In this document: positions 1-64,000 of the stretch, piece by piece | Layout of the letters: each line of letters begins with the position of its first letter | Numbering within the stretch: the stretch's first letter is position 1 | Source of the DNA: Ramlibacter aurantiacus | Lineage (GTDB): Bacteria; Pseudomonadota; Gammaproteobacteria; Burkholderiales; Burkholderiaceae_C | NCBI RefSeq assembly: GCF_016722895.1 | Contig: NZ_JAEQNA010000014.1 | Location: 1-64,000, forward strand | Direction of reading: 5' to 3' | Length of the DNA: 64,000 nt | The notes under the pieces: model-generated | What the model saw: only the letters and a program-made list of their open reading frames with translations | Databases searched by the model: none | What the model was told of the DNA's origin: nothing | Made by a program: the position numbers and the translations under genes

Positions 1-329
1 CGCTGGAGCCGGGCAAGGTTGTTTGTACGCGCACCCTTCGACGCGCTCAGGGCGAGCGGGTGGGTGAGCTCACGGGGGTGGTGCGGCCCCCCCCACTCCG
101 TTCGCCCTGAGTCCGCCCCCCCCGTTCGCCCTGAGCCTGTCGAAGGGCCCCTGAGAAGGTGTTGCCGGAGAACACTCTTTGAACCAGGTTTTGTAGCAGT
201 CGTGGCAAGCCGGGTCTCGCTCCGGCACGCGACGATCGCCACAAAAGCCAGTACGAAGAAGTTGCCCCTTATAAGAGTGGGTGCGCAGGTTCAGCCACCC
301 ATGCACGCTCAACCCCGAGACAGCCGGGT
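1..329. other. Intergenic stretch with no supported gene
   Basis: I see no credible coding sequence here; the short open frames have no recognisable product. The stretch holds REP-like inverted repeats (described separately) and, at 311-330, a 5-bp AACCC/GGGTT dyad that overlaps the flgN stop codon. That dyad could be a weak hairpin ending the flgM-flgN transcript, although no T-run follows it. Positions 150-310 show nothing I can name. Confidence 0.5.
34..147. repeat. REP-like dispersed repeat, inverted pair plus partial copy
   Basis: Two 26-nt copies lie at 34-59 (forward) and 122-147 (reverse complement) and match at 23 of 26 positions, so the DNA or RNA could fold into a long hairpin. 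A third, truncated copy sits between them at 98-115. The core, CCCTTCGAC followed by CTCAGGGCGAACGG, is a small intergenic repeat I recognise from many Burkholderiales and other proteobacterial genomes. It is not an insertion sequence, because no transposase is present. Confidence 0.7.
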
Positions 330-722
330 TCAAGCCTGCCCCAGCGTCCTCTTCCCCACGTGACCCGCTTCCATCCGCCCCGCCGCCTCATAAGTCGTCA
401 TCGCCTTCGACTCCTCCAGCGCCGGCACCCCAGCGCCCAGCGCACCGATCGCCGACTGCGTCTCCACCAGCCGCCGCTGCAGCAACTCCAGGTTCATCGT
501 CGCCAATTGGTTCAACTGCTCGATCTCCGACCTCGCCTGCGCATCGGCCGGCGGCGGCCCGACCTGGCCGGCGGCCTGCTTGATCTGGGCGATCTGCTGG
601 CGGATCTGCGCGCCCAGCGCGTGCAGGTCGTCCGCCCGGCCCTCGACCAGGGCCGACCGCTGGCGCTCCATCAGCGCCTGCAGCCCGGCCAGGCCAGGCA
701 CGGCGGGACGCAGCGGCAGCAT
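330..722 (-). CDS. flgN: FlgN-type flagellar export chaperone
   Basis: This is a small, mostly helical protein of about 130 residues. It matches the size and position expected for FlgN, the cytoplasmic chaperone that escorts the hook-junction proteins FlgK and FlgL to the flagellar export gate. The helices are rich in Gln and Leu, for example the run around EIEQLNQLATMNLELLQRR. The assignment rests mainly on being directly downstream of flgM. The ATG at 722 shares one base with the flgM TGA (TGATG); a GTG one codon upstream (725) is the alternative start. FlgN proteins diverge greatly in sequence, so the family call comes mostly from context. Confidence 0.8.
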   Translation of the reverse strand: MLPLRPAVPGLAGLQALMERQRSALVEGRADDLHALGAQIRQQIAQIKQAAGQVGPPPADAQARSEIEQLNQLATMNLELLQRRLVETQSAIGALGAGVPALEESKAMTTYEAAGRMEAGHVGKRTLGQA

Positions 723-1024
723 CACTGGCTCCGCGGCCCCAGCAGGGCGGTGGCCTCGGCGATGAGGCGGTCGGCGATGGCGCCGGCGTCGACCTGGAAG
801 CGACCTTCGGCGATGGCCTGCCGGATCGCCTGCACCTTGGCGGAGTCGAAGTCCTCGCCGCCGGCCTGCAGGGCGCCGATGCGCTGGGCGGCCGGCGACA
901 GGCTGACCGAGTCGGCCGCCGAGCGGCCCGGCTCGCGGGCGGCAACCGTGCCGTGCGCGATGCCGGATGCCGGCTTGTCCTCGACGAGCGGGGGCTGTAC
1001 GGGGGGCAATGGGCCGATAGTCAT
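722..1024 (-). CDS. flgM: Anti-sigma-28 factor FlgM
   Basis: FlgM binds and inhibits sigma-28 (FliA) until the hook-basal body is complete, and is then exported. The 100-residue product has the family layout: a disordered, Pro-rich N-terminus for export, an SVSLSPAAQRI segment at about 39-49, then two C-terminal helices (around VQAIRQAIAEGRFQVD and IADRLIAEATALL) that wrap the sigma factor. It is first in a two-gene unit with flgN and is preceded by a sigma-28 promoter, so it is probably autoregulated through FliA. The GAG-rich stretch just before the ATG (CCAGGAGATC in transcript sense) is a good ribosome site. Confidence 0.93.
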   Translation of the reverse strand: MTIGPLPPVQPPLVEDKPASGIAHGTVAAREPGRSAADSVSLSPAAQRIGALQAGGEDFDSAKVQAIRQAIAEGRFQVDAGAIADRLIAEATALLGPRSQ

Positions 1025-1061
1025 GGGTGATCTCCTGGAGGCCTCGCGGCCCTCCGCCGGG

Positions 1062-1089
1062 TTATCGGTCGGGGCGACGCAATCTTGAG
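1062..1089 (-). promoter_or_regulatory. Sigma-28 (FliA) promoter for flgM-flgN
   Basis: Read on the minus strand, the site is TCAA (1088-1085), a 15-nt spacer, then ACCGATAA (1069-1062). The known sigma-28 consensus is TAAA-N15-GCCGATAA; spacing is exact and only the first base of the -10 and one base of the -35 differ. The start codon of flgM lies 38 nt downstream of the -10 element. It fits the class III behaviour of flgM. Confidence 0.75.
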
Positions 1090-1096
1090 GGTTTTT

Positions 1097-1801
1097 TTAC
1101 AAGGCGATTTCAACGACCCGCCCCTCGCGCGCCACGCCGCTGAGCACCTTGCCGGCCTCGGTGCGCACGCGCACGCTCTGCCCGGCGCCGGCGCTGCCCA
1201 GGGCCTGGCCCGACGAGGTGATCTGGAAGCCGCTGCCCACCACGCGCAGCCGCACCGGGTCACCCGCCTGCACCACGGGCGTGGCGCGGGTCATGTCCAG
1301 GCGCAGCGGCTGGCCCGCTGGCACGGTGCGCAGCAAGGTGCGGCCTTCCAGACCGGCGACGTCGCCCACCGGTGCAGCGGGCTCAAGCGTGAGCTCCACC
1401 TCCTGCTGCTGCAGGTCTTCGGCGGCGAGCTGGGCGCCGGCGGGCAGGGCCCGGGCGGCCACCCACGCCGGCCCCCAGGTGGCCACGGTCACCGGCAGCA
1501 TCACGGTCCAGCGCGCGCCCTGCAGGCAGCGCATGCCCACCGAGGCGCGACCCCAGCCGCGCATCCCGGGGGGCAGGAAGTACTCGGCCCGCTCGCAGGG
1601 CGCCAGGCGCGACAGGCTGGCGGGCCAGCGGCCGGGGGTGATCTCGAAGCGGCTGAAGCCCTGGCGCGCGGCGATGTCGGCGACCTGCGGCTCCAGCCAG
1701 TCGATGAGCGAGGTCTCGTCCGGCGCGGCCGGTGCGGCCGCCGCGCTGGCGGCGAGGGCGAGGGTGCCGAGCAGGAAGAAAGGGCGGCGAAGCGCGGGCA
1801 T
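1097..1801 (-). CDS. flgA: FlgA, P-ring assembly chaperone
   Basis: FlgA is a periplasmic chaperone needed to assemble the FlgI P-ring around the flagellar rod. The 234-residue product starts with a Sec signal peptide (hydrophobic LLGTLALAASAAAA, cleavage near residue 23). It ends with the SAF domain typical of the family, covering the segments LPAGAQLAAEDLQ, GRTLLRTVPAGQPLR and VQAGDPVRLRVVGSGF. The C-terminal motif with VRVRTEAGKVLSG is also typical. It is divergent from the flgB operon, a layout common in beta- and gammaproteobacteria. Confidence 0.95.
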   Translation of the reverse strand: MPALRRPFFLLGTLALAASAAAAPAAPDETSLIDWLEPQVADIAARQGFSRFEITPGRWPASLSRLAPCERAEYFLPPGMRGWGRASVGMRCLQGARWTVMLPVTVATWGPAWVAARALPAGAQLAAEDLQQQEVELTLEPAAPVGDVAGLEGRTLLRTVPAGQPLRLDMTRATPVVQAGDPVRLRVVGSGFQITSSGQALGSAGAGQSVRVRTEAGKVLSGVAREGRVVEIAL

Positions 1802-1931
1802 CGCGGCAACTCTAGCTGCGCGCGCGCGCGCAAGGCCGCGTCAAAAGCTGCGGAAACCCGGCGCTTATCGGTGCTTCGCCGCGCCAGGGGCACTTCGATA
1901 CTGCCGCTTCCATCCTGCTGGAGGCGCGCCC
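1802..1931. promoter_or_regulatory. Divergent flgA / flgB control region
   Basis: This 130-bp region separates the divergent flgA and flgB starts. On the minus strand, 1872-1865 reads ACCGATAA, identical to the -10 of the flgM promoter, but the base positions 15 nt further up do not match a sigma-28 -35, so it is only half supported. On the plus strand GATACT at 1897-1902 resembles a sigma-70 -10 with no good -35, as expected for an activator-dependent class II flagellar promoter. A run of alternating CG (about 1818-1831) lies next to flgA. GGAGG before the ATG at 1932 is the flgB ribosome site. Confidence 0.4.
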
Positions 1932-2330
1932 ATGGATTTGCTGACCCAACGACTCGATGCGCACGGCCGTGCGCTGGAGCTGCTGGCGCGGCGCCAGCAG
2001 GTGCTGGCCGCCAACATCGCCAACGCCGACACGCCGGGCTACCAGGCCCGCGACATCGACTTCGCCGCCACCCTCGCGCAGGCGCAGGGCGGCCCCAACG
2101 CGCCGGGGCGACTGGTCGCCACCGCGACGCGCCACCTGCAGCCGCACGGCGGCGCGCCGCAGGCCGACTTGCTCTATCGGCAGGCCGAGCAGCCGGCGCT
2201 GGACGGCAACACCGTGGACCTGGACCGCGAGCGCGCCAGCTTCGCCGACAACGCGCTGCGCTACGAAGCCACGGTGCGTTTCATCAACAGCAACGTGCGC
2301 ACCATGCTGTCGGCCATCACCGGCCAGTGA
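1932..2330 (+). CDS. flgB: Flagellar basal-body rod protein FlgB
   Basis: FlgB is a proximal rod subunit of the flagellar basal body, exported through the type III gate. The 132-residue product has the conserved N-terminal rod motif (AANIANADTPGYQARD at about 32-47) and the C-terminal helix FINSNVRTMLSAITGQ, which form the coiled-coil core of axial proteins. Length is normal for the family. It is the first gene of the rightward flgB-L operon, with flgC starting 13 nt after its stop. Confidence 0.96.
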   Translation: MDLLTQRLDAHGRALELLARRQQVLAANIANADTPGYQARDIDFAATLAQAQGGPNAPGRLVATATRHLQPHGGAPQADLLYRQAEQPALDGNTVDLDRERASFADNALRYEATVRFINSNVRTMLSAITGQ

Positions 2331-2343
2331 GGCGGCAACCACC

Positions 2344-2748
2344 ATGAGCCTCTTCAACGTGTTTTCCATCGCCGGCAGCGCGGTGTCGGCGCAGAGCAAG
2401 CGCCTGAACGTGGTGGCCAGCAACCTGGCCAACGCCGAGGCCGTGGCCGGACCCGACGGCAAGCCCTTCCAGGCGCGCCAGGTGCACTTCCAGTCGCTGC
2501 CGGTGGAAGGCGGCGACCTGCCCGGCGTGCGCGTGGCCGCGGTGACCGAGAGCACGGCGCTGGGCAAGCGCGTGCACGACCCGCGCCACCCGCTGGCCGA
2601 TGACCAGGGTTACGTGACGCAGTCCAACGTGAGCGTGGTCGACGAGATGGTCAACATGATCTCGGCCTCGCGCGCGTACCAGAACAACGTGGAAGTGATG
2701 AACACCGCGCGGCAGCTGCTGTCCAAGACGCTGCAGATGGGGTCCTGA
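2344..2748 (+). CDS. flgC: Flagellar basal-body rod protein FlgC
   Basis: FlgC is a proximal rod subunit. The product is 134 residues, the usual size. The axial-protein signature VVASNLANAEAVAGPDGKPF occurs at about 21-40, with the C-terminal motif VNMISASRAYQNNVEVMNT, which is highly characteristic of FlgC. It is second in the flgB-L operon and only 2 nt from flgD, so translation is probably coupled. Confidence 0.96.
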   Translation: MSLFNVFSIAGSAVSAQSKRLNVVASNLANAEAVAGPDGKPFQARQVHFQSLPVEGGDLPGVRVAAVTESTALGKRVHDPRHPLADDQGYVTQSNVSVVDEMVNMISASRAYQNNVEVMNTARQLLSKTLQMGS

Positions 2749-2750
2749 GC

Positions 2751-3416
2751 ATGGCCATCTCCGCCACCGGATCGGCCGCGCCCGCGGCCAGCACGACGCC
2801 ATCGAACGGCGCCGGCACCACCAGCGCCGCCGAGCAGCAGGACCGCTTCATGAAGCTGCTGGTGGCGCAGATGCGCAACCAGGATCCGCTCAACCCCATG
2901 GACAACGCGCAGATGACCAGCCAGATCGCGCAGATCAACACCGTGGCCGGCATCGAGAAGCTGAATGCCACCGTGCAGGGCCTGGCCGGCGCCATGGTCG
3001 CCATGCAGGCGCAGACCGCCAGCCAGCTGCCGGGCCGCGCCGTGCTGGTCGAAGGGCGTGCCCTGCGCCTGGCGGACGGCCCTGCGCAGGGCGGCGTGTC
3101 GCTGGCGGCCCGTGCCGACCGGGTCAGCGTGGAGATCGTCGCGGCCGATGGCCAGGTGGTGCAGACCCTGGAGTTGGGTGCGCTGCCAGCCGGCGTGCGC
3201 AGCTTCACCTGGGACGGCCGCACGGCCGAAGGCGGCACGGCGCCTGCGGGCGAGTACCGCCTGCGGGTGAACGCCCGCGCCGCCGGCGAGCCGGTGCAGG
3301 CCACCACGCTGGCCGCGGCCAGCGTGCGCTCGGTCGTGCCCACGCCGCAAGGCATCGAACTCGACCTGGGTGCCTCCGGCCGTGCCGGCTGGGGCGATGT
3401 GTACGCCTTTCTCTGA
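2751..3416 (+). CDS. flgD: Flagellar hook capping protein FlgD
   Basis: FlgD is the scaffold at the tip of the growing hook that directs FlgE polymerisation. The 221-residue product has the conserved N-terminal segment (EQQDRFMKLLVAQMRNQDPL, about 25-44, then NPMDNAQMTSQIAQ), followed by a FlgD Ig-like/tudor region (TWDGRTAEGGTAPAGEYRLR). A low-complexity Ala/Ser/Thr N-terminus precedes the conserved part, consistent with an export signal. Hook protein flgE follows after 24 nt. Confidence 0.96.
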   Translation: MAISATGSAAPAASTTPSNGAGTTSAAEQQDRFMKLLVAQMRNQDPLNPMDNAQMTSQIAQINTVAGIEKLNATVQGLAGAMVAMQAQTASQLPGRAVLVEGRALRLADGPAQGGVSLAARADRVSVEIVAADGQVVQTLELGALPAGVRSFTWDGRTAEGGTAPAGEYRLRVNARAAGEPVQATTLAAASVRSVVPTPQGIELDLGASGRAGWGDVYAFL

Positions 3417-3440
3417 GCCACGAACAAGACGGAGTCCCCC

Positions 3441-4736
3441 ATGAGCTTCCAGCAAGGAATCAGCGGCCTGAATGCCGCCGCCCGCAACCTCGAGGTGATC
3501 GGCAACAACATCGCCAACGCCACCACCGTCGGCTCCAAGCTGGCGCGCGCGGAGTTCGCCGACCAGTACTCCAATGCGGCCGCGCTCGGCTCGGGGCAGG
3601 AGACCGGCATGGGCGTGCGCGTGTCGGCCGTGGTGCAGCAGTTCACGCAGGGCGGCATCCGCGCCACCGACAACCCCATGGACGTGGCGATCAACGGCAG
3701 CGGCTTCTTCCAGCTGGCGCGCGGCGACGGCAGCGACGTGGCCTACACCCGCAACGGCCAGTTCAAGCTGGACAGCGCCGGCTACATCGTCGACGCCAAC
3801 GGCCTGCGCCTGCAGGGCTATGAGATCGACCCGCTGACCGGCCGCACCGGTGGCGTGACCGGTGCCATCGTGCTGCCCACCCAGGGCATCGCGCCGCAGG
3901 CGACCGCCAGCGTGGCCATGCAGCTGAACCTCGATGCCCGCATCGCGCCGCCAGACGGCAGCACGCCCGCGTTTTCGATCGGCAACACCGCCTCGTACTC
4001 GGCGTCCACCTCCAGCGCGGTGTTCGACGCCCAGGGCAACGAGCGGGTGCTGTCGTTCTACTTCCGCCGCAACGCCACCGACAACACCTGGGACGTGTAC
4101 GCCGGGCTGGACGGCCAGCCGGTGCCGGCGCTGGTCGGCGGCGACCACCTGCCGGCGGGGCGCATCACCTTCAACCCGGACGGCAGCATGAACGTCGCCG
4201 CCAGCGGCAGCCTGGACACCAGCGGCAACTTCACCGCCGGTGACATGAGCCTGGGCGTGCCTTTCGCGGCGTCCACCCTGTCCGGCGGCACCACCGCGCC
4301 GGTGAGCGTGAGCTTCACCGGCAGCACGCAGTGGGGCACGACCTTCGGCGTGACCCGCCTGTCGCAGGACGGCTATGCCGCCGGGCAGATCACCGGTTTC
4401 AGCATCGCCGCCGACGGCACGGTGGAGGCCCGCTACTCCAACGGCAAGACCGTGGGCGCCGCCAAGATCGCGCTGGCCGACTTCCGCAACCCGCAGGGCC
4501 TGGCAGCGGTGGGCAACAACCTGTTCCGCGCCACGCCCGCCTCGGGCCAGGCCGCGGTGGGTGGCCCCGGCTCGGGCAACCTCGGGCTGCTGCAGGGCGG
4601 CGCGCTGGAGGAGTCGAACATCGACATCACCCAGCAGCTGGTGGCCATGATCGAGGCGCAGCGCGCCTACCAGGCCAACGCCCAGGCCATCAAGACGCAG
4701 GACCAGGTGCAGTCGGCCGTGGTGAACATGCGCTGA
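3441..4736 (+). CDS. flgE: Flagellar hook protein FlgE
   Basis: FlgE polymerises into the flagellar hook. The 431-residue product carries the N-terminal axial motif (GLNAAARNLEVIGNNIANAT, about 9-28), the central FlgE domains with DNPMDVAINGSGFFQL and AYTRNGQFKLDSAGYIVD, and the C-terminal signature ESNIDITQQLVAMIEAQRAY with NAQAIKTQDQV. Length is typical of betaproteobacterial hook proteins. GGAG lies 10 nt before the start codon. Confidence 0.97.
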   Translation: MSFQQGISGLNAAARNLEVIGNNIANATTVGSKLARAEFADQYSNAAALGSGQETGMGVRVSAVVQQFTQGGIRATDNPMDVAINGSGFFQLARGDGSDVAYTRNGQFKLDSAGYIVDANGLRLQGYEIDPLTGRTGGVTGAIVLPTQGIAPQATASVAMQLNLDARIAPPDGSTPAFSIGNTASYSASTSSAVFDAQGNERVLSFYFRRNATDNTWDVYAGLDGQPVPALVGGDHLPAGRITFNPDGSMNVAASGSLDTSGNFTAGDMSLGVPFAASTLSGGTTAPVSVSFTGSTQWGTTFGVTRLSQDGYAAGQITGFSIAADGTVEARYSNGKTVGAAKIALADFRNPQGLAAVGNNLFRATPASGQAAVGGPGSGNLGLLQGGALEESNIDITQQLVAMIEAQRAYQANAQAIKTQDQVQSAVVNMR

Positions 4737-4758
4737 GGCACGCGGGGCACGCTGACGC

Positions 4759-5490
4759 ATGGACCGCCTGATCTACACCGCCGCCTCCGCCGCCCGAGCG
4801 CTCATGCAGCGCCAGGACGGCCTGGCGCACAACCTCGCCAACGCCACCACGCCGGGTTTTCGCGCCGACCAGGTGGCCTTTCGCGCGGTGCCGGTGCGCG
4901 GCGAGGGCGCGACCACGCGGGTGGTGGCGCTGGAGGCGAGTGCCGGCTTCGATCCGCGCAGCGGCCCGGTCCAGTCGACCGGGCGTGAGCTGGACGTGGC
5001 GCTGGCCGGCGAAGGTTGGTTCGCGCTGCAGACGCCCGAGGGCAACGAGGCCTATACCCGGCACGGCGGATTCGAGATCGGCGCCGACGGCACGCTGCAG
5101 GCGGGGAACGGCATGGCGGTGGCCGGCGAGGGCGGGCCCATCGTGGTGCCGCCCGGCATGCAGGTGCGCATCGGCAGTGACGGCAGCGTGAGCGCGCAAG
5201 GCCCGGGTGGCGTCGCCCAGGCGCTGGGCCGGCTCAAGCTGGTGAACCCGCCGGTGGCCGAGTTGCGCAAGGGCGCCGACGGCCTGGTGCGGATGGCCGG
5301 GGGCGACACCGCCGATGCCGATGCCACGCTGCGAGTGAAGTCCGGTGCCCTCGAGGGCAGCAACGTGAGCCCGGTCGACGCCATGGTCGGCATGATCGCC
5401 GCGGCCCGCCAGTTCGAGACCCAGATGAAGCTGCTGCAGAACGCCGAGCAGAACGACCGCCAGGCCGCGCAATTGCTCGGTCCGACCTGA
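4759..5490 (+). CDS. flgF: Flagellar basal-body rod protein FlgF
   Basis: FlgF is the rod subunit between the proximal rod and the distal rod FlgG. The 243-residue product starts MDRLIYTAASAARALMQRQD and carries the rod signature HNLANATTPGFRADQVAF (about 24-41), the central GREL/DVALAGEGWFALQTPEG block and the C-terminal LEGSNVSPVDAMVGMIAAAR. It shares the FlgF/FlgG fold with its downstream neighbour; the MDRLIY start separates it from FlgG. Confidence 0.95.
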   Translation: MDRLIYTAASAARALMQRQDGLAHNLANATTPGFRADQVAFRAVPVRGEGATTRVVALEASAGFDPRSGPVQSTGRELDVALAGEGWFALQTPEGNEAYTRHGGFEIGADGTLQAGNGMAVAGEGGPIVVPPGMQVRIGSDGSVSAQGPGGVAQALGRLKLVNPPVAELRKGADGLVRMAGGDTADADATLRVKSGALEGSNVSPVDAMVGMIAAARQFETQMKLLQNAEQNDRQAAQLLGPT

Positions 5491-5508
5491 CACGAGGAGT
5501 GACGAGAC

Positions 5509-6291
5509 ATGATGCGATCCCTGTCCATTGCCAAGACCGGCCTGGAGGCGCAGCAGACCCAGCTGGACGCCATCACCCACAACCTCGCCAACAGTTCCAC
5601 GCACGGCTACAAGCGCAGCCGCGCCGTGTTCGAGGACATGCTCTATCAGAACGTGAGGCAGGCCGGCGCCAACGAGACCGCGCAGAACCAGCTGCCCACC
5701 GGGCTGCAACTGGGCACGGGCGTGCGCACCGCGGCCACCGCGCGCAACTTCGGCCAGGGCAGCCTCGACCAGACCGGCAATCCGCTCGATCTGGCGATCA
5801 GCGGCCAGGGCTTTTTCCAGGTGCAGCTGCCCGACGGGACGCAGGCCTACACCCGCGACGGCTCGTTCCAGGTGGACGCGCAGGGCCAGCTGGTGACCAG
5901 CGCCGGCTACCCGGTGAGCCCGGCCATCACCCTGCCGGCCAACACCTTGTCGGTGACCGTGGGCAAGGACGGCGTGGTCACCGCCCAGGTGGCCGGCTCC
6001 ACCGGCCCGCAGCAGGTGGGCCAGTTGCAGCTGGCCAACTTCGTCAATCCGGCCGGCCTGGATCCGCGCGGCGGCAACCTGTTCGCCGAGACCGCGGCTT
6101 CGGGCACGCCCCAGACCGGCCAGCCGGCCACCAACGGCCTGGGCTCGCTGCACCAGGGCGCGCTGGAGGCGTCGAACGTGAACGTGGTCGAGGAGCTGGT
6201 GGCGATGATCCAGGCGCAGCGCGGCTACGAGATCAACTCCAAGGCCATCCAGACCGCCGACCAGATGCTGGCGCGGCTCGCGCAGCTGTGA
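5509..6291 (+). CDS. flgG: Flagellar distal rod protein FlgG
   Basis: FlgG forms the distal rod, the drive shaft inside the P and L rings. The product is 260 residues, the canonical length. Key features are [19 protein letters not shown] at the N-terminus, [20 protein letters not shown] (about 24-43), [18 protein letters not shown], and [20 protein letters not shown] near the C-terminus with [12 protein letters not shown]. Two adjacent ATGs (5509 and 5512) are possible starts. Its TGA shares one base with the flgH ATG. Confidence 0.97.
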
Positions 6292-6974
6292 TGGCGCGGG
6301 CGCGCACCGGCCGGGTGATGCTGTGCGCGGCGGCCGCGGCGCTGGCCGGCTGCGCGGCCATGGTGCCCAGCCCGCCGGTGGAGATGGTGTCGCAGCCCGC
6401 CATTCCGGTGGTGGCGCCGAAGGCAGCGCCGGCCACGCCGGGGGCGATCTTCCAGGCGGCCACGCACCGACCGCTGTTCGAGGACCGGCGCGCGCGCCTG
6501 GTGGGCGACACGCTCACCATCGTCATCGAGGAACAGGTCAGTGCCCGGCAGCAGTCCACCAGCAAGGTCGATCGCAGCGGCTCGCTCGGCATCGCCGCGA
6601 ATGCGCTGCCCTATGCCTCGGCCCGCACGCTCGGGCGCCTGGGCGTGGACGTGGAGTCGAACGTGGCCAACAAGGCCGATGGCCAGACCGGCACCGCCAA
6701 CAGCTTCTCGGGCTCCATCACGGTGCTGGTGCAGCAGGTGCTGGCCAACGGCAACCTGCTGGTGGCCGGCGAGAAGCAGATCGGCGTGAACGAGAACGTG
6801 GACGTGCTGCGCTTTTCGGGCGTGGTCAACCCGGTCCACATCCGCGGCGGCAACCTGGTCAGCTCGACCCAGGTGGCCGAGGCCCGCCTGGAGCAGCGCG
6901 GGCGCGGCGACCTCGGGCGCGTGCAGCCCATGGGCTGGCTGTCGCGCTTCTTCCTCAGCGTGGCGCCGGTGTGA
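6291..6974 (+). CDS. flgH: Flagellar L-ring lipoprotein FlgH
   Basis: FlgH forms the outer-membrane L-ring bushing. The 227-residue product has a lipoprotein signal peptide whose lipobox LAGC places the lipidated cysteine at residue 21. The family motifs DTLTIVIEEQVSARQQS, SFSGSITVLVQQVLANGNL and VAGEKQIGVNENVDVLRFSG are present, ending in a membrane-barrel-type GWLSRFFLSVAPV. Start and stop overlap the neighbouring genes by one base each (TGATG), so translation with flgG and flgI is probably coupled. Confidence 0.97.
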   Translation: MARARTGRVMLCAAAAALAGCAAMVPSPPVEMVSQPAIPVVAPKAAPATPGAIFQAATHRPLFEDRRARLVGDTLTIVIEEQVSARQQSTSKVDRSGSLGIAANALPYASARTLGRLGVDVESNVANKADGQTGTANSFSGSITVLVQQVLANGNLLVAGEKQIGVNENVDVLRFSGVVNPVHIRGGNLVSSTQVAEARLEQRGRGDLGRVQPMGWLSRFFLSVAPV

Positions 6975-8110
6975 TGAGGCCGCGGTTGCTTCGCCTGCTG
7001 CAACGAGGCCTGCTGGCGGCGGCGTGCGTGCTCACGGCCGCCAGCGCAGGCGCGGCCACCGGCTCCCTGGGCACCGAGCGCATCCGCGACCTGGCCAGCG
7101 TGGCCGGCGTGCGCATGAACCAGTTGATCGGCTACGGCGTGGTGGTGGGCCTGGACGGCAGCGGCGACGCCACCAACCAGGTGCAGTTCACGGGCCAGAG
7201 CGTGCAGTCGCTCTTGTCGCAGTTCGGCGTGACGCTGCCGCCGGGCACCAACCCCCAGATGCGCAACGTCGCGGCTGTCATGGTCACCGCGGCGCTGCCG
7301 GCCTTCGCGCAGCCGGGGCAGCCCATCGACGTGACCGTCTCCTCGCTGGGCAACGCGCGCAGCCTGCGGGGCGGCACCCTGCTGCTGACGCCGCTGCGCG
7401 GGGCCGACGGCCAGATCTACGCCATGGCGCAGGGCAACCTGGTCATCGGCGGTGCCGGCGCGCAGGCCGGCGGCAGCAAGGTGCAGATCAACCACCTGCT
7501 GGCCGGGCGCATCCCGGGGGGCGCGACGGTGGAACGCAGCGTCCCCAGCGACGCCATGGCGGCCGAGACCCTGCAGCTCGAACTGCACGCCAGCGACTTC
7601 GGCACCGCGCGGCGCGTGGCCGAGACCATCAACCAGCGCCTGGGCGTGGGCCTGGCCGAGCCGCTGGACGCGCGCGTGGTACGGGTGCGCATGCCCTCGG
7701 GCGGCAGCCGCGTCGCCTTCATCGCCGACATCGAGGCGCTGGAGGTGCAGGTGCCGCCGCCGCAGGCCAAGGTGATCGTCAATGCGCGCAGCGGCTCGGT
7801 GGTCATGAACCAGTCGGTTCGCCTGGGTGCCTGCGCGGTGGCGCACGGCAACCTGTCGGTCACCGTCTCCACCACGCCGGTGGTGAGCCAGCCCGCGCCG
7901 CTCTCGGCCGGCCAGACCGTGGTGGCCGAGAAGAGCGACATCCGCGTGCAGCAGGACGGCGGCGTCCTGTTCAACGTGCCCGCCGGCGCCGAGCTGGCCG
8001 AAATCGTGAAGGCGCTCAATGCGCTGGGCGCGACCGCGCAGGACCTGATCGGCATCCTGCAGGCCATGAAGGCGGCCGGCGCCCTGCGCGCCGAGCTGGA
8101 GATCATCTGA
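6974..8110 (+). CDS. flgI: Flagellar P-ring protein FlgI
   Basis: FlgI forms the periplasmic P-ring, assembled with the help of FlgA. The 378-residue product begins with a Sec signal peptide (LLAAACVLTAASAGAA, cleavage near residue 28). It carries the hallmark RIRDLASVAGVRMNQLIGYG and VVVGLDGSGD blocks, the central FAQPGQPIDVTVSSLGNARS and a C-terminal LVKALNALG-like helix. Length matches the family. Its stop overlaps the flgJ start by one base. Confidence 0.97.
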   Translation: MRPRLLRLLQRGLLAAACVLTAASAGAATGSLGTERIRDLASVAGVRMNQLIGYGVVVGLDGSGDATNQVQFTGQSVQSLLSQFGVTLPPGTNPQMRNVAAVMVTAALPAFAQPGQPIDVTVSSLGNARSLRGGTLLLTPLRGADGQIYAMAQGNLVIGGAGAQAGGSKVQINHLLAGRIPGGATVERSVPSDAMAAETLQLELHASDFGTARRVAETINQRLGVGLAEPLDARVVRVRMPSGGSRVAFIADIEALEVQVPPPQAKVIVNARSGSVVMNQSVRLGACAVAHGNLSVTVSTTPVVSQPAPLSAGQTVVAEKSDIRVQQDGGVLFNVPAGAELAEIVKALNALGATAQDLIGILQAMKAAGALRAELEII

Positions 8111-8955
8111 TGGCCATCCCCGGCACGACGGGCCTGGACGCCCGCGCCCTCGACTCGCTGCGCCAGCAGGCCGCGCGGGACCCGCACGGCGCCACTCGGC
8201 AGGCGGCGGTGCAGTTCGAGGCGCAGTTCATGCAGCTGGTCCTCAAAAGCATGCGCGACGCCACGCCGCAGGCCGAACCGGCCTCGACGGGGCAGACCGA
8301 GTTCACGCGCATGCTGGACGCGCAATTCGCGCAGCAGTTCGCCGGCCGCCCCGGCGGACTGGCCGACCTGATCGAGCGGCAGCTCGCGCAGCAGATGAAG
8401 CAGCTGCCGCCGCCCACCGAGCCGCCGCCCGCCGCGCCGGCTGCCACGGCGCCGCCCGCCGCGCGCCCCGCCGGCGCGCCCTCGGCGTTCCTGCGAGACA
8501 TGCTGCCGCACGCGCAGGCCGCCGAACGCGCCACCGGCGTGCCCGCGGCCTACATCCTGGGCCAGGCGGCGCTGGAGTCGGGCTGGGGCCGGGGCGAGAT
8601 CCGGCATCCCGATGGGCGGCCTTCGTTCAACCTGTTCGCCATCAAGGCCACGGGCGGCTGGCGCGGCGACTCGGCGGCGGTGATGACCACCGAGTTCGTG
8701 GAGGGTCGGCCGCAGCGCCAGGTGGAGCGCTTCCGCAGCTACGGCTCCTACGCCGAGGCGTTCACCGACTACGCGGCGATGCTGGCGCGCAGCCCGCGCT
8801 ATGCCGGCGTGCTGCGCGAGGCCAGCACCGTCGAGGCCTTCGCCGGCGGCATGCAGCGCGCCGGCTACGCCACCGACCCGCAGTACGCGGCCAAGCTCGC
8901 CCGCACCATCCACCAGACGCTCGCCATGCAGCGAAACACCGGGGGCGACGCATGA
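8110..8955 (+). CDS. flgJ: FlgJ, rod cap and peptidoglycan hydrolase
   Basis: FlgJ caps the growing rod and opens the peptidoglycan. This is the dual-domain form (281 residues). Residues about 1-100 are the rod-binding domain (AAVQFEAQFMQLVLKSMRDA), then a Pro/Ala-rich linker (about 98-125), then a GH73-type glucosaminidase domain with AAYILGQAALESGWGRGEI, where the Glu in ALESGWG is the expected catalytic acid, and FNLFAIKATGGWRG. It is in the usual place between flgI and flgK and overlaps flgK by 4 nt. Confidence 0.96.
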   Translation: MAIPGTTGLDARALDSLRQQAARDPHGATRQAAVQFEAQFMQLVLKSMRDATPQAEPASTGQTEFTRMLDAQFAQQFAGRPGGLADLIERQLAQQMKQLPPPTEPPPAAPAATAPPAARPAGAPSAFLRDMLPHAQAAERATGVPAAYILGQAALESGWGRGEIRHPDGRPSFNLFAIKATGGWRGDSAAVMTTEFVEGRPQRQVERFRSYGSYAEAFTDYAAMLARSPRYAGVLREASTVEAFAGGMQRAGYATDPQYAAKLARTIHQTLAMQRNTGGDA

Positions 8956-10592
8956 CGACTTCGCTGCTGCAGATCGGCGTGCGCGGCCTCACGGCGGCGC
9001 AGGGCGCGCTGGCCACCACCTCGCACAACATCGCCAACGTCAACACCGCCGGGTACGTGCGGCAGGAGGCGGTGATGGCCACGGCCGGCGGCCTGTCCAC
9101 GGGGGCCGGCTTCTTCGGCGGCGGTGTCGACGTGGCGACCGTGCGGCGCCACTACGACCAGTTCCTCGCCGGCAGCCTGCAGGCCCTCGGGTCGCAGCGC
9201 GCGGCCGATGCGGCCCGCTCCGATGGCCTGGCGCAGCTCGACGCGCTCTTCGCCGATCCCGAGCTGGGCATCGGCGCCGGCATCGACCGCGTCTTCGCCG
9301 CCCTCGGCGACATGGCCAGCCGGCCCGCGGACACGGCCGCGCGCCAGGCGGTCCTGGGCGCCGTGGACGAACTGGCCCGGCGCTTCAACGCCATGGGCAC
9401 GCAGATCGACCAGCTCTCGGCGCAGGCCGACGCCCGCCTCTCGCTCGAAGCCGGCCAGGTGAACGAACAGCTTTCGCAGCTGCAGCGGCTGAACGAGGCC
9501 ATCGTGCGCGCCCAGGCTTCGGGCCATGCACCCAACGACCTGCTGGACCAGCGCGAGCAGGCGCTGCAGCAGCTCGGGAAACTGATGGCGATCCGCACCG
9601 TGGACGCGGGCGACGGCGCGACGAACGTCTTCTCCGCGGACGGCCAGCCCCTGCTGGTGGGGCAGCAGGCCGCGCGGCTGGCGGCCGTGTCCGACGGCAC
9701 GCGGCTCGTCCTGCAGCTGTCGGCGGCCGGTGCGGTGCACACGCTGGACGCGGACGCCCTGGGTGGCGGCAGCCTGGCCGGCACCCTGCGCCTGCGCGAC
9801 CAGGACCTGGCGGGTGCCGGCGCCGAGCTCGGCCGGCTGGCGCGGGCCGTGACCGACGCCCTGAATGCGCAGCAGGCGCTGGGCGTGGACGCGCGGGGCA
9901 ACCCCGGCGCTCCGCTGCTGGCCATGGACAGCGGGGCCACCAGCCTGCGCGCGCTGCCGCTGTCGCCGGCGCAGCTGGCGACCGGCTATGCGGCCGTGGC
10001 GCAGCCGGCCCAGGCCAACGCCGGCAGCGCCCGGGTGGCCGCCTTCGACGTGGTGCGCGCGGGGCCGGAGAACACCACGCCGGTGGGCATCGCCTTCGCC
10101 GACCCGCCGACGAGTTTCACCCTCACCGGCGTGCCGGGCGGGCCGCTCACCCTGCCCTATCAATCCGGCCAGCCCATCCCGCCCGCGCCGGCCGACTACA
10201 ACGGCTGGCGCCTGGTGCTCCAGGGCACTCCCGCCGCGGGCGACCGCTTCGAGGTCGACCGCTCGCCCAACCCCGGCGCCGACAACCGCAATGCGCTGGC
10301 GCTCGGCCGCCTGGCCAACCAGGGCCTGGTGGACGGGGGCAGCCTGAACCAGGGCTATGCCAGCCTGCTGGCCAAGGTCGGCACGCGCGTGCAGGCGGCG
10401 CGCGGCGCGGCCGACCTGTCGGCCCGCATGGAAGGCGAGGCGCGCGCCAGCCGCGAGCGGGTCTCGGGCGTCAACCTGGACGAAGAAGCCGCGAACCTGC
10501 TGCGCTACCAGCAGGCCTACCAGGCCTGCGCCCGTGTCATCCAGGCCAGCCAGGCGCTGTTCGATTCGCTGCTGGCGGCATCCGGCCGCTGA
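8952..10592 (+). CDS. flgK: Hook-associated protein FlgK (HAP1)
   Basis: FlgK is the first hook-filament junction protein and an export client of FlgN. The 546-residue product has the N-terminal axial motif (LTAAQGALATTSHNIANVNT, about 14-33), a long coiled-coil region with QLQRLNEAIVRAQASG and NDLLDQREQALQQLGKLM (a FlgK hallmark), and the C-terminal SGVNLDEEAANLLRYQQAYQ. Start overlaps flgJ by 4 nt (ATGA); flgL follows 13 nt after the stop with an AGGAGG-like site. Confidence 0.97.
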   Translation: MTTSLLQIGVRGLTAAQGALATTSHNIANVNTAGYVRQEAVMATAGGLSTGAGFFGGGVDVATVRRHYDQFLAGSLQALGSQRAADAARSDGLAQLDALFADPELGIGAGIDRVFAALGDMASRPADTAARQAVLGAVDELARRFNAMGTQIDQLSAQADARLSLEAGQVNEQLSQLQRLNEAIVRAQASGHAPNDLLDQREQALQQLGKLMAIRTVDAGDGATNVFSADGQPLLVGQQAARLAAVSDGTRLVLQLSAAGAVHTLDADALGGGSLAGTLRLRDQDLAGAGAELGRLARAVTDALNAQQALGVDARGNPGAPLLAMDSGATSLRALPLSPAQLATGYAAVAQPAQANAGSARVAAFDVVRAGPENTTPVGIAFADPPTSFTLTGVPGGPLTLPYQSGQPIPPAPADYNGWRLVLQGTPAAGDRFEVDRSPNPGADNRNALALGRLANQGLVDGGSLNQGYASLLAKVGTRVQAARGAADLSARMEGEARASRERVSGVNLDEEAANLLRYQQAYQACARVIQASQALFDSLLAASGR

Positions 10593-10605
10593 GGAGGATT
10601 CCTTC

Positions 10606-11790
10606 ATGCGCGTGCCCACGCTGTACACCGCCCAACGCGCCTTCGAGGCCATCGAGCAGCGCCTGGGCCGGCAGGCGCAATTGCAGGAGCAGCTCGGCTC
10701 CGGCCTGCGCGTGACGCGACCCGGCGACGACCCGCTGGCCGCCGCGCAGGCCGAGCTGGCGCGCTCGCGGCTGGCGCGCCTGTCGCAGGACCAGCGGGCG
10801 AACGATCTGGCCACCTCGCTGCTGTCCACCGCCGAGGGCGCGCTGGGGCAGGGCGTGTCGCTGCTGCAGTCGGCGCGCGAGCTGCTGGTGTCGGCCGGCA
10901 ACGCGGCCTACGGTCCGGCCGAACGGCAGGCCCTGGCGGTGCAGCTGCGCTCGCTGCGCGAGCAGCTGCTGGAGGTGGCCAACGCCTCCGACGGCGTGGG
11001 CGGGCGCGTTTTCGGCGGCCTGGCCGGCGCCGCTCCCGTGGCGACCGGCGACACGCCGGAGTGGCTCTCACCCGCCGTGGCGCAGCGCATCGGCGAGGAC
11101 GGCCGCTACCTCGCGGCCGTGGATGGCCGCTCGACGTTCATGGCCGTGCCGCAAGGCAACGGCCATTTCGTGACCGCGTCCGATCCGGCCAACACCGGAA
11201 GCGGCTGGATCGACGTGGGCAGCCTGGGACAGGCAGGCCTGCTCACGGCGCAGAACTACCGCATCGAGATCGGCGGCACCGCCGGCGGCCTGACCTATGC
11301 GGTGCGCAACCTCGACACGGGCAGCCTGGGCCCCGCGCAGCCGCTGCCGGCCGATGGCCGCCTGGACATCGACGGCCAGCGCGTGGCCGTGGCCGGGACG
11401 CCCGCGCCGGGCGATGCATTCAGCCTGGGCCCGGCGGGCCGGGCCAGCGTGTTCCAGGTGCTGCAGGACGCGGCGCAGCTGCTGGAGTCGCCGGCCACGT
11501 CGGGCGCATTCCAGGAGCGCCTGCAGCGCGTGCAGGCCACGCTCGACCGGGGGCTGGAGGGCTTGTCGCTGCTTCGCAGCCAGGTGGGCGGGGAGTTGCA
11601 GCGGCTGGAGTCGGCCCGCTCCCAGGGCCAACTGGAGGAGTTGTCGCAGGCGACGCGGCGCAGCCAGTTGCAGGACGTGGACGTGGCCAAGGCCATCTCG
11701 GAACTGCGCACGAACGAGCTGGGTGTGGAAGCCGCGCTGCGGTCGTACGCCAGCATCGGGCGCGTGTCCCTGTTCGAGTACCTGGGGTGA
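10606..11790 (+). CDS. flgL: Hook-associated protein FlgL (HAP3)
   Basis: FlgL is the second hook-filament junction protein and links to flagellin. The 394-residue product starts MRVPTLYTAQRAFEAIEQRL, has the flagellin-like N-terminal helices (GLRVTRPGDDPLAAAQAELA) and ends with the flagellin-type LGVEAALRSYASIGRVSLFE. GAGGAGG lies 8-15 nt upstream of the ATG. It is the last gene of the flgB-L operon; the convergent gene downstream reads the other way. Confidence 0.95.
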   Translation: MRVPTLYTAQRAFEAIEQRLGRQAQLQEQLGSGLRVTRPGDDPLAAAQAELARSRLARLSQDQRANDLATSLLSTAEGALGQGVSLLQSARELLVSAGNAAYGPAERQALAVQLRSLREQLLEVANASDGVGGRVFGGLAGAAPVATGDTPEWLSPAVAQRIGEDGRYLAAVDGRSTFMAVPQGNGHFVTASDPANTGSGWIDVGSLGQAGLLTAQNYRIEIGGTAGGLTYAVRNLDTGSLGPAQPLPADGRLDIDGQRVAVAGTPAPGDAFSLGPAGRASVFQVLQDAAQLLESPATSGAFQERLQRVQATLDRGLEGLSLLRSQVGGELQRLESARSQGQLEELSQATRRSQLQDVDVAKAISELRTNELGVEAALRSYASIGRVSLFEYLG

Positions 11791-11843
11791 TCCGGGTGGC
11801 GCCAAGGACGGCCTTCGGGTTCCGCCGGTGCCCAAGGCTTCCC

Positions 11844-11889
11844 CGTTCGTCCTGAACCTGATCGGTCCGTGGCGGATCCGCCACGAACG
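11844..11889. repeat. Nested dyad with degenerate REP-like remnant
   Basis: In the 150-bp gap between the convergent flgL and HDOD genes, 11868-11885 is a perfect 18-nt palindrome centred on GGATCC. It is enclosed by a 7-bp inverted repeat, CGTTCGT at 11844-11850 and ACGAACG at 11883-11889. The left arm also belongs to a partial copy of the REP-like element (CCGTTCGTCCTGAACCTG, 11843-11860) seen at the window start. The RNA could form a terminator-like hairpin, but no T-run follows. Confidence 0.5.
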
Positions 11890-11940
11890 ATCTAGATTCG
11901 ATAACGAAGCGGTAAGCTTCCGGCGGCCGGACCGGGCATC

Positions 11941-12774
11941 TCAGGCGGCATCCGCGTCCGCCTCCTCCAGCACCTCATGCACCAGCAACCGCGCAGCACC
12001 CACCGACAGATTCAGCAGGCGCGCCACCTGCGCCATCGCTGCGCCCTGCTCGGCATCGCAGCCGCCGGGACTTGCCAGCCGCAGCGCCAGGGACACCGTT
12101 TGCGCACTGGCGGAGGCGGCCAGACCCGGCTGGGCCAGGTCCAGCAGCATGCCCGACAGGCCCCACTGCGCCATCAGCTGCGCCTGCACCGCCTGCATCT
12201 CCACGCCCAGCACCGCTCGCTGCGCGGACTCCCAGCCGAGGGCCGACTCGCGGGCATGCGCCTGCACGGCGAGCGCGTCGGCCGGTGCCTCCACCCACAG
12301 CAACAGGCTGCCGAAGTCCGACAGCAGCGCGGCTTCATACAGCGACTCGGCATGGCCGTCCTGGCGGTGCACGGCGAAGGCGGCGGCCAGGCGGGCCGCG
12401 CGGGCGGTGCGGTCGAGGCTGGCGTTGAATGCGGCCAGCGCTTGCGGCCACGCCGACAGCCGATCCTCCACCGTGTCGCAGGCCTCGAAAGCGCCCAGGA
12501 ACGGATCGACCCCGAGCAGCACCAGCGCCGCGGTGACCGTCTCCATCGGCCGGCTCAGGCGCGCCGCGAAGCGCTGCTGCGCCAGGGCCAGCACCCCCAC
12601 GGCCATCAGGGGGTCGCGCAGCACCACCTGGGCGAGGGCGTTCGCGTCCAGCCAGTCGGCCTTGGGACGAAGCGCGTCCATCGTGGCACGTGTCGAGGCC
12701 CGCACCGGCAAGGGGCGGGCGGCCAGGCGCGCTGCCCAGGTCGCAACGAGTGGATGGGGCGGGGACATATGCAT
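11941..12774 (-). CDS. HDOD domain protein
   Basis: The 277-residue product resembles an HDOD output domain, a degenerate HD-phosphohydrolase-related helical fold used in bacterial signalling. Supporting segments are NALAQVVLRDPLMAVGVLAL (about 44-63), the ETVTAALVLLGVDPFLGAF helix, and AALLSDFGSLLLWVEAP. The metal-binding His-Asp pair of true HD phosphohydrolases is not visible, which is normal for HDOD. It sits between the flagellar operon and an EAL-HDOD gene, which suggests a role in motility or lifestyle control. ATGs at 12774 and 12768 are both possible; a sigma-28-like -10 lies directly upstream. Confidence 0.75.
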   Translation of the reverse strand: MHMSPPHPLVATWAARLAARPLPVRASTRATMDALRPKADWLDANALAQVVLRDPLMAVGVLALAQQRFAARLSRPMETVTAALVLLGVDPFLGAFEACDTVEDRLSAWPQALAAFNASLDRTARAARLAAAFAVHRQDGHAESLYEAALLSDFGSLLLWVEAPADALAVQAHARESALGWESAQRAVLGVEMQAVQAQLMAQWGLSGMLLDLAQPGLAASASAQTVSLALRLASPGGCDAEQGAAMAQVARLLNLSVGAARLLVHEVLEEADADAA

Positions 12775-12777
12775 GGC

Positions 12778-12804
12778 TTATCGGCGGCGTTCCGGGCGAC
12801 TGAA
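12778..12804 (-). promoter_or_regulatory. Possible sigma-28 promoter of the HDOD gene
   Basis: The minus strand has an exact sigma-28 -10 (GCCGATAA, 12785-12778). At the 15-nt spacing the -35 reads TTCA (12804-12801), and at 14 nt TCAG; both are imperfect against TAAA/TCAA. Transcription would start near 12771, so the ATG at 12768 would be almost leaderless, or a later start would be used. The match to the -10 and the flagellar neighbourhood are the support; the -35 is weak. Confidence 0.35.
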
Positions 12805-12908
12805 GGCGGCGCTGCCCGCTCGCCGAAAAAGCCGGTGCACGTGCCGCTATTCGGCGCATGGCAGCCGGCGGTCGCATCGACAATCGTGCACGACCACCTC
12901 CTCGCCCC

Positions 12909-14141
12909 ATGAGCGCTTCCAGGCCCATCCGCCCTTCACCGGTGGCTATCGATTTCGACGCCGGGAGCGTCGGCGAGGCCGCCTTCTCGCGCCAGGCCCT
13001 GCTGGACGCCGAGGGCTCGGTCCTGGGGTGGAAAGTCGGGCTTTTCTCCGGCGACCGCAGCGCCCTGGCGGCCGCCGCCCGGGCCGTGCAGGGCACCAGT
13101 GCGGCCGGCGTGCTGGTGTGGTGGCAGGCCAGCCTCGACACCCTGCTGGATCCGCAGCTGGAGCAGTTCGACGCCCGGCGCACCGTGCTGCAGTTCGAGC
13201 CGCCCGCCCGGAACGACGCCGACGTGGTGGCGCAGTGCGTCTCCAGCCTGGCGGCCTGCCGGCGCCTCGGTTTCCGGGTCGCCGGTTCGTCCGACCTGCC
13301 GGCATCCGGGCATCCTCTGTCGAAGCAGTTGGACATCCTGGTGGTCGATGTGTCGGCGGCCGATTCGCCCGCGGCCATCCAGAAGGCGCGCGAGCCCGGG
13401 CTGCCGCTGCTGGTCCAGCAGGTGCATACCGAGGAGCAGCGCCGCCAGGCGCAGGCGCTGGGCGCCCGATGGTTCGCCGGCGACTGGTTCATGGCCGCGC
13501 CCGTCGCGCAGCGCACCACCATCCGGCCTTCGCATGCGCTGCTGCTGGAACTCATCTCGATGGTCAAGCGCGAGGCCGAGCTGGCCGAGATCGAGACCGT
13601 GCTGCGCCGCGACCCGCTGCTGGCGCTGCGCCTGCTGCGCCTGATCAACCACTGCGGCTACGGGCTGCCGGTGAAGATCACCTCGTTCGCGCATGCGGTG
13701 ATGCTGCTGGGCCTGCGAAAGCTGCTGCGCTGGTGCTGCATGCTCATGGCCACCGACAAGGGCGACGTGCCGCCAGCCACCGGCTACACCGCCGTCGTGC
13801 GCGGCCGCTTCATGGAGGTGCTGGCGCAGCACCTGCTCGGCGAGGCCGAGGGCGACTCGGCCTGCATCGCCGGCATGTTCTCGCTGCTCGATGCGATGAC
13901 CGGATTGCCCTTCGACCGCCTGCTCAACAACCTGGCACTGCCGCAGGACGTGGTTGCCGCCTTGTGCGAACAGCGCGGGCCGCTCTATCCGCTGCTGCAA
14001 CTGGCCGTCGCCATCGAGCGCGACGACCGCGCCGGGTTCACCCGCGCGCGAAGCGAGCTGGGCCTGAGCGACGCGCAGGTGGCCCGGGCGCACCTGGAAG
14101 CCCTGGCCTGGACGGCCGACGTGCTGGCGCGCCAGCAATAG
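12909..14141 (+). CDS. EAL-HDOD (YuxH-like) signalling protein
   Basis: The 410-residue product has an N-terminal EAL-like domain (about 10-200) and a C-terminal HDOD domain (about 205-390; LAEIETVLRRDPLLALRLLR, ITSFAHAVMLLGLRKLLRWC). In an active c-di-GMP phosphodiesterase the first strand carries an ExLxR motif; here the corresponding segment is VLGWKVGLFSGD, so the catalytic Glu is missing and the domain is probably a binding or scaffold module. The family is known from YuxH and CdgJ-type proteins that affect motility. It is divergent from the other HDOD gene. The ATG at 12909 gives the best domain start; its ribosome site is weak. Confidence 0.82.
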   Translation: MSASRPIRPSPVAIDFDAGSVGEAAFSRQALLDAEGSVLGWKVGLFSGDRSALAAAARAVQGTSAAGVLVWWQASLDTLLDPQLEQFDARRTVLQFEPPARNDADVVAQCVSSLAACRRLGFRVAGSSDLPASGHPLSKQLDILVVDVSAADSPAAIQKAREPGLPLLVQQVHTEEQRRQAQALGARWFAGDWFMAAPVAQRTTIRPSHALLLELISMVKREAELAEIETVLRRDPLLALRLLRLINHCGYGLPVKITSFAHAVMLLGLRKLLRWCCMLMATDKGDVPPATGYTAVVRGRFMEVLAQHLLGEAEGDSACIAGMFSLLDAMTGLPFDRLLNNLALPQDVVAALCEQRGPLYPLLQLAVAIERDDRAGFTRARSELGLSDAQVARAHLEALAWTADVLARQQ

Positions 14142-14171
14142 GCTGCGTCGTCCCAGCCCTGATGCGAAACC

Positions 14172-14744
14172 TCATCCGGCCCAGGGCCGGTGGTGGAACT
14201 GGTAGCGGCCGATCTCCCGCTCCGTGCCGGTCTCGTCGGTCGCCAGCAGTGCCACCTGCAGCGTCTGGGCCGCGAGCGTGCGGACCCGGGCGATGCTCGG
14301 CAGGTAAAGGACCTCGCCGGACGGCGGGTCGAACGGGATGTCATCGGCACGGGCGGCCCTGTCCGGCGCCAGCGAGGAGCGTTCGACGAGCGCCAGCCGC
14401 TGCACACCGTCCAACGGCGCCTCCAGCCGGCTGGCCAGCACCTGGTCTTCGGGCGCCACGGTGCAATGGACGCTTCCGTTGTGCGGCACGCGGTACTCGC
14501 GCACCCGCACGCCCTGCTGAGTGAGGCGGTCCAGCAGGTCCGCGCTTGCGACCGTGAACACCTGGCCGGCCAACAGGGCTGTGCGGACGCCCCGCCCCAG
14601 GGCCAGCATGTCGTCGAACAAGTTCCCGCAGGCGTCGCAGGCCATCAGGTGCGCGTCCACGGCTGCGCGGGTGTCCGGGTCGGTTTCACCCAGCCAGTCC
14701 TGAAGCAGCACGTCCAGCGGAAGGTGTTCCCCGGCTTCGATCAT
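14172..14744 (-). CDS. Zinc-binding (ChrR/ZAS-type) anti-sigma factor
   Basis: The 190-residue product has the ZAS signature His32-x3-Cys36-x2-Cys39 (AHLMACDACG), which coordinates zinc and holds an ECF sigma factor inactive in this family. The C-terminal part (about 90-190) is beta-rich with HCTVAPEDQVLASRLE and VLYLPSIARVRTLAA; it may be a cupin-like sensory domain as in ChrR, but I cannot see a clear set of cupin metal ligands. It overlaps the sigma gene by 4 nt and is transcribed with it. Cytoplasmic location is inferred, as no membrane helix is visible. Confidence 0.75.
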   Translation of the reverse strand: MIEAGEHLPLDVLLQDWLGETDPDTRAAVDAHLMACDACGNLFDDMLALGRGVRTALLAGQVFTVASADLLDRLTQQGVRVREYRVPHNGSVHCTVAPEDQVLASRLEAPLDGVQRLALVERSSLAPDRAARADDIPFDPPSGEVLYLPSIARVRTLAAQTLQVALLATDETGTEREIGRYQFHHRPWAG

Positions 14745-15322
14745 GGCGGCCTCCGGTGGGCGTCGACGCAGCGCCGCAGCTTGTCGATGCCGCGATGGCG
14801 GATCACGCGCACGTTGCCGGCGGACAGGCCGAGCTGCGTGGCAACGGCGTCGGCCGGCTGGTCGTCGTAGAAGGTGAGCACCAGGACCGATCGCTCCCGC
14901 TGCGCGAGCCGTTCCAGGCAGGCGACGACGCGTTCATGGTCGAGCCGGTGGGTGGCCTCGACGCTCGCGGTGGGCTCGGGGTCGCCGTAGCGCTCGAGCA
15001 ATTCGCCGTGGCGGGCGCGCGAGCGTCGCTCGTGCATCACGGACATGCGGCAGCTGCCGAGCACGAAGGACACCACGCGTTCCGGCTCGCGCACCCGGCC
15101 GGCGCGCAGTTGCTCGATGGTGAGGGTCATGACCTGCTGCATCAGGTCTTGAGCCGCATGCGGATCGCGCAGGTGGCGCAGCCCGTAGCGCCGCACCCGC
15201 GGGGCCAGCAGCCGATAAAGCTGAGCTTCGGCATCCGCCGCCTGCCCCGGCGGCGACTGCGCGATGAGGCAGGCCAGCCGCGCCTCGCGGCTGTCGACGG
15301 CGGACTCGGGCAGGGCCTGCAT
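14741..15322 (-). CDS. ECF-type RNA polymerase sigma factor
   Basis: The 193-residue product has sigma region 2 (HLRDPHAAQDLMQQVMTLTI, about 55-75) and region 4 (RERSVLVLTFYDDQPADAVA then LGLSAGNVRVIRHRGIDKLR), the two-domain layout of ECF factors. I chose the ATG at 15322, which gives a normal ECF length; an upstream extension to 15478 would run through the divergent promoter region. It is co-transcribed with the zinc anti-sigma factor and divergent from a diiron-type metallo-beta-lactamase gene, which is a likely regulon member. The sequence GCTGTAATGACA at 15361-15372, upstream of that gene, is a possible ECF -35-like element. Confidence 0.85.
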   Translation of the reverse strand: MQALPESAVDSREARLACLIAQSPPGQAADAEAQLYRLLAPRVRRYGLRHLRDPHAAQDLMQQVMTLTIEQLRAGRVREPERVVSFVLGSCRMSVMHERRSRARHGELLERYGDPEPTASVEATHRLDHERVVACLERLAQRERSVLVLTFYDDQPADAVATQLGLSAGNVRVIRHRGIDKLRRCVDAHRRPP

Positions 15323-15425
15323 GGTGGCCAAAGCATAGCCACCGGTGACGCGCAAATAAAGCTGTAATGACACGCCGGTTCGCGCCACATCCTCGCTCCC
15401 AACCACTCTTCGACGAGGCGAGTCC

Positions 15426-16151
15426 ATGATCACCAACGCACAGTCCCGCACCAACGTGCACGAGATCGCCGAGGGCATCTACCGCATCAACACGCCGGTG
15501 GACGCACCCGATGGCAGCAGCTTCAGCTTCAACCAGTACCTGGTGCTCGATGACGAGCCGCTGCTGTTCCACACCGGGCCGCGCCGCATGTTCCCCTTCG
15601 TGCGCGAGGCCATGGCCGCGGTCATGCCGGTCGAGCGGCTGCGCTATGTGGGCTTGTCGCACTTCGAAGCCGACGAGTGCGGCGCCATGAACGAGTGGCT
15701 GGCCGCGGCGCCGTCGGCGGTGCCGCTGTGCGGCCGGATCGCGGCGATGGTTTCCGTGGGCGACGTGGCCGACCGCGCGCCACGGGCGCTGGCCGACGGC
15801 GAAGAGCTGTCGCTGGGCAGGCACAGGATGCAGTGGCTGGACACGCCCCAGGTGCCCCACGGATGGGACTGCGGCCTGCTCATGGATTCGCTCACCGGCA
15901 CGTTTTTCTGCGGCGACCTGTTCACCCAGCCGGGCCATGGCGAGCAGCCGCTGACCGAAGCCGACATCCTGGGGCCGAGCGAGGACTTCCGAAAGGCGAT
16001 GGACTACTACGCCCATGCGCCGCAGACGGCGGACACCCTGAAGCGGCTGTCCCGGCTGCGTCCGACAACCCTGGCCTGCATGCACGGCAGTGCCTGGCGC
16101 GGCGATGGCGCCAGCCTGCTGCGCCACCTGGCCGAATCCGTGACGGCGTAG
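15426..16151 (+). CDS. Diiron oxygen-binding-type metallo-beta-lactamase protein
   Basis: The 241-residue product is a single metallo-beta-lactamase fold. Instead of the hydrolase HxHxDH motif it has His79-x-Glu81-x-Asp83, then His145, Asp164 and His220. This matches the ligand set and nearly the spacing of flavodiiron proteins (H79, E81, D83, H146, D165, H226 in the classical numbering), which bind a diiron centre for O2 or NO. The flavodoxin domain is absent, as in stand-alone oxygen-binding diiron proteins. Divergence from an ECF sigma/anti-sigma pair suggests a role in sensing or handling oxygen species. The substrate is unknown. Confidence 0.8.
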   Translation: MITNAQSRTNVHEIAEGIYRINTPVDAPDGSSFSFNQYLVLDDEPLLFHTGPRRMFPFVREAMAAVMPVERLRYVGLSHFEADECGAMNEWLAAAPSAVPLCGRIAAMVSVGDVADRAPRALADGEELSLGRHRMQWLDTPQVPHGWDCGLLMDSLTGTFFCGDLFTQPGHGEQPLTEADILGPSEDFRKAMDYYAHAPQTADTLKRLSRLRPTTLACMHGSAWRGDGASLLRHLAESVTA

Positions 16152-16230
16152 CGGCCGACCCCGGGGTGCGCGCGCGGCGGCAGGCCGACCCCCACGCGCC
16201 ACCCGAACCCCGGCGGGGAGGCCTCCTAGA

Positions 16231-17091
16231 ATGGCCGCGACCATGGGCCATCCTTCCGCTCCTCCTGGCCGGCTTGCCGAGTGGCGCCGCCGCTTGTACC
16301 GCGTGATCTGGGAATCGGACACCCACGCGGGCCGGCTGTTCGACAAGATCGTGGTGGTGGCCATCGTGCTGAGCGTCGGCGTGGTGTTGCTGGACAGCGT
16401 GCAGTCGATCCGCGCGCGCCACGGGCCGGTGCTGAACGTCATCGAGTGGGGTTTCACCGCCCTGTTCACCATCGAGTACATCGCGCGGCTGGCCACGGTC
16501 GACCGCCCGCTGCGCTACGCGCGCAGCTTCTTCGGCATCGTCGACCTGCTGGCGGTCCTGCCCACGTACCTCGCGCTGTTCACGCCCGAGCTGCACGCAC
16601 TGATCGATGTGCGCATCCTGCGGCTGTTGCGCGTCTTCCGGATCTTCCGCCTGACCGAATACGTGGCCGAGTACCAGGTCATGGGTGCGGCCTTGTGGGC
16701 CAGCCGGCGCAAGATCCTCGTGTTCCTGGCGGCCGTGGCGATGATCGACCTGATCATGGGAACGATCATGTACGTGGTGGAAGGCCCGTCGAACGGCTTC
16801 ACCGACATCCCCACCTCGGTGTACTGGGCCGTGACCACCATGACGACGGTGGGCTTCGGCGACATCACGCCGCAGACCGACGTGGGGCGCTTCATCGCGT
16901 CGCTGATGATGCTCGTGGGCTGGGGCACGCTGGCCGTTCCCACCGGCATCGTCACGGCGGAGATGACGGTGCGCCGCCAGGCGCGCACACCGCTCGCGCT
17001 GCGCAGCTGCCCGGCCTGCGGCACCGGGAGCTACGGCCCCGAGGCGCGGTATTGCCAGCAGTGCGGCCACGCGCTGCCGCCCCTGCCCTGA
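16231..17091 (+). CDS. Voltage-gated potassium channel with C-terminal zinc ribbon
   Basis: The 286-residue product is a six-helix Kv-type channel. S1-S3 occupy about 37-125. S4 is RILRLLRVFRIFRL (about 128-141) with regularly spaced arginines. The pore loop contains the K+ selectivity filter TVGFGD (residues 206-211), followed by S6. After S6 there is no RCK domain; instead two CxxC pairs (Cys260/263 and Cys275/278) form a probable zinc ribbon. The ATG at 16231 overlaps a TAGAAT (16227-16232) that could be a -10 box, in which case the ATG at 16243 would be used. It is inner-membrane. Confidence 0.9.
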   Translation: MAATMGHPSAPPGRLAEWRRRLYRVIWESDTHAGRLFDKIVVVAIVLSVGVVLLDSVQSIRARHGPVLNVIEWGFTALFTIEYIARLATVDRPLRYARSFFGIVDLLAVLPTYLALFTPELHALIDVRILRLLRVFRIFRLTEYVAEYQVMGAALWASRRKILVFLAAVAMIDLIMGTIMYVVEGPSNGFTDIPTSVYWAVTTMTTVGFGDITPQTDVGRFIASLMMLVGWGTLAVPTGIVTAEMTVRRQARTPLALRSCPACGTGSYGPEARYCQQCGHALPPLP

Positions 17092-17102
17092 GACACCGCC
17101 GG

Positions 17103-18029
17103 TCAGCGCCTGCCGCTTGTCCGCGGCAGTGAGGCCGCCACTTCCCGGATGAGCGAGCGCAGCCACAGGATGGCCGGGTCGCGCTCCTGGTACTTGTGCC
17201 ACTGCAGCGTTTCCTTGAAGGCCGGGATGTCCACCGGGCAGGGCAGCACGCGCAGCGCGAAACGTTCGGCCATCAGCCGGGCCAGGCGCGTGGGCAGGGT
17301 GGCGATGCGCGGCGTGCCCACCAGCAGCTCGGGCACCAGCGTGAAGTTGGGCGCGATCACATCCTGCCGCCGCTGGCGCCGCGAGGCCGCGAGCATGCGC
17401 GCGTCGAAGGTGATGCGGCGCCCGCCCCCCCACTCGACGCCGACGTGGCCGGCCTTGAAGTAGTCGTCCTTCGACAGCCGCGCGCGGGCGCCGAAGTGAT
17501 CGCTGCTGACCAGGCAGGAGAAGTTGTCCTCGAACAGCGCCTCGCAGGGGTGGTCGGGCACGGTGGCGAAATCCGGCGCGACCAGCAGCTCGCACTCGCC
17601 GTTGTTCAGGTTCTGCGGCGACTGCGGGCTGAGGCTGCGCACGTCGAATTGCATCAGCGGCGCCACCGTGGCCGCGCGGCGCACCACTTCGGAAAACAGC
17701 ACCGTGATGACGTAGTCGGACGACTCGATGGTGAAGCGCCGGGTGGACGAGGCCGCATCGAAGGTGGGCCGCGCGCGCGAGATGGTCTGCACCTGCAGCA
17801 GCACGTCGCGCACCGGCGTCACCAGCTGCTCGGCCAGCGGCGTGGGCACCATGGCCTTGCCCACCGGCACCAGCAGTTCGTCCTCGAAGTAGCTGCGCAG
17901 CCGGCCCAGCGCCAGGCTGGTCGCCGGTTGGCTCAGGAACAGCCGCTCGGCCGCGCGGCTGACGCTGCGCGTCGCCAGCAGCGCGTCCAGCGCCACCAGC
18001 AGGTTCAGGTCGAGTTTGTTGAAGCGCAC
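17103..18029 (-). CDS. LysR-family regulator (NodD-like), divergent from monooxygenase operon
   Basis: The 308-residue product has an N-terminal winged helix (LDALLATRSVSRAAERLFLS, about 14-33) and a LysR effector domain. The start MRFNKLDLNLLVALDALL and the tail LQWHKYQERDPAILWLR are typical of the NodD/LinR-like branch. Translation probably begins at GTG 18029, with AGGAGAG just upstream. It is divergent from the monooxygenase gene at 18158, with a perfect 15-nt palindrome between them, so it is the likely regulator of that operon. It is clearly paralogous to the LysR at 26280. Confidence 0.9.
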   Translation of the reverse strand: MRFNKLDLNLLVALDALLATRSVSRAAERLFLSQPATSLALGRLRSYFEDELLVPVGKAMVPTPLAEQLVTPVRDVLLQVQTISRARPTFDAASSTRRFTIESSDYVITVLFSEVVRRAATVAPLMQFDVRSLSPQSPQNLNNGECELLVAPDFATVPDHPCEALFEDNFSCLVSSDHFGARARLSKDDYFKAGHVGVEWGGGRRITFDARMLAASRRQRRQDVIAPNFTLVPELLVGTPRIATLPTRLARLMAERFALRVLPCPVDIPAFKETLQWHKYQERDPAILWLRSLIREVAASLPRTSGRR

Positions 18030-18043
18030 GGTACCGCTCTCCT

Positions 18044-18058
18044 ATTTGCGCCGCAAAT
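18044..18058. promoter_or_regulatory. Probable LysR operator palindrome
   Basis: ATTTGCG-C-CGCAAAT is a perfect 7-bp inverted repeat with one central base. It contains the LysR T-N11-A signature (T at 18045, A at 18057). It sits 14 nt upstream of the LysR GTG, immediately before its ribosome site, and 99 nt upstream of the divergent monooxygenase ATG. This geometry suits autorepression plus activation of the operon. Confidence 0.6.
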
Positions 18059-18157
18059 CGGACGCTTTTGAAGAATTCATTTTCCATGAGGCCGCCCAAG
18101 GCCGAATATCGCGCCACTGCCTGGGGCCATGAGCGCCGCGGGCGCTGGAGACAAGCG

Positions 18158-19663
18158 ATGGAATGGGATGTGATCGTGGCCGGCGGCGGCCCTTCGGGAC
18201 TCACCGTGGCGGCTGAACTGGCCGCAGCCGGCGTGCGCACCCTGGTGCTGGAGCGGCGCACCGAGGGCGTGCAGTCGCGGGCCGGCACCCTCTTGCCGCG
18301 GGTGCTGGAGTTGTTCGACGCGCGTGGCATCGCCGACCGCTTCGTGCGCCAGACCCGTGAAGTGGCGCAGCAGCCCTTCCGCTCCTCGCACATCTGGGCC
18401 GGCTTCCATCCGATCCGCTGGGAGTACCTGCAGTCGAGGTTCGGCTTCACGCTGGGCCTGCCGCAGAACATGACCGAGGAGATCCTGTGGGCCTGGGCGC
18501 AGGAGTGCGGCGCCCAGGTGCAGCGCGGGGCCAGCCTGGAGACCTTCACGCAGCATGCCGACCACGTGCAGCTGAGCGTGGTGGACGACGGCGGTGCGGC
18601 ACGCACGCTGCGCGCCCGCTACCTGGTGGGCGCGGACGGCGGCCGCAGCACGGTGCGCAAGGTGGCGGGCATCCCCTTCGAAGGCCACTCGGGCACCTTC
18701 CGCGGCATCGTCATCGACACCGAGCTGGAGGCGCCCTGGCCGGGCGGCCGCATCAACGTGGACAACGAGATGGGCTGGGTACGCGGCTATGTGTTCGGGC
18801 GCGGCATCAGCCGCTTCAACATCGTCCACCGCGACCGCCGGCACGCGCCCAAGGACGAGCCGGTCACCCTGGAAGAAGCGTTGCGGTGCATCCGCGACGT
18901 GCACGGCACCGACTACGGCATCACCTCGTACCGCTGGGCCTCGCGCTTCGACGACCAGATGCGCGCGGTGCCGCGGCTGCGCGAGGGCCGCGTCTTCCTG
19001 GTGGGCGAATCGGCCCGCATCCACTACCCGGCCAGCGGGGTCGGCATGAACTTCTGCCTGCAGGATGCCTTCAACCTCGGCTGGAAACTGGCCCACGTGG
19101 TGCGGGGCCTGGCCGATGAGAGCCTGCTCGATTCCTATGACACCGAGCGCATGCCGGTGCTGCGCGAGCTGCTGGCCAGCGTGCAGGCGCAATGTGCGCT
19201 GCAGTTCAACTTCGAGCCCACCGGCATCGCCCTCAAGCGGCACCTGGAGCGGCACCTGGTGCCACTGCCCGACGTGCAGCGCCAGCTGGTGCTGGAGCTG
19301 TGCGGGCTGACCCAGCCCTATGCCGCGCCTCCCGGCAGCCACGCGCTGGCCGGCCTGCGCGCGCCCGATCCCGACCTGGTGCTGATGGATGGCCGCACGA
19401 CGCGACTGGCCGAGCTGCTGCGCGAGCGCCGCGCGGTGCTGCTGGACCTGGAGGGTGATGCACCCGCCTTGCCCGACCCCGGCCCGGTGCCGGCCAGCGT
19501 GGTCCGGGTGCGCGCCAGTGCGCCGCGGCGGCCCGCCGGGCTGGAAGGCGTCAAGCGGCTGCTGGTGCGCCCCGATGGCTACGTGGCCTGGGCCACCGAC
19601 GGCGTGGCGGCCGGGCCGAGCCTGGCCGAGGCCTTGGCCTTCAGCCTGAAGGTGGCCGCATGA
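18158..19663 (+). CDS. FAD-dependent aromatic monooxygenase (MhpA/phenol hydroxylase-like)
   Basis: The 501-residue product belongs to the class A flavoprotein hydroxylases, which add one oxygen to an aromatic ring using NAD(P)H and O2. The dinucleotide-binding motif GGGPSGLTVAAELAAAG is at about 8-24, followed by the DG motif region GADGGRSTVRK. The second FAD motif usually reads GDAAH...P.GG.G.N; here it is GESARIHYPASGVGMN, so the Asp is Glu and the His is Arg. The ATG at 18158 follows GGAGACAAG and starts directly at the FAD fold. It is first in an operon and overlaps the amidohydrolase gene by 4 nt. The substrate is unknown. Confidence 0.85.
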   Translation: MEWDVIVAGGGPSGLTVAAELAAAGVRTLVLERRTEGVQSRAGTLLPRVLELFDARGIADRFVRQTREVAQQPFRSSHIWAGFHPIRWEYLQSRFGFTLGLPQNMTEEILWAWAQECGAQVQRGASLETFTQHADHVQLSVVDDGGAARTLRARYLVGADGGRSTVRKVAGIPFEGHSGTFRGIVIDTELEAPWPGGRINVDNEMGWVRGYVFGRGISRFNIVHRDRRHAPKDEPVTLEEALRCIRDVHGTDYGITSYRWASRFDDQMRAVPRLREGRVFLVGESARIHYPASGVGMNFCLQDAFNLGWKLAHVVRGLADESLLDSYDTERMPVLRELLASVQAQCALQFNFEPTGIALKRHLERHLVPLPDVQRQLVLELCGLTQPYAAPPGSHALAGLRAPDPDLVLMDGRTTRLAELLRERRAVLLDLEGDAPALPDPGPVPASVVRVRASAPRRPAGLEGVKRLLVRPDGYVAWATDGVAAGPSLAEALAFSLKVAA

Positions 19664-20991
19664 CCCGCGTGCTCCTGAGGGGCGGCTGGATCATCTCCAT
19701 GGACCCGGCCATCGGCGACCTGCGCACCGGCGACCTGCTGATCGAAGGCGAGCGCATCGCCGCCGTGGCGCCGCGCATCGAGGCCGACGACGCCGAGCAC
19801 GTCGACGCGCGCGACATGATCGTGCTGCCCGGCTTCGTCGACACGCACCGCCACACCTGGCAGACCTGCGTCCGGCACCGCTATGCCGACATCGACCCGC
19901 AGATCTACTTCGCGGAGATGCTGGGCCGCAAGGGCGCGGCCTTCCGGCCCGAGGACGTGTACGTGGGCACGCTGCTCGGGGCGGTGTCGGCGCTGGACGG
20001 CGGCATCACCACCCTGCTGGACTGGGCCCACGTGCAGAACAGCCCCGAGCACACCGATGCCGCCATCCAGGCGCTGCGCGATGCGGGCATCCGCGGCGTG
20101 TTCGCGCACGGCTGGCCGCTGGTCGACGGCGCCTCGTGGATGTTCGACAGCGAGCGCGGCCACCCCGAGGACATCCGCCGCCTGCGCGCGCAGGTGTTCG
20201 CCTCCGACGACCAGCTGCTCACCCTCGCCATGGCCGCGCGCGGCCCCGAGATGGCCCGGCGCGAGGTCTGGCTGGCCGACCTGCGGCTGGCGCGCGAGCT
20301 GGACATCCGCTCGAGCATCCACATGGGCGCCTACGCGCGCAACGCGCCGGTCCGGGCCATCGCCCAGATGCACGAGGCCGGCGTGCTGGCCGACGACCTC
20401 ACCTTCGTGCACTGCTGCCACTGCGGTGACGACGAGATCTCGATGATGGCCGACGCCGGCGTCAGCGCATCGCTGGGCGTGCACTGCGAGATGAACGCGC
20501 AGGGCATCGGCGACATTCCGTTCGACCGGCTGCTGGCGGTGGGCATCCGCCCCAGCCTCAGCGGCGACACCGAAACCAAGTGCTCGGGCGACATGTTCAC
20601 GCAGATGCGCCACGCTTTCGCGTACTACCGCTCGTGGATGGGCGGCGGCCATTCGACCGCGACCCATGCGCCGCCGACGATGTCGCTGCGCGACGCGCTG
20701 GAGTTCGCCACCGTGGCCGGGGCGCGCGCCAACGGGCTGGACCGCCAGGTGGGCTCGCTCACGCCCGGCAAGCAGGCCGACCTGATGCTGCTGCGCACCA
20801 CCGACCTGAACCTCACGCCTGTGTCCGACGCGGTGGGCGCGGTGGTGCTGGCCGCGCATCCGGGCAACGTCGATACCGTGTTTGTCGCCGGGCGCGCGGT
20901 CAAGCGCGGCGGTCGGATGGTCGGCGTGGATCTCGATGCCCTGCGCCAGCGCGCGCAGGACTCGCAGGCCTATGTGCTGGGGCTGCCATGA
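19660..20991 (+). CDS. Amidohydrolase (TrzA/AtzA/SAH deaminase-like)
   Basis: The 443-residue product is a metal-dependent amidohydrolase of the chlorohydrolase/deaminase subgroup. Metal ligands are visible as His63-x-His65 (VDTHRHTW), a His in SSIHMGAY, a His in FVHCCHCGDDE and an Asp in LSGDTETKC. The C-terminal composite sheet GSLTPGKQADLMLL is typical. The family deaminates or dehalogenates N-heterocycles or opens cyclic amides. Its place after a ring hydroxylase suggests it acts on a hydroxylated nitrogen-containing intermediate, which is inference. It overlaps both neighbours by 4 nt. Confidence 0.88.
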   Translation: MTRVLLRGGWIISMDPAIGDLRTGDLLIEGERIAAVAPRIEADDAEHVDARDMIVLPGFVDTHRHTWQTCVRHRYADIDPQIYFAEMLGRKGAAFRPEDVYVGTLLGAVSALDGGITTLLDWAHVQNSPEHTDAAIQALRDAGIRGVFAHGWPLVDGASWMFDSERGHPEDIRRLRAQVFASDDQLLTLAMAARGPEMARREVWLADLRLARELDIRSSIHMGAYARNAPVRAIAQMHEAGVLADDLTFVHCCHCGDDEISMMADAGVSASLGVHCEMNAQGIGDIPFDRLLAVGIRPSLSGDTETKCSGDMFTQMRHAFAYYRSWMGGGHSTATHAPPTMSLRDALEFATVAGARANGLDRQVGSLTPGKQADLMLLRTTDLNLTPVSDAVGAVVLAAHPGNVDTVFVAGRAVKRGGRMVGVDLDALRQRAQDSQAYVLGLP

Positions 20992-21977
20992 GCGCGCACG
21001 TGCCCCTGGACCCGCAGCTCGCGGCCATCGTGGCGGCCATCGGTGCGCGCGGCGAGCCGCCGCCCTTCGAAGGATCGGCGCCGGAAAGCCGCGAGCGCAT
21101 GCGGCGTGCGGTGCGGTCGGCACGCGAGCGCACGCCGCCCATCGCCGTGGGCGGTACCGAGGACGCGCTGGCGGTGGACGGACCCTTGCAGGTGCCGGTG
21201 CGCGTGTACCGGCCGCCCACCGCATCGGCCTTGCTGCCCACCGTCGTCTTCTTCCACGGCGGCGGCTTCGTGCTCGGCAGCGTCGAGACCGCGGACGACA
21301 TCGCGCGCAAGCTGTGCGCGCAGGTGAACGCGGTGGTGGTCTCGGTCGAATACCGCCTCGCGCCCGAACACCCCTATCCCGCGGCGCACGACGACGCCCT
21401 GGCAGCCACCCGCTGGGCGCTGGGCAACGCGCAGGCGCTCGGTGGCGACGCGGCCCGTGTCGCGGTGGCCGGTGAGAGCGCCGGCGCCAACCTGGCGGCG
21501 TCCACTGCCTTGCGCCTGCGCGACGAAGGGGTACGGCTGGCCGCGCAACTGCTGGTGGTGCCAGGTGTCGACGTGGCGCGCGACACCTCGGCGCTGCCCA
21601 CCGACACGCCCCTGCTCACGGCCGCCGACCTGCGCGCCATCTCGCGCCTGCTCATGGGCGGCCGCCCTGAACTTGCTGCCGGCTTCCCGCCTTCGCCGCT
21701 GCGTGCGCCGTCGCTGGCGGGCTCGCCACCGGCCGTCATCGCGCTGGCCGGCCACGATCCGCTGCAGGGCGAGGGCGAGGCCTACGCGCGCCGCCTGCAG
21801 GCCGACGGCGTGCCGGTGGACCTGATGCGCTTCCCCGACATGTTCCATCCGTTCTTCGGCTTCTTCGCGGCCAGTGCCGCGGCATGCCGCGCCCACGACC
21901 TCATCTGCCGTGCCTTCAGGGCACGCTTGCACTCGCCCCTTCCCTTGCCATCACAGCCCCCAAAGGAGACACCATGA
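20988..21977 (+). CDS. Alpha/beta hydrolase, hormone-sensitive lipase family
   Basis: The 329-residue product shows the HSL-family signature: oxyanion motif VFFHGGGFVLGS, nucleophile elbow VAGESAGANLAA, a catalytic Asp in LAGHDPLQGEGEAYA and the catalytic His in FPDMFHPFFGF. The N-terminal cap region (about 1-80) is Ala/Arg-rich. It probably hydrolyses an ester or amide in the same pathway as the upstream amidohydrolase. The start at 20988 overlaps the previous stop (ATGA). Its stop in turn overlaps the next ATG. Confidence 0.88.
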   Translation: MSAHVPLDPQLAAIVAAIGARGEPPPFEGSAPESRERMRRAVRSARERTPPIAVGGTEDALAVDGPLQVPVRVYRPPTASALLPTVVFFHGGGFVLGSVETADDIARKLCAQVNAVVVSVEYRLAPEHPYPAAHDDALAATRWALGNAQALGGDAARVAVAGESAGANLAASTALRLRDEGVRLAAQLLVVPGVDVARDTSALPTDTPLLTAADLRAISRLLMGGRPELAAGFPPSPLRAPSLAGSPPAVIALAGHDPLQGEGEAYARRLQADGVPVDLMRFPDMFHPFFGFFAASAAACRAHDLICRAFRARLHSPLPLPSQPPKETP

Positions 21978-22951
21978 AACCGATCGACCTCGTGCGCCGC
22001 GCCGCGACCCTGCTCACCCTGCTGGCCGCCGTCGGCGCCAGCCATGCCCAGGGCTACCCGACCAAGCCCATCCACGTGGTGTTCCCGTACCCGCCCGGCT
22101 CGCCGCCCGATGCCATCGGCCGCCTCATCGCCGACAAGGCCTCGAAGATCCTGGGCCAGCCGCTGGTCTTCGAGAACAGGCCCGGCGCCAACGGCATCCT
22201 GGGCACCGGGCAGGTGGCGCGCGCCACGCCCGATGGCTACACGATCCACCTCAACACCACCTCGGGTTTCCTGCTGAACAGCTTCGTGCGCAAGGACCTG
22301 GCCTACGACCCGGTCAAGAACTTCACGCCCATCATCGCGCTGGCCGACATCCCGGTGGCGCTCATGACCAGCGCCCGGGTGCCGGCCAGCAACACGCGCG
22401 AGTTCGTGCAGTACCTGAAGCAGAACCCCGGCAAGCTGAACTACGCCAGCGTGGGCAACGGATCGTTCAACCACCTGTTCATGGAGCAGCTCAAGGCCGC
22501 GGCCGGCGTGGACCTGGTCCACGTGCCCTACCAGGGCGCGGGCACCATCCCGGCCGAGCTGATGTCGGGCCGCATCGACGCCACCGTGCTCAGCGTGGCC
22601 AGCGTGATGGGCCAGTGGAAAGCGGGCCAGGTGAAGGTGCTGGCCATGATGTCGAGCAAGCGCAGCCCGGCGCTGCCGGAGGTGCCGGCGATCACCGAGA
22701 CCTTCAGCGACTTCCGGCCCTTCACCAACTGGATCGGCTTCCTCGCGCCCGCCGGCACGCCGGCCCCCATCGTGGCCCGCCTGAACGAGGCGTTCCGCGC
22801 GGTGCTGCAGCAGCCCGACGTGCTGGCCAGGATCGAGCAACAGCAGTGGACCCCCATCGGTGGCACGCCCGAGGACTTCAAGGCCAGCATCGCCGCCGAC
22901 ATGAAGGTCATCGGGGACGCGGTCGGCAGCGCGGGCATCAAGCCGGAGTGA
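21974..22951 (+). CDS. Bug-family (TctC) periplasmic solute receptor
   Basis: The 325-residue product is a Bordetella-uptake-gene type binding protein of tripartite tricarboxylate transporters. It has a Sec signal peptide cleaved after SHAQ (near residue 26), then the family motif YPTKPIHVVFPYPPGSPPD and ENRPGANGILGTGQVARATP. The C-terminus has GTPAPIVARLNEAFRAVL. AAAGGAG precedes the ATG. No tctA/tctB genes are nearby in this operon, so it either uses a distant membrane pair or the tctBA at 50-52 kb. It probably captures the pathway substrate. Confidence 0.92.
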   Translation: MKPIDLVRRAATLLTLLAAVGASHAQGYPTKPIHVVFPYPPGSPPDAIGRLIADKASKILGQPLVFENRPGANGILGTGQVARATPDGYTIHLNTTSGFLLNSFVRKDLAYDPVKNFTPIIALADIPVALMTSARVPASNTREFVQYLKQNPGKLNYASVGNGSFNHLFMEQLKAAAGVDLVHVPYQGAGTIPAELMSGRIDATVLSVASVMGQWKAGQVKVLAMMSSKRSPALPEVPAITETFSDFRPFTNWIGFLAPAGTPAPIVARLNEAFRAVLQQPDVLARIEQQQWTPIGGTPEDFKASIAADMKVIGDAVGSAGIKPE

Positions 22952-23036
22952 GGATGCGTCATCATGGCGCGCCGGCGTGCCGGCGGGCATCCCCCGCCGC
23001 CCGGCCGACGACGACCGAACCACCACAAGGACAACC

Positions 23037-23900
23037 ATGAGACTCATCGCCTTCGTCAATGACCAGGGGCGGCCCGCGCTCGGCGCCCGGGTCGACGCCG
23101 ACCACCTGCTCGACCTCACCGCCGCCGGCGCCCCCGCCACGCTGGACGAGGTGCTGCGCCAGGGCGAGGCCGGCTTTGCCGAGCTGCGCCGCACCCTCGA
23201 TCGCGCCACCCGCCGCGTGCCCTTGGCCGGCCTGCGCTGGCTGCCCCCGGTGGCGGACCCGGCCAAGGCCTTCGCCATCGGCCTGAACTACCTGGACCAC
23301 GCCGCTGAAAGCAACTTCGAGCCGCCGAAGTACCCGGTGGTGTTCCAGCGCTACCGCTCATCCTGGGTGGCCCACGAACAGCCGCTGGTGCGCCCGCGCG
23401 TGTCCACGCAGTTCGACTACGAAGCCGAGCTGGTCGCGGTCATCGGCAAGGGCGGTCGCCACATCGCGCCCGAGCGGGCGCTGGAACACGTGGCGGGTTA
23501 TTCGATCTTCAACGACGGCTCCATCCGCGACTGGCAGCTGCGCACCAACCAGTGGCTGCTGGGCAAGAACTTCGACGCCAGCGGCTCCTTCGGCCCCGAG
23601 TTCGTCACCGCCGACGAGCTGCCCGAAGGCGCCAAGGGCCTGCGCGTGCAGTGCCGCCTGAACGGCCAGGTGCTGCAGGACGCCAACACGCGCGACATGA
23701 TCTTCGACGTGGCCACGCTGGTGTCCACCTGCTCGTCGGCGATGGCGCTGCAGCCGGGCGACATCATCATCACCGGCACCCCGTCGGGCGTGGGCATGGC
23801 GCGCAAGCCGCCGGTGTGGATGAAGGCCGGCGACGTGTGCGAGGTGGAAGTCGAGAAGGTGGGGGTGCTGCGCAACCCGGTGGTGGACGAAGCGGCCTGA
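23037..23900 (+). CDS. Fumarylacetoacetate hydrolase family protein
   Basis: The 287-residue product has the FAH fold used for C-C bond hydrolysis, decarboxylation or hydration in aromatic catabolism. Visible motifs are AIGLNYLDHAAES, the metal-binding DYEAELVAVIGKGGRHI with its E-x-E pair, YSIFNDGSIRDWQ (third acidic ligand), and the C-terminal GDIIITGTPSGVGMARKPP. Length is typical of the single-domain members. I took the ATG at 23037, with CAAGGACAA before it. It lies 85 nt after the Bug gene and is probably in the same operon. Confidence 0.9.
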   Translation: MRLIAFVNDQGRPALGARVDADHLLDLTAAGAPATLDEVLRQGEAGFAELRRTLDRATRRVPLAGLRWLPPVADPAKAFAIGLNYLDHAAESNFEPPKYPVVFQRYRSSWVAHEQPLVRPRVSTQFDYEAELVAVIGKGGRHIAPERALEHVAGYSIFNDGSIRDWQLRTNQWLLGKNFDASGSFGPEFVTADELPEGAKGLRVQCRLNGQVLQDANTRDMIFDVATLVSTCSSAMALQPGDIIITGTPSGVGMARKPPVWMKAGDVCEVEVEKVGVLRNPVVDEAA

Positions 23901-23964
23901 GGCCCGCCAGCCCCGGCTGGTGCCGCACTGGGGCCACCCAGCGGGTGCAGCTGGAGCCCCGACC

Positions 23965-25134
23965 ATGACAACCCAGATCCCCACCCCCGACGCCCACCAG
24001 GAACTGCGCGAGGCGCTGCGCGACCTGTGCGGCCGCTTCGACAGCGCCTACTGGCAGAAGGTCGATGCCGAGCGCGGCTACCCCGAAGCTTTCGTCGACG
24101 CGCTGACCGAGGCCGGCTGGATGGCCGCGCTCATTCCGTCCGAATACGGCGGCTCGGGGCTGGGCCTGACCGAAGCCTCGGTGATCTTGGAGGAGATCAA
24201 CTTCTCCGGTGGCAACTCGGGCGCGCTGCACGGGCAGATGTACAACATGAACACGGTGCTGCGGCACGGCTCGGACGAGCAGAAGCGCATCTACCTGCCG
24301 GACATCGCCGGCGGCAGGCTGCGACTGCAGTCCATGGCCGTGACCGAACCCACCACCGGCACCGACACCACCCAGCTCAAGACCACCGCGGTGAAGCAGG
24401 GCGACCGTTACGTGGTCGACGGCCAGAAGGTCTGGATCTCGCGCATCCAGCACTCCGACCTGATGATCCTGCTGGCCCGCACCACGCCGCTGTCGCAGGT
24501 GCGCAAGAAGAGCGATGGCATGAGCGTCTTCATCGTCGACCTGCACCGGGCCATCGGCAACGGCATGACGGTTCGGCCCATCATGAACATGGTGAATCAC
24601 GAGACCCACGAGGTGTTCTTCGACGGGCTGGAGATTCCCGAGGAGAACCTCATCGGCGTCGAAGGCCAGGGCTTCCGGTACATCCTCGACGGGCTGAACG
24701 CCGAGCGCACGCTGATCGCCGCCGAATGCATCGGCGACGCCTACTGGTTCGTGAACAAGGCCCGCGCGTACGCCGCCGAACGCGTCGTCTTCAACCGCCC
24801 CATCGGCCAGAACCAGGGCGTCGCGTTCCCGATCGCCGACGCCTACATCGAGGCCGAGGCGGCCAACCTGATGCGCTTCAAGGCCTGTGCGTTGTTCGAC
24901 GCGCACCAGCCTTGCGGGGCCGAGGCCAACATGGCCAAGTACCTGGCGGCCAAGGCCTCGTGGCAGGCCGCCGACATGTGCCTGCAGACGCACGGCGGCT
25001 TCGGCTTCGCGCACGAGTACGACGTGGAGCGCAAGTTCCGCGAGACGCGGCTCTACCAGGTGGCGCCGATCTCGACGAACCTGATCTACGCGTACGTGGC
25101 CGAGCACGTGCTGGGGCTGCCGCGGAGTTTTTGA
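23965..25134 (+). CDS. Acyl-CoA dehydrogenase family protein
   Basis: The 389-residue product has the FAD-binding block LQSMAVTEPTTGTDTTQLKT, the WISRI strand and the C-terminal QTHGGFGFAHEYDVERKFRE of the family. At the usual catalytic Glu position near the C-terminus (YEGT in medium-chain enzymes) it has YQVA. A Glu is present instead in helix G (LNAERTLIAAE), the position used by isovaleryl- and long-chain acyl-CoA dehydrogenases. No CoA ligase is adjacent. It is the last gene of the 18-25 kb catabolic cluster; the substrate is unknown. Confidence 0.88.
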   Translation: MTTQIPTPDAHQELREALRDLCGRFDSAYWQKVDAERGYPEAFVDALTEAGWMAALIPSEYGGSGLGLTEASVILEEINFSGGNSGALHGQMYNMNTVLRHGSDEQKRIYLPDIAGGRLRLQSMAVTEPTTGTDTTQLKTTAVKQGDRYVVDGQKVWISRIQHSDLMILLARTTPLSQVRKKSDGMSVFIVDLHRAIGNGMTVRPIMNMVNHETHEVFFDGLEIPEENLIGVEGQGFRYILDGLNAERTLIAAECIGDAYWFVNKARAYAAERVVFNRPIGQNQGVAFPIADAYIEAEAANLMRFKACALFDAHQPCGAEANMAKYLAAKASWQAADMCLQTHGGFGFAHEYDVERKFRETRLYQVAPISTNLIYAYVAEHVLGLPRSF

Positions 25135-25165
25135 GCGCGGACCGTGCCAGGGTCGCCGGCTTGTC

Positions 25166-26152
25166 TCAACCGCCAGCCGCCTCCGCTGACACCGAGCCTC
25201 GGCGGAACTCCCGGGGAGAGGCACCGTACCGCGCCTTGAACGAGCGGCTGAAGTGCGAGATGTCGCTGAAGCCCCAGGCGTAGGCGATCTCGCTGATGGT
25301 GCGGCGGGCCAGGCGAGGTTCCGCGAGATCTCGATGGCAACGCTCCAGCCGCAGTGTCCAGACCCATTTCATGAGCGGTTCCTGCTCGTCCTCGAACAAG
25401 CCGTGCACATGGCGAGGTGACAGCCGGACGGCTTCGGCAATGCTGGACGGGTCCAGTCGATGGTCGCCCAGGTTGGCATGGACATGGCGCCGGATCTGCT
25501 CCTTGTGCAGCGCGGCGATGCGGGAAGGCATGGACTGCTCACCGGCGATATCGAGAATGGCGGGCGCCAACAGGTGGGGGAGGGCGTCCGCCATGCGGTC
25601 CGCCGTCTCGGGCTTCATCGACGGCGCGCTGTCGAACAGCGCGTCGATGGCCGCCCTCAGCACGGCGCCGGGGCCGTGCCCGCCCGGGATGGGCTGGGCG
25701 GTGATGTCTTCCAGTCCGGGGACCAGGGCGAGCATGGTGGCCCGCGGCAGGTAGACCGACCGTGCCTCCATCTCACCGGTCGAGATGCTGAAGGGCCGGC
25801 AGGGATCGAGCACGAAGATGTCGCCCTCGCCGATGCTGTTGCCCCGCCCTCCCTGGGATACGAACACGTCGCCGCGCTGGTGCAGCGACACCAGCACCCG
25901 GACGTCCGGCCTCGGCGGGCCGCCTTGTGACGAAGTGAAGTGCGCCGAAAAGCGCAGCTGTGCCAGGCGCAGGTTCTGCCCGCCGTACGGCAGCAGTTCG
26001 GCCGACATCGGTCGGTCGGCGCTCATGAGCGTGAGGTCGGCCGCGAGCATGTCGCGCAGGCGGGCCTGCACGGCCTCGGGCCGGGAGATGCAGGGGAGCG
26101 GCATCTGCGGTCGGGCGCCGCCGTGGTCGGGGAAGGCGTGCGTAAGCGGCAT
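25166..26152 (-). CDS. AraC-family transcriptional regulator
   Basis: The 328-residue product has an N-terminal AraC-binding-like domain (about 60-200, with GGRGNSIGEGDIFVLDPCRP) and a C-terminal double helix-turn-helix (about 225-320: LDPSSIAEAVRLSPRHVHGL and ISEIAYAWGFSDISHFSRSF). I chose the ATG at 26152; a longer frame upstream runs through the divergent LysR gene. It is divergent from the LysR at 26280 and convergent with the acyl-CoA dehydrogenase. Either neighbouring catabolic cluster could be its target. Confidence 0.88.
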   Translation of the reverse strand: MPLTHAFPDHGGARPQMPLPCISRPEAVQARLRDMLAADLTLMSADRPMSAELLPYGGQNLRLAQLRFSAHFTSSQGGPPRPDVRVLVSLHQRGDVFVSQGGRGNSIGEGDIFVLDPCRPFSISTGEMEARSVYLPRATMLALVPGLEDITAQPIPGGHGPGAVLRAAIDALFDSAPSMKPETADRMADALPHLLAPAILDIAGEQSMPSRIAALHKEQIRRHVHANLGDHRLDPSSIAEAVRLSPRHVHGLFEDEQEPLMKWVWTLRLERCHRDLAEPRLARRTISEIAYAWGFSDISHFSRSFKARYGASPREFRRGSVSAEAAGG

Positions 26153-26245
26153 GCGGTGTGTCTCCAGCGACGTCGAACGCGTCGTCGGCCCGCACTGTGC
26201 GGCGTGATGGACAGAAGTGGAAATGATTCTTCCCGATAGCACCCA

Positions 26246-26258
26246 TAATTTGCGTGGA
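26246..26258. promoter_or_regulatory. Possible LysR half-site upstream of the second NodD-like regulator
   Basis: ATTTGCG at 26248-26254 is identical to the left arm of the palindrome upstream of the paralogous LysR at 17.1-18.0 kb; the right arm is not conserved. T at 26246 and A at 26258 satisfy T-N11-A. It lies 26 nt upstream of the TTG start of the LysR gene and also within the divergent control region of the AraC gene. Confidence 0.35.
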
Positions 26259-26279
26259 TAGTTCGAATGGAGAGCGGCT

Positions 26280-27248
26280 TTGCGCATCAACAAGCTAGAC
26301 CTCAACCAGCTCGCCTGCCTCGATGCCCTGCTCCAGGAGCGCAACGTCAGCCGCGCGGCCGAGCGGGTGCACCTGAGCCAGCCGGCGCTCAGTGCCACGC
26401 TCGCTCGCATGCGCGAGTACTTCGGTGACCCACTGCTCATACCCTCCGGCCGCACGCTGACCCTCACCCCGTTCGCGCACAGCCTGCTGGTGCCCATGCG
26501 CGACTTGCTGTTGCGGGCGCAGGCGCTGACCCAGCTGCGGCCCGAGGTGGATCCGGCCCGCTTCCAGCGTGACGTGACCATCGTGAGCTCGGATTACGTG
26601 CTGCACCTCCTGCTGACACGCGTGTTCGAGCGCGCTGCGATGGAAGCGCCGGGGCTCCGTTTCGAGGTGCGCTCCATCGGCGGGTATATCGAGCAGGAAC
26701 TCGAACAAGGTGACGTGGACCTGGTGGTCTCGTTGGCCAGCGCGCTGATCCTCAAGGACCACCCCAGCGAAGAGGTCCTGCGCGACTCGTTCTGCTGCAT
26801 CGCATGGGACGGCAACACCGAACTGGCCGCAGGCCTCACGCTCGAGGCCTATCTGCGCCTTGGACACGTGGTCACGCTGCTCGGGCGTGGGCGCGTGCCC
26901 ACCCTGGACCAGCTTGCGGTCGAGCGGCTGGGCCTGGAGCGGCGGGTGGAGGTGCGGGTGCCGGGGTTCACCTTCCTGCCGTCCTGCGTGGTCGGTACGC
27001 AGCGCGTGGCGACGCTGCAGACCCACTTCGCCCGAATGCTTGCGACGCAATACCCCTTGCGTCTCCTGCCCTGTCCGATGCCGATCGAGGAGATCGTGAC
27101 GGCGGTGCAGTGGCACAGGTACCAAACGATGGACCCGGTTGTGCGATGGGTGCGACAGGCCTTGCACGACGCCGCCCGCGCGGTGATCGCATCGGCGCCG
27201 GCGTCTCCCGTGGCCGCCCCCCGTCGGCCACCGCGCAGACGGCGCTAG
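26280..27248 (+). CDS. LysR-family regulator (NodD-like) of the molybdenum hydroxylase cluster
   Basis: The 322-residue product has the LysR winged helix (LDALLQERNVSRAAERVHLS, about 14-33) and an effector domain. The start is TTG with GGAGAG 5-10 nt upstream, giving MRINKLDLNQLACLDALL, which aligns with the start of the LysR at 18029. The tail AVQWHRYQTMDPVVRWVRQA is also shared. It is convergent with the ABC binding-protein gene and is the most likely regulator of the 27-37 kb cluster, by position only. The extreme C-terminus is Arg/Pro-rich. Confidence 0.9.
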   Translation: MRINKLDLNQLACLDALLQERNVSRAAERVHLSQPALSATLARMREYFGDPLLIPSGRTLTLTPFAHSLLVPMRDLLLRAQALTQLRPEVDPARFQRDVTIVSSDYVLHLLLTRVFERAAMEAPGLRFEVRSIGGYIEQELEQGDVDLVVSLASALILKDHPSEEVLRDSFCCIAWDGNTELAAGLTLEAYLRLGHVVTLLGRGRVPTLDQLAVERLGLERRVEVRVPGFTFLPSCVVGTQRVATLQTHFARMLATQYPLRLLPCPMPIEEIVTAVQWHRYQTMDPVVRWVRQALHDAARAVIASAPASPVAAPRRPPRRRR

Positions 27249-27252
27249 CGCC

Positions 27253-28173
27253 TCATTTGGCCATCAGGCGCGATCCGTCCACTGGCTTTTGCAGGTAGCC
27301 CACTTCGCGCCCGATGCGACCGTAAACCTCGAAGTCAGCAGGGTTGAGGCTCACGGAGTAAGGCAGGGCCACGGGGGTCGTGAAGCCCAGGTGCTTGGCC
27401 TCGATGGCCTTGGCTTCGTCCGGGTTCTTGCGCATGAACTCGATCGCTTCCGTCAGTGATGCGCGAAAGGCCTGTGCCGCTTTCGGGTTCGCGTTCAGCC
27501 ACTGCTGGCGCGCCACCCAGATGCCGCCCAGCAGGTCGGGGTTGACCTCTGCCACATAGTCCGCGAGCCGGTAGCCGGTCTGGTCGCTCACGATGCGCGA
27601 GCGGAACGGCTCCAGAACGGCCACCGCATCCACCGTGCCACCCTTGAGCAGGTCCTTCATCTGCGGAAACGAGGCCTCGACCAGGTTCACCTTGGAGGGC
27701 TGCACGCCTTGGTCGAGCAGCCACTTGCGCAGCAGCACGTCGGCGATGCTGCGCATTCCGGGCACGCCCACGCGCTTACCCTCCAGGTCCTTGGCGGACT
27801 TGACCGTGAGGCCGTTGCGGACCACCACGCTGAAGATGGCCGGGTCCTTCACGAAGCGGGTGCCGCCGGCGATGGCGGCCATGTCGAGGCCGCTGTCCGC
27901 GGTGTCGATCAGCACCGTGGGTGTGCTCACGCCGATTTGCAGGCTGCCCGACATGAGCGCGGCGGGGATGTTGGAGATGATCGCCACCTTGGTGAGCGTC
28001 ACGTCCAGACCGTGCTTGTCGAAAATGCCCTTGTCCTTGGCGACCAGCGCCGGCACCCAGTCCCCGGCGGGCACGTAGCCCACGTTGACCTTGGTGGCCT
28101 GTGCCGATGCACCCAGGCTGGCCAGGCCGAGGGTGGCCATCCCCAGCAGGCGTGCAATCTGTCGTCCGATCAT
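27253..28173 (-). CDS. ABC transporter substrate-binding protein (nitrate/taurine/sulfonate family)
   Basis: The 306-residue product has a signal peptide (LGMATLGLASLGASAQA, cleavage near residue 25). Its SsuA/TauA-like fold carries VNVGYVPAGDWVPALVAKDK, PAALMSGSLQIGVSTPTVLI and GKRVGVPGMRSIADVLLRKW. I chose the ATG at 28173, which starts at the signal peptide. Its cognate ATPase and two permeases are the rightward genes at 34.6-36.9 kb, since no other ABC genes of this family lie in the window. The substrate is unknown but is likely the acid attacked by the hydroxylases between them. Confidence 0.9.
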   Translation of the reverse strand: MIGRQIARLLGMATLGLASLGASAQATKVNVGYVPAGDWVPALVAKDKGIFDKHGLDVTLTKVAIISNIPAALMSGSLQIGVSTPTVLIDTADSGLDMAAIAGGTRFVKDPAIFSVVVRNGLTVKSAKDLEGKRVGVPGMRSIADVLLRKWLLDQGVQPSKVNLVEASFPQMKDLLKGGTVDAVAVLEPFRSRIVSDQTGYRLADYVAEVNPDLLGGIWVARQQWLNANPKAAQAFRASLTEAIEFMRKNPDEAKAIEAKHLGFTTPVALPYSVSLNPADFEVYGRIGREVGYLQKPVDGSRLMAK

Positions 28174-28204
28174 GTCTGTCTCCTTCGAGGTCGTGCGGAA
28201 TGGA

Positions 28205-28972
28205 TCAGGATGCCGAGTGCCCCGCATCGGCGGCGATCACGGATCCGGTGAGAAAGCGGGCGTCGTCGCTCGCCAGGAAGACCAGCGTCGCGGCCATCTC
28301 CTCGGGCGTGGCGAAGCGCTTGAGCAGCTGGCGTCCGGTCAGGCGCGCCAACAGCTCCGGGCGGTCCTCCGGCGGCACCGAGGCGAGCAGGTTCCTGGCC
28401 ATCGGCGTGTCGATGCCCCCCGGGCACACGGCGTTGCAGCGGATCGCCGGGGCCAGCTCGGCGGCGAGTGCGCGCGTCAGGCCGACCACGGCGGCCTTGG
28501 AGGCGCAGTAGGCGCTCATCATCGGCAGGGCCACCAGGGCGCCCACCGAGGCGACGTTCACGATGGCTGCACAGGGCGACTGCCGCAGCAGCGGCACCGC
28601 AGCCTGCGCCGCCAGGAACTGGGCCATGCAGTTGATGCGCATCACGCGTTCGAACTGCGCGGCGCTGGTGTTCCCGACCGCGCCAGCGCCCAGCACCCCA
28701 GCCACGTTGCACAGGATGTCCAGCCGGCCGAAAGCGCGTTGCGCCATCTCCACCAGGGCCTGGTGGGTCTCGGGCGCGGCGACGTCGCCAGCCATGGCCA
28801 CCGATTCGCTCCCGGCCCTCGTGGTCAGCGCGGCGGTTTCGCGCAAGCCGTCTTCATCCCGGTCGGTCAATACCAGCCGCGCGCCCTCGGCCGCCATGGC
28901 GAGGGCGGTGGCCCGGCCCAGGCCCCCGGCAGCCCCAGTGATGAGGGCGACCCGCCCCTGCAAGCGGCTCAT
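28205..28972 (-). CDS. SDR-family oxidoreductase
   Basis: The 255-residue product is a classical short-chain dehydrogenase. It has the nucleotide motif TGAAGGLGRATALA (about 10-23), the NVAG motif and a catalytic Ser-Tyr-Lys set in VASVGALVALPMMSAYCASK, then CPGGIDTPMA. The ATG at 28972 overlaps the upstream CoxG-like stop by 4 nt, so the two are translationally coupled. In this cluster it could oxidise a dihydrodiol or hydroxyl intermediate, which is inference. Confidence 0.88.
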   Translation of the reverse strand: MSRLQGRVALITGAAGGLGRATALAMAAEGARLVLTDRDEDGLRETAALTTRAGSESVAMAGDVAAPETHQALVEMAQRAFGRLDILCNVAGVLGAGAVGNTSAAQFERVMRINCMAQFLAAQAAVPLLRQSPCAAIVNVASVGALVALPMMSAYCASKAAVVGLTRALAAELAPAIRCNAVCPGGIDTPMARNLLASVPPEDRPELLARLTGRQLLKRFATPEEMAATLVFLASDDARFLTGSVIAADAGHSAS

Positions 28973-29505
28973 GGCGCGGCCTCGTCCGGGGCTGGCTTGC
29001 CCGTGAGGCGCGCCCACAGCGAGGCCGGCCGGGAAGCTTCTGGATCTGCCTGCGGGGCCGGCGCCGGCTGCAGCTGCTCGTTGAAGTTCCTGAAGAAATC
29101 GGCCGCCATGCGCTGGGCTGCCATGTCCACCAGGCGCTGGCCGATCTGGGCGATCTTGCCGCCCACCGTCGCGGTCGCTGCGTAGTGCAGCACGGTCTGC
29201 TGGTCTGCGGTCGGCTCCAGCCGCACCGCCGCCTGTCCCTTGCCGTGGCCGGCCACGCCACCCTGGCCTTCGAACTGCAGCTCATAGGACTCGGGCGGCA
29301 GCTTGTTCGACAGCGCGAGCTTGCCCTTGAAGCGCGCTTTCACCGGTCCGATGGCGGCGAGCACCACGAGTTCGTAGCTGTCAACCCCGGTGCAGACCAG
29401 GGACTCGCAGCCCGGGATGCAGGCCTGCAGGATGGCGGTGTCGTTCAGGGCCCGCCAAGCGTCGTCCCGCGGGACGGGGAGGGTTTGCTGATTGCTGATC
29501 TTCAT
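28969..29505 (-). CDS. CoxG-like SRPBCC protein
   Basis: The 178-residue product is a carbon monoxide dehydrogenase subunit G (CoxG) family protein with a START-like SRPBCC fold: MKISNQQTLPVPRDDAWRAL at the N-terminus, LQACIPGCESLV, GPVKARFKGKLALS and GKIAQIGQRLVDMAAQRMA. CoxG-type proteins are found with molybdenum hydroxylases and are thought to help anchor or mature the enzyme at the membrane. After about residue 145 the tail is Pro/Ala-rich. The large/small/medium hydroxylase subunits are encoded divergently 1.4 kb away. Confidence 0.88.
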   Translation of the reverse strand: MKISNQQTLPVPRDDAWRALNDTAILQACIPGCESLVCTGVDSYELVVLAAIGPVKARFKGKLALSNKLPPESYELQFEGQGGVAGHGKGQAAVRLEPTADQQTVLHYAATATVGGKIAQIGQRLVDMAAQRMAADFFRNFNEQLQPAPAPQADPEASRPASLWARLTGKPAPDEAAP

Positions 29506-29510
29506 GGGTT

Positions 29511-30635
29511 TCAGATGGGTTGGGCGAGGGCGCGCAGCGACTCCTCGACGATGTCGGTCTGGGCGGCAATGGGCGCACGGGCCTGCTCGCGGCGGCCGAT
29601 CTCCAGGGAGTTCTCCACGACCAGCCGGCAGCGCTCGTACCGGCGACGCATGAAGCCCGCGAGCGCTTGCGGCACGTCGTCGGCGTAGGCGAGCTCGTCG
29701 CCCAGCACCAGCGCGTCTTCGACGGCCATGCCGGCGCCGGAGGCGAGCTGCGGCGTGGTGGGATGCGCCGCATCGCCGATCAGCACGCAGGCGTCGCGGT
29801 GCCAGGGGGCCGGCAGCAGGAAGCCTTCCAGCGGCCGCAGCACGATGTTCGACTGGGGGCCGAGCGATCCGCGCAGCTCGGCCAGGATGCCGCCGTAGCC
29901 TTGCAGCAGGCGGGCCAGTTCGCTGGGCAGCACCGCGTCGGGCAGGACGGGGCGCCTGGGCGTGGTCTCCAGCAGGAACATGTACATCTGCTCGCGCGAA
30001 ACCGGCGTGAGGCCCACCTTGACGGGCCCGCCGAGGAAGAAATGGCGGCGGTCGATCTCGGGCGGGCGCGGCGCGACGATCCGCCACACGCACTGTCCGG
30101 TGTACCGGGGCCGGGGTGCGTCCGGAAAGAGCAGTTCCCGCACCCGCGAAAACACGCCATCCGCGCCGACGACCAGGTCATAGTGGCCCTCGCTGCCGTC
30201 GGCCAGGCGCACCGACACGCCCGGTCCCTGCGGCACCAGCTGGTCCACGGTCAGCCCCAACCGTACGTGGGTGCCCACGGCCCTGGTGCGCTCGGACAGG
30301 ATGCGGTGCAGCACGGGCCGCATGATCCCGCCGGTGCCGGGAACGTCGGCATCCGCGACCTGCGGCGTCGGCAGCACGGTGAGCGGGTGGCCGGCGGTGT
30401 CGCAGACCTGGATGCCCGAGCCCGTGTAGGCCGTGGCCATCACCTCGCCCAGAACCCCCAGGCTCTTGAAGGCGCGCAGCGTGGCGCCGGTGATGGTGAT
30501 GCCGGCGCCGTAGACGCGCCAGTTGGGGTCGAGGTCGATCAGGTCGACCTCGTGGCCGAGTCGCCGCAGCGTGATCGCGGTCGACATGCCGCCGATGCCG
30601 CCGCCGACGATCAGCGCCTTCAGGGGAGTTTTCAT
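29511..30635 (-). CDS. FAD-dependent monooxygenase (UbiH/salicylate hydroxylase-like)
   Basis: The 374-residue product has the FAD motif IVGGGIGGMSTAITLRRLG (about 9-27), the DG motif GADGVFSRVRELLF and the canonical second FAD motif LIGDAAHPTTPQLASGAGMA. It is a compact class A hydroxylase of the kind acting on hydroxylated or carboxylated rings. It is the first gene of the leftward unit (monooxygenase, CoxG-like, SDR, ABC binding protein) and is divergent from the molybdenum hydroxylase genes, suggesting two successive hydroxylations. The substrate is unknown. Confidence 0.88.
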   Translation of the reverse strand: MKTPLKALIVGGGIGGMSTAITLRRLGHEVDLIDLDPNWRVYGAGITITGATLRAFKSLGVLGEVMATAYTGSGIQVCDTAGHPLTVLPTPQVADADVPGTGGIMRPVLHRILSERTRAVGTHVRLGLTVDQLVPQGPGVSVRLADGSEGHYDLVVGADGVFSRVRELLFPDAPRPRYTGQCVWRIVAPRPPEIDRRHFFLGGPVKVGLTPVSREQMYMFLLETTPRRPVLPDAVLPSELARLLQGYGGILAELRGSLGPQSNIVLRPLEGFLLPAPWHRDACVLIGDAAHPTTPQLASGAGMAVEDALVLGDELAYADDVPQALAGFMRRRYERCRLVVENSLEIGRREQARAPIAAQTDIVEESLRALAQPI

Positions 30636-30937
30636 GAGTGCTTGCGTGCCTGGGTTTCGATGTGGGCTGGGCGATGCGTGATGCAGGCTTGCTGCAGTTC
30701 GCTGGAGCGGTATTAGCCGTTCGCGGCACAGCGAGCGTCAATGCCTCGGAGCCGCGAGCGCGCTGGGAGGCAAGAGAGTCGGCGGCGTCGATCAACTCCG
30801 TGCCGGGCATCGCCGGACCTGCGGGTTTCTCCCAGTCGCGGGTTGCGACCCCAGTCAAGTTCCGTTTCCGCGAGGACCAAGCCGGTGGCGGGGCCCGCTC
30901 CTAGCATTCCGCTTTCCATGAATCCAGGAGACCGGAC
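30636..30937. other. Divergent intergenic region between monooxygenase and molybdenum hydroxylase operons
   Basis: No gene is supported here. This 302-bp region must hold the promoters of both divergent units. TAGCAT at 30902-30907 is a weak -10 candidate for the rightward operon, and TAATAC on the minus strand (complement of GTATTA, 30708-30713) for the leftward one; neither has a good -35. I found no clear LysR palindrome like that at 18044. CAGGAG upstream of the GTG at 30938 is the ribosome site of the first rightward gene. Confidence 0.4.
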
Positions 30938-33307
30938 GTGACCGCCACGACCTCATCCCCGCCCGCCGCCGAGACCGGCATCGGCCAGTCCGCCCGGCGG
31001 GTGGAAGACAAGCGCTTCCTGACCGGCCGCGGCCGCTACATCGACGACATCACGCTGCCGCGCATGGCGCACGCCGCGCTCGTGCTCTCGCCCTATGCCC
31101 ACGCCAGGATCCGGTCCATCGACACCGCGCAAGCCCTGGCCGCCCCGGGCGTACTGGCCGTGCTGACCGGGCAGGACGCACGGGCCGAAGGGCTGGGCGG
31201 CATGCCGCCCTTGTTCATGCCGGAAGACATGGGCGGGCCCAAAGGCCATCGCACCTACCGGCCCCTGCTGGCCACCGACCGCGCGCGATGCGTCGGCGAT
31301 CGCGTGGCCTTCGTCGTGGCCGAAACACCGGCCCAGGCGCGCGACGCGGCCGAACTGGTGGAGGTGGACTACGAGCCGCTGGACGCCGTCGCCTCGCTGG
31401 AGGACGCGATGCGTGCGGACGCCCCGCTGGTCTGGGACGAAGCCCCTGGCAACCGCTGCTGCATGGTCATGTACGGTGATGCCGTGGCCACGGATGCCGC
31501 CTTCGCGTCGGCCCCGCACGTCACGCGGCTGAAGCTGCAGAACAACCGCCTGTCCGCCAACTCGATCGAGCCGCGCGGCGCCATCGGCCTGTGGAACGAG
31601 GCCGACGAGCAGTACACGCTGCACACCAGTTCGCAGAACCCGCACGGCGCGCGATCGATGTTGTGCAGCCATGTCTTCAAGGTGCCCGAGACCACGATGC
31701 GCGTGATCTCGCCCGACGTGGGCGGCGGCTTCGGCATGAAGGCCGATGCCTATCCGGAGGACGGTCTGGTGCTGTGGGCCTCGCGCCGCTGCGGCGGCCG
31801 GCCGGTCAAGTGGATTCCCACGCGCAGCGAGAGCCTGGCGACCGACAACCATGGCCGCGACCAGCTGGTCGAAGCCGAGATGGCGCTGGACCGCGCGGGC
31901 CGCATCCTCGGCGTGCGCGCCCGGTCGGCGCACGCCTTCGGCGCCTACGTGGTGTCGGCAGCGGTCGCGCCGTTGAACTTCGCGATCCGCTTCATTCCCA
32001 GCGTGTACGACGTGCCTGCCTTCCATGGCGTGAACGTCGGCGTCTTCACCCACACCTCGCCCACCGGCCCCTACCGCGGAGCCGGGCGGCCGGAAGCGGC
32101 CTACGTGATGGAGCGGCTGCTCGACCAGGCGGCGAACGAGCTGGGCCTGGAGCCGGCGGCCATCCGCGAGCGCAACTTCATCCGTCCCGAGCAGATGCCC
32201 TATGCCACGCACACGGGCTTCGTCTACGACAGCGGCGATTTCGGTGCGCTGCTGGATCGCTGCCTCGACCTGTCCGACGAGGCCGGGCTGGCCGCGCGCA
32301 AGGCGGATTCGCGCAGCCGGGGCCTGCTGCGCGGGCGCGGCATCGGGCTGTTCATCGAGCAGGGCGGCATCTTCAACGACCAGATGTCGCTGCGCTTCGA
32401 CCCCGGCGGCACCGTCACCATCGTGGCGGGCACGCACTCGCATGGCCAGGGGCATGCCACGGTCTTCGCGCAGCTGGTGTCGGAGTGGCTCGGCGTGCCC
32501 TTCGAGACCGTGCGCTACGTGCAGGGGGACACCGACAAGGTGCCCTTCGGGCGCGGCACCTATGCGGCGCGCTCTTCCATGATCGGGGGCTGTGCGCTGC
32601 GCATGGCGGCCGACCGCATCATCGAGCAGGCGCTCCCGGTGGCTGCCCGCATGACCGGCAATGAGCCGGCTGGCATGTCCTTCGACCGCGGCATCTACAC
32701 CGGCGCGAACGGCAAGCAGGTCACGCTGGCCGAGGTGGCGCGGGCGCACTTCATCAAGGCGGGTCCGATGGCGCAGCTGGGCGCCGGACTGCAGGCCACG
32801 GGCACCTGGAACACCGATCCGCCCAACTTCCCCAATGGCTGCCACATCTGCGAAGTCGAGATCGACCCGGAGACCGGCCACGTGCACATCGACCGCTACA
32901 GCGCCGTGGACGACATCGGGCGCGCGCTCAACCCCATGATCTGCAAGGGGCAGATCCAGGGCGGCGTGGCGCAGGGTATCGGCCAGGCCTTGCACGAGCA
33001 CCTGGTGTACGACCGCGAGTCGGGCCAGCTCGTCACTGGCAGTTTCATGGACTACGGCATGCCGCGCGCCGATGACCTGCCCTCGTTCGACCTGCGCTTT
33101 GCCAAGGTGCCATGCACGACCAATCCGCTGGGCGTCAAGGCCGTGGGCGAGGCCGGGACTATCGGCGCACCACCGGCCGTGATGAACGCGGTGCTCGATG
33201 CCCTGCGCCCGCTCGGTATCCATCACCTGGACATGCCCGCCACGCCGCTGAAGGTCTGGACCGCCATCCGCGAGGCCAGCGACATGGCCCGCACCCACGA
33301 ACGCTGA
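30938..33307 (+). CDS. Molybdenum hydroxylase large subunit (xanthine dehydrogenase family, form II CoxL-like)
   Basis: The 789-residue product is the molybdopterin-cytosine-dinucleotide subunit of a three-component aldehyde oxidase/xanthine dehydrogenase family hydroxylase. The N-terminal domain has [19 protein letters not shown]; the Mo-binding part has [15 protein letters not shown]. The active-site loop is [10 protein letters not shown] (Tyr379-Arg380-Gly381), so it lacks the AYRCSFR cysteine of true CO dehydrogenase. The general-base Glu738 is in [12 protein letters not shown]. The start is GTG at 30938 after CAGGAG. It probably hydroxylates an aromatic or N-heterocyclic substrate with water oxygen. 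Confidence 0.93.
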
Positions 33308-33318
33308 ACGAGGCCACC

Positions 33319-33786
<468 letters not shown>

Positions 33787-33798
33787 AGGGCGGTGGCC

Positions 33799-34596
33799 AT
33801 GTATCCGTTTCAATATCACCGCGCGACCAGCGTGGCCGATGCCATCGACGCGATGGACGCGGTCGATGACGGCAAGTTCCTCGCCGGCGGCCAGACCTTG
33901 TTGGCATCTCTGAAGCTGCGGCTGGCTCGGCCCGACCGGCTGGTGGACATCGGCGGCATCCCGGAACTGCGGGGCGTGTTCATGGATGGCGATCACATCC
34001 GCATCGGCGCGATGACCAGGCATGCGGATGTCGCGGCATCGCGCCACCTTGCCGAGGCCATCCCGGCGCTGGCCCGGCTCGCCGGTGGCATCGGCGATCC
34101 GATGGTGCGCCATCGGGGCACGCTGGGCGGCTCGATCGCCAATGCCGACCCGGCCGCCGACTATCCGGCGGCTGTGCTGGGGTTGGGCGCCACCGTCATC
34201 ACCTCGCGCCGGCGCATCGCCGGGGACGCGTTCTTCCGCGGTTTGTTCGAGACGGCGCTGGCACCCGGGGAAATGATCACGGCGGTGGAGTTCCCCGTCC
34301 CCCGACGCGCGGCCTACGTGAAGTTCCGCCACCCGGCATCGCGCTTCGCGCTGGTGGGTGTGTTCGTGGCCGACACGGCCGCCGGGCCGCGCGTGGCAGT
34401 CACCGGTGCGGCTGCCTCGGTGTTCCGCCTGGAGGCTTTCGAATCCGAGCTCGCCCGGAACTTCACGGTCGGAGCGCTGGCCGATCTGTCCGTCGATCCG
34501 GGCGAGTTCAACAGCGACCTGCACGCCAGCGCCGAGTACCGGGCCCAACTCGTGGGTGTCATCGCGCGGCGCGCCGTTGCCGCCGCCCTGGCATGA
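33799..34596 (+). CDS. Molybdenum hydroxylase FAD subunit (CoxM-like)
   Basis: The 265-residue product is the FAD-binding medium subunit. The FAD motifs FLAGGQTLLASLKLRLARP (about 29-47) and HRGTLGGSIANADPAADYPA (about 108-127) are both intact. The C-terminal CO_deh_flav_C-like region follows. I chose the ATG at 33799 with GAAGGG upstream; a GTG two codons earlier (33793) is the alternative. It overlaps the ABC ATPase gene by 4 nt, which ties the enzyme and the transporter into one operon. Confidence 0.94.
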   Translation: MYPFQYHRATSVADAIDAMDAVDDGKFLAGGQTLLASLKLRLARPDRLVDIGGIPELRGVFMDGDHIRIGAMTRHADVAASRHLAEAIPALARLAGGIGDPMVRHRGTLGGSIANADPAADYPAAVLGLGATVITSRRRIAGDAFFRGLFETALAPGEMITAVEFPVPRRAAYVKFRHPASRFALVGVFVADTAAGPRVAVTGAAASVFRLEAFESELARNFTVGALADLSVDPGEFNSDLHASAEYRAQLVGVIARRAVAAALA

Positions 34597-35390
34597 ACGC
34601 ACAACTCGAAGGACTGGGCATGCGATCTCCCAAACTGAACGTGGCGCTGCAGGTGCGTAACCTGGTGATGCGTTTCGGCGAACGCACCGTGATCGACCGG
34701 CTGGGCTTCACGGTGGTGCCGGGCGAGTTCCTTTGCATCGTCGGCGCATCCGGCTGCGGCAAGACCACCCTCCTGCGGATCCTGGCCGGCCTGACCCTGC
34801 CGACCGAGGGCGAGGTGCGCTTCGAGGGCCAGCCGATCACCGATACGGCGCGCGAGCGTGCCATCGTCTTCCAGGACTATGGCCGTGCCCTGCTGCCCTG
34901 GCGTACGGTGGCCGGCAACATCGCGCTCGCCCTGGAGTGCTGCGGAGTACCGACCGGGGAGCATGCCGCGCGCACAGCCGAACTGGCGGCCACGATGGGC
35001 CTGGGCGCGTCGATCGACCGGTATCCCAACCAGCTCTCCGGCGGCATGCAGCAGCGCGTGCAGATCGCGCGCTGCCTGGCGCAAAGCCCGCGCCTGCTGC
35101 TGATGGACGAGCCCTTCGGCGCCCTCGACGCCATCACGCGGCAGCACCTCCAGGACGAAGTGGCTGGGCTGGCGCAGTCGCAGGGGACCACAGTGGTCTT
35201 CATCACGCACGACCTGGAGGAGGCGATCTATCTGGGTGACCGCGTGATCGTGCTGGGCAGCAATCCGGGGCGCATCGTGGAGGAGGTCTCGGTCGACATT
35301 CCGCGCCCGCGAGACCAGCTCTCCACGCGTGAGCATCCTGAGTTCCTCTCGTTGCGGCATCGCCTGCACGGGCTGCTGGAGGGCCACTGA
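34593..35390 (+). CDS. ABC transporter ATPase (nitrate/taurine/sulfonate type)
   Basis: The 265-residue product has Walker A GASGCGKTT (about 52-60), the Q-loop VFQDYGRALLPWRTV, signature LSGGMQQRV, Walker B LLLMDEPFGAL and the H-loop ITHDLEEA. The QD...LLPW Q-loop and SNPGRI are characteristic of the SsuB/TauB group. It is encoded with two permeases downstream, and its binding protein is likely the leftward gene at 27.3-28.2 kb. It overlaps both neighbouring genes. Confidence 0.95.
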   Translation: MNAQLEGLGMRSPKLNVALQVRNLVMRFGERTVIDRLGFTVVPGEFLCIVGASGCGKTTLLRILAGLTLPTEGEVRFEGQPITDTARERAIVFQDYGRALLPWRTVAGNIALALECCGVPTGEHAARTAELAATMGLGASIDRYPNQLSGGMQQRVQIARCLAQSPRLLLMDEPFGALDAITRQHLQDEVAGLAQSQGTTVVFITHDLEEAIYLGDRVIVLGSNPGRIVEEVSVDIPRPRDQLSTREHPEFLSLRHRLHGLLEGH

Positions 35391-36151
35391 TGCGGCGCCG
35401 CGCCTGGCTGGGATGGGTTCTTCCGGTGGCCCTGCTGGCCGTTTGGGAGTTGATGTGGCATGTGCCTGGTTATCGTTTCGAGACGGTTTCCCGGCCGGTC
35501 GAGGTGGTGAAGGCGCTGGCGGTGGGCTTGGCCGATGGCAGCCTGTGGCTGGCGACACGCGAGACTTTCGAGGCCGCGCTGGCAGGTTTCTCGATTGCTG
35601 CGATCGCCGGCATTGGCATCGGCATCGCCCTGGGACTCATGCCGCGGCTGGAGCGGGTGATGGCGCCGTCGATCGATGCCATGCGTCCCGTGCCATCGGT
35701 CGCACTGATCCCGCTGGCCCTGATGTTGTTCGGCTTCGGCGTCTGGATGGAAGCCGCGGTGATCGCGTTCGCCTGCTTTTGGCCGATCCTGCTGGTCACC
35801 ATCGCCGCGGTGCGCGGCATCGAACCGCGCTTGCTCGAAGTGGCGCGGGTGCTGCGGATGTCGGTGGTCCGGCGCACCGTGCGCATCGTGTTGCCGGCCG
35901 CGCTGGCCCGGATCGCGGTGGGTCTGCGGCTCGCGCTGGCCATTGCGCTCGTGGTCGCCGTGACGGTGGAGATCGTGCTCAATCCGCGGGGATTGGGTCA
36001 CGCCATGATGTCGTCGCAGCAGGCACTGCGTTTCGATCAGATGTACGCACAGCTGGTGTGGATCGGCTTGATGGGGTGGGCCGTGGGTGCGGTGGCGCAA
36101 CGCGTCCTGCGCTGGCCCGGGGTGAGCGAGTCGGCCGGAGGAGCACGATGA
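35390..36151 (+). CDS. ABC transporter permease (SsuC/TauC family), first of two
   Basis: The 253-residue product is an inner-membrane permease with about six helices. It carries the EAA-like loop EVARVLRMSVVRRTVRIVLP (about 160-179), the ATPase-coupling helix. The typical MRPVPSVALIPLALMLFGFG segment is at about 97-116. It shares one base with the ATPase stop and its own stop overlaps the next ATG by 4 nt. It probably forms a heterodimer with the second permease. Confidence 0.94.
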   Translation: MRRRAWLGWVLPVALLAVWELMWHVPGYRFETVSRPVEVVKALAVGLADGSLWLATRETFEAALAGFSIAAIAGIGIGIALGLMPRLERVMAPSIDAMRPVPSVALIPLALMLFGFGVWMEAAVIAFACFWPILLVTIAAVRGIEPRLLEVARVLRMSVVRRTVRIVLPAALARIAVGLRLALAIALVVAVTVEIVLNPRGLGHAMMSSQQALRFDQMYAQLVWIGLMGWAVGAVAQRVLRWPGVSESAGGAR

Positions 36152-36918
36152 TGAAGAAGAGCCACGCCTGGATCGAGCGCGCGGCGGCACTCGGCTTCGC
36201 GGCCAGCGTGCTGCTGCTCTGGCAACTGCTCGCGGCGACCGAATTCATCTCGCCCTTGTTTTTTCCCTCCCCGGGGCGAACCTTGTCGGAGCTGTGGGCG
36301 CAGGCGTCGGACGGACGCCTCTGGGCTCCGCTGCTCGCCTCCACGCAGCGCATGGTGCTGGGCTGGCTCGTGGCCTCGCTGCTGGGCGTGGTGGCAGGCG
36401 CGCTGATCGCGAGCTCGCGGACTGTTCACCAGCTGTTCAACCCTTTGCTGGAGTTCCTGCGGCCGCTGCCGGCGGCGGCGGTCATTCCGGTCGCCATCCT
36501 GGCGTTTGGACTGTCGGACCGCATGTCCACGGCAGTCATCGCATTCGGCTCGATTTGGCCCGTCCTGCTGGCGAGCGTGCATGGCTTCAGCGCCGTCGAC
36601 GAGCGCCTGCACGAGGTCAGCCGTGCGCTGCGGATGCCCATGGTGGCCCGCTTCTGGAAAGTAGCGCTGCCCAGCGCCCTACCGGACATCCTGGCTGGCG
36701 CGCGGGTCGGCCTTGCGGTGGCGCTGATCCTGGCCGTGGTGACCGAGATGCAGGCCTCGTTGCCCGGCATCGGGCAGAACCTCCTGATGGCCCAGCGCGC
36801 GTTCCGCACGCCCGAGCTGTACGCGGGCGTCGTCGTCCTGGGGCTGCTCGGCTTCGTCGCTTCGGCGCTGCTCACCGGCATCGAACGGCGCATGCTGCGC
36901 TGGCGCGAGCGGCCCTGA
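36148..36918 (+). CDS. ABC transporter permease (SsuC/TauC family), second of two
   Basis: The 256-residue product is a second permease with the coupling loop EVSRALRMPMVARFWKVALP and LRPLPAAAVIPVAILAFGLS. Overlap with the first permease (ATGATG context at 36148) supports co-translation. Two distinct permeases with a single ATPase is the less common layout in this family, where homodimeric permeases prevail. A short stem (GGGCG 36920-36924, CGCCC 36933-36937) follows the stop without a T-run. Confidence 0.94.
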   Translation: MMKKSHAWIERAAALGFAASVLLLWQLLAATEFISPLFFPSPGRTLSELWAQASDGRLWAPLLASTQRMVLGWLVASLLGVVAGALIASSRTVHQLFNPLLEFLRPLPAAAVIPVAILAFGLSDRMSTAVIAFGSIWPVLLASVHGFSAVDERLHEVSRALRMPMVARFWKVALPSALPDILAGARVGLAVALILAVVTEMQASLPGIGQNLLMAQRAFRTPELYAGVVVLGLLGFVASALLTGIERRMLRWRERP

Positions 36919-36990
36919 TGGGCGTGCGGGAGCGCCCGGAGGGCTGTGGCACAGTCCGGCGCCTGTGCGCCCGAGTGGCGTGTGCTCCCC

Positions 36991-38724
36991 ATGACCCCCC
37001 ACGCCGTCATCGACTTCTCCGCCGGCGACCTGGACCCCATCCAGGTCGCCTTCGCCACGCCCGAGATCGAACTCGCCGCCTGGCTCCCGTCCGAGGTGCA
37101 CGCCGTCCTGCAATCGGTGGACGACTGGGCGCGGCGCGGCTACTGGTGCGTGGGCTACCTGCGCCACGAGGCCGCCACCGCCTTCGAGCCGCGTGCCGCG
37201 GTGCACGCCGCCGACGGACCGCTCGCCTGGTTCTCGGTGCACCGCGAGCCGGTGGCTTTTCCGGCCACCGACCTGGAGGCGGCTGAAGCGTTGAAGTGGA
37301 AGCCCATGCTGGACCGCGCCGGTTTCGATGCCGGTATTGAGCGCATCCACCAGGCCATCGCCGATGGCGAGGTCTACCAGGTCAACTACACCGCCGCCTG
37401 GGACGCGGCATTCGCGGGTGACCCGTTCGCGCTGTTTTGCGCATTGCGGCGCGCGCAGCCAAGAGCCAATGCGGCCTTCCTGTCGAACGCCCACGAGCAG
37501 GTGCTGAGCGTCTCGCCGGAGCTGTTCTTCGACTGGCACGGCGAGGTGCTGCGCTGCGCGCCCATGAAGGGCACGACCGCGCGCGGCGACTCGCCGGAGA
37601 GCGACCGCGCGCAGGCCGAGGCCCTGCGCGCGAGTGCCAAGGAGCGGGCCGAGAACGTGATGATCGTGGACCTGATCCGCAACGACCTCTCGCGGTTGGC
37701 CGAACCCGGCTCGGTCCAGGTGCCGCGACTGTTCCATTGCGAAGGCTGGCCCACGGTGTGGCAGATGACCTCGCAGGTGCAGGCGCGAACCCGGCCCGGC
37801 ACGCGCCTGGCCGATGTCTTCGGCGCGCTCTTTCCCTGCGGCTCGGTGACTGGGGCGCCCAAGCTGCGGGCGATGCACTGGATCCGCGAACTCGAACCCC
37901 AGCCGCGCGGCGTGTACTGCGGTGCGGTGGGCGTGGTGCGCCCCGGGGGCGATGCGCGGTTCAATGTGCCGATCCGCACGGTGGTCGTGCGCGAGGGGCG
38001 CGCGCGCTGCGGCATCGGCAGCGGCATCACCTGGGACGCCGAGGCGGATGCCGAGTGGCGCGAGTGGTCGCAGAAGGCCGCGTTCCTGGAGCAGGCCGCG
38101 CAGCCGTTTCAGTTGCTGCAGACGCTGCGCCACGACAGCGGCCAGTGGCATGGCCTGGCCTTGCACCTCGACCGCCTGGCCGCCGCGGCCGAACACTTCG
38201 GCTTCCTCTTCGACCGTGCGGGCGTGCAGGCCCGGTTGGCCGCCGCCCTGCGCGGACGGGCCGGCGAGGGCCGCAGCCGGGTGCGGGTCATGGTCGATCC
38301 CGCGGGCCGCGCGCAGGTGGACGTGTCGCCGCCGCCGGCCACGCCCGAGGGCACGTTGCGGGTGCGGCTGGCCTCGCGGCCGATCGATGCGCCCATGGCC
38401 TTCCTGCGCCACAAGACCACGCGCCGCGCGCACTACGAGGCATTCGACGCGGATGCGGATGGCTGCTTCGACGCGCTGCTGTGGAACGCGGCCGGCGAGG
38501 TGACCGAGTTCACCCGCGGCAACGTCGTCGTGGAGTTCGACGACGGCCGCATCGTGACGCCGCCCCTGTCGTGTGGACTGCTCGACGGCGTCGGCCGCGC
38601 CATGGAGCTGGCCGCCGGCGGCGTGCAGGAGGCCGTGGTGCGGGTCGGTGACCTCGCCCGCGCGCGGCGCATCTGGTTCGTCAATGCCCTGCGCGGGCGC
38701 CTGCCGGTGCGGCTGGAGCGGTAG
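36991..38724 (+). CDS. pabB: Aminodeoxychorismate synthase I / aminodeoxychorismate lyase fusion (PabB-PabC)
   Basis: The 577-residue product makes 4-aminobenzoate for folate. Residues about 1-355 are the chorismate-utilising PabB domain; Lys193 in APMKGTTARG is the PabB-specific nucleophile (TrpE has PIAGT), and DLIRNDLSRLAEPGSVQV and GSVTGAPKLRAM complete the site. Residues about 375-577 are a class IV PLP domain (PabC-like) with TEFTRGNVVVEF and LLDGVGR. The PLP lysine is likely Lys in FLRHKTTRRAHYE. Such fusions are common in Burkholderiales. The ATG at 36991 lacks a clear ribosome site; a GTG at 36946 is the alternative. Confidence 0.93.
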   Translation: MTPHAVIDFSAGDLDPIQVAFATPEIELAAWLPSEVHAVLQSVDDWARRGYWCVGYLRHEAATAFEPRAAVHAADGPLAWFSVHREPVAFPATDLEAAEALKWKPMLDRAGFDAGIERIHQAIADGEVYQVNYTAAWDAAFAGDPFALFCALRRAQPRANAAFLSNAHEQVLSVSPELFFDWHGEVLRCAPMKGTTARGDSPESDRAQAEALRASAKERAENVMIVDLIRNDLSRLAEPGSVQVPRLFHCEGWPTVWQMTSQVQARTRPGTRLADVFGALFPCGSVTGAPKLRAMHWIRELEPQPRGVYCGAVGVVRPGGDARFNVPIRTVVVREGRARCGIGSGITWDAEADAEWREWSQKAAFLEQAAQPFQLLQTLRHDSGQWHGLALHLDRLAAAAEHFGFLFDRAGVQARLAAALRGRAGEGRSRVRVMVDPAGRAQVDVSPPPATPEGTLRVRLASRPIDAPMAFLRHKTTRRAHYEAFDADADGCFDALLWNAAGEVTEFTRGNVVVEFDDGRIVTPPLSCGLLDGVGRAMELAAGGVQEAVVRVGDLARARRIWFVNALRGRLPVRLER

Positions 38725-38733
38725 GCCCGCCCG

Positions 38734-39552
38734 TCATGCGTGCGTGGCGGCCTCGACCTGCAGCGGCAGGCTCTGGCCGAACACGTACGACTCCATGGCC
38801 AGCACGCCGTGGCGGATGCCGCCGTCGAGCACGGTCGTCGGTGTGCTCGCGCAGGCGGCGCCGGCCGCCACCAGCAGCGGCAGGAAGTGCTCGCTGGTCG
38901 GATGCGCGCGCGAGGCGTGCGGGGCCTGCTCCAGCGCCCGTGCGAGCCGGCCGGTGTCGCCTTGCACGACCGCCTCGCGGATCCACTCGGTGAACTCGCG
39001 GGCGTAGCTCGCCTCGGCGGCGTCGCCCCCCATCCGGAACTCGTGGAGGTTGTGCGTGAGGCTGCCGGAGCCGACGATCAGCACGCCTTCATGCGCCAGC
39101 GGCGCCAGGGCGCGCCCGAGGGCGAGGGCCTTGGCCGCGTCGGTATCGACGGGCAGTGAGACCTGCACCACCGGCACGTCGGCCTCGGGGACCATGTGCA
39201 GCAGCGGCACCCAGGCGCCGTGGTCCAGGCCGCGGCCGGTGTCCAGCGACGCCTGGATGCCCTGCGCTGCCAGCGCCTGCTGCGCCCGCGCCGCCAGTCC
39301 GGGTGAGCCGGGCGCCGGGTACCGGATGGCATAGAGCGCGCGCGGAAAGCCGCCGAAGTCGTGCACCGTCCCGGGCTGCTCCGTGGCCGTGATCTCCACG
39401 CCCCGCGTCATCCAGTGGGGCGAGACGACCAGGATGGCGCGGGGCTTGCCCAGCGCCCGCCCCAGGGCGCGCAGTTGCGCACCCGCCAGGCCGGGCTCGA
39501 TGGCAAACGTGGGGGCGCCGTGCGAGACGAAGACGGTGGGAAGCGCGGTCAT
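38734..39552 (-). CDS. Extradiol dioxygenase family protein (class III, YgiD/DODA-like)
   Basis: The 272-residue product belongs to the LigB-like class III extradiol dioxygenases (DOPA 4,5-dioxygenase/YgiD group). Metal-site histidines are visible in VFVSHGAPTF (His11), VVSPHWMTRG and SGSLTHNLHEF; HGAWVPLLHM is a family motif. YgiD of E. coli is Zn-dependent and of uncertain physiological substrate. It follows a doxX gene in a two-gene leftward unit under a divergent LysR. Both are often found together in Proteobacteria. Confidence 0.88.
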   Translation of the reverse strand: MTALPTVFVSHGAPTFAIEPGLAGAQLRALGRALGKPRAILVVSPHWMTRGVEITATEQPGTVHDFGGFPRALYAIRYPAPGSPGLAARAQQALAAQGIQASLDTGRGLDHGAWVPLLHMVPEADVPVVQVSLPVDTDAAKALALGRALAPLAHEGVLIVGSGSLTHNLHEFRMGGDAAEASYAREFTEWIREAVVQGDTGRLARALEQAPHASRAHPTSEHFLPLLVAAGAACASTPTTVLDGGIRHGVLAMESYVFGQSLPLQVEAATHA

Positions 39553-39575
39553 GCGGTTGTCCTGGGGGTGTGGGC

Positions 39576-40025
39576 TCAGTCCTGCGCGCGGCTGAGGGCG
39601 CGGTCCACCGAAGCGCGACCCGCGCCCGAAAAGAGCAGGGCGACCGTGACCGCGAGCAGGGCCAGCGCGAATTCATAGCCGTTGTTGGCGACGAACAGGC
39701 CCTTGTCGATGTGGGTGCTGAAGATCGCGACCACCATGGCGAAAGCCAGCGCGGCGGACGCCGGGCGCACCAGCAGGCCGGCGATGAGCGCCAGTCCGCC
39801 GAAGAACTCGGCAGCACCGGCCAGCAGCGCCATGAGGTAGCCGGGCGACAGGCCGATGGAGTCCATCCACTGGCCGGTGCCTTCCAGGCCATAGCCGCCG
39901 AACCAGCCGAAGAGCTTTTGCGCGCCGTGGGCCGCGAAGATGATGCCCACGGGCAGGCGCAGGGCGAGGGCGCCCCAACCGGCGTCGGTGGCGAGAAGTC
40001 GTCGGGTGAAGGTGGCGTGGCTCAC
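39576..40025 (-). CDS. DoxX family membrane protein
   Basis: The 149-residue product is a four-helix DoxX/DoxD-type inner-membrane protein. Motifs include LRLPVGIIFAAHGAQKLFGW (about 22-41) and LAGAAEFFGGLALIAGLLVR. DoxX proteins are linked to redox homeostasis but their reaction is not settled. The start is GTG at 40025 with GAAAGGACC upstream. It is the first gene of the leftward unit with the dioxygenase and is divergent from a LysR gene. Confidence 0.9.
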   Translation of the reverse strand: MSHATFTRRLLATDAGWGALALRLPVGIIFAAHGAQKLFGWFGGYGLEGTGQWMDSIGLSPGYLMALLAGAAEFFGGLALIAGLLVRPASAALAFAMVVAIFSTHIDKGLFVANNGYEFALALLAVTVALLFSGAGRASVDRALSRAQD

Positions 40026-40168
40026 AAGTGGTCCTTTCGATCGTGAAGTCGCGGGTCGGTCGTGGCACCCCGGCTGGGGCGCACGGCCAGCACGGAACCC
40101 AGTCTATTGGCGCTGGGAAATTGGATAAACCGCTTGAATCGAGATGGTTCGTTCACCAAAATGAGCCA

Positions 40169-41140
40169 ATGGACAAGTACCAGGAGATGCGGGCCTTCGC
40201 GGCGGTGGTCGATGCCGGCAGCTTCGTGGCCGCGGCCGACGCGGTCGGCATGTCCAAGGCGGCGGTTTCGCGCCACGTGTCCGAGCTGGAGCAGCGCCTG
40301 GGGTCCAGGCTGCTGCATCGCACCACCCGCAAGCTGTCGCTCACGGCCGAAGGCGAGGTGTTCCTGGCCCGGTGCCGCGACATCCTGGCCAGCATCGACG
40401 AGTCGGAGGCCGAGATCTCCACCCGCAGCCACACCGCCAGCGGCCTGCTCAAGGTGAGCGTGCCGGTGAGCTTCGGCATCCAGCACCTGGCGCCGCTGTG
40501 GAGCGAGTTCATGCAGGCCCATCCCCGGGTGTCGCTCGACGTGCAGCTGGCCGACCGCATCATGGACCTGGTCGACGAAGGATTCGATCTGGCCGTGCGC
40601 ATCGCCCGGCTGCCCGATTCCTCGCTGGTCTCGCGCCAGCTCGCGTCGACCCGGCTGGTGCTGTGCGCGTCGCCGCGGTACCTGCGCGCGCGGGGCACCC
40701 CTGGGCACCCGAGCGAGCTGGCCGACCACGACGTGATCGGCTACAGCCTGTTCGCCATGGGTGACCAGTGGCAATTCAGCGGACCCGGGGGGCCCGTCAC
40801 GATCAAGGTCCGGCCGCGCCTGTGGTCCAACAACGGCGATACCTGCGTGGCCGCCTGCGTGCGGGGCGCCGGCATCCAGCTGCAGCCCACCTTCCTGGTG
40901 GCGCCCGCGCTGGCATCCGGGCAGCTGGTGGAGGTGCTGCCGTCCTACCGGCCGATGGAGCTGGGCATCTACGCGGTCTACCCGACGCGCAAGTTCGTGA
41001 TGCCCAAGGTGCGGGCCCTGGTGGAGTTCCTCTCGGTGAAACTGGCCCAGGCGGACTGGGCGAGCGGAAGCACGCAGAATGAATCCGCGCCGCGACGGCG
41101 CTCCCTGCGCACACCCACCCACCACAAGGAGCTCCCATGA
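40169..41140 (+). CDS. LysR-family regulator
   Basis: The 323-residue product has the LysR winged helix (MRAFAAVVDAGSFVAAADAV then MSKAAVSRHVSELEQRLG) and an effector domain of the CrgA/DhcR-like branch (DLVDEGFDLAVRIARLPDSS). I chose the ATG at 40169 because MDKYQEMRAF is the standard N-terminus; upstream codons run through the divergent promoter. The C-terminal 25 residues (Arg/Thr/Ser-rich) extend beyond the fold. It overlaps the downstream doxX by 4 nt and likely controls both that gene and the divergent doxX-dioxygenase unit. Confidence 0.92.
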   Translation: MDKYQEMRAFAAVVDAGSFVAAADAVGMSKAAVSRHVSELEQRLGSRLLHRTTRKLSLTAEGEVFLARCRDILASIDESEAEISTRSHTASGLLKVSVPVSFGIQHLAPLWSEFMQAHPRVSLDVQLADRIMDLVDEGFDLAVRIARLPDSSLVSRQLASTRLVLCASPRYLRARGTPGHPSELADHDVIGYSLFAMGDQWQFSGPGGPVTIKVRPRLWSNNGDTCVAACVRGAGIQLQPTFLVAPALASGQLVEVLPSYRPMELGIYAVYPTRKFVMPKVRALVEFLSVKLAQADWASGSTQNESAPRRRSLRTPTHHKELP

Positions 41141-41562
41141 CCCTGATCGACCGACCGAATGCCGCCCACGACGCGCTGGCCCTGGTAGGGCGGCTGTTGA
41201 TCGCCTGGATGTTCATCCCGGCCGGCTGGGCCAAGATCGGCGGCTTCGCCGGCAGCGTCGCCTACGCCACTTCAGCGGGGCTGCCCCTGCCGCAGGTCGG
41301 GGTGGCCGTGGGGCTGGTGGTCGAACTGGTGGGCGGGCTGATGCTGCTGGTCGGTTTCAAGACGCGCTGGGCCGCGCTGGCGCTGGCGCTCTTCACCCTC
41401 GTGGCCAGTTTCTTCTTCCACGCCTACTGGGCCATGCCCGAGGCGCAGCAGATGATGCAGAAGTTGATGTTCGACAAGAACATGGCCATCGTCGGCGGCC
41501 TGCTGGCCTTCGTGGCCTTCGGGCCCGGGCGCTGGAGCATGGACGGGCGCCGCGGGGCCTGA
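41137..41562 (+). CDS. DoxX family membrane protein, second copy
   Basis: The 141-residue product is another DoxX-type four-helix protein: LVGRLLIAWMFIPAGWAKIG (about 16-35), VVELVGGLMLLVGFKTRWAA and FFFHAYWAMPEAQQMMQKLM. It differs enough from the copy at 39.6-40.0 kb that it is a separate subfamily rather than a recent duplicate. It overlaps the LysR gene by 4 nt, so the regulator and this protein are co-translated. Confidence 0.9.
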   Translation: MTLIDRPNAAHDALALVGRLLIAWMFIPAGWAKIGGFAGSVAYATSAGLPLPQVGVAVGLVVELVGGLMLLVGFKTRWAALALALFTLVASFFFHAYWAMPEAQQMMQKLMFDKNMAIVGGLLAFVAFGPGRWSMDGRRGA

Positions 41563-41578
41563 AGCCCCGCATCCGGCC

Positions 41579-41854
41579 CTAGACCGCCCGCTTGGGCAGC
41601 GTGTCCCGGTTGCCCCAGTCGTCCGCGTAGGGCATCACCCGCCGCAGCTGCCGGGGCACCTGCGTGCCCGAGGCGGCACGCGCCACCAGCACGCCGCCCG
41701 CGATGCCGGCCAGGAGGCGCACCACGACGGAGGGGTGCTTGCGCGTGGCCAGCCACAGGCCGAGGCCGGTGGCCAGGGTGACCCAATGCTCGGCGGGCAG
41801 GTTGTCGCGACTCTCGTCGAAACGCTTGAGGCGGGCGATCGGTTGCCAGGTCAT
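41579..41854 (-). CDS. Small hypothetical membrane-associated protein
   Basis: I do not recognise the family. The 91-residue product has one or two short hydrophobic segments (HWVTLATGLGLWLATR about 23-38 and VVVRLLAGIAGGVLVARAA about 43-61) and a charged C-terminus (VMPYADDWGNRD). AAGGAG lies 6-11 nt before the ATG at 41854, which supports it as a real gene. It is convergent with the DoxX gene and is followed by the long histidine kinase gene's upstream-facing end, with no obvious partner. Confidence 0.6.
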   Translation of the reverse strand: MTWQPIARLKRFDESRDNLPAEHWVTLATGLGLWLATRKHPSVVVRLLAGIAGGVLVARAASGTQVPRQLRRVMPYADDWGNRDTLPKRAV

Positions 41855-41938
41855 GCGGTGCTCCTTGGGGGTTCACGCGCATTCTTGACCGCTGCGTCCC
41901 GGGCCGGGCCCCACATGAACAAATTGCAAGCGGCAGGC

Positions 41939-44900
41939 TCAGCCGGGGGTGTCGCCGCCCAGGGGCACGCCTACCCGCGACAGCAGCTCGACCACGGCCT
42001 GCACGTCCACCGGCTTGGTCAGGTGGGCATCGAAGCCGGCTTCCGTGGTCAGGGCGCGGTCGGCCGGCTGGCCCCAGCCGGTGACCGCCACCAGCAGCAC
42101 GTCGGACCCGCCGGGCCGCTGGCGCAGGGCCCGCGCCACGGCATGCCCGCTCATGCCCGGCATGCCGATGTCCAGCAGCACCGCGTGCGGTCGCAGCCGG
42201 TCGAAGGCGTCCAGCCCGGCCGGCCCGTCGTAGGCCACGGCGGTGATGTAGCCGCAAGCCGAGAGCACCAGCGAAAGGGTGTCGGCCGCATCGGTGTTGT
42301 CGTCCACGATGAGGACGTGTCGCGCGGCGGCCGCGCGGGTCGGCTGCCGGGGCGACGCCACCGGCGCGGGGGCGTCGCCCGTCGCGGCGGCGGGTAGCCG
42401 CACGGTGAAGGAGGCGCCGCGGTCCAGGCCCGGGCTCTCGGCGCTCACGCTGCCGCCTTGCAACTGCACCAGCTCGCGCACCAGGGCCAGGCCGATGCCC
42501 AGCCCGCCCTGCGAGCGCCCGATGGTGCGGTCCACCTGCGTGAAGAGATCGAAGATGCGGTCGAGCATGTCGTGGGGAATGCCCACGCCGGTGTCCGCCA
42601 CCGCGAGGGCGACCTCGCCCCGTTCCCGCCACGCCCGCACCTCGATGCGCCCGCCTTCGGGCGTGTACTTCACCGCGTTGTTCAGCAGGTTGTCCACCAC
42701 CTGCTTGATGCGCGCCGGGTCGGCCTGCACCGGCAGGGGATCGGCAGCCAGGTCCAGCCGCAGCTGCAGCCGCTGGCGCGCGATGGCGCCGGCCATCGCT
42801 TCCACACTGGCGCTGACGACTGTTCGCAGGTCCAGCCGCTCGGGCCGCAACTCGACCTTGCCGCGGGTGATGCGCGAGACCTCCAGCAGGTCGTCCACCA
42901 GCCGGATCAGGTGCTCCACCTGGCGGTGCGAAATGTCCAGCATGCGCTGGCGCAGGGCATCGCCGCTGCCGGGCATGCGCAGGATGGTGAGCGCGTTGGC
43001 GATCGGCGCCAGTGGGTTGCGCAACTCGTGGGCCAGGGTGGCCAGGAAGGCATCCTTGGCGGCATCGGCGGCGCGCAGGGCGCGCACGAGCTCGGCGTTC
43101 TCCACGGCGACGGCGGCGCGGCCGGCCAGGTCGACCATGTTGGCGAGGTCGCGCTCGTTGAACACCCGGCTCGAGTGGGAGGTGACCAGCGTGATGACGC
43201 CGAGCACCCGCCCGCGTGAAAGGATGGGCACGCCGATGTACGAGTGCAGCCCCAGCGCCAGGATGCCTTCGAGGTACTCGGGCTCGCTGATGCCTTCGCG
43301 CAGCATCTGTTCGGTGATGACCGGCACCATTTCCGGCTGGCCCGAGTGGATGACACGCCAGGGGCCGGTGCCGGCTTCGCGGTCGGGCGGGAATCGCTCG
43401 TGCAGCCGCTGCGCCAGCTCGACCTTCGCCGGGTCGACGTGTGCCACCGCCAGCCGCTCCAGCCGCTGGCCTTGCGGATCGAGCATGTCGATGGCGCACC
43501 AGTCGGCGAAGTGCGGCACCGCCAGGGCGGCAATACGCGCCAGCGTCTGCCGATGGTCGGTGACCGCGGCGAGCTCGGCGCTGGCGGTGGCCATGAAGCG
43601 CAGTTCCGCTTCGTTGAGCTTGCGATCGTCGATGTTGCGGCACACGCCCATCATCACGCGGTGGTGCGAAGGCCCCGAAAGGCGCGTGCTGCCGCTGCCT
43701 TCCAGCCAGTGCACCGAACCGTCGGGCCAGGACACGCGGTACTCCAGGGTGTGCTCGCCCAGCCGCTCCAGGGTCTGTTCGATGAACTGGCGCACGCGCC
43801 CGCGGTCCGCTTCGAAGATGAGGTCGAGGTAGCTTGGCGGCGGATCGGTGGCGGACAGGCCATGCAGCGCGAACATCTCGGGGGACCACCAGGCTTCGCC
43901 GGTGCTGAAGTTGCGCTGCCAGGTGGCCATGCCGCCGGCCTGCAGGGCCAGCCGCAGCCGTTCATCGCTGGCCTGCAGGCGTTGCTCGGCCAGCCGTCGG
44001 TCGTGGATGTCGACCGAGCAGCCGAACCACTTGACCTGGCCGTCCGAGGCGGGGTCGGGGAAGGGCTCGGCGCGCACCAGGAACCACCGGAACTCACCGT
44101 CGGCGCGGCGGATGCGGTGCTCCACCGAGAAGGTGCCGCCGGTGCGGCGGGCCTCGTCGAAGCGGGCCATGGTGATCGCCGCGTCTTCGGGGTGGACGAA
44201 GTTGTCGGTCACCTGCACGGCGGTGCCGGACCAGCGGGGCTGTCCCGTGTAGGCGGCCCATTGCCGGTTGAAGAACTCGACGCGGCCCTGCGCATCGGTG
44301 ATCCAGATGATCTGGGGCACGGCGTCGGCCAGGGTGCGAAAGCGCTCTTCGTTGCGGCGCAAGCCTTCGGTGGCCGTGATGCGCTCGGTGACGTCGACGC
44401 CCTGGGCCAGGATGCCGGTCACGCGCCCGTGCCGGTCGCGCAGCGGCTGGAAGATGAAGTCGAGGTAGCGCGGGTCCAGCCCGCCATGCGGGTTGCGCAG
44501 CAGCGCCAGCACCCCTTGGCCGCGATGCGATTGGCCGCCGACGTAGACCTGGTCGAGCAGCTCGAAGTAGCCCTGGCCTTCCAGCTCGGGCAGGGCCTCG
44601 CGGGCCGGCAGCTCCAGCAACGGGCGGTTGCCGCACAGGCGCCGCACGGCCCGGTTGGCGAGTTCGACCCGGTGCTCGCTGCCGCGCAGCACCAGCACGA
44701 AGCTCGGCGCCTGGTCGAACAACTCGCGGAACTCCGCGCGTTCGTGCTCGATGCGCCGCGAGCCCAGCACCGCGTCGGTGGTTTCCGTGATCGCGCAGTA
44801 GATGCCGGCCACTTCGCCCGCGCGGCGGATGGGGGCGTAGCTGAAGGTGAAGAACGCCTGCGCCGGCGCATCGCCGCGTCGCACCGTGACCTCCAGGTCG

Positions 44901-45268
44901 CGGAACGACTGCGGCTCGCCGGCCAGCGCTTTCGCGATCCATCCCTGCACCGCGGGCCAGGCTTCCCGCCAGACCTGGGGCATCGGGGCCCCGAGCGCCG
45001 CCGGGTGCCGGTCGCCCAGGATGTCCAGGTAGGCGTCGTTGTAGATCAGGCGCAGCTGCGGGCCCCAGGCGATGAAGGCCGGCGTGGGTGTGTTCAGCAG
45101 CAGGTCCACCAGGGTGGCGAGTTCGCTGGGCCACTGCGCCATCGGGCCCAGGTCGGGCGGCCAGGCGGTCGTGTGCATCAGCGAAGCCAGTCCCGGGTGC
45201 CGCTGCGGCGCCGCATCGCTGGCAAGTCCATCCGCCTGTGCGGGCGCGGGTGGGACGATGGTGCTCAT
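41939..45268 (-). CDS. Hybrid sensor histidine kinase with multiple PAS domains, GAF and receiver
   Basis: The 1109-residue product has no membrane helix. In order: a PAS-like region (about 30-150), three further PAS/PAC units (about 160-540; ITDAQGRVEFFNRQWAAYTG and GVCRNIDDRKLNEAELRF), a GAF domain (about 550-715; YIGVPILSRGRVLGVITLV), HisKA with phospho-acceptor His747 (LATLAHELRNPLAPI), HATPase (VVDNLLNNAVKYTPEGG, GVGIPHDM) and a C-terminal receiver with Asp1033 (LLDIGMPG). It is a soluble hybrid kinase whose partner is unknown. It starts at ATG 45268; the open frame upstream is antisense to the ftsH-like gene and is not real. Confidence 0.93.
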   Translation of the reverse strand: MSTIVPPAPAQADGLASDAAPQRHPGLASLMHTTAWPPDLGPMAQWPSELATLVDLLLNTPTPAFIAWGPQLRLIYNDAYLDILGDRHPAALGAPMPQVWREAWPAVQGWIAKALAGEPQSFRDLEVTVRRGDAPAQAFFTFSYAPIRRAGEVAGIYCAITETTDAVLGSRRIEHERAEFRELFDQAPSFVLVLRGSEHRVELANRAVRRLCGNRPLLELPAREALPELEGQGYFELLDQVYVGGQSHRGQGVLALLRNPHGGLDPRYLDFIFQPLRDRHGRVTGILAQGVDVTERITATEGLRRNEERFRTLADAVPQIIWITDAQGRVEFFNRQWAAYTGQPRWSGTAVQVTDNFVHPEDAAITMARFDEARRTGGTFSVEHRIRRADGEFRWFLVRAEPFPDPASDGQVKWFGCSVDIHDRRLAEQRLQASDERLRLALQAGGMATWQRNFSTGEAWWSPEMFALHGLSATDPPPSYLDLIFEADRGRVRQFIEQTLERLGEHTLEYRVSWPDGSVHWLEGSGSTRLSGPSHHRVMMGVCRNIDDRKLNEAELRFMATASAELAAVTDHRQTLARIAALAVPHFADWCAIDMLDPQGQRLERLAVAHVDPAKVELAQRLHERFPPDREAGTGPWRVIHSGQPEMVPVITEQMLREGISEPEYLEGILALGLHSYIGVPILSRGRVLGVITLVTSHSSRVFNERDLANMVDLAGRAAVAVENAELVRALRAADAAKDAFLATLAHELRNPLAPIANALTILRMPGSGDALRQRMLDISHRQVEHLIRLVDDLLEVSRITRGKVELRPERLDLRTVVSASVEAMAGAIARQRLQLRLDLAADPLPVQADPARIKQVVDNLLNNAVKYTPEGGRIEVRAWRERGEVALAVADTGVGIPHDMLDRIFDLFTQVDRTIGRSQGGLGIGLALVRELVQLQGGSVSAESPGLDRGASFTVRLPAAATGDAPAPVASPRQPTRAAAARHVLIVDDNTDAADTLSLVLSACGYITAVAYDGPAGLDAFDRLRPHAVLLDIGMPGMSGHAVARALRQRPGGSDVLLVAVTGWGQPADRALTTEAGFDAHLTKPVDVQAVVELLSRVGVPLGGDTPG

Positions 45269-45344
45269 GGGCTGCGCAAAAAGTGTTGATTTTCGTCTCG
45301 AAACCTGATGAGCACCCTGTAGGACATGCACTCTTGCGCAGCCC
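45269..45344. promoter_or_regulatory. Inverted repeats in the divergent kinase / ftsH control region
   Basis: GGGCTGCGCAA (45269-45279), adjoining the kinase start codon, is repeated perfectly as TTGCGCAGCCC at 45334-45344, an 11-bp inverted repeat 54 bp apart. Midway between the arms is a second dyad TTTCG-TCT-CGAAA (45291-45303). The structure lies entirely between two divergent genes, so it may be a shared operator or promote looping; a transcript hairpin is also possible. No known regulator family is implied by the sequence. Confidence 0.45.
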
Positions 45345-45448
45345 GCTCCTCCACCGGGTCGGCCGCGCGAGCCGCCGAGCCGCCGCCACGGCGCCGAGGG
45401 GCGGGACGCCGGCCCCCGCAGCCTGCCCGGGCGCGGCATCATGGCCGC

Positions 45449-47452
<2,004 letters not shown>

Positions 47453-47482
47453 CGGTCCGCTTCCTTGCCAAACGTTCATGCA

Positions 47483-47501
47483 CCCCGGGGGTAGCCCGGG
47501 G
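47483..47501. terminator. GC-rich hairpin after the ftsH-like gene
   Basis: CCCCGGG (47483-47489), loop GGTAG, then CCCGGGG (47495-47501) form a perfect 7-bp stem 30 nt after the protease stop. No T-run follows, so it may attenuate rather than terminate before the small membrane-protein gene at 47533. Confidence 0.35.
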
Positions 47502-47532
47502 GATACTGAAACGCGTCAAGACCGGATCGTCC

Positions 47533-47799
47533 ATGCTCCTGAGCCTGCTCATACCCATCCTGCTGGTGCCCTGCCTCGCCGCCGTGCTGCTCAGCGGCCT
47601 GGTGCCGTTCGATCGCGCCCTCATGCTCTTGTGCGCGCTGCAGGTCGGCCTGTTCGTGGTCCTGGCCTGCGTGATGGCCCGGCAGAAGAAGGAGCTGGAA
47701 CGGCTGGAGCACTGGGCGACCCCCTTCCGCCCGCCGCTCGGCCGCCGGGCCGGCGCGGTGCTGCTGCCCGCCCGCCGCGGCCGCTCGCGCCTGCCCTGA
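47533..47799 (+). CDS. Small two-helix membrane protein
   Basis: The family is not recognised. The 88-residue product has two membrane helices (LLSLLIPILLVPCLAAVLLS about 2-21 and ALMLLCALQVGLFVVLACVM about 29-48), then a basic cytosolic tail (ARQKKELERLEHW and a C-terminal Arg-rich end). It follows the ftsH-like gene in the same direction, 80 nt apart with a hairpin between. Small membrane proteins can be FtsH substrates or partners, but that link is only positional. Confidence 0.55.
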   Translation: MLLSLLIPILLVPCLAAVLLSGLVPFDRALMLLCALQVGLFVVLACVMARQKKELERLEHWATPFRPPLGRRAGAVLLPARRGRSRLP

Positions 47800-47890
47800 G
47801 GCATGGGCGGCGAAGCTGGCCGAAACGGGATGCGGCGCGCCGGCAGCGCGCCAGCCCACAATCGCCCGTCGATTCGATTCAGGAGCACGG

Positions 47891-48628
47891 ATGGAGCCCA
47901 CCAGCATGTGGCGCTGCCTCGTCGTCGAGGACGACGCCCACAACGCGCGGTTCATCGCCGACGGGCTGCGTGAACTCGGCCACGTGGTGATCGTCTGCCA
48001 CGACGGGGCCACGGCCCTGGCCCGGCTCACGGGCGAGGCCTGGGACCTGGTCGTCCTCGATCGCATGCTGCCCAACGGCGTCGACGGGCTGTCGCTGCTG
48101 GCCGCCCTGCGCGGGCTCGGCAAGAAGACGCCGGTGCTGGTGCTCAGCGCGCTGAGCGCGCTGGACGAACGCGTGCGCGGTCTCAAGGCCGGTGGCGACG
48201 ACTACCTCACCAAGCCCTTCGCCTTCTCCGAACTGGCCGCGCGGGCCGAAGCCCTGGTGCGGCGCTCGCGCGCCGGCCCCGAGATCCGGGTGCTCGAACT
48301 CGGCGACCTCAAGCTGAACCTGGCCAGCCGGCGCGCCGAGCGGGGCGGCCGGCCCATCGCGCTGCAACCGCGCGAGTTCCGCCTGCTGGCGTTCCTGATG
48401 GCGCACCCCGGGCAGGTCGTCACCCGCGCCATGCTGCTGGAGTCGGTGTGGGACTACCACTTCGACCCGCAGACCAACGTGATCGACGTGCAGGTCAGCC
48501 GCCTGCGCAGCAAGCTAGAAGCCGCCGGCGGCAGGCCGCTGATCCACACCGTGCGCGGCGTCGGCTACCGCATGTCGCTCGATGCCGGGGAAGGGCCGGA
48601 GAGCCGCCCGGACGGCGCCGGCCCATGA
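47891..48628 (+). CDS. OmpR-family response regulator (TctD/QseB-like)
   Basis: The 245-residue product has a receiver domain (acidic pocket VVEDDAHN, phospho-acceptor Asp in VVLDRMLPN, Lys in YLTKPF) and an OmpR-type winged helix (QPREFRLLAFLMAHPGQVVT, VIDVQVSRLRSKLE, HTVRGVGYRM). CAGGAGC precedes the ATG. It overlaps its kinase gene by 4 nt. The tctB-tctA genes immediately downstream suggest it works as a TctD-type regulator of tricarboxylate uptake, which is inferred from position. Confidence 0.93.
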   Translation: MEPTSMWRCLVVEDDAHNARFIADGLRELGHVVIVCHDGATALARLTGEAWDLVVLDRMLPNGVDGLSLLAALRGLGKKTPVLVLSALSALDERVRGLKAGGDDYLTKPFAFSELAARAEALVRRSRAGPEIRVLELGDLKLNLASRRAERGGRPIALQPREFRLLAFLMAHPGQVVTRAMLLESVWDYHFDPQTNVIDVQVSRLRSKLEAAGGRPLIHTVRGVGYRMSLDAGEGPESRPDGAGP

Positions 48629-49995
48629 GGTTCGAGAAGCCGCGCTTCTGGAGCTCGCTCGGGTTCCGGGTGTCCCTCTACTACGCGGTGCTGGTGGCCA
48701 TCACGCTGCTGGCGGCCCTGGCCATCGTGCAACTGCAGACCGTGGGCGTGATGCACCAGGGCATGACGCGGCAGCTGGCGGGCGTGCAGGAGCAATTGCT
48801 TGCGCGGCATCGGGACGGCGGCCTGCAGGCCGTGGGCGACGAGATCCAGCGCGCCCTCACCGACCGCTTCCAGTCCGAATCCGAGATCTACCTGCTGCTC
48901 GATGCCAGGGGCCAGCCGCTGGCGGGCAACCTCGACGAGGTGCCGGCCGGCCTGGATGCGGCCGCGGGCGAATCGGGCGAGCTGCGCACCGGCGTCATGC
49001 GCCAGGAGCAGTACATGAGCGCGTACCTGCTGGTTCGGGCGCTGCCCGGTGGCGGCACGCTGGTCGTCGGGCGCGACCTGAGCGAGCAGCAGGCGATCGA
49101 GTCGCTGGTCGGCAACGCCAGCGCCGCCGCGGCCCTCGTCTCGGTGCTGCTGCTGATCGGCGGGACCTTCGTCATCCGCGCCGAACTCGAACGCAGCATC
49201 GCCGCGTTGCGCCGAACGGCCGCGCGCATCGGCGCCGGTGAACTGCACGAGCGGGTGGAGCTCACGGGGCAGGAAGACGAGTTCGAGCTGCTGAGCCATG
49301 AGATCAACCAGATGCTCGATCGCATCCAGCTGCTGATGGACGGCGTGCGCCATGTCTCGGACACCATCGCGCACAACCTGCGCACACCGCTCACGCGGGT
49401 GCTGCTGCGGCTGCGGGCGGCACAGGACGCCATGCCGGACGAGGGCTCGCGGCAGGCGGTGGAAGCCGCCGTGCGCGAGGTGGAGGGCATCACCGTCACC
49501 TTCGAGAAGCTGCTGCAGATCGCCGAGGCCGAGGCCGGCACGCGCCGGCGGCAGTTCCGGCCCACCGACCTGGGCGCCATCGTCGACGACGTACTGGACC
49601 TGTACGACGCGCTGGCCGAATCCCACGGGGCGGTCCTGCGGCGCGAGCCGGACGACCCGGCCGTGGTGCAGGGCGATCGCGACCTGCTTGCCGACGCGGT
49701 GGCCAGCCTGGTGGACAACGCGCTCAAGTACGGCGGGGACGGCGCGGTGGTCCGGGTGGGGACCACGCGCCGCGGTGGCACGGTGCTGCTCACGGTGCAG
49801 GACAACGGGCCCGGCGTGCCGCCCGGCGAGCACGAGCGCATCGGCCAGCGCTTCTACCGGCTGGACCGCCAGGCGCTGGGCTATGGCCTGGGCCTGGCGG
49901 GCGTGCGCGCGGTGGTGGCGATGCACGGCGGGCGGTTGCGGTTCGCCGATGCGGCACCCGGCCTGCGGGTCGAAGTCGAACTGCCGGCCGCCTAG
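48625..49995 (+). CDS. Two-component sensor histidine kinase (TctE/QseC-like)
   Basis: The 456-residue product has TM1 (about 16-38), a periplasmic sensor domain (about 39-165), TM2 (about 167-190), a HAMP domain, a HisKA domain with phospho-acceptor His250, and an HATPase domain (VASLVDNALKYGG, DNGPGVP, GYGLGLAGV). The H-box reads IAHNLRTPLTRV, with Asn where Glu is usual after the His. It is translationally coupled to the upstream response regulator and precedes tctB-tctA. The expected signal is a periplasmic tricarboxylate or other carboxylic acid. Confidence 0.93.
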   Translation: MRFEKPRFWSSLGFRVSLYYAVLVAITLLAALAIVQLQTVGVMHQGMTRQLAGVQEQLLARHRDGGLQAVGDEIQRALTDRFQSESEIYLLLDARGQPLAGNLDEVPAGLDAAAGESGELRTGVMRQEQYMSAYLLVRALPGGGTLVVGRDLSEQQAIESLVGNASAAAALVSVLLLIGGTFVIRAELERSIAALRRTAARIGAGELHERVELTGQEDEFELLSHEINQMLDRIQLLMDGVRHVSDTIAHNLRTPLTRVLLRLRAAQDAMPDEGSRQAVEAAVREVEGITVTFEKLLQIAEAEAGTRRRQFRPTDLGAIVDDVLDLYDALAESHGAVLRREPDDPAVVQGDRDLLADAVASLVDNALKYGGDGAVVRVGTTRRGGTVLLTVQDNGPGVPPGEHERIGQRFYRLDRQALGYGLGLAGVRAVVAMHGGRLRFADAAPGLRVEVELPAA

Positions 49996-50164
49996 GCCTG
50001 AGCGGCCTGCGCCGGTCGCGGGCGCGTGCGCGCCCACATGACCGAACGGCAATGTTCCGGCAACGGTCCGCGTCCTGAGTCCTCCCTACCATGAAGCGGC
50101 AGCCCAGCCATGCAGGCGCCGGGCGCGTTCACACACGCAGGCCGAAGGCCAAGGAGAGCAGGAG

Positions 50165-50605
50165 ATGGCATCACGTGACTACAAGGACATCCTGGGGGGT
50201 GTCCTGCTGATGCTCACGGGCATCGTTTTCGCCCTGGGCGCGCACAACTACAACCTCGGCGACGCCGCCCGCATGGGCCCGGGGTACTTCCCCTCGGTGC
50301 TGGGATGGATCCTCGCGGTGCTGGGGGTGCTGATCGTGCTGCCAGCGCTGCGTCGCCCGGGCGAGCGCATCGTCGTGCAGTGGAAATCCGCCGCCCTGGT
50401 GCTGGCGGCGGTGTTGTACTTCGCCTTCTCGCTGCCGCTGCTCGGGCTGGTGCTGGCGGCCGCAGGCGCCGTGTTCATCTCGTCCCTGGCCGACCACGAC
50501 CTGACCTGGCGCGGCCGCTTCATCCTGAGCGTGGCGGTCCCGGTGCTGATGGTGCTGATCTTCATCACGGGGCTGGGCATGACGCTGTCCCCGTTCCCCT
50601 GGTAA
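50165..50605 (+). CDS. tctB: Tripartite tricarboxylate transporter small membrane subunit TctB
   Basis: The 146-residue product has four predicted helices and the TctB family N-terminus (DYKDILGGVLLMLTGIVFAL, about 5-24) followed by the conserved GPGYFPSVLGWILAVLGVLI. It ends GLGMTLSPFPW. It forms the membrane part with TctA and takes substrate from a Bug/TctC receptor. AAGGAGAGCAGGAG precedes the ATG. The 169-bp gap upstream, after the kinase gene, probably holds its own promoter. Confidence 0.92.
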   Translation: MASRDYKDILGGVLLMLTGIVFALGAHNYNLGDAARMGPGYFPSVLGWILAVLGVLIVLPALRRPGERIVVQWKSAALVLAAVLYFAFSLPLLGLVLAAAGAVFISSLADHDLTWRGRFILSVAVPVLMVLIFITGLGMTLSPFPW

Positions 50606-50621
50606 GTGCGCGGGAACCGAC

Positions 50622-52163
50622 ATGGACCTGTTCTCCAACCTCGCCATGGGCTTCTCGGCGGCCTTCGCGCCGTCGACGCTGCTGTACTGCTTTCTCGGCG
50701 TGTTCCTGGGCACGCTGATCGGCGTGCTGCCGGGCATCGGCGCCCTGGCCACCATCTCGCTGCTGCTGCCCATCACCTACCACATGACGCCGGCCGCGGC
50801 GATCATCATGCTGGCCGGCGTCTACTACGGCGCCTCGTACGGCGGCTCCACGGCTTCCATCCTGCTGAACCTGCCCGGCACGCCGTCCTCGGCGGTGGCC
50901 TGCCTGGACGGCTATCCCATGTCCAGGCAAGGACGCGGTGGCGTGGCCCTGTTCATGACCACGGTCGCCTCGTTCGTGGGGGCTGTCATCGGCCTGTTCG
51001 TCATGGCGGCCTTCACGCCGACCATCGCCGAGCTGGGCCTGAAGTTCGGACCGGCCGAATACTTCGCGATGATGCTGCTCGGCCTGATCGCCGCGTCGAC
51101 GATCGCCACCGGCTCGCCCGTCAAGGGCATCGCGATGGTGGTGCTGGGGCTGCTGCTCGGCATGATCGGCACCGACGTCAATTCGGGCGTCGCGCGCTAC
51201 AGCTTCGGCGTGCCGGAACTCACCGACGGCCTGAACCTGGTGGCGCTGGCCATGGGCATCTTCGGCATCTCCGAGGTGATCAGCAGCATCAACCGCATCC
51301 ACCACGGCAAGGCCGAGAAGATCACGCTGCGCTCGATGATGCCCACGCGCGACGACAACCGGCGTTCGGTCATGCCCATGCTGCGCGGCTCGGCCATCGG
51401 CAGCTTCTTCGGCGCGCTGCCCGGCACCGGTTCGGCCATCGCATCGTTCATGTCCTACGCCACCGAGAAGAAGGTGGCCAAGCAGCCGGAACGCTTCGGC
51501 AGGGGCGCTGTCGAGGGCGTGACGGCTCCGGAAGCCGCCAACAATGCCGCCGTGCAGACCGCCTTCGTGCCCACGCTGTCGCTGGGCATCCCGGGTGACG
51601 CGGTCATGGCGCTGATGCTGGGCGCGCTGATCATCCACGGCATCCAGCCGGGCCCGATGATGATCACCGAGCAGCCAGAGCTCTATTGGGGACTGATCGC
51701 CAGCTTCGTGATCGGCAACGTGATGCTGGTGATCCTGAACATCCCGCTGATCGGCGTGTGGGTCGCGCTGCTGCGCATCCCCTACCGCGTGCTGTTCCCG
51801 GCCATCGTGGTGTTCATCTGCCTGGGTGTCTACAGCGTGAACAACAACCCGTTCGACGTCTACATGGTGGCGCTGGTGGGGTCCATTGGCTATTTGATGA
51901 CGCTGCTCAAGTTCGAACCCGCGCCCCTGCTGCTCGGCTTCATCCTGGGACCGCTGATGGAGGAGAACCTGCGCCGCACGCTGCTGCTGTCGCGCGGCGA
52001 CCCGATGGTCTTCGTCGAGCGCCCGATCAGTGCCACGCTGCTGGCCATCGGTACGCTGGTGCTGGCCTGGAGCCTGGTGAGCTTCATGCGCGGACGCCGC
52101 AGGGTCGTCGTGGCTCCGGGTGAGCCGGACCTGCCGGTCGAGCCGGCGCCGCAACAACGCTGA
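50622..52163 (+). CDS. tctA: Tripartite tricarboxylate transporter large membrane subunit TctA
   Basis: The 513-residue product has about 11-12 membrane helices and the TctA signatures GTLIGVLPGIGALATISLLL (about 30-49) and YGASYGGSTASILLNLPGTP (about 69-88), plus SMMPTRDDNRRSVMPMLRGS. It starts 16 nt after tctB. No tctC lies directly next to the pair; the nearest receptor gene is the leftward Bug gene at 54.2-55.2 kb. Confidence 0.95.
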   Translation: MDLFSNLAMGFSAAFAPSTLLYCFLGVFLGTLIGVLPGIGALATISLLLPITYHMTPAAAIIMLAGVYYGASYGGSTASILLNLPGTPSSAVACLDGYPMSRQGRGGVALFMTTVASFVGAVIGLFVMAAFTPTIAELGLKFGPAEYFAMMLLGLIAASTIATGSPVKGIAMVVLGLLLGMIGTDVNSGVARYSFGVPELTDGLNLVALAMGIFGISEVISSINRIHHGKAEKITLRSMMPTRDDNRRSVMPMLRGSAIGSFFGALPGTGSAIASFMSYATEKKVAKQPERFGRGAVEGVTAPEAANNAAVQTAFVPTLSLGIPGDAVMALMLGALIIHGIQPGPMMITEQPELYWGLIASFVIGNVMLVILNIPLIGVWVALLRIPYRVLFPAIVVFICLGVYSVNNNPFDVYMVALVGSIGYLMTLLKFEPAPLLLGFILGPLMEENLRRTLLLSRGDPMVFVERPISATLLAIGTLVLAWSLVSFMRGRRRVVVAPGEPDLPVEPAPQQR

Positions 52164-52172
52164 TCGTGCGAG

Positions 52173-52192
52173 GCGCCCTCCCCGCAGGGCGC
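52173..52192. terminator. Bidirectional GC-rich hairpin between tctA and DMT gene
   Basis: GCGCCCT (52173-52179), loop CCCCGC, AGGGCGC (52186-52192) form a perfect 7-bp stem in the 28-bp gap between two convergent genes and touch the DMT stop codon. The position suits a shared terminator, although no T-run follows on either strand. Confidence 0.5.
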
Positions 52193-53064
52193 TAACGCCG
52201 CAGCACGTACAGCCCCGCCAGCACCAGCAGCGCACTCCCGGCCCAGGCCAACGCATTGGGCACCTGCCCCCACACCAGGAACCCGATCACGATGGCCACC
52301 AGCAGCCCGGTGTAGCGGAACGGTGCGATCACGCCCACCTCGCCGCCGGTGCGCATGCTCACCGTCAGCAGGTAATAGCCGCCACCGAGGAACACCGCCG
52401 CCGCCACCAGCATCGCGAGCTGCGCCGGCGACACAGCCTCCCAACCCTGCGTCAGCCCCCAAACCCCCGACAACAGCGTCACGGCCAAGGCGGTGCTGAA
52501 GGTCACCAGCAGCGACGAGATGCGCGCGTCGATGGTGCGGGTGACCAGGTCGCGCCCGGCCTGCATCAGCGTGCCCGCCAGGCACAGCAGCGCGTACGCG
52601 TTGAAGGCCGAGGGCGTGGGCTGAACCACCAGCAGCACGCCGAAGAAGCCGACGGCGATCGCCAGCCACTGCGACGTGCCCACGCGCTCGCGCAGCAGCA
52701 GGGCCGCGAACAGGATGGTGAAGATCGGCACGGCCATGTTGATCGCCATGGCGTTGGCCAGCGGCAGGTGGAACAGCGCGATCAGGTAGGCGAAGGTGGC
52801 GGTGGCGTCGAAGCCCGCACGCAGCAGCACCCGCCTGTCGAACAGCGCCCGCCACTGGCCGGCGGCGCCCATCGTCACCACCAGCCCGGCCAGCATGCCG
52901 GTGGCCGCGATGCCGCGCACGAAGATGGTCTGCCACGGGGGCAGCGATTCGGTGACGAACTTGATGATGGCGTCGTTGGCCACGAAGCAGGTGATGCCCA
53001 GGGCCATGGCCGCCACGCCGCGGCGCGTACCCGCGCGCCGGGTCGCTTCGAGAGATGCGCTCAT
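52192..53064 (-). CDS. DMT-superfamily transporter (EamA family)
   Basis: The 290-residue product has ten predicted helices in two EamA repeats. The first includes ANAMAINMAVPIFTILFAALL and LRERVGTSQWLAIAVGFFGV; the second includes RYTGLLVAIVIGFLVWGQVP. Members export amino acids, nucleosides or other metabolites. It is last in a leftward set after a dehydrogenase, a Bug receptor and a cupin gene. The substrate is unknown. Confidence 0.92.
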   Translation of the reverse strand: MSASLEATRRAGTRRGVAAMALGITCFVANDAIIKFVTESLPPWQTIFVRGIAATGMLAGLVVTMGAAGQWRALFDRRVLLRAGFDATATFAYLIALFHLPLANAMAINMAVPIFTILFAALLLRERVGTSQWLAIAVGFFGVLLVVQPTPSAFNAYALLCLAGTLMQAGRDLVTRTIDARISSLLVTFSTALAVTLLSGVWGLTQGWEAVSPAQLAMLVAAAVFLGGGYYLLTVSMRTGGEVGVIAPFRYTGLLVAIVIGFLVWGQVPNALAWAGSALLVLAGLYVLRR

Positions 53065-53077
53065 GTAGGGCGCGATG

Positions 53078-54139
53078 TTAAGCGGCGCGCCCAGCCCCCA
53101 GCGCGTGGAGCCGCCGCCGCCAGGCCGGCTCCAGGTACGGGTTCTTGCACGACACCGGCAGCTCGCCCGCCAGGATGCGGGTCACGTTCTCGAACGCGAT
53201 GCGCGGGATGGAGCGCACGCTCTCGCGCGTGTGGCCGACCATGTGCGGCGTGAGGATGACGTTGTCCAGCGTGCGCAGAGGGCTGTCCGCAGGCAGCGGC
53301 TCCACCTCGAAGGTGTCGAGCGCCGCGCCGGCGATGCGGCGCGTGCGCAAGGCCTCGACCAGGGCCGGCTCGTCCACCGCCTCGCCGCGCGCCACGTTCA
53401 CCAGGAAGGCCGAAGGCTTCATCAGCGCCAGCGTGCGGGCGTTGACCAGGTGCCGGTTGTCGGGCCGCACGGCCACGAAAAGCCCGACCGTGTCGGACTC
53501 GGCCATGAGGCGCTCCAGGCTCACCAGCTCCACGTGGTCGGGCACCGCGGCCGGGTCCACCCGCGGGCTGTAGGCGAGCAGGCGCACGCCGAAGGCCCCC
53601 AGCCGCTCCATCACGGCCTTGCCGATGCGCCCCAGCCCCACCAGGCCGACGGTCGAACCCTGCAGCATGGCGGCGCGCACGTCCAGGATCGCCGGGCGCG
53701 GCTCGTCGCCGCGCATCACGGCCTGGCTGTGGGCCAGCGCATACCGCAGGTTCAGCATCAGCATGACCGTGGCTTCGGCCATGCTGGCGATGTGCTCTGG
53801 CGCGCCGCCGTGGCCCACGATCAGGCCCAGTTCGTCGGCGGCCTGCAGGTCGATGGTCTCCACGCCGATGGTCGCGCCGACGATGCCCTTGAGCCGGGGC
53901 GCGGCCAGCAGCGTCTCGCGCGGGCAGCGCCAGCGTGAGCTGAACACCGCCACGTCGGCAGGAGCCAATCCATGCGACACCACCTCGTCGGGCAGGGGCC
54001 GCACCACGCCCGGCTGGTTGACAGGCCCGCGCGTCACCTCGACGCCGGTGGCCTGCAGCTGCGCGGCCAGGTCGTCGAGCAGCGGGTCCATCGTGTGGTC
54101 GCGCACGATGAACACGCGCGGTGGCATGGCCGCGCTCAT
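53078..54139 (-). CDS. D-isomer-specific 2-hydroxyacid dehydrogenase family protein
   Basis: The 353-residue product has the NAD-binding motif VGLVGLGRIGKAV (about 171-183) and the catalytic triad context: Arg in VNVARGEAVDE, Glu in FEVEPLPADSPL and His in ILTPHMVGHTRES. Such enzymes interconvert 2-hydroxy and 2-keto acids. The N-terminus has two candidate ATGs, 54139 and 54127 (MPPRVFIV). It is leftward, downstream of a Bug receptor, so it probably processes the imported acid. Confidence 0.92.
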   Translation of the reverse strand: MSAAMPPRVFIVRDHTMDPLLDDLAAQLQATGVEVTRGPVNQPGVVRPLPDEVVSHGLAPADVAVFSSRWRCPRETLLAAPRLKGIVGATIGVETIDLQAADELGLIVGHGGAPEHIASMAEATVMLMLNLRYALAHSQAVMRGDEPRPAILDVRAAMLQGSTVGLVGLGRIGKAVMERLGAFGVRLLAYSPRVDPAAVPDHVELVSLERLMAESDTVGLFVAVRPDNRHLVNARTLALMKPSAFLVNVARGEAVDEPALVEALRTRRIAGAALDTFEVEPLPADSPLRTLDNVILTPHMVGHTRESVRSIPRIAFENVTRILAGELPVSCKNPYLEPAWRRRLHALGAGRAA

Positions 54140-54215
54140 TGGATCACCTCCCCCAGGATGGCCCGCTGCGCGGGCTGTTTCTCCCCCCTGCGCAAGCGGA
54201 GGGGCCGAGCGGCGC

Positions 54216-55199
54216 TCATTCGGCGCGGATCTGGGCGCCCTTGATGATGCGGCCCCAGCTGGCGTGGCCGGCCTGGATGCGCTGGTCCAGTTGCTCGCGC
54301 GTGCCGGTGTTCACCGTCACGCCCTGTTCGTGCAGGGCGGCGACGACCTCCGGGCGCTTCATCACCTCGCGCACGTCGCGCTCGATGCGCGCGGCCACGG
54401 CGGGCGGCAGGCCGGCGGGTGCGCTGAGGGCCACCCAGGGCTCGTTCTCGAAGCCGGGGAAGCCGGCCTCGGCCAGGGTCGGCACCTGCGGCAACAGGGG
54501 GCTGCGGCTGTTGCCGGTGACGCCCAGCGCCTTGAGCTTGCCGGCCTTCACGTGCGGCACCACCTGGTTGACGCTGGCGAAGCTGATGTCCACCACGCCG
54601 GCCAGCAGGTCCACCATCGCGGGCGCGCCGCCCTTGTAGGGCACGTGCAGCATGGGCATGCCGGTGGCCGCGCGCATCTGCTCGGCGAACAGGTGCTGGT
54701 TGCTGCCGGGCCCGGAGGTCGCATAGCTGATGCCTTGCGGGCGCGAGCGGGCGACCGCCGGCAGGTCCTTGGCCGAAGCAGCCGGCACGCCGGGGTTCGC
54801 GACCAGCACGAAGGGGATGGTGCCCAGGAGCGTGATCGACTGCAGGTCCTTCAGCGGGTCGTAGCTCAGCTTCGAGTACAGGTGCGGGTTGATCTCGGGT
54901 ATGAAGTTGACGATCAGGAACAGCGTGTACCCGTCCGGCGCCGAGCGGGCGACCGACTCGGCCGCGATGTTGCCGGCCGCCCCGGGCTTGTTCTCCACCA
55001 CCACCGGCTGGCCCCACATCGGAGCGAGCAGGCCGGCGAGTTGCCGCGCCGCGAAATCGGGTGTGCCGCCGGGCGGCAAGGGCACCACGATCTTCACCGG
55101 TCGGCCCGGAAAGTCCTGCGCCTGTGCCTGCACGGCAGGCGCTCCCGCGAACAGGCTGGCCAGGGCGAAGGCCAGCCAGGCGCGACGTGTCTCGATCAT
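54216..55199 (-). CDS. Bug-family (TctC) periplasmic solute receptor
   Basis: The 327-residue product has a signal peptide (LAFALASLFAGAPAVQAQA, cleavage near residue 27) and the Bug fold with FPGRPVKIVVPLPPGGTPDF, VENKPGAAGNIAAESVA and SAPAGLPPAVAARIERDVRE. It is a plausible receptor for the TctBA pair 2 kb away, as no other receptor is nearer. The gene is leftward with a cupin gene upstream and the dehydrogenase downstream (76-bp gap). Confidence 0.93.
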   Translation of the reverse strand: MIETRRAWLAFALASLFAGAPAVQAQAQDFPGRPVKIVVPLPPGGTPDFAARQLAGLLAPMWGQPVVVENKPGAAGNIAAESVARSAPDGYTLFLIVNFIPEINPHLYSKLSYDPLKDLQSITLLGTIPFVLVANPGVPAASAKDLPAVARSRPQGISYATSGPGSNQHLFAEQMRAATGMPMLHVPYKGGAPAMVDLLAGVVDISFASVNQVVPHVKAGKLKALGVTGNSRSPLLPQVPTLAEAGFPGFENEPWVALSAPAGLPPAVAARIERDVREVMKRPEVVAALHEQGVTVNTGTREQLDQRIQAGHASWGRIIKGAQIRAE

Positions 55200-55232
55200 G
55201 TGCGTTCCTTTTTGCAGGGGGATGGCCGGGCC

Positions 55233-55736
55233 TCAGCGAGGCCCGAAGAATTCGCCGCTGAGGACGGGTTCCTCGTGCTGGTTCTCCTTGGAATTTCCCG
55301 CCATCTCACGGCCGTCGATGCCGATGCGGGCGAACATGTTGCCGCCTTCCACGGCCGCGGCACCGATGCGCAGCATCACCAGCGGCTGGCCGGGCGAGGC
55401 GCGGAAGCGGTAGAAGGTGCCGCGCGGCATCATCACCCCGTGCAGCGGGCCGATGGTCTTGAGCTCGCCGTGGGGTCCGTGGAAGTTGGCCTCGCCTTGC
55501 AGCACCACGAACACGTGGTCCTCGTCGGTGTGGGCGTGCAGCGTGTTTTCGCCCGATTCGGCATAGCCCTTGAGGATCACCGTCATGGCGGGCGTGGCGG
55601 CCAGCACGGTGTCGGTGCGGCCTGTCAGCGGCAGCGGCCCCGTCACGGCGAAGAACGAGGGGCGGCCTTCGGCGTACCTGGATTCGAAGGCGGCCTGGTA
55701 GTCGTCGATGGTGCTCAGCAGGTTGGGCTGGGTCAT
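55233..55736 (-). CDS. Cupin domain protein
   Basis: The 167-residue product has one cupin barrel with the first motif HAHTDEDHVFVVLQGEANFH (about 74-93) and a second motif around GVMMPRGTFYRFRA. Metal ligands are expected at the histidines of HAHTDEDH. I chose the ATG at 55736; a longer reading frame upstream crosses the divergent LysR gene. Its reaction is unknown. It is the first gene of the leftward cupin, Bug, dehydrogenase, DMT set, which is probably controlled by the divergent LysR. Confidence 0.85.
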   Translation of the reverse strand: MTQPNLLSTIDDYQAAFESRYAEGRPSFFAVTGPLPLTGRTDTVLAATPAMTVILKGYAESGENTLHAHTDEDHVFVVLQGEANFHGPHGELKTIGPLHGVMMPRGTFYRFRASPGQPLVMLRIGAAAVEGGNMFARIGIDGREMAGNSKENQHEEPVLSGEFFGPR

Positions 55737-55922
55737 GAGGCGGTGCGTTGACAAACGGTTCGGCGCGCCACGCCGACGGCCTGGCCGCGACCGATTCTGC
55801 GAGGGCGGGGCGGCTGCGGCCAATACCGAATTCCTCGCGACTGAGACGCGGCGCGTATCAATCCGCCGGCGGCGGTAAGCTTCCGGCACCCGGCACCGCA
55901 CGCCTGGAAGCCCGCCCGAACC

Positions 55923-56798
55923 GTGACCGAACTTCGCCATCTCCGCTATTTCATGGTGGTTGCTGAAGAACTCCATTTCAGCCGCGCCGCCGCCCGCCTG
56001 AACATGTCGCAGCCACCGCTCAGCCAGCAGATCAAGCAGCTGGAACAGGCGGTGGGAACGCCGCTGTTCACGCGCACCAAGCGCTCGGTGTCGCTGACCA
56101 ACGCCGGGCGCGACCTGTACGAGCGGGCGCTGCCCTGGCTGGAGGAGCTCGACGAGATGTTCTCGCGCGCCCGCGCCATCGGGCAGGGCGAGCAGGGCAG
56201 CATCACCGTGGGCTGCAGCTACACCACCAGCCGCCGCCTGGTGCCACAGGCCATCCGCCTGTTCGCGCAGCGCTACCCCTCGGTCACGGTGAAGCTGATC
56301 GAGGCGCAGTTCGACCGGCAGGTCGAGTACCTGGCGCGTGGCCTCACCGACCTGGCGGTGATCCGCTTGCCGGTGCGGCACGCCGATTTCGTCGCCCGCC
56401 CCTTGTATGAGGAAGACCTGGTCGTGGCCCTGCCGCCCGACCACCGCCTGGCCGGCCGTGCGCGGCTTCGGCTGCGGGAGCTGCGCCAGGAGGTCTTCAT
56501 CAACGCCAGCCGCCAGCCGGTGGGCCTGTTCGATTCGGTGCGCGCGCTGTGTGAAAGCGCGGGCTTCACCCCGCAGGTGCTGGACATCTGCTCCAACGCC
56601 CATTCGGCCGTGGGCCTGGTGGGGGCGGGCATGGGCATCGCGCTGGTGCCCGAGAGCGTGCGCCATGCCGACCACAAGCACGTGGTCTACAAGCCGCTGT
56701 CGGACTCGCCGCGGTCGGTGGTGGGCGCGGTCTGCCGGCGCAACCACTCGGCCGCGACGCAGCTGTTCGTGGACACCATCGCCGAACTCGCCGGCTAG
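55923..56798 (+). CDS. LysR-family regulator (BenM/CatM/TfdR branch)
   Basis: The 291-residue product has the LysR helix-turn-helix (VVAEELHFSRAAARLNMSQP, about 12-31, then LSQQIKQLEQAVG) of the group that regulates aromatic and carboxylic acid pathways. It begins at GTG 55923 (TELRHLRYF). Divergent from the cupin-Bug set and upstream of the class II aldolase, it may control both. In the promoter region ATAC (55823-55826) and GTAT (55855-55858) occur, but not at the ATAC-N7-GTAT spacing of known BenM sites. Confidence 0.92.
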   Translation: MTELRHLRYFMVVAEELHFSRAAARLNMSQPPLSQQIKQLEQAVGTPLFTRTKRSVSLTNAGRDLYERALPWLEELDEMFSRARAIGQGEQGSITVGCSYTTSRRLVPQAIRLFAQRYPSVTVKLIEAQFDRQVEYLARGLTDLAVIRLPVRHADFVARPLYEEDLVVALPPDHRLAGRARLRLRELRQEVFINASRQPVGLFDSVRALCESAGFTPQVLDICSNAHSAVGLVGAGMGIALVPESVRHADHKHVVYKPLSDSPRSVVGAVCRRNHSAATQLFVDTIAELAG

Positions 56799-56901
56799 GG
56801 TTTTCATATCCGAAACGTCTCAGTCGCGTCCTGGGAGGTATTGGACCGGGCAGGCCGCGCGGACCAGAATGCCGCCTTCTCCGGATCCGCCAGACCGTGC
56901 C

Positions 56902-57645
56902 ATGACCTCGCCAACCCCATCGCTGCGCGACGCGCTGCAGGACCTCTCGCTGGCCTGCCGCATCCTCGAACTCGAAGGCCACGGCGACATGTCGCTGGGC
57001 CATGTGTCGCTGCGCGACCCCGGCGGTCGCGGCTTCTGGATGAAGCGCAACCGCATCGGCCTGGGCGAGGTGTGCGGACCGGCCGACTTCGTGCTGGTGG
57101 ATTTCGACGGCGTCAAGCTCGAGGGCGAGGGCGGGCGCCACTCGGAGTGGCCGATCCACTCGGAGATCCTGCGCAACCGACCCGACGTGCAGGTGGTGGC
57201 CCACACCCACCCGTTCTACTGCTCGGTGCTGTCGGCGTCATCCGAGCCCCTGCTGCCCTTCACGCTGGACACCGACTATTTCATCGACGTGCCCAAGCAC
57301 GTGGACGACGTGGCGCTGATCACCACCAAGGCCGAGGGGCAGTCGCTGGCCAGGTCGCTGGGCGAGCACTTCGCGGTGCTGATGGGAAACCACGGCCTCA
57401 CCTTCTGCGGCGGCTCCATCGCCGAGGCCACCTGCATCGGCGTGTTCGTGGAGAAGGCCGCCAAGGCCAACGTGGTGGGCCGCTCCGCCGGCTTCGCCCA
57501 CGCCATGCCGCTGCCCGAGACCCGCACCCGCCGGCGCTCGCAGATCATGACGCCGGCGCACATCGAGCACTCGTGGAACTACTTCAAGCGCAAGCTGGCG
57601 TGGTTCCTGGATCGCACGGTGGCGCCGGGTGCGGTGTTCCGGTGA
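56902..57645 (+). CDS. Class II aldolase/adducin family protein
   Basis: The 247-residue product has the fuculose-phosphate aldolase-like fold. Metal ligands are likely the two His in VVAHTHPFYC and the His in LMGNHGLTFCG. An acidic residue in HSEWPIHSEIL is the expected base. The family cleaves or decarboxylates phosphorylated or keto-acid substrates. I chose the ATG at 56902. It lies downstream of the LysR and may act after the 2-hydroxyacid dehydrogenase, which is an inference. No obvious ribosome site is visible. Confidence 0.88.
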   Translation: MTSPTPSLRDALQDLSLACRILELEGHGDMSLGHVSLRDPGGRGFWMKRNRIGLGEVCGPADFVLVDFDGVKLEGEGGRHSEWPIHSEILRNRPDVQVVAHTHPFYCSVLSASSEPLLPFTLDTDYFIDVPKHVDDVALITTKAEGQSLARSLGEHFAVLMGNHGLTFCGGSIAEATCIGVFVEKAAKANVVGRSAGFAHAMPLPETRTRRRSQIMTPAHIEHSWNYFKRKLAWFLDRTVAPGAVFR

Positions 57646-57823
57646 AAGGTCGCACGAGCAGGGACTGAAACGGCTTGGGAAGAGATTCACTTCCTCGGTC
57701 GCGGCCGTCAGTTGCTCAAGGTCTCCCGAGTCGTGCGCCAGCTTGGCCTGTGGACTGAAGCATCGGACTGGCGACCACGCCCGGCAGATATGACGACTTA
57801 AGCACTCCATCCCCCAATAGAAT

Positions 57824-57842
57824 CGCGGCCATTTTCCGCGAA
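57824..57842. promoter_or_regulatory. Dyad and possible -10 upstream of the giant gene
   Basis: The 266-bp gap before the giant gene is visibly less GC-rich than its surroundings. It contains TAGAAT (57819-57824, one base from TATAAT; no good -35) and a 6-bp dyad TCGCGG-N7-CCGCGA (57824-57842), which overlaps it. The dyad could be an operator. GGGAGG upstream of the ATG at 57912 is a strong ribosome site. Confidence 0.35.
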
Positions 57843-57911
57843 CAGAAGCACGCCTTTCTCCGGGCGAGGTCCATTCCACGTGCTTGCGGGCATGCGTTGG
57901 GAGGACGCTTC

Positions 57912-60900
57912 ATGAACCAGTCTTCGTGCCTTACGGGTGCCGTGCTGCGCTGCATTACCGCAGCCGCGGCCGGCTTGCGTCACTCCACGGTCTGCCTCCT
58001 ACAGGGCCTGCTGATGACTGTCCTTCCGGTCAGTGTCTCGGCCGCGCAGCCTGTGGTCCCGGCCAATTCACACACTGATCCTGCAGCCGATCTGCAAACC
58101 GTCAGTCGCGGCTTACGCTGGATGCAGGCCCAACTCGCTGTGAACCAGCCGCTGCAGGCCGGCCGCGTGGCCGATCAGGCGCTGGTGAGTTGCGAGGGGG
58201 CCGGCACCTGGCTGCGGCTAGGTGGCGAGCCTGGCGCGGTGCGAGCCGTGCTTGCCGCCATACCTCAAACCCTGGCAGCGCCGGGCGCCGCCACCCAGTG
58301 GCTCGGATGTGCCAGCGCCGTTGCGCTCGTTCCGCGTTGGCGAACGCCCGATGACCTGCAGGCGCGGCGCCTGGGTGCACGGGGCTACGCCGCGTTCCTG
58401 GGGCAGCAAAGCGCCAGCGTGCTCGACACCGCCTGGGCGCTGCGCAGCTGGGAGGCGGACGACGCACTCGCGCCGTTGTTGGCCTGGTTGACCGAGGTGC
58501 AGTCGGTGGACGGCAGCTTCCCGACGGCCGGCCAGCCCGACCTCCTGGCCACGGCGGCGGTGGTTCGCGCGCTGCAGTCGCACGTGGCCCGCCATCCGGG
58601 CGCGGCGCAGTTGGCAAGCAGCGCGGCACGCTGGCTTCTGGCGCAGCGTGATGCGCAGCGCCAGTGGCAGGACGACAGTGCCCTCACCGCGGCGGTTTTC
58701 GAGGCGGTGCATCCCTACACCAGCGATGCTCCCGAGGTGGCGGCGGACGTGGGGCGCTTCCTTCGATCCAGCCAGCGCGCCAGTGGCGCCTGGGCCGAGC
58801 AGGGGGTCGATGACCTGTACGTGACCGCGCTGGCCCTGCGGGCATTGGCCCTTGTCGATGAACCTCCGCGCAACCCCGCCCTCGGCGCAGGTGCGGTCAT
58901 TGCCGGTCGCGTGCTCGATGGCAGAAATCAGCGGCCTCTCGCCGACGTGCGTCTCCAGGCCCAGCCCGCCGGCGGCCCCGCGCGCGAGCTGCTCACGGAT
59001 GCATCGGGCTCCTACCGCGTGGAGGGCATCGCGCCCGGCGCGGTGCAACTGACAGCGCAGCGCGAGGGGTACGCACCGGTGCACGCTGTGGCCCAACTCG
59101 CACCGGCCATGACCGCCACCTTCTCGCCGACCTTGTGGCCGCTCGCTTCGCAGCCGCCGGCAGCAGCCCTGCTGCACGGCCACACCGTCGATGCACAGAC
59201 CGGGCTGCCGCTCGTGCAAGCCCTTGTGCAACTGCAAGTCGCCGGCGCGCATCGCTCGTCGACCCTCACAGACACCCAGGGCCGCTTCGAGCTGCCGCTC
59301 GAAGGCGACGGCCAGGTGTCCGTCGCTTTCATCCGGGACGGATACGATTCGGTCGAGCAAGCCTTCGTGCTCACGTCGGGCAGCAGCCTTGCTGTGGGCG
59401 GCGTGCCAATGCGGCCAGTGCGCCGTGCTGCGCCGGCCGAGCCGCCTGTTGCCGGCGCGCCCACCTGGACGGCGCCGGTTCTGTCGCCGGGGGAGCTTGG
59501 CCTGCGCGAGGCGCTGCGGGCCAGCGCAAACCTGTCGCATTCCGGCCCCCTGCCGGTCGAGGTCGCCTTGACTGCAGCGATCATCGACGCGCAAGGCGGC
59601 GTCATCGCACGGCCAGCCGTATTGGACAGCGCCGGCACACCGGTGGCCAGCGTCTTCCTGTCCCCCGGCACCGAGCTGGGGGTGCAGGTGCAGTGGACCA
59701 GTGGCGCGCACCCGCCGGGCCGTTACCAGCTTCGTCTGCAGGCGCAGCAGCCCGGCGCCGCAGAGGCGCGCGATCCCGACGGGGTCGTGCTGTCTCAGAC
59801 GCAAGCGACCTTCCAGATTCGAGCTGCACCGAGTCTTTCGGGCGAGCCGCAGGCCTCGCCTTCCGTCGTGCGCGCCGGCCGGGGTGAGCCGGTGGCCCTG
59901 GCGGCCTTGCTGCGCAACGACGGCAACATCGCGCTGCCCGCGCAGCGCATTCAGCTGGAAGTCGTGGAGCGCGTCAGCGGGCAACGCCGCCACGCCGTAG
60001 CCGTCGACGCTGCCGCCTGGGGACAGGGTCAGCTGGCCACGCTGGACTTCGGCGTCTGGCATGCGCAGGAGGCCGGTGACTACGAACTGCGGCTGTCCGC
60101 CGCGTCCGTGCCGGGCACGCTGTTGCGCGGGTCCTTGTATGTCGGCGACAGCGCGTCCGGCCAATTCACCGTGCATCCGGCCCAGGTCGAGCCCGGCACG
60201 GCACGGGTTCGCGCGACGGTCAGCGTGCAGGGGCAGGACGTCCAGCGCCGTGCCAGCGTCGATCCCCTGGTTCCGCTGGTGCGCGCTGCGGTCGTCGGTG
60301 CGGTCCGTGCCGGCGATCGGCTGGCCTATGACCACTATGTGACCAGCAATGCCAGCTACGGTCGTTGCTTCATGTGTCATGTGCAGTCGCAGGCCGTTGC
60401 CGGTGGCGAGCGCAGCCTTCGGCACATGGCGCCCGACAGCCCGCTGCGCCGTGCGGTGCTGATGTCGGCCGTCACGCAAAACCTGATTCATCCGGAAGAC
60501 AGCAGCATGACCCGCACCGGGCCGACCCAGCTACCGGCCAAGGTCGCCTACCGCGACTCGCCGGGTGGATACACCCACACCAACACCACGCTGGGCCTTT
60601 GGGCGGCCGGTTATTGGCACGACCCAGTGGCTGTCCATCTTTCGCGAGTGCGCATGGCCGAATACCTCATGCGCGTGCAACAGTCCGACGGTGGCTGGAG
60701 CGCAGACCACCCGGACGGGTGGTGGCGTGCGCCCGTGGCGCTGGTGGCGCTCAATGCCGGCAGCCTGGCGGCGCTGCGCGATGCGCTTCAAACCCTGGGC
60801 CCAGCGGTGGGCCGGCAGTTGCAGCCCTGGCCGGTGGCTGGCCTGCCCGCCGGCCAGAAGCGCCTGTCCGCCAGTCCGGACGGCACCGTGTACGTCACGC

Positions 60901-63900
60901 TCTTCGGCGGCGATCTCTGGGCGGTGGCACCCGCCGGCGTGGCCAGGCGCCTGGTCGCTGATGTGCCGGTGCGCAGTGCCTGGCCATTGGAGGCTGGGCG
61001 ACTGTTGATCGGCTCGTCCCAGGGCGTGTTCGTGCGCGAGGTCGACGGGCAGATGCGTCGCCTCTGGAACGCCAACGTCTTCGATGCCCAGCCGATGCCC
61101 GATGGGCATTTCCTGGTCACCTTGTGGGGTGGCGACAGCCTCTACCGGCTCAGCCCCGATGGGCAGGCCACGGTGCTGGTTCGCGACGCTCAACTGGCAG
61201 GAACGATGGGCGTTGCCCGGATGCCCGACGGCTCGCTGATCGCATTCGGTCAGAACCGCGGCACCGTGCTGCGCTTCGGCGCCGATGGCAGCCGCCTCGA
61301 ATCGCCGGTGCCTGTCACGCCCGAGGGCGCCATGATGAATGCGATTGCCTACGGCGACGGGCTGCTGCTGGCCCACCAGACGGGGCTCTACTTCTACAAC
61401 CGCGAGGGCGTGGCCCAGCGATGGACCCACCAGGGCGCCTTTGGCCAGGTGGTATTGCCCGACGGCCGACTGATCGTCGAATCCGGCGGCATCTTGCACG
61501 AGGTCGTCGAGCAGGCTATCGATCCGGCCCCCACCCGCGCCCGCATCGACCAGTCGATGGAGCGGGCGGCTGGCTGGCTGTTGTCGGCCTCCCGTGCCGC
61601 CGAGGACAACAACGTCGAGCAGGCCTTCAGGCTCATGGGCCTGTCGCATGCACGCCGCTTTTTCAAGGGCACGGCGCGTGCGAACGACTTCGACGCCGCC
61701 ATCGCCGAGGTCGCCGCGCGCTTGCTCGCCCGTCAGCGGCCCGATGGCGGCTGGTCGGCCAGGCGCAATGGAGCCACCAGCGACTCGATGGTCACCGCCA
61801 TGGTGGGCATGGGGCTGGATGCGCTCAGCCCGTCGCCGCGTGCACCCGAGGTCCGCAAGGCCGTCCAGTTCCTGCTGGCCTCCCAGCGCGCTGACGGACT
61901 CTGGTACTCGGAAGACCGTGTGGCGGGGACGGCCCTGATGGCCACCACCTGGGTCGAGCTATGGCTGCCCATGGTGCTGGAGCGGCTTGGCGGCATCGAC
62001 ACCGAGCTGCACATCAGCCTGCCCGCTGGCGCCGCGCTGGACACCCCCGAGCCCGCGCCGATTCGCGCAGTCACCAACAGCCACGGTGGTCGTGACTACG
62101 TCTGGAGACTCACTGGCGTCACTGACGCAAACCGCGAGGTGAGCTTCAACCTCACCCTGGACGGCTTGACGCAGGACGAAATGCGCCCGGTGGCCAGTGC
62201 CGCTGAACTCGTCTTCGACAACAGCCTGATGCCGGGCGAGACGGTGCGGTCCTCGCTCGGTATCCCGGCAGTCATGGCCGGTACGCGTCTGGCGCTCGCC
62301 CTATCCACCGACAAACCCGCCTATCGCCCCGGCGAGCGGGTGCTGCTGCACACCGACGTGCGCAACGACAGCCCAGGCGCGCGAACAACCCAGCTTCGCT
62401 TGCGCGTGCTCGATGCGTCGGGCCGCGAGGTGGAGTGGCTGCCGGCCGGTGATGTCCTGGCCATGGCACCCAGCCAGTCGCAGCGCACCCAGGCCGCTTG
62501 GCCGGCGGATGCCATGCTGGCCGGTGACTACGTGGCCGAGGCCCAACTGCTGTCAACGGCGGGCCAGGTCTATGCCACCGCCCGCGCGCCACTGCACATC
62601 GAGCCCGGGGACGAACCGGCCAATGCCGCCCGCCTGGTTGCAGATCGCAGTCGCTACGACACCGCGCAGCCCGTCGTGCTGAGCGCACGGGTCCTCAATC
62701 GGTCGGTCAACCTGCTGCAGCAGGGGCTGGTGGCTCGAACACTCGTGCAGTCCGCCAGCGGCGCGGCCATGTTCGAGCGTGCCGAACCCATCGAGCAGCT
62801 GCCGGCCGGCTCACAGCGTCCGTTCATCTACCACCTGGCCGCCGGCAGCCTGCCTGCTGGCCGCTACCGCGCGCAGCTGGAACTGCTGAATGGTGGTGAT
62901 CCGCTCGCCTCCAGTGCGACCGAGTTCGAAGTGCTTGGCAGCGAACGCACCGGACTCGGCCTGGAGGGCGCCCTGCAGGCGCCGCCCCGCGCCCTCATCG
63001 GGCAGCCGGTGCCCCTGCGTTGGCACGGCCGCCACCAAGGCGATGCGGCAATGATCGACCTGCCCATCGACATCGTCGTGCTGGAACCGGCAACCGGCCG
63101 GGTCGCTGCGCGTTTCTCAAATCGGCTGCCACGCTGGGCCCCCGGAGAAACACCCGTGCTCACCGCCAATTGGCCTGCACAAGGGACTGACGGACAGGCC
63201 TGGGTCCTGGCTGCCAGCACCACCTTGCAGGGTCGCGAGTTGGCGTTGGGCCACGCGCCGCTGGTGATCCTGGGCCAGCCGCGGATGGTGTTTGCGGATC
63301 CGGGAGTGGATTTCGGCTCTGCCCAGGCAGGCACACCGCTGGAGCGTGCCGCGGTGGTCCAGTCCGCCGGCACCGCCTCCGCTCGTCTGGTCGACTTCCA
63401 CCTGGAGGGGCCGGCTGCCGGCGCCTACGCGCTGACCGCCACGGAGTGCGCCCCGCCGGCCACCCTGCCCGCGGGGAGCCAGTGCGGGCTTCGGCTGCGC
63501 TTCCTCGCAGCGCAGGCCGGCAACCATCCGGCCGTGCTGGTACTGCGTTGGCAGCACCCGGCGGACACCGCCGTCGCCGGCGAAACCCGCCTCGCCTTGT
63601 CAGCCCAGGCCACCACGCCGCTGCTGCGTGGCAGCCTGCATGCCCAGCCACGCGTGGTCGATGCCGGCCAGCCGCTGGCCCTGACCTATGGCCTGACCAA
63701 TCCCGCGCCGGTCTCTGCCGCGAGTTCTGTCAGCCTGACGGTGCTGGACCAGAAAGGCCGCAGCGCGGACCGGTGGACCTTAGGGCCCAACTTGCGCCCC
63801 GGGGGCACCCACCTGGGCAGCCAGACCTGGACGGTGCCGTCGCACTGGCCGCCGCAAACAGCCACTGCCGTGCTCACGCAGCAGGTGGCCGGCGGTGAAG

Positions 63901-64000
63901 TGCACCTTGCCAGCACCAGCTTCCAGGTAGTCGATGCGCTGGGACCCGTGCGTGCGCAGGTGCACCGCATCGCCGTGCCGCGCCTGCTGGTCCTGCTGTC
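57912..64000 (+). CDS. Giant exported multidomain protein with toroid repeats and a CFMCHVQ motif (3' end cut off)
   Basis: The frame stays open from the ATG at 57912 to the window end, giving 2029 full codons with no stop. I do not recognise a named family. Visible in order: a signal peptide (VCLLQGLLMTVLPVSVSAAQ, cleavage near 45); toroid-like repeats near Q197 (QSVDGSF) and Q288 (QRASGAW); two carboxypeptidase-regulatory-like beta domains (about 327-392, 420-485); beta-sandwich stretches; Cys819-x-x-Cys822-His823-Val-Gln825; further QxxDGGW-type repeats at 924-929, 1275-1281 and 1325-1331; a propeller-like segment of repeated PDG turns (about 980-1200); macroglobulin-like domains (TDKPAYRPGE at 1466-1475); and a Hydin/ASPM-like beta domain (about 1790-1890). 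It is probably periplasmic or surface-exposed. The function is unknown. Confidence 0.85.
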   Translation, partial: MNQSSCLTGAVLRCITAAAAGLRHSTVCLLQGLLMTVLPVSVSAAQPVVPANSHTDPAADLQTVSRGLRWMQAQLAVNQPLQAGRVADQALVSCEGAGTWLRLGGEPGAVRAVLAAIPQTLAAPGAATQWLGCASAVALVPRWRTPDDLQARRLGARGYAAFLGQQSASVLDTAWALRSWEADDALAPLLAWLTEVQSVDGSFPTAGQPDLLATAAVVRALQSHVARHPGAAQLASSAARWLLAQRDAQRQWQDDSALTAAVFEAVHPYTSDAPEVAADVGRFLRSSQRASGAWAEQGVDDLYVTALALRALALVDEPPRNPALGAGAVIAGRVLDGRNQRPLADVRLQAQPAGGPARELLTDASGSYRVEGIAPGAVQLTAQREGYAPVHAVAQLAPAMTATFSPTLWPLASQPPAAALLHGHTVDAQTGLPLVQALVQLQVAGAHRSSTLTDTQGRFELPLEGDGQVSVAFIRDGYDSVEQAFVLTSGSSLAVGGVPMRPVRRAAPAEPPVAGAPTWTAPVLSPGELGLREALRASANLSHSGPLPVEVALTAAIIDAQGGVIARPAVLDSAGTPVASVFLSPGTELGVQVQWTSGAHPPGRYQLRLQAQQPGAAEARDPDGVVLSQTQATFQIRAAPSLSGEPQASPSVVRAGRGEPVALAALLRNDGNIALPAQRIQLEVVERVSGQRRHAVAVDAAAWGQGQLATLDFGVWHAQEAGDYELRLSAASVPGTLLRGSLYVGDSASGQFTVHPAQVEPGTARVRATVSVQGQDVQRRASVDPLVPLVRAAVVGAVRAGDRLAYDHYVTSNASYGRCFMCHVQSQAVAGGERSLRHMAPDSPLRRAVLMSAVTQNLIHPEDSSMTRTGPTQLPAKVAYRDSPGGYTHTNTTLGLWAAGYWHDPVAVHLSRVRMAEYLMRVQQSDGGWSADHPDGWWRAPVALVALNAGSLAALRDALQTLGPAVGRQLQPWPVAGLPAGQKRLSASPDGTVYVTLFGGDLWAVAPAGVARRLVADVPVRSAWPLEAGRLLIGSSQGVFVREVDGQMRRLWNANVFDAQPMPDGHFLVTLWGGDSLYRLSPDGQATVLVRDAQLAGTMGVARMPDGSLIAFGQNRGTVLRFGADGSRLESPVPVTPEGAMMNAIAYGDGLLLAHQTGLYFYNREGVAQRWTHQGAFGQVVLPDGRLIVESGGILHEVVEQAIDPAPTRARIDQSMERAAGWLLSASRAAEDNNVEQAFRLMGLSHARRFFKGTARANDFDAAIAEVAARLLARQRPDGGWSARRNGATSDSMVTAMVGMGLDALSPSPRAPEVRKAVQFLLASQRADGLWYSEDRVAGTALMATTWVELWLPMVLERLGGIDTELHISLPAGAALDTPEPAPIRAVTNSHGGRDYVWRLTGVTDANREVSFNLTLDGLTQDEMRPVASAAELVFDNSLMPGETVRSSLGIPAVMAGTRLALALSTDKPAYRPGERVLLHTDVRNDSPGARTTQLRLRVLDASGREVEWLPAGDVLAMAPSQSQRTQAAWPADAMLAGDYVAEAQLLSTAGQVYATARAPLHIEPGDEPANAARLVADRSRYDTAQPVVLSARVLNRSVNLLQQGLVARTLVQSASGAAMFERAEPIEQLPAGSQRPFIYHLAAGSLPAGRYRAQLELLNGGDPLASSATEFEVLGSERTGLGLEGALQAPPRALIGQPVPLRWHGRHQGDAAMIDLPIDIVVLEPATGRVAARFSNRLPRWAPGETPVLTANWPAQGTDGQAWVLAASTTLQGRELALGHAPLVILGQPRMVFADPGVDFGSAQAGTPLERAAVVQSAGTASARLVDFHLEGPAAGAYALTATECAPPATLPAGSQCGLRLRFLAAQAGNHPAVLVLRWQHPADTAVAGETRLALSAQATTPLLRGSLHAQPRVVDAGQPLALTYGLTNPAPVSAASSVSLTVLDQKGRSADRWTLGPNLRPGGTHLGSQTWTVPSHWPPQTATAVLTQQVAGGEVHLASTSFQVVDALGPVRAQVHRIAVPRLLVLL

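What the first reader, a model, noticed from the sequence alone, without database searches (positions are those of the whole stretch)
57912..64000. Giant exported protein combining toroid repeats, beta domains and a lone redox/thioester motif
One reading frame of at least 2029 codons, with signal peptide, runs off the window. Its order of modules (terpene-cyclase-like QxxDGGW repeats, carboxypeptidase-regulatory-like domains, a CFMCHVQ site, a propeller-like part, macroglobulin-like TDKPxYRPGE domains, a Hydin-like domain) does not match any protein I know. I consider it the best candidate for an undescribed system. Its reading frame was checked through to the window end by eye.
Basis: partly seen in the sequence, partly recalled or inferred. 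Interest (0 to 1): 0.82.

Follow-up and report, generated by a model that had tools for sequence, protein, structure and literature searches.

The report
Giant exported partner of RHS toxins
A very large bacterial protein, predicted to be exported and built from ring-shaped, propeller and sandwich domains with a likely heme site, sits directly before a gene of the kind that makes toxins bacteria use against each other, and relatives of the two genes keep recurring side by side, so it is probably the toxin's surface partner.

Summary
The frame is open: 2437 aa, ending 1.2 kb beyond the window. It is no chimera, since single-ORF relatives share its architecture. Relatives of that gene carry RHS repeats or another conserved region, a variable C-terminus and a small gene, as in the inactive-transglutaminase polymorphic toxins described in 2012 (PMC3482391). 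Of 18 loci found by similarity to the giant alone, 17 have this gene as neighbour. Conversely, 16 of 17 assessable strong partner loci in 399 genomes of the order lie near a toroid-protein gene; five of these are short (~500 aa), three with sub-threshold IPTL-CTERM tails. I read the giant as an elaborated toroid partner that docks or displays the toxin at the surface (inferred). The 'redox/thioester' motif is CxxCH, a c-type heme-attachment motif, conserved in 9 of 9 complete modules; the genome encodes ResB. Function is inferred from genomics; nothing was tested at the bench. I found no description of the pairing in the searches listed.

The parts
57912..58046 (+). Start codon and predicted signal peptide (aa 1-45)
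   Evidence: GGGAGGA before ATG; hydrophobic N-terminus; cleavage site judged by eye
58107..58853 (+). N-terminal alpha/alpha toroid (aa 66-314), the part shared most widely across giants
   Evidence: A2 profile matches squalene-hopene cyclase chains at 4e-5; 40-46% identity of four same-genus copies to this one; N-toroid profile hits in 15 of 18 loci, weakest in G286 (26 bits) and G135 (29 bits)
58899..59120 (+). Carboxypeptidase regulatory-like domain 1 (aa 330-403)
   Evidence: PF13620 4.1e-18
59175..59387 (+). Carboxypeptidase regulatory-like domain 2 (aa 422-492); also a weak teneurin TTR-like match
   Evidence: PF13715 7.5e-8; PF25020 3.1e-5, 24.3 bits, below its cut-off of 27
60261..60791 (+). 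Helical CxxCH module (aa 784-960), absent in some relatives
   Evidence: A4/A5 alignments; no Pfam match for the window member at E 10; model pLDDT mostly below 50 around the motif
60366..60380 (+). CFMCH = CxxCH, c-type heme-attachment motif (aa 819-823)
   Evidence: C, C and H conserved in 9 of 9 complete modules
60798..61520 (+). NHL/Vgb-like beta-propeller (aa 963-1203) between two helical toroid-like parts
   Evidence: AlphaFold model, 10-residue mean pLDDT 62-93; PDB matches TRIM2 NHL and Vgb lyase, E about 5e-11
61527..61985 (+). Second helical toroid-like block (aa 1206-1358)
   Evidence: PF13243/PF13249 at aa 1264-1332; helices in the model
62301..62447 (+). MG2-like macroglobulin domain with TDKPAYRPGE (aa 1464-1512)
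   Evidence: PF01835 7.8e-8, 33.0 bits, cut-off 32.8
63300..63542 (+). choice-of-anchor D domain (aa 1797-1877), absent from the two copies in G020
   Evidence: NF012200 3.8e-9, 37 bits, below its cut-off of 45; gap in G020a/G020b
63948..64000 (+). Start of the conserved C-terminal region; it continues outside the window to contig C6 position 65222 (stop ends 65225). The partner gene starts at ATG 65222 (my choice; the longest frame starts at GTG 65192) and runs to the contig end, 67056
   Evidence: L005; A1 profile

Best explanation
The giant is the upstream partner of an exported polymorphic toxin. Both proteins go out by signal peptide. The downstream protein has an inactive transglutaminase-like domain, then an RHS shell (or another conserved region), then an exchangeable toxin tail followed by a candidate immunity gene. 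The most likely mechanism is that the giant's N-terminal toroid, the feature shared between giant and short partner proteins, binds the inactive transglutaminase domain and holds the toxin at the cell surface. The carboxypeptidase-regulatory, macroglobulin-like and propeller domains would act as stalk and as contact or recognition surfaces. In this subtype a covalently bound heme c in the CxxCH module would add a redox-responsive or structural element. Shown by sequence: gene order and its recurrence, predicted export signals, loss of the catalytic Cys, variable tails, module swapping, CxxCH conservation. Inferred: toroid-transglutaminase binding, surface display, heme loading, toxicity of the tail and any role in killing competitors.
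For: The two genes overlap by 4 bases here and lie 19-21 bases apart in four same-genus copies, start codons chosen by me. The transglutaminase-like gene is the neighbour in 17 of 18 loci found with giant-only queries (for finding; 12, 48, 49, 60, 75 for the partner). Co-occurrence in 399 genomes of the order: 9 of 9 genomes with the giant's C-terminus have a partner of at least 130 bits, against 8 of 390 without; Fisher p 4e-14. That p is descriptive only: relatedness is not corrected, I take the two calls to have drawn the same 399, and five of the nine genomes supplied rows to the partner profile (the other four did not). In the reverse direction, 16 of 17 assessable strong partners have a toroid-protein gene nearby. 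The pairing also occurs on a plasmid of Spartinivicinus ruber (annotated toroid protein 48 bp upstream). The catalytic Cys is missing in 10 of 10 aligned partners, its position judged from the recalled family consensus. Two RHS partners are 53-79% identical over about 2400 alignment columns, then the C-terminus falls to 21-38%. The giant is mosaic too: two copies in one genome share a 96.5% identical 2.5-kb 3' part but differ in the middle. Contig C2 ends in cassette-like copies of partner C-termini, one stretch sharing 40 of 40 residues with the end of this partner. CxxCH is conserved 9 of 9 and ResB is present at 1e-136.
Against: No binding, localisation or killing data exist. This giant has no C-terminal anchor (maximum hydropathy 1.4), so its surface retention is unexplained. 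One locus (G207:C2) has the giant's C-terminal region but neither toroid nor transglutaminase hit. In G743 the partner gene is upstream with a small ORF between. One strong partner (G068:C90) has no toroid hit in the 2.7 kb of contig upstream. Six more distant transglutaminase-like loci have no toroid hit nearby: four plasmid loci (Burkholderia, Methylomonas, Variovorax, Caballeronia) and G074 and G136; G105, a short fragment, has none either. Of the five short partners only two exceed a Pfam cut-off for a toroid-type family (L095 SQHop_cyclase_C, L096 TED_complement), and all three IPTL-CTERM matches are below cut-off. CxxCH is missing from 8 of the 18 giants (one more is cut off before the motif), no second heme ligand is invariant, and Pfam finds no cytochrome domain. 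The tail of this partner lies beyond the contig end, so its toxin is unknown.
Confidence: 0.55

Rival explanations
1. The giant is a separate surface adhesin or S-layer-like protein that merely travels with the toxin genes in one recombining island.
For: Its domains (CarboxypepD_reg, MG2, choice_anch_D; CARDB in relatives) are common modules of surface proteins ('common' is from general knowledge). Distribution is patchy (CxxCH module in 5 of 399 genomes of the family) and its middle is swapped.
Against: Neighbourhood with the partner in 17 of 18 loci from several families, and short toroid proteins of about 500 aa that keep the pairing.
Confidence: 0.22
2. The giant is an alpha-2-macroglobulin-like trap: MG domains plus a toroid that captures foreign proteases by a thioester.
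For: An MG2 match just above its cut-off; TED_complement matches in relatives, one above its cut-off (L096, 32.9 against 22 bits) and two below (L049, L095); a C-x-x-Q spacing inside CHVQ in 8 of 9 modules.
Against: No CxEQ motif in any of 23 proteins or parts scanned. The Gln is Gly in one module while CxxCH is invariant. No A2M core domain in the window protein; one relative has it only at E 0.08. Giants lacking the module exist.
Confidence: 0.08
3. It is an enzyme related to squalene or terpene cyclases.
For: SQHop_cyclase Pfam matches and QxxDGGW-type repeats.
Against: No D-x-D-D(T/S) motif. NCBIfam cyclase models score 23-36 bits against cut-offs of 323-851. The protein is predicted to be exported and the second toroid-like region is interrupted by a propeller.
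Confidence: 0.03
4. The giant acts as a heme-c redox sensor or electron carrier of its own, with the toxin association secondary.
For: CxxCH invariant in 9 of 9 modules, weak cytochrome c6 alignment at E 0.12 over the motif, ResB in the genome.
Against: Two of five same-genus copies keep the partner gene but lack the module entirely; no invariant second ligand.
Confidence: 0.12

Closest known systems
Inactive-transglutaminase RHS polymorphic toxins (Zhang et al. 2012, PMC3482391; passages and section 19 read)
   Same: The downstream gene: signal peptide, transglutaminase-like domain with lost catalytic residue, RHS repeats, variable C-terminus. That paper suggests the domain anchors the toxin at the surface by binding peptides.
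   Different: The held text (first 300,000 of 357,715 characters) has no occurrence of toroid, macroglobulin, terpenoid, prenyltransferase or heme, and I saw no partner gene in the passages read. Some partners here show no RHS repeats.
Spartinivicinus ruber WP_163836657.1, 'prenyltransferase/squalene oxidase repeat-containing protein' next to WP_163836658.1, 'RHS repeat-associated core'
   Same: Annotated toroid protein directly before a gene that matches the transglutaminase-like region and is annotated RHS.
   Different: 587 aa only, no CxxCH; its domains were not scanned further; annotation is by similarity.
Bacterial teneurin-like proteins (PMC13018210; outline, passages, sections 6 and 10 read)
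   Same: Toxin in a YD/RHS shell with an NHL propeller, variable tail and immunity gene, predicted surface exposure; delivery unexplained there too.
   Different: There the superfold lies in one polypeptide. Here the propeller (and a weak TTR-like match) is in one protein and the RHS shell, where present, in another; no common descent was shown.
Squalene-hopene cyclase family
   Same: alpha/alpha toroid with QxxDGGW-type repeats.
   Different: Catalytic D-x-D-D motif absent; far below family cut-offs.
Alpha-2-macroglobulins
   Same: MG2 domain and a toroid like the TED fold.
   Different: No CxEQ thioester and no A2M core domain in this protein.

Membership tests
Inactive-transglutaminase RHS polymorphic toxin (partner gene) | N-terminal signal peptide or TM followed by a transglutaminase domain with a lost catalytic residue | tested here: met
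   PF01841 8e-16 in P0002; Cys absent in 10 of 10, His kept in 9 of 10, Asp in 10 of 10; signal peptide judged by eye from the translation
Inactive-transglutaminase RHS polymorphic toxin (partner gene) | RHS repeats after the transglutaminase | tested here: inconclusive
   Listed for G020a, G008, G286, G415; not listed for G003, G256, G743, G207:C27 or the contig-cut G068. Our own partner is cut by the contig end; its end resembles the kind without RHS
Inactive-transglutaminase RHS polymorphic toxin (partner gene) | Variable C-terminal toxin with an immunity gene | tested here: inconclusive
   C-terminal divergence seen; five partner tails scanned match no toxin family above a cut-off (one PIN match at 21.3 bits against 23.6); following small genes scanned (five, four) match no immunity family
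Squalene/terpene cyclase | Family score and D-x-D-D motif | tested here: not met
Alpha-2-macroglobulin | CxEQ thioester in TED | tested here: not met
   no CxEQ; MG2 only marginal
c-type cytochrome | CxxCH motif in an exported protein | tested here: met
   9 of 9 modules; export predicted only; ResB present; CcmH family not found
c-type cytochrome | Recognised cytochrome domain and second axial ligand | tested here: not met
   no cytochrome family in Pfam for 5 members at E up to 10; no invariant distal His or Met
c-type cytochrome | Covalently bound heme | not testable with these tools
   needs protein
Bacterial teneurin-like protein | FN-plug, NHL and YD shell in one polypeptide | tested here: not met
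   propeller is in the giant; no RHS repeat family is listed for the giant, while it is for RHS-type partners

The most novel reading that the evidence does not exclude
Exported inactive-transglutaminase RHS toxins are two-component weapons: a dedicated toroid protein, from about 500 aa with an IPTL-CTERM-like tail to several thousand aa, docks the toxin through the dead transglutaminase fold, and in one branch carries a heme c that may gate release. NHL-propeller and RHS-shell parts, fused in teneurins, are here divided between the two proteins.
Probability: 0.25. Interest if true: 0.82.

Novelty: new variant of a known kind. Interest (0 to 1): 0.62.

Why it matters
How RHS/YD-type toxins without an obvious delivery machine are delivered and released is stated as open for bacterial teneurin-like proteins (PMC13018210, discussion), and surface anchoring by the dead transglutaminase fold was a suggestion in 2012 (PMC3482391). 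A recurring partner gene turns that into a simple pull-down, deletion and localisation experiment. A heme-c motif in a toxin partner would also be unexpected.

Tried and rejected
Frameshift or chimera: rejected, since intact homologues of 2253-2486 aa exist. Terpene cyclase and alpha-2-macroglobulin: rejected on motif and score. Phage-defence families: no match. tblastn of the giant against plasmids: no match. Solved structures for the C-terminal region: none up to E 10. The AlphaFold model of that region failed (mean pLDDT 44) and was not searched. Sigma-70-type promoter before the gene: none found. Toxin identity of partner tails: five tails scanned, no toxin family above a cut-off. Literature: searches gave no paper on the pairing (listings only were seen, apart from PMC3482391 and PMC13018210). 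One search listed 20 of 1,359, 10 of 12, 15 of 156 and 10 of 116. Only openly licensed PMC papers are held.

Rows dropped before counts. G056, a single-domain hit (query 408-482); of 21 rows of at least 130 bits, three were dropped at contig edges (G240:C20, G203:C5, G256:C13) and one remnant in G294. Of the remaining transglutaminase rows, nearly all short, only G136, G074 and G105 were followed. The cut at 130 bits was chosen after seeing the list, and the partner profile used there was built from neighbours of giants, so it favours partners like them.
Full report
What is there. The frame starts at ATG 57912 with a good ribosome site and continues past the window. In the 67,056-base contig it ends at 65225, giving 2437 aa. 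The next gene, taken to start at ATG 65222, overlaps by four bases and runs off the contig after 611 codons. Its only Pfam match is Transglut_core, 8e-16.

Anatomy of the giant. Predicted signal peptide, N-terminal toroid, two carboxypeptidase-regulatory-like domains, sandwich-like parts, a helical CxxCH module, an NHL-like propeller, a second toroid-like block, an MG2-like domain, a choice-of-anchor D domain and a conserved C-terminal region. The AlphaFold model of aa 776-1371, from three sequences, has mean pLDDT 67.9. It shows the propeller between two helical blocks; the stretch around CxxCH is mostly below pLDDT 50, so its fold is not established. Foldseek ranks NHL domains and Vgb lyases first.

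Relatives. In 61 close genomes, 5 matched; four carry full homologues (own, G003, G008, and G020 with two copies) and one a single shared domain. Matching record titles name Ramlibacter for three of the four other copies and an unnamed Burkholderiales genome for the fourth; all are 'same genus'. The C-terminal profile found 9 of 399 genomes in the order. The CxxCH profile found 2 of 369 in the class, 2 of 299 in the phylum and 5 of 399 in the family, own genome included each time. Merged, these are 18 loci.

The partner gene. In 17 of the 18 loci a transglutaminase-like gene is the neighbour: directly downstream on the same strand in 16 and upstream, with one small ORF between, in one (G743). 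The exception is G207:C2. Pfam confirms the domain in 10 of the 17; the other seven rest on a profile built from seven of those ten. In G1077 the partner is in pieces in different frames, and the G179 giant is split by a frameshift. Two partner kinds exist: transglutaminase plus RHS repeats (for example 2744 and 2713 aa), and transglutaminase plus another conserved region and a variable tail, with no RHS listed. The catalytic Cys is absent in 10 of 10 aligned partners, which fits the class defined in PMC3482391 (section 19).

The reverse view. The partner profile matched 109 of 399 genomes at E 0.001, mostly as short hits. Of 21 rows of at least 130 bits, in 17 genomes, 17 rows could be judged. 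Sixteen have a toroid-protein gene nearby: ten giants (in G294 a 2913-aa one), one divergent toroid gene cut by its contig end (G360), and five short proteins of about 500 aa. In four of the five the short gene directly precedes the partner; in G383 it lies 3.8 kb upstream with another ORF between. One (G068:C90) has none. Three of the five short proteins match IPTL_CTERM, two of them within 1 bit of its cut-off and none above it; one more has a similar hydrophobic-Arg tail and one a dockerin-like end. Three giants of about 2000 aa and G294 also end in a hydrophobic stretch followed by arginines. In Spartinivicinus ruber, listed as a gammaproteobacterium, the annotated neighbour of an RHS protein is a toroid-repeat protein. 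More distant transglutaminase/RHS loci showed no toroid hit: four plasmid loci, G074 and G136, and the fragment G105, so the pairing belongs to a part of the class, not to all of it.

Mosaic evolution. Two RHS partners stay 53-79% identical over about 2400 columns, then diverge after the RHS core. Two giants in one genome share a 2.5-kb 3' part at 96.5% DNA identity but differ in the middle: one has the CxxCH module, the other FG-GAP/CARDB-like domains. In our genome contig C2 ends with rearranged copies of partner C-terminal stretches and small ORFs; one stretch shares 40 of 40 residues with the end of our partner. That resembles orphan toxin cassettes, and it suggests, without proving it, that the two contig ends are close.

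The motif. CxxCH is present in 9 of 9 complete modules; 8 of the 18 giants lack the module and one (G1392) is cut before the motif. The Gln that would make a C-x-x-Q thioester is Gly in one module. A profile search gave cytochrome c6 only at E 0.12. The genome encodes ResB (1e-136), and the CcmH family was not found, so a system II pathway for heme attachment is likely. I rate covalent heme at about 0.6. No second ligand is conserved, so its role is open.

Interpretation. The common core of 500-aa and multi-thousand-aa partners is an exported toroid protein. The 2012 paper suggested that the dead transglutaminase fold binds peptides to anchor the toxin; a toroid partner gives that idea a candidate ligand. 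This is inference from gene order and shared presence, not a demonstrated interaction. The name 'toxin' for our own partner is by family, since its tail is not in the contig.

Novelty. The toxin class is known. I found no description of the toroid partner or of a heme-type module in it in the searches listed, which cover open PMC papers only and were partly capped lists.

Noticed in passing
L119:9219-11022 (contig C2 end): Rearranged copies of partner C-terminal stretches with small ORFs between them, one piece with stops; one stretch shares 40 of 40 residues with the partner at the end of contig C6.
   Followed up: partly
own genome contig C1 1574737-1589730: A separate RHS-repeat cluster (open frames of 2501, 1010 and 822 aa) on another contig than the window.
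   Followed up: no
L043/L044 and L046/L047: Two relatives reach open frames of 6226 and 7089 aa, the largest seen here.
   Followed up: partly
L092:1-3490: Toroid gene and transglutaminase gene in divergent orientation (G360), the only such case seen.
   Followed up: no
L048:7298-19001: A giant with the conserved C-terminal region but no toroid hit, ending in a sub-threshold IPTL-CTERM match, about 6 kb before an RHS-like frame.
   Followed up: no
own giant aa 2428-2436 and four same-genus copies: Three invariant cysteines at the very C-terminus (CxxCxxxxC) and further invariant cysteines in the N-toroid and C-terminal region, possibly disulfides.
   Followed up: no
window 50165-57645: Upstream genes look like an ordinary tripartite tricarboxylate transporter, hydroxyacid dehydrogenase, LysR regulator and class II aldolase set (names by eye from the translations, no family search).
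   Followed up: no
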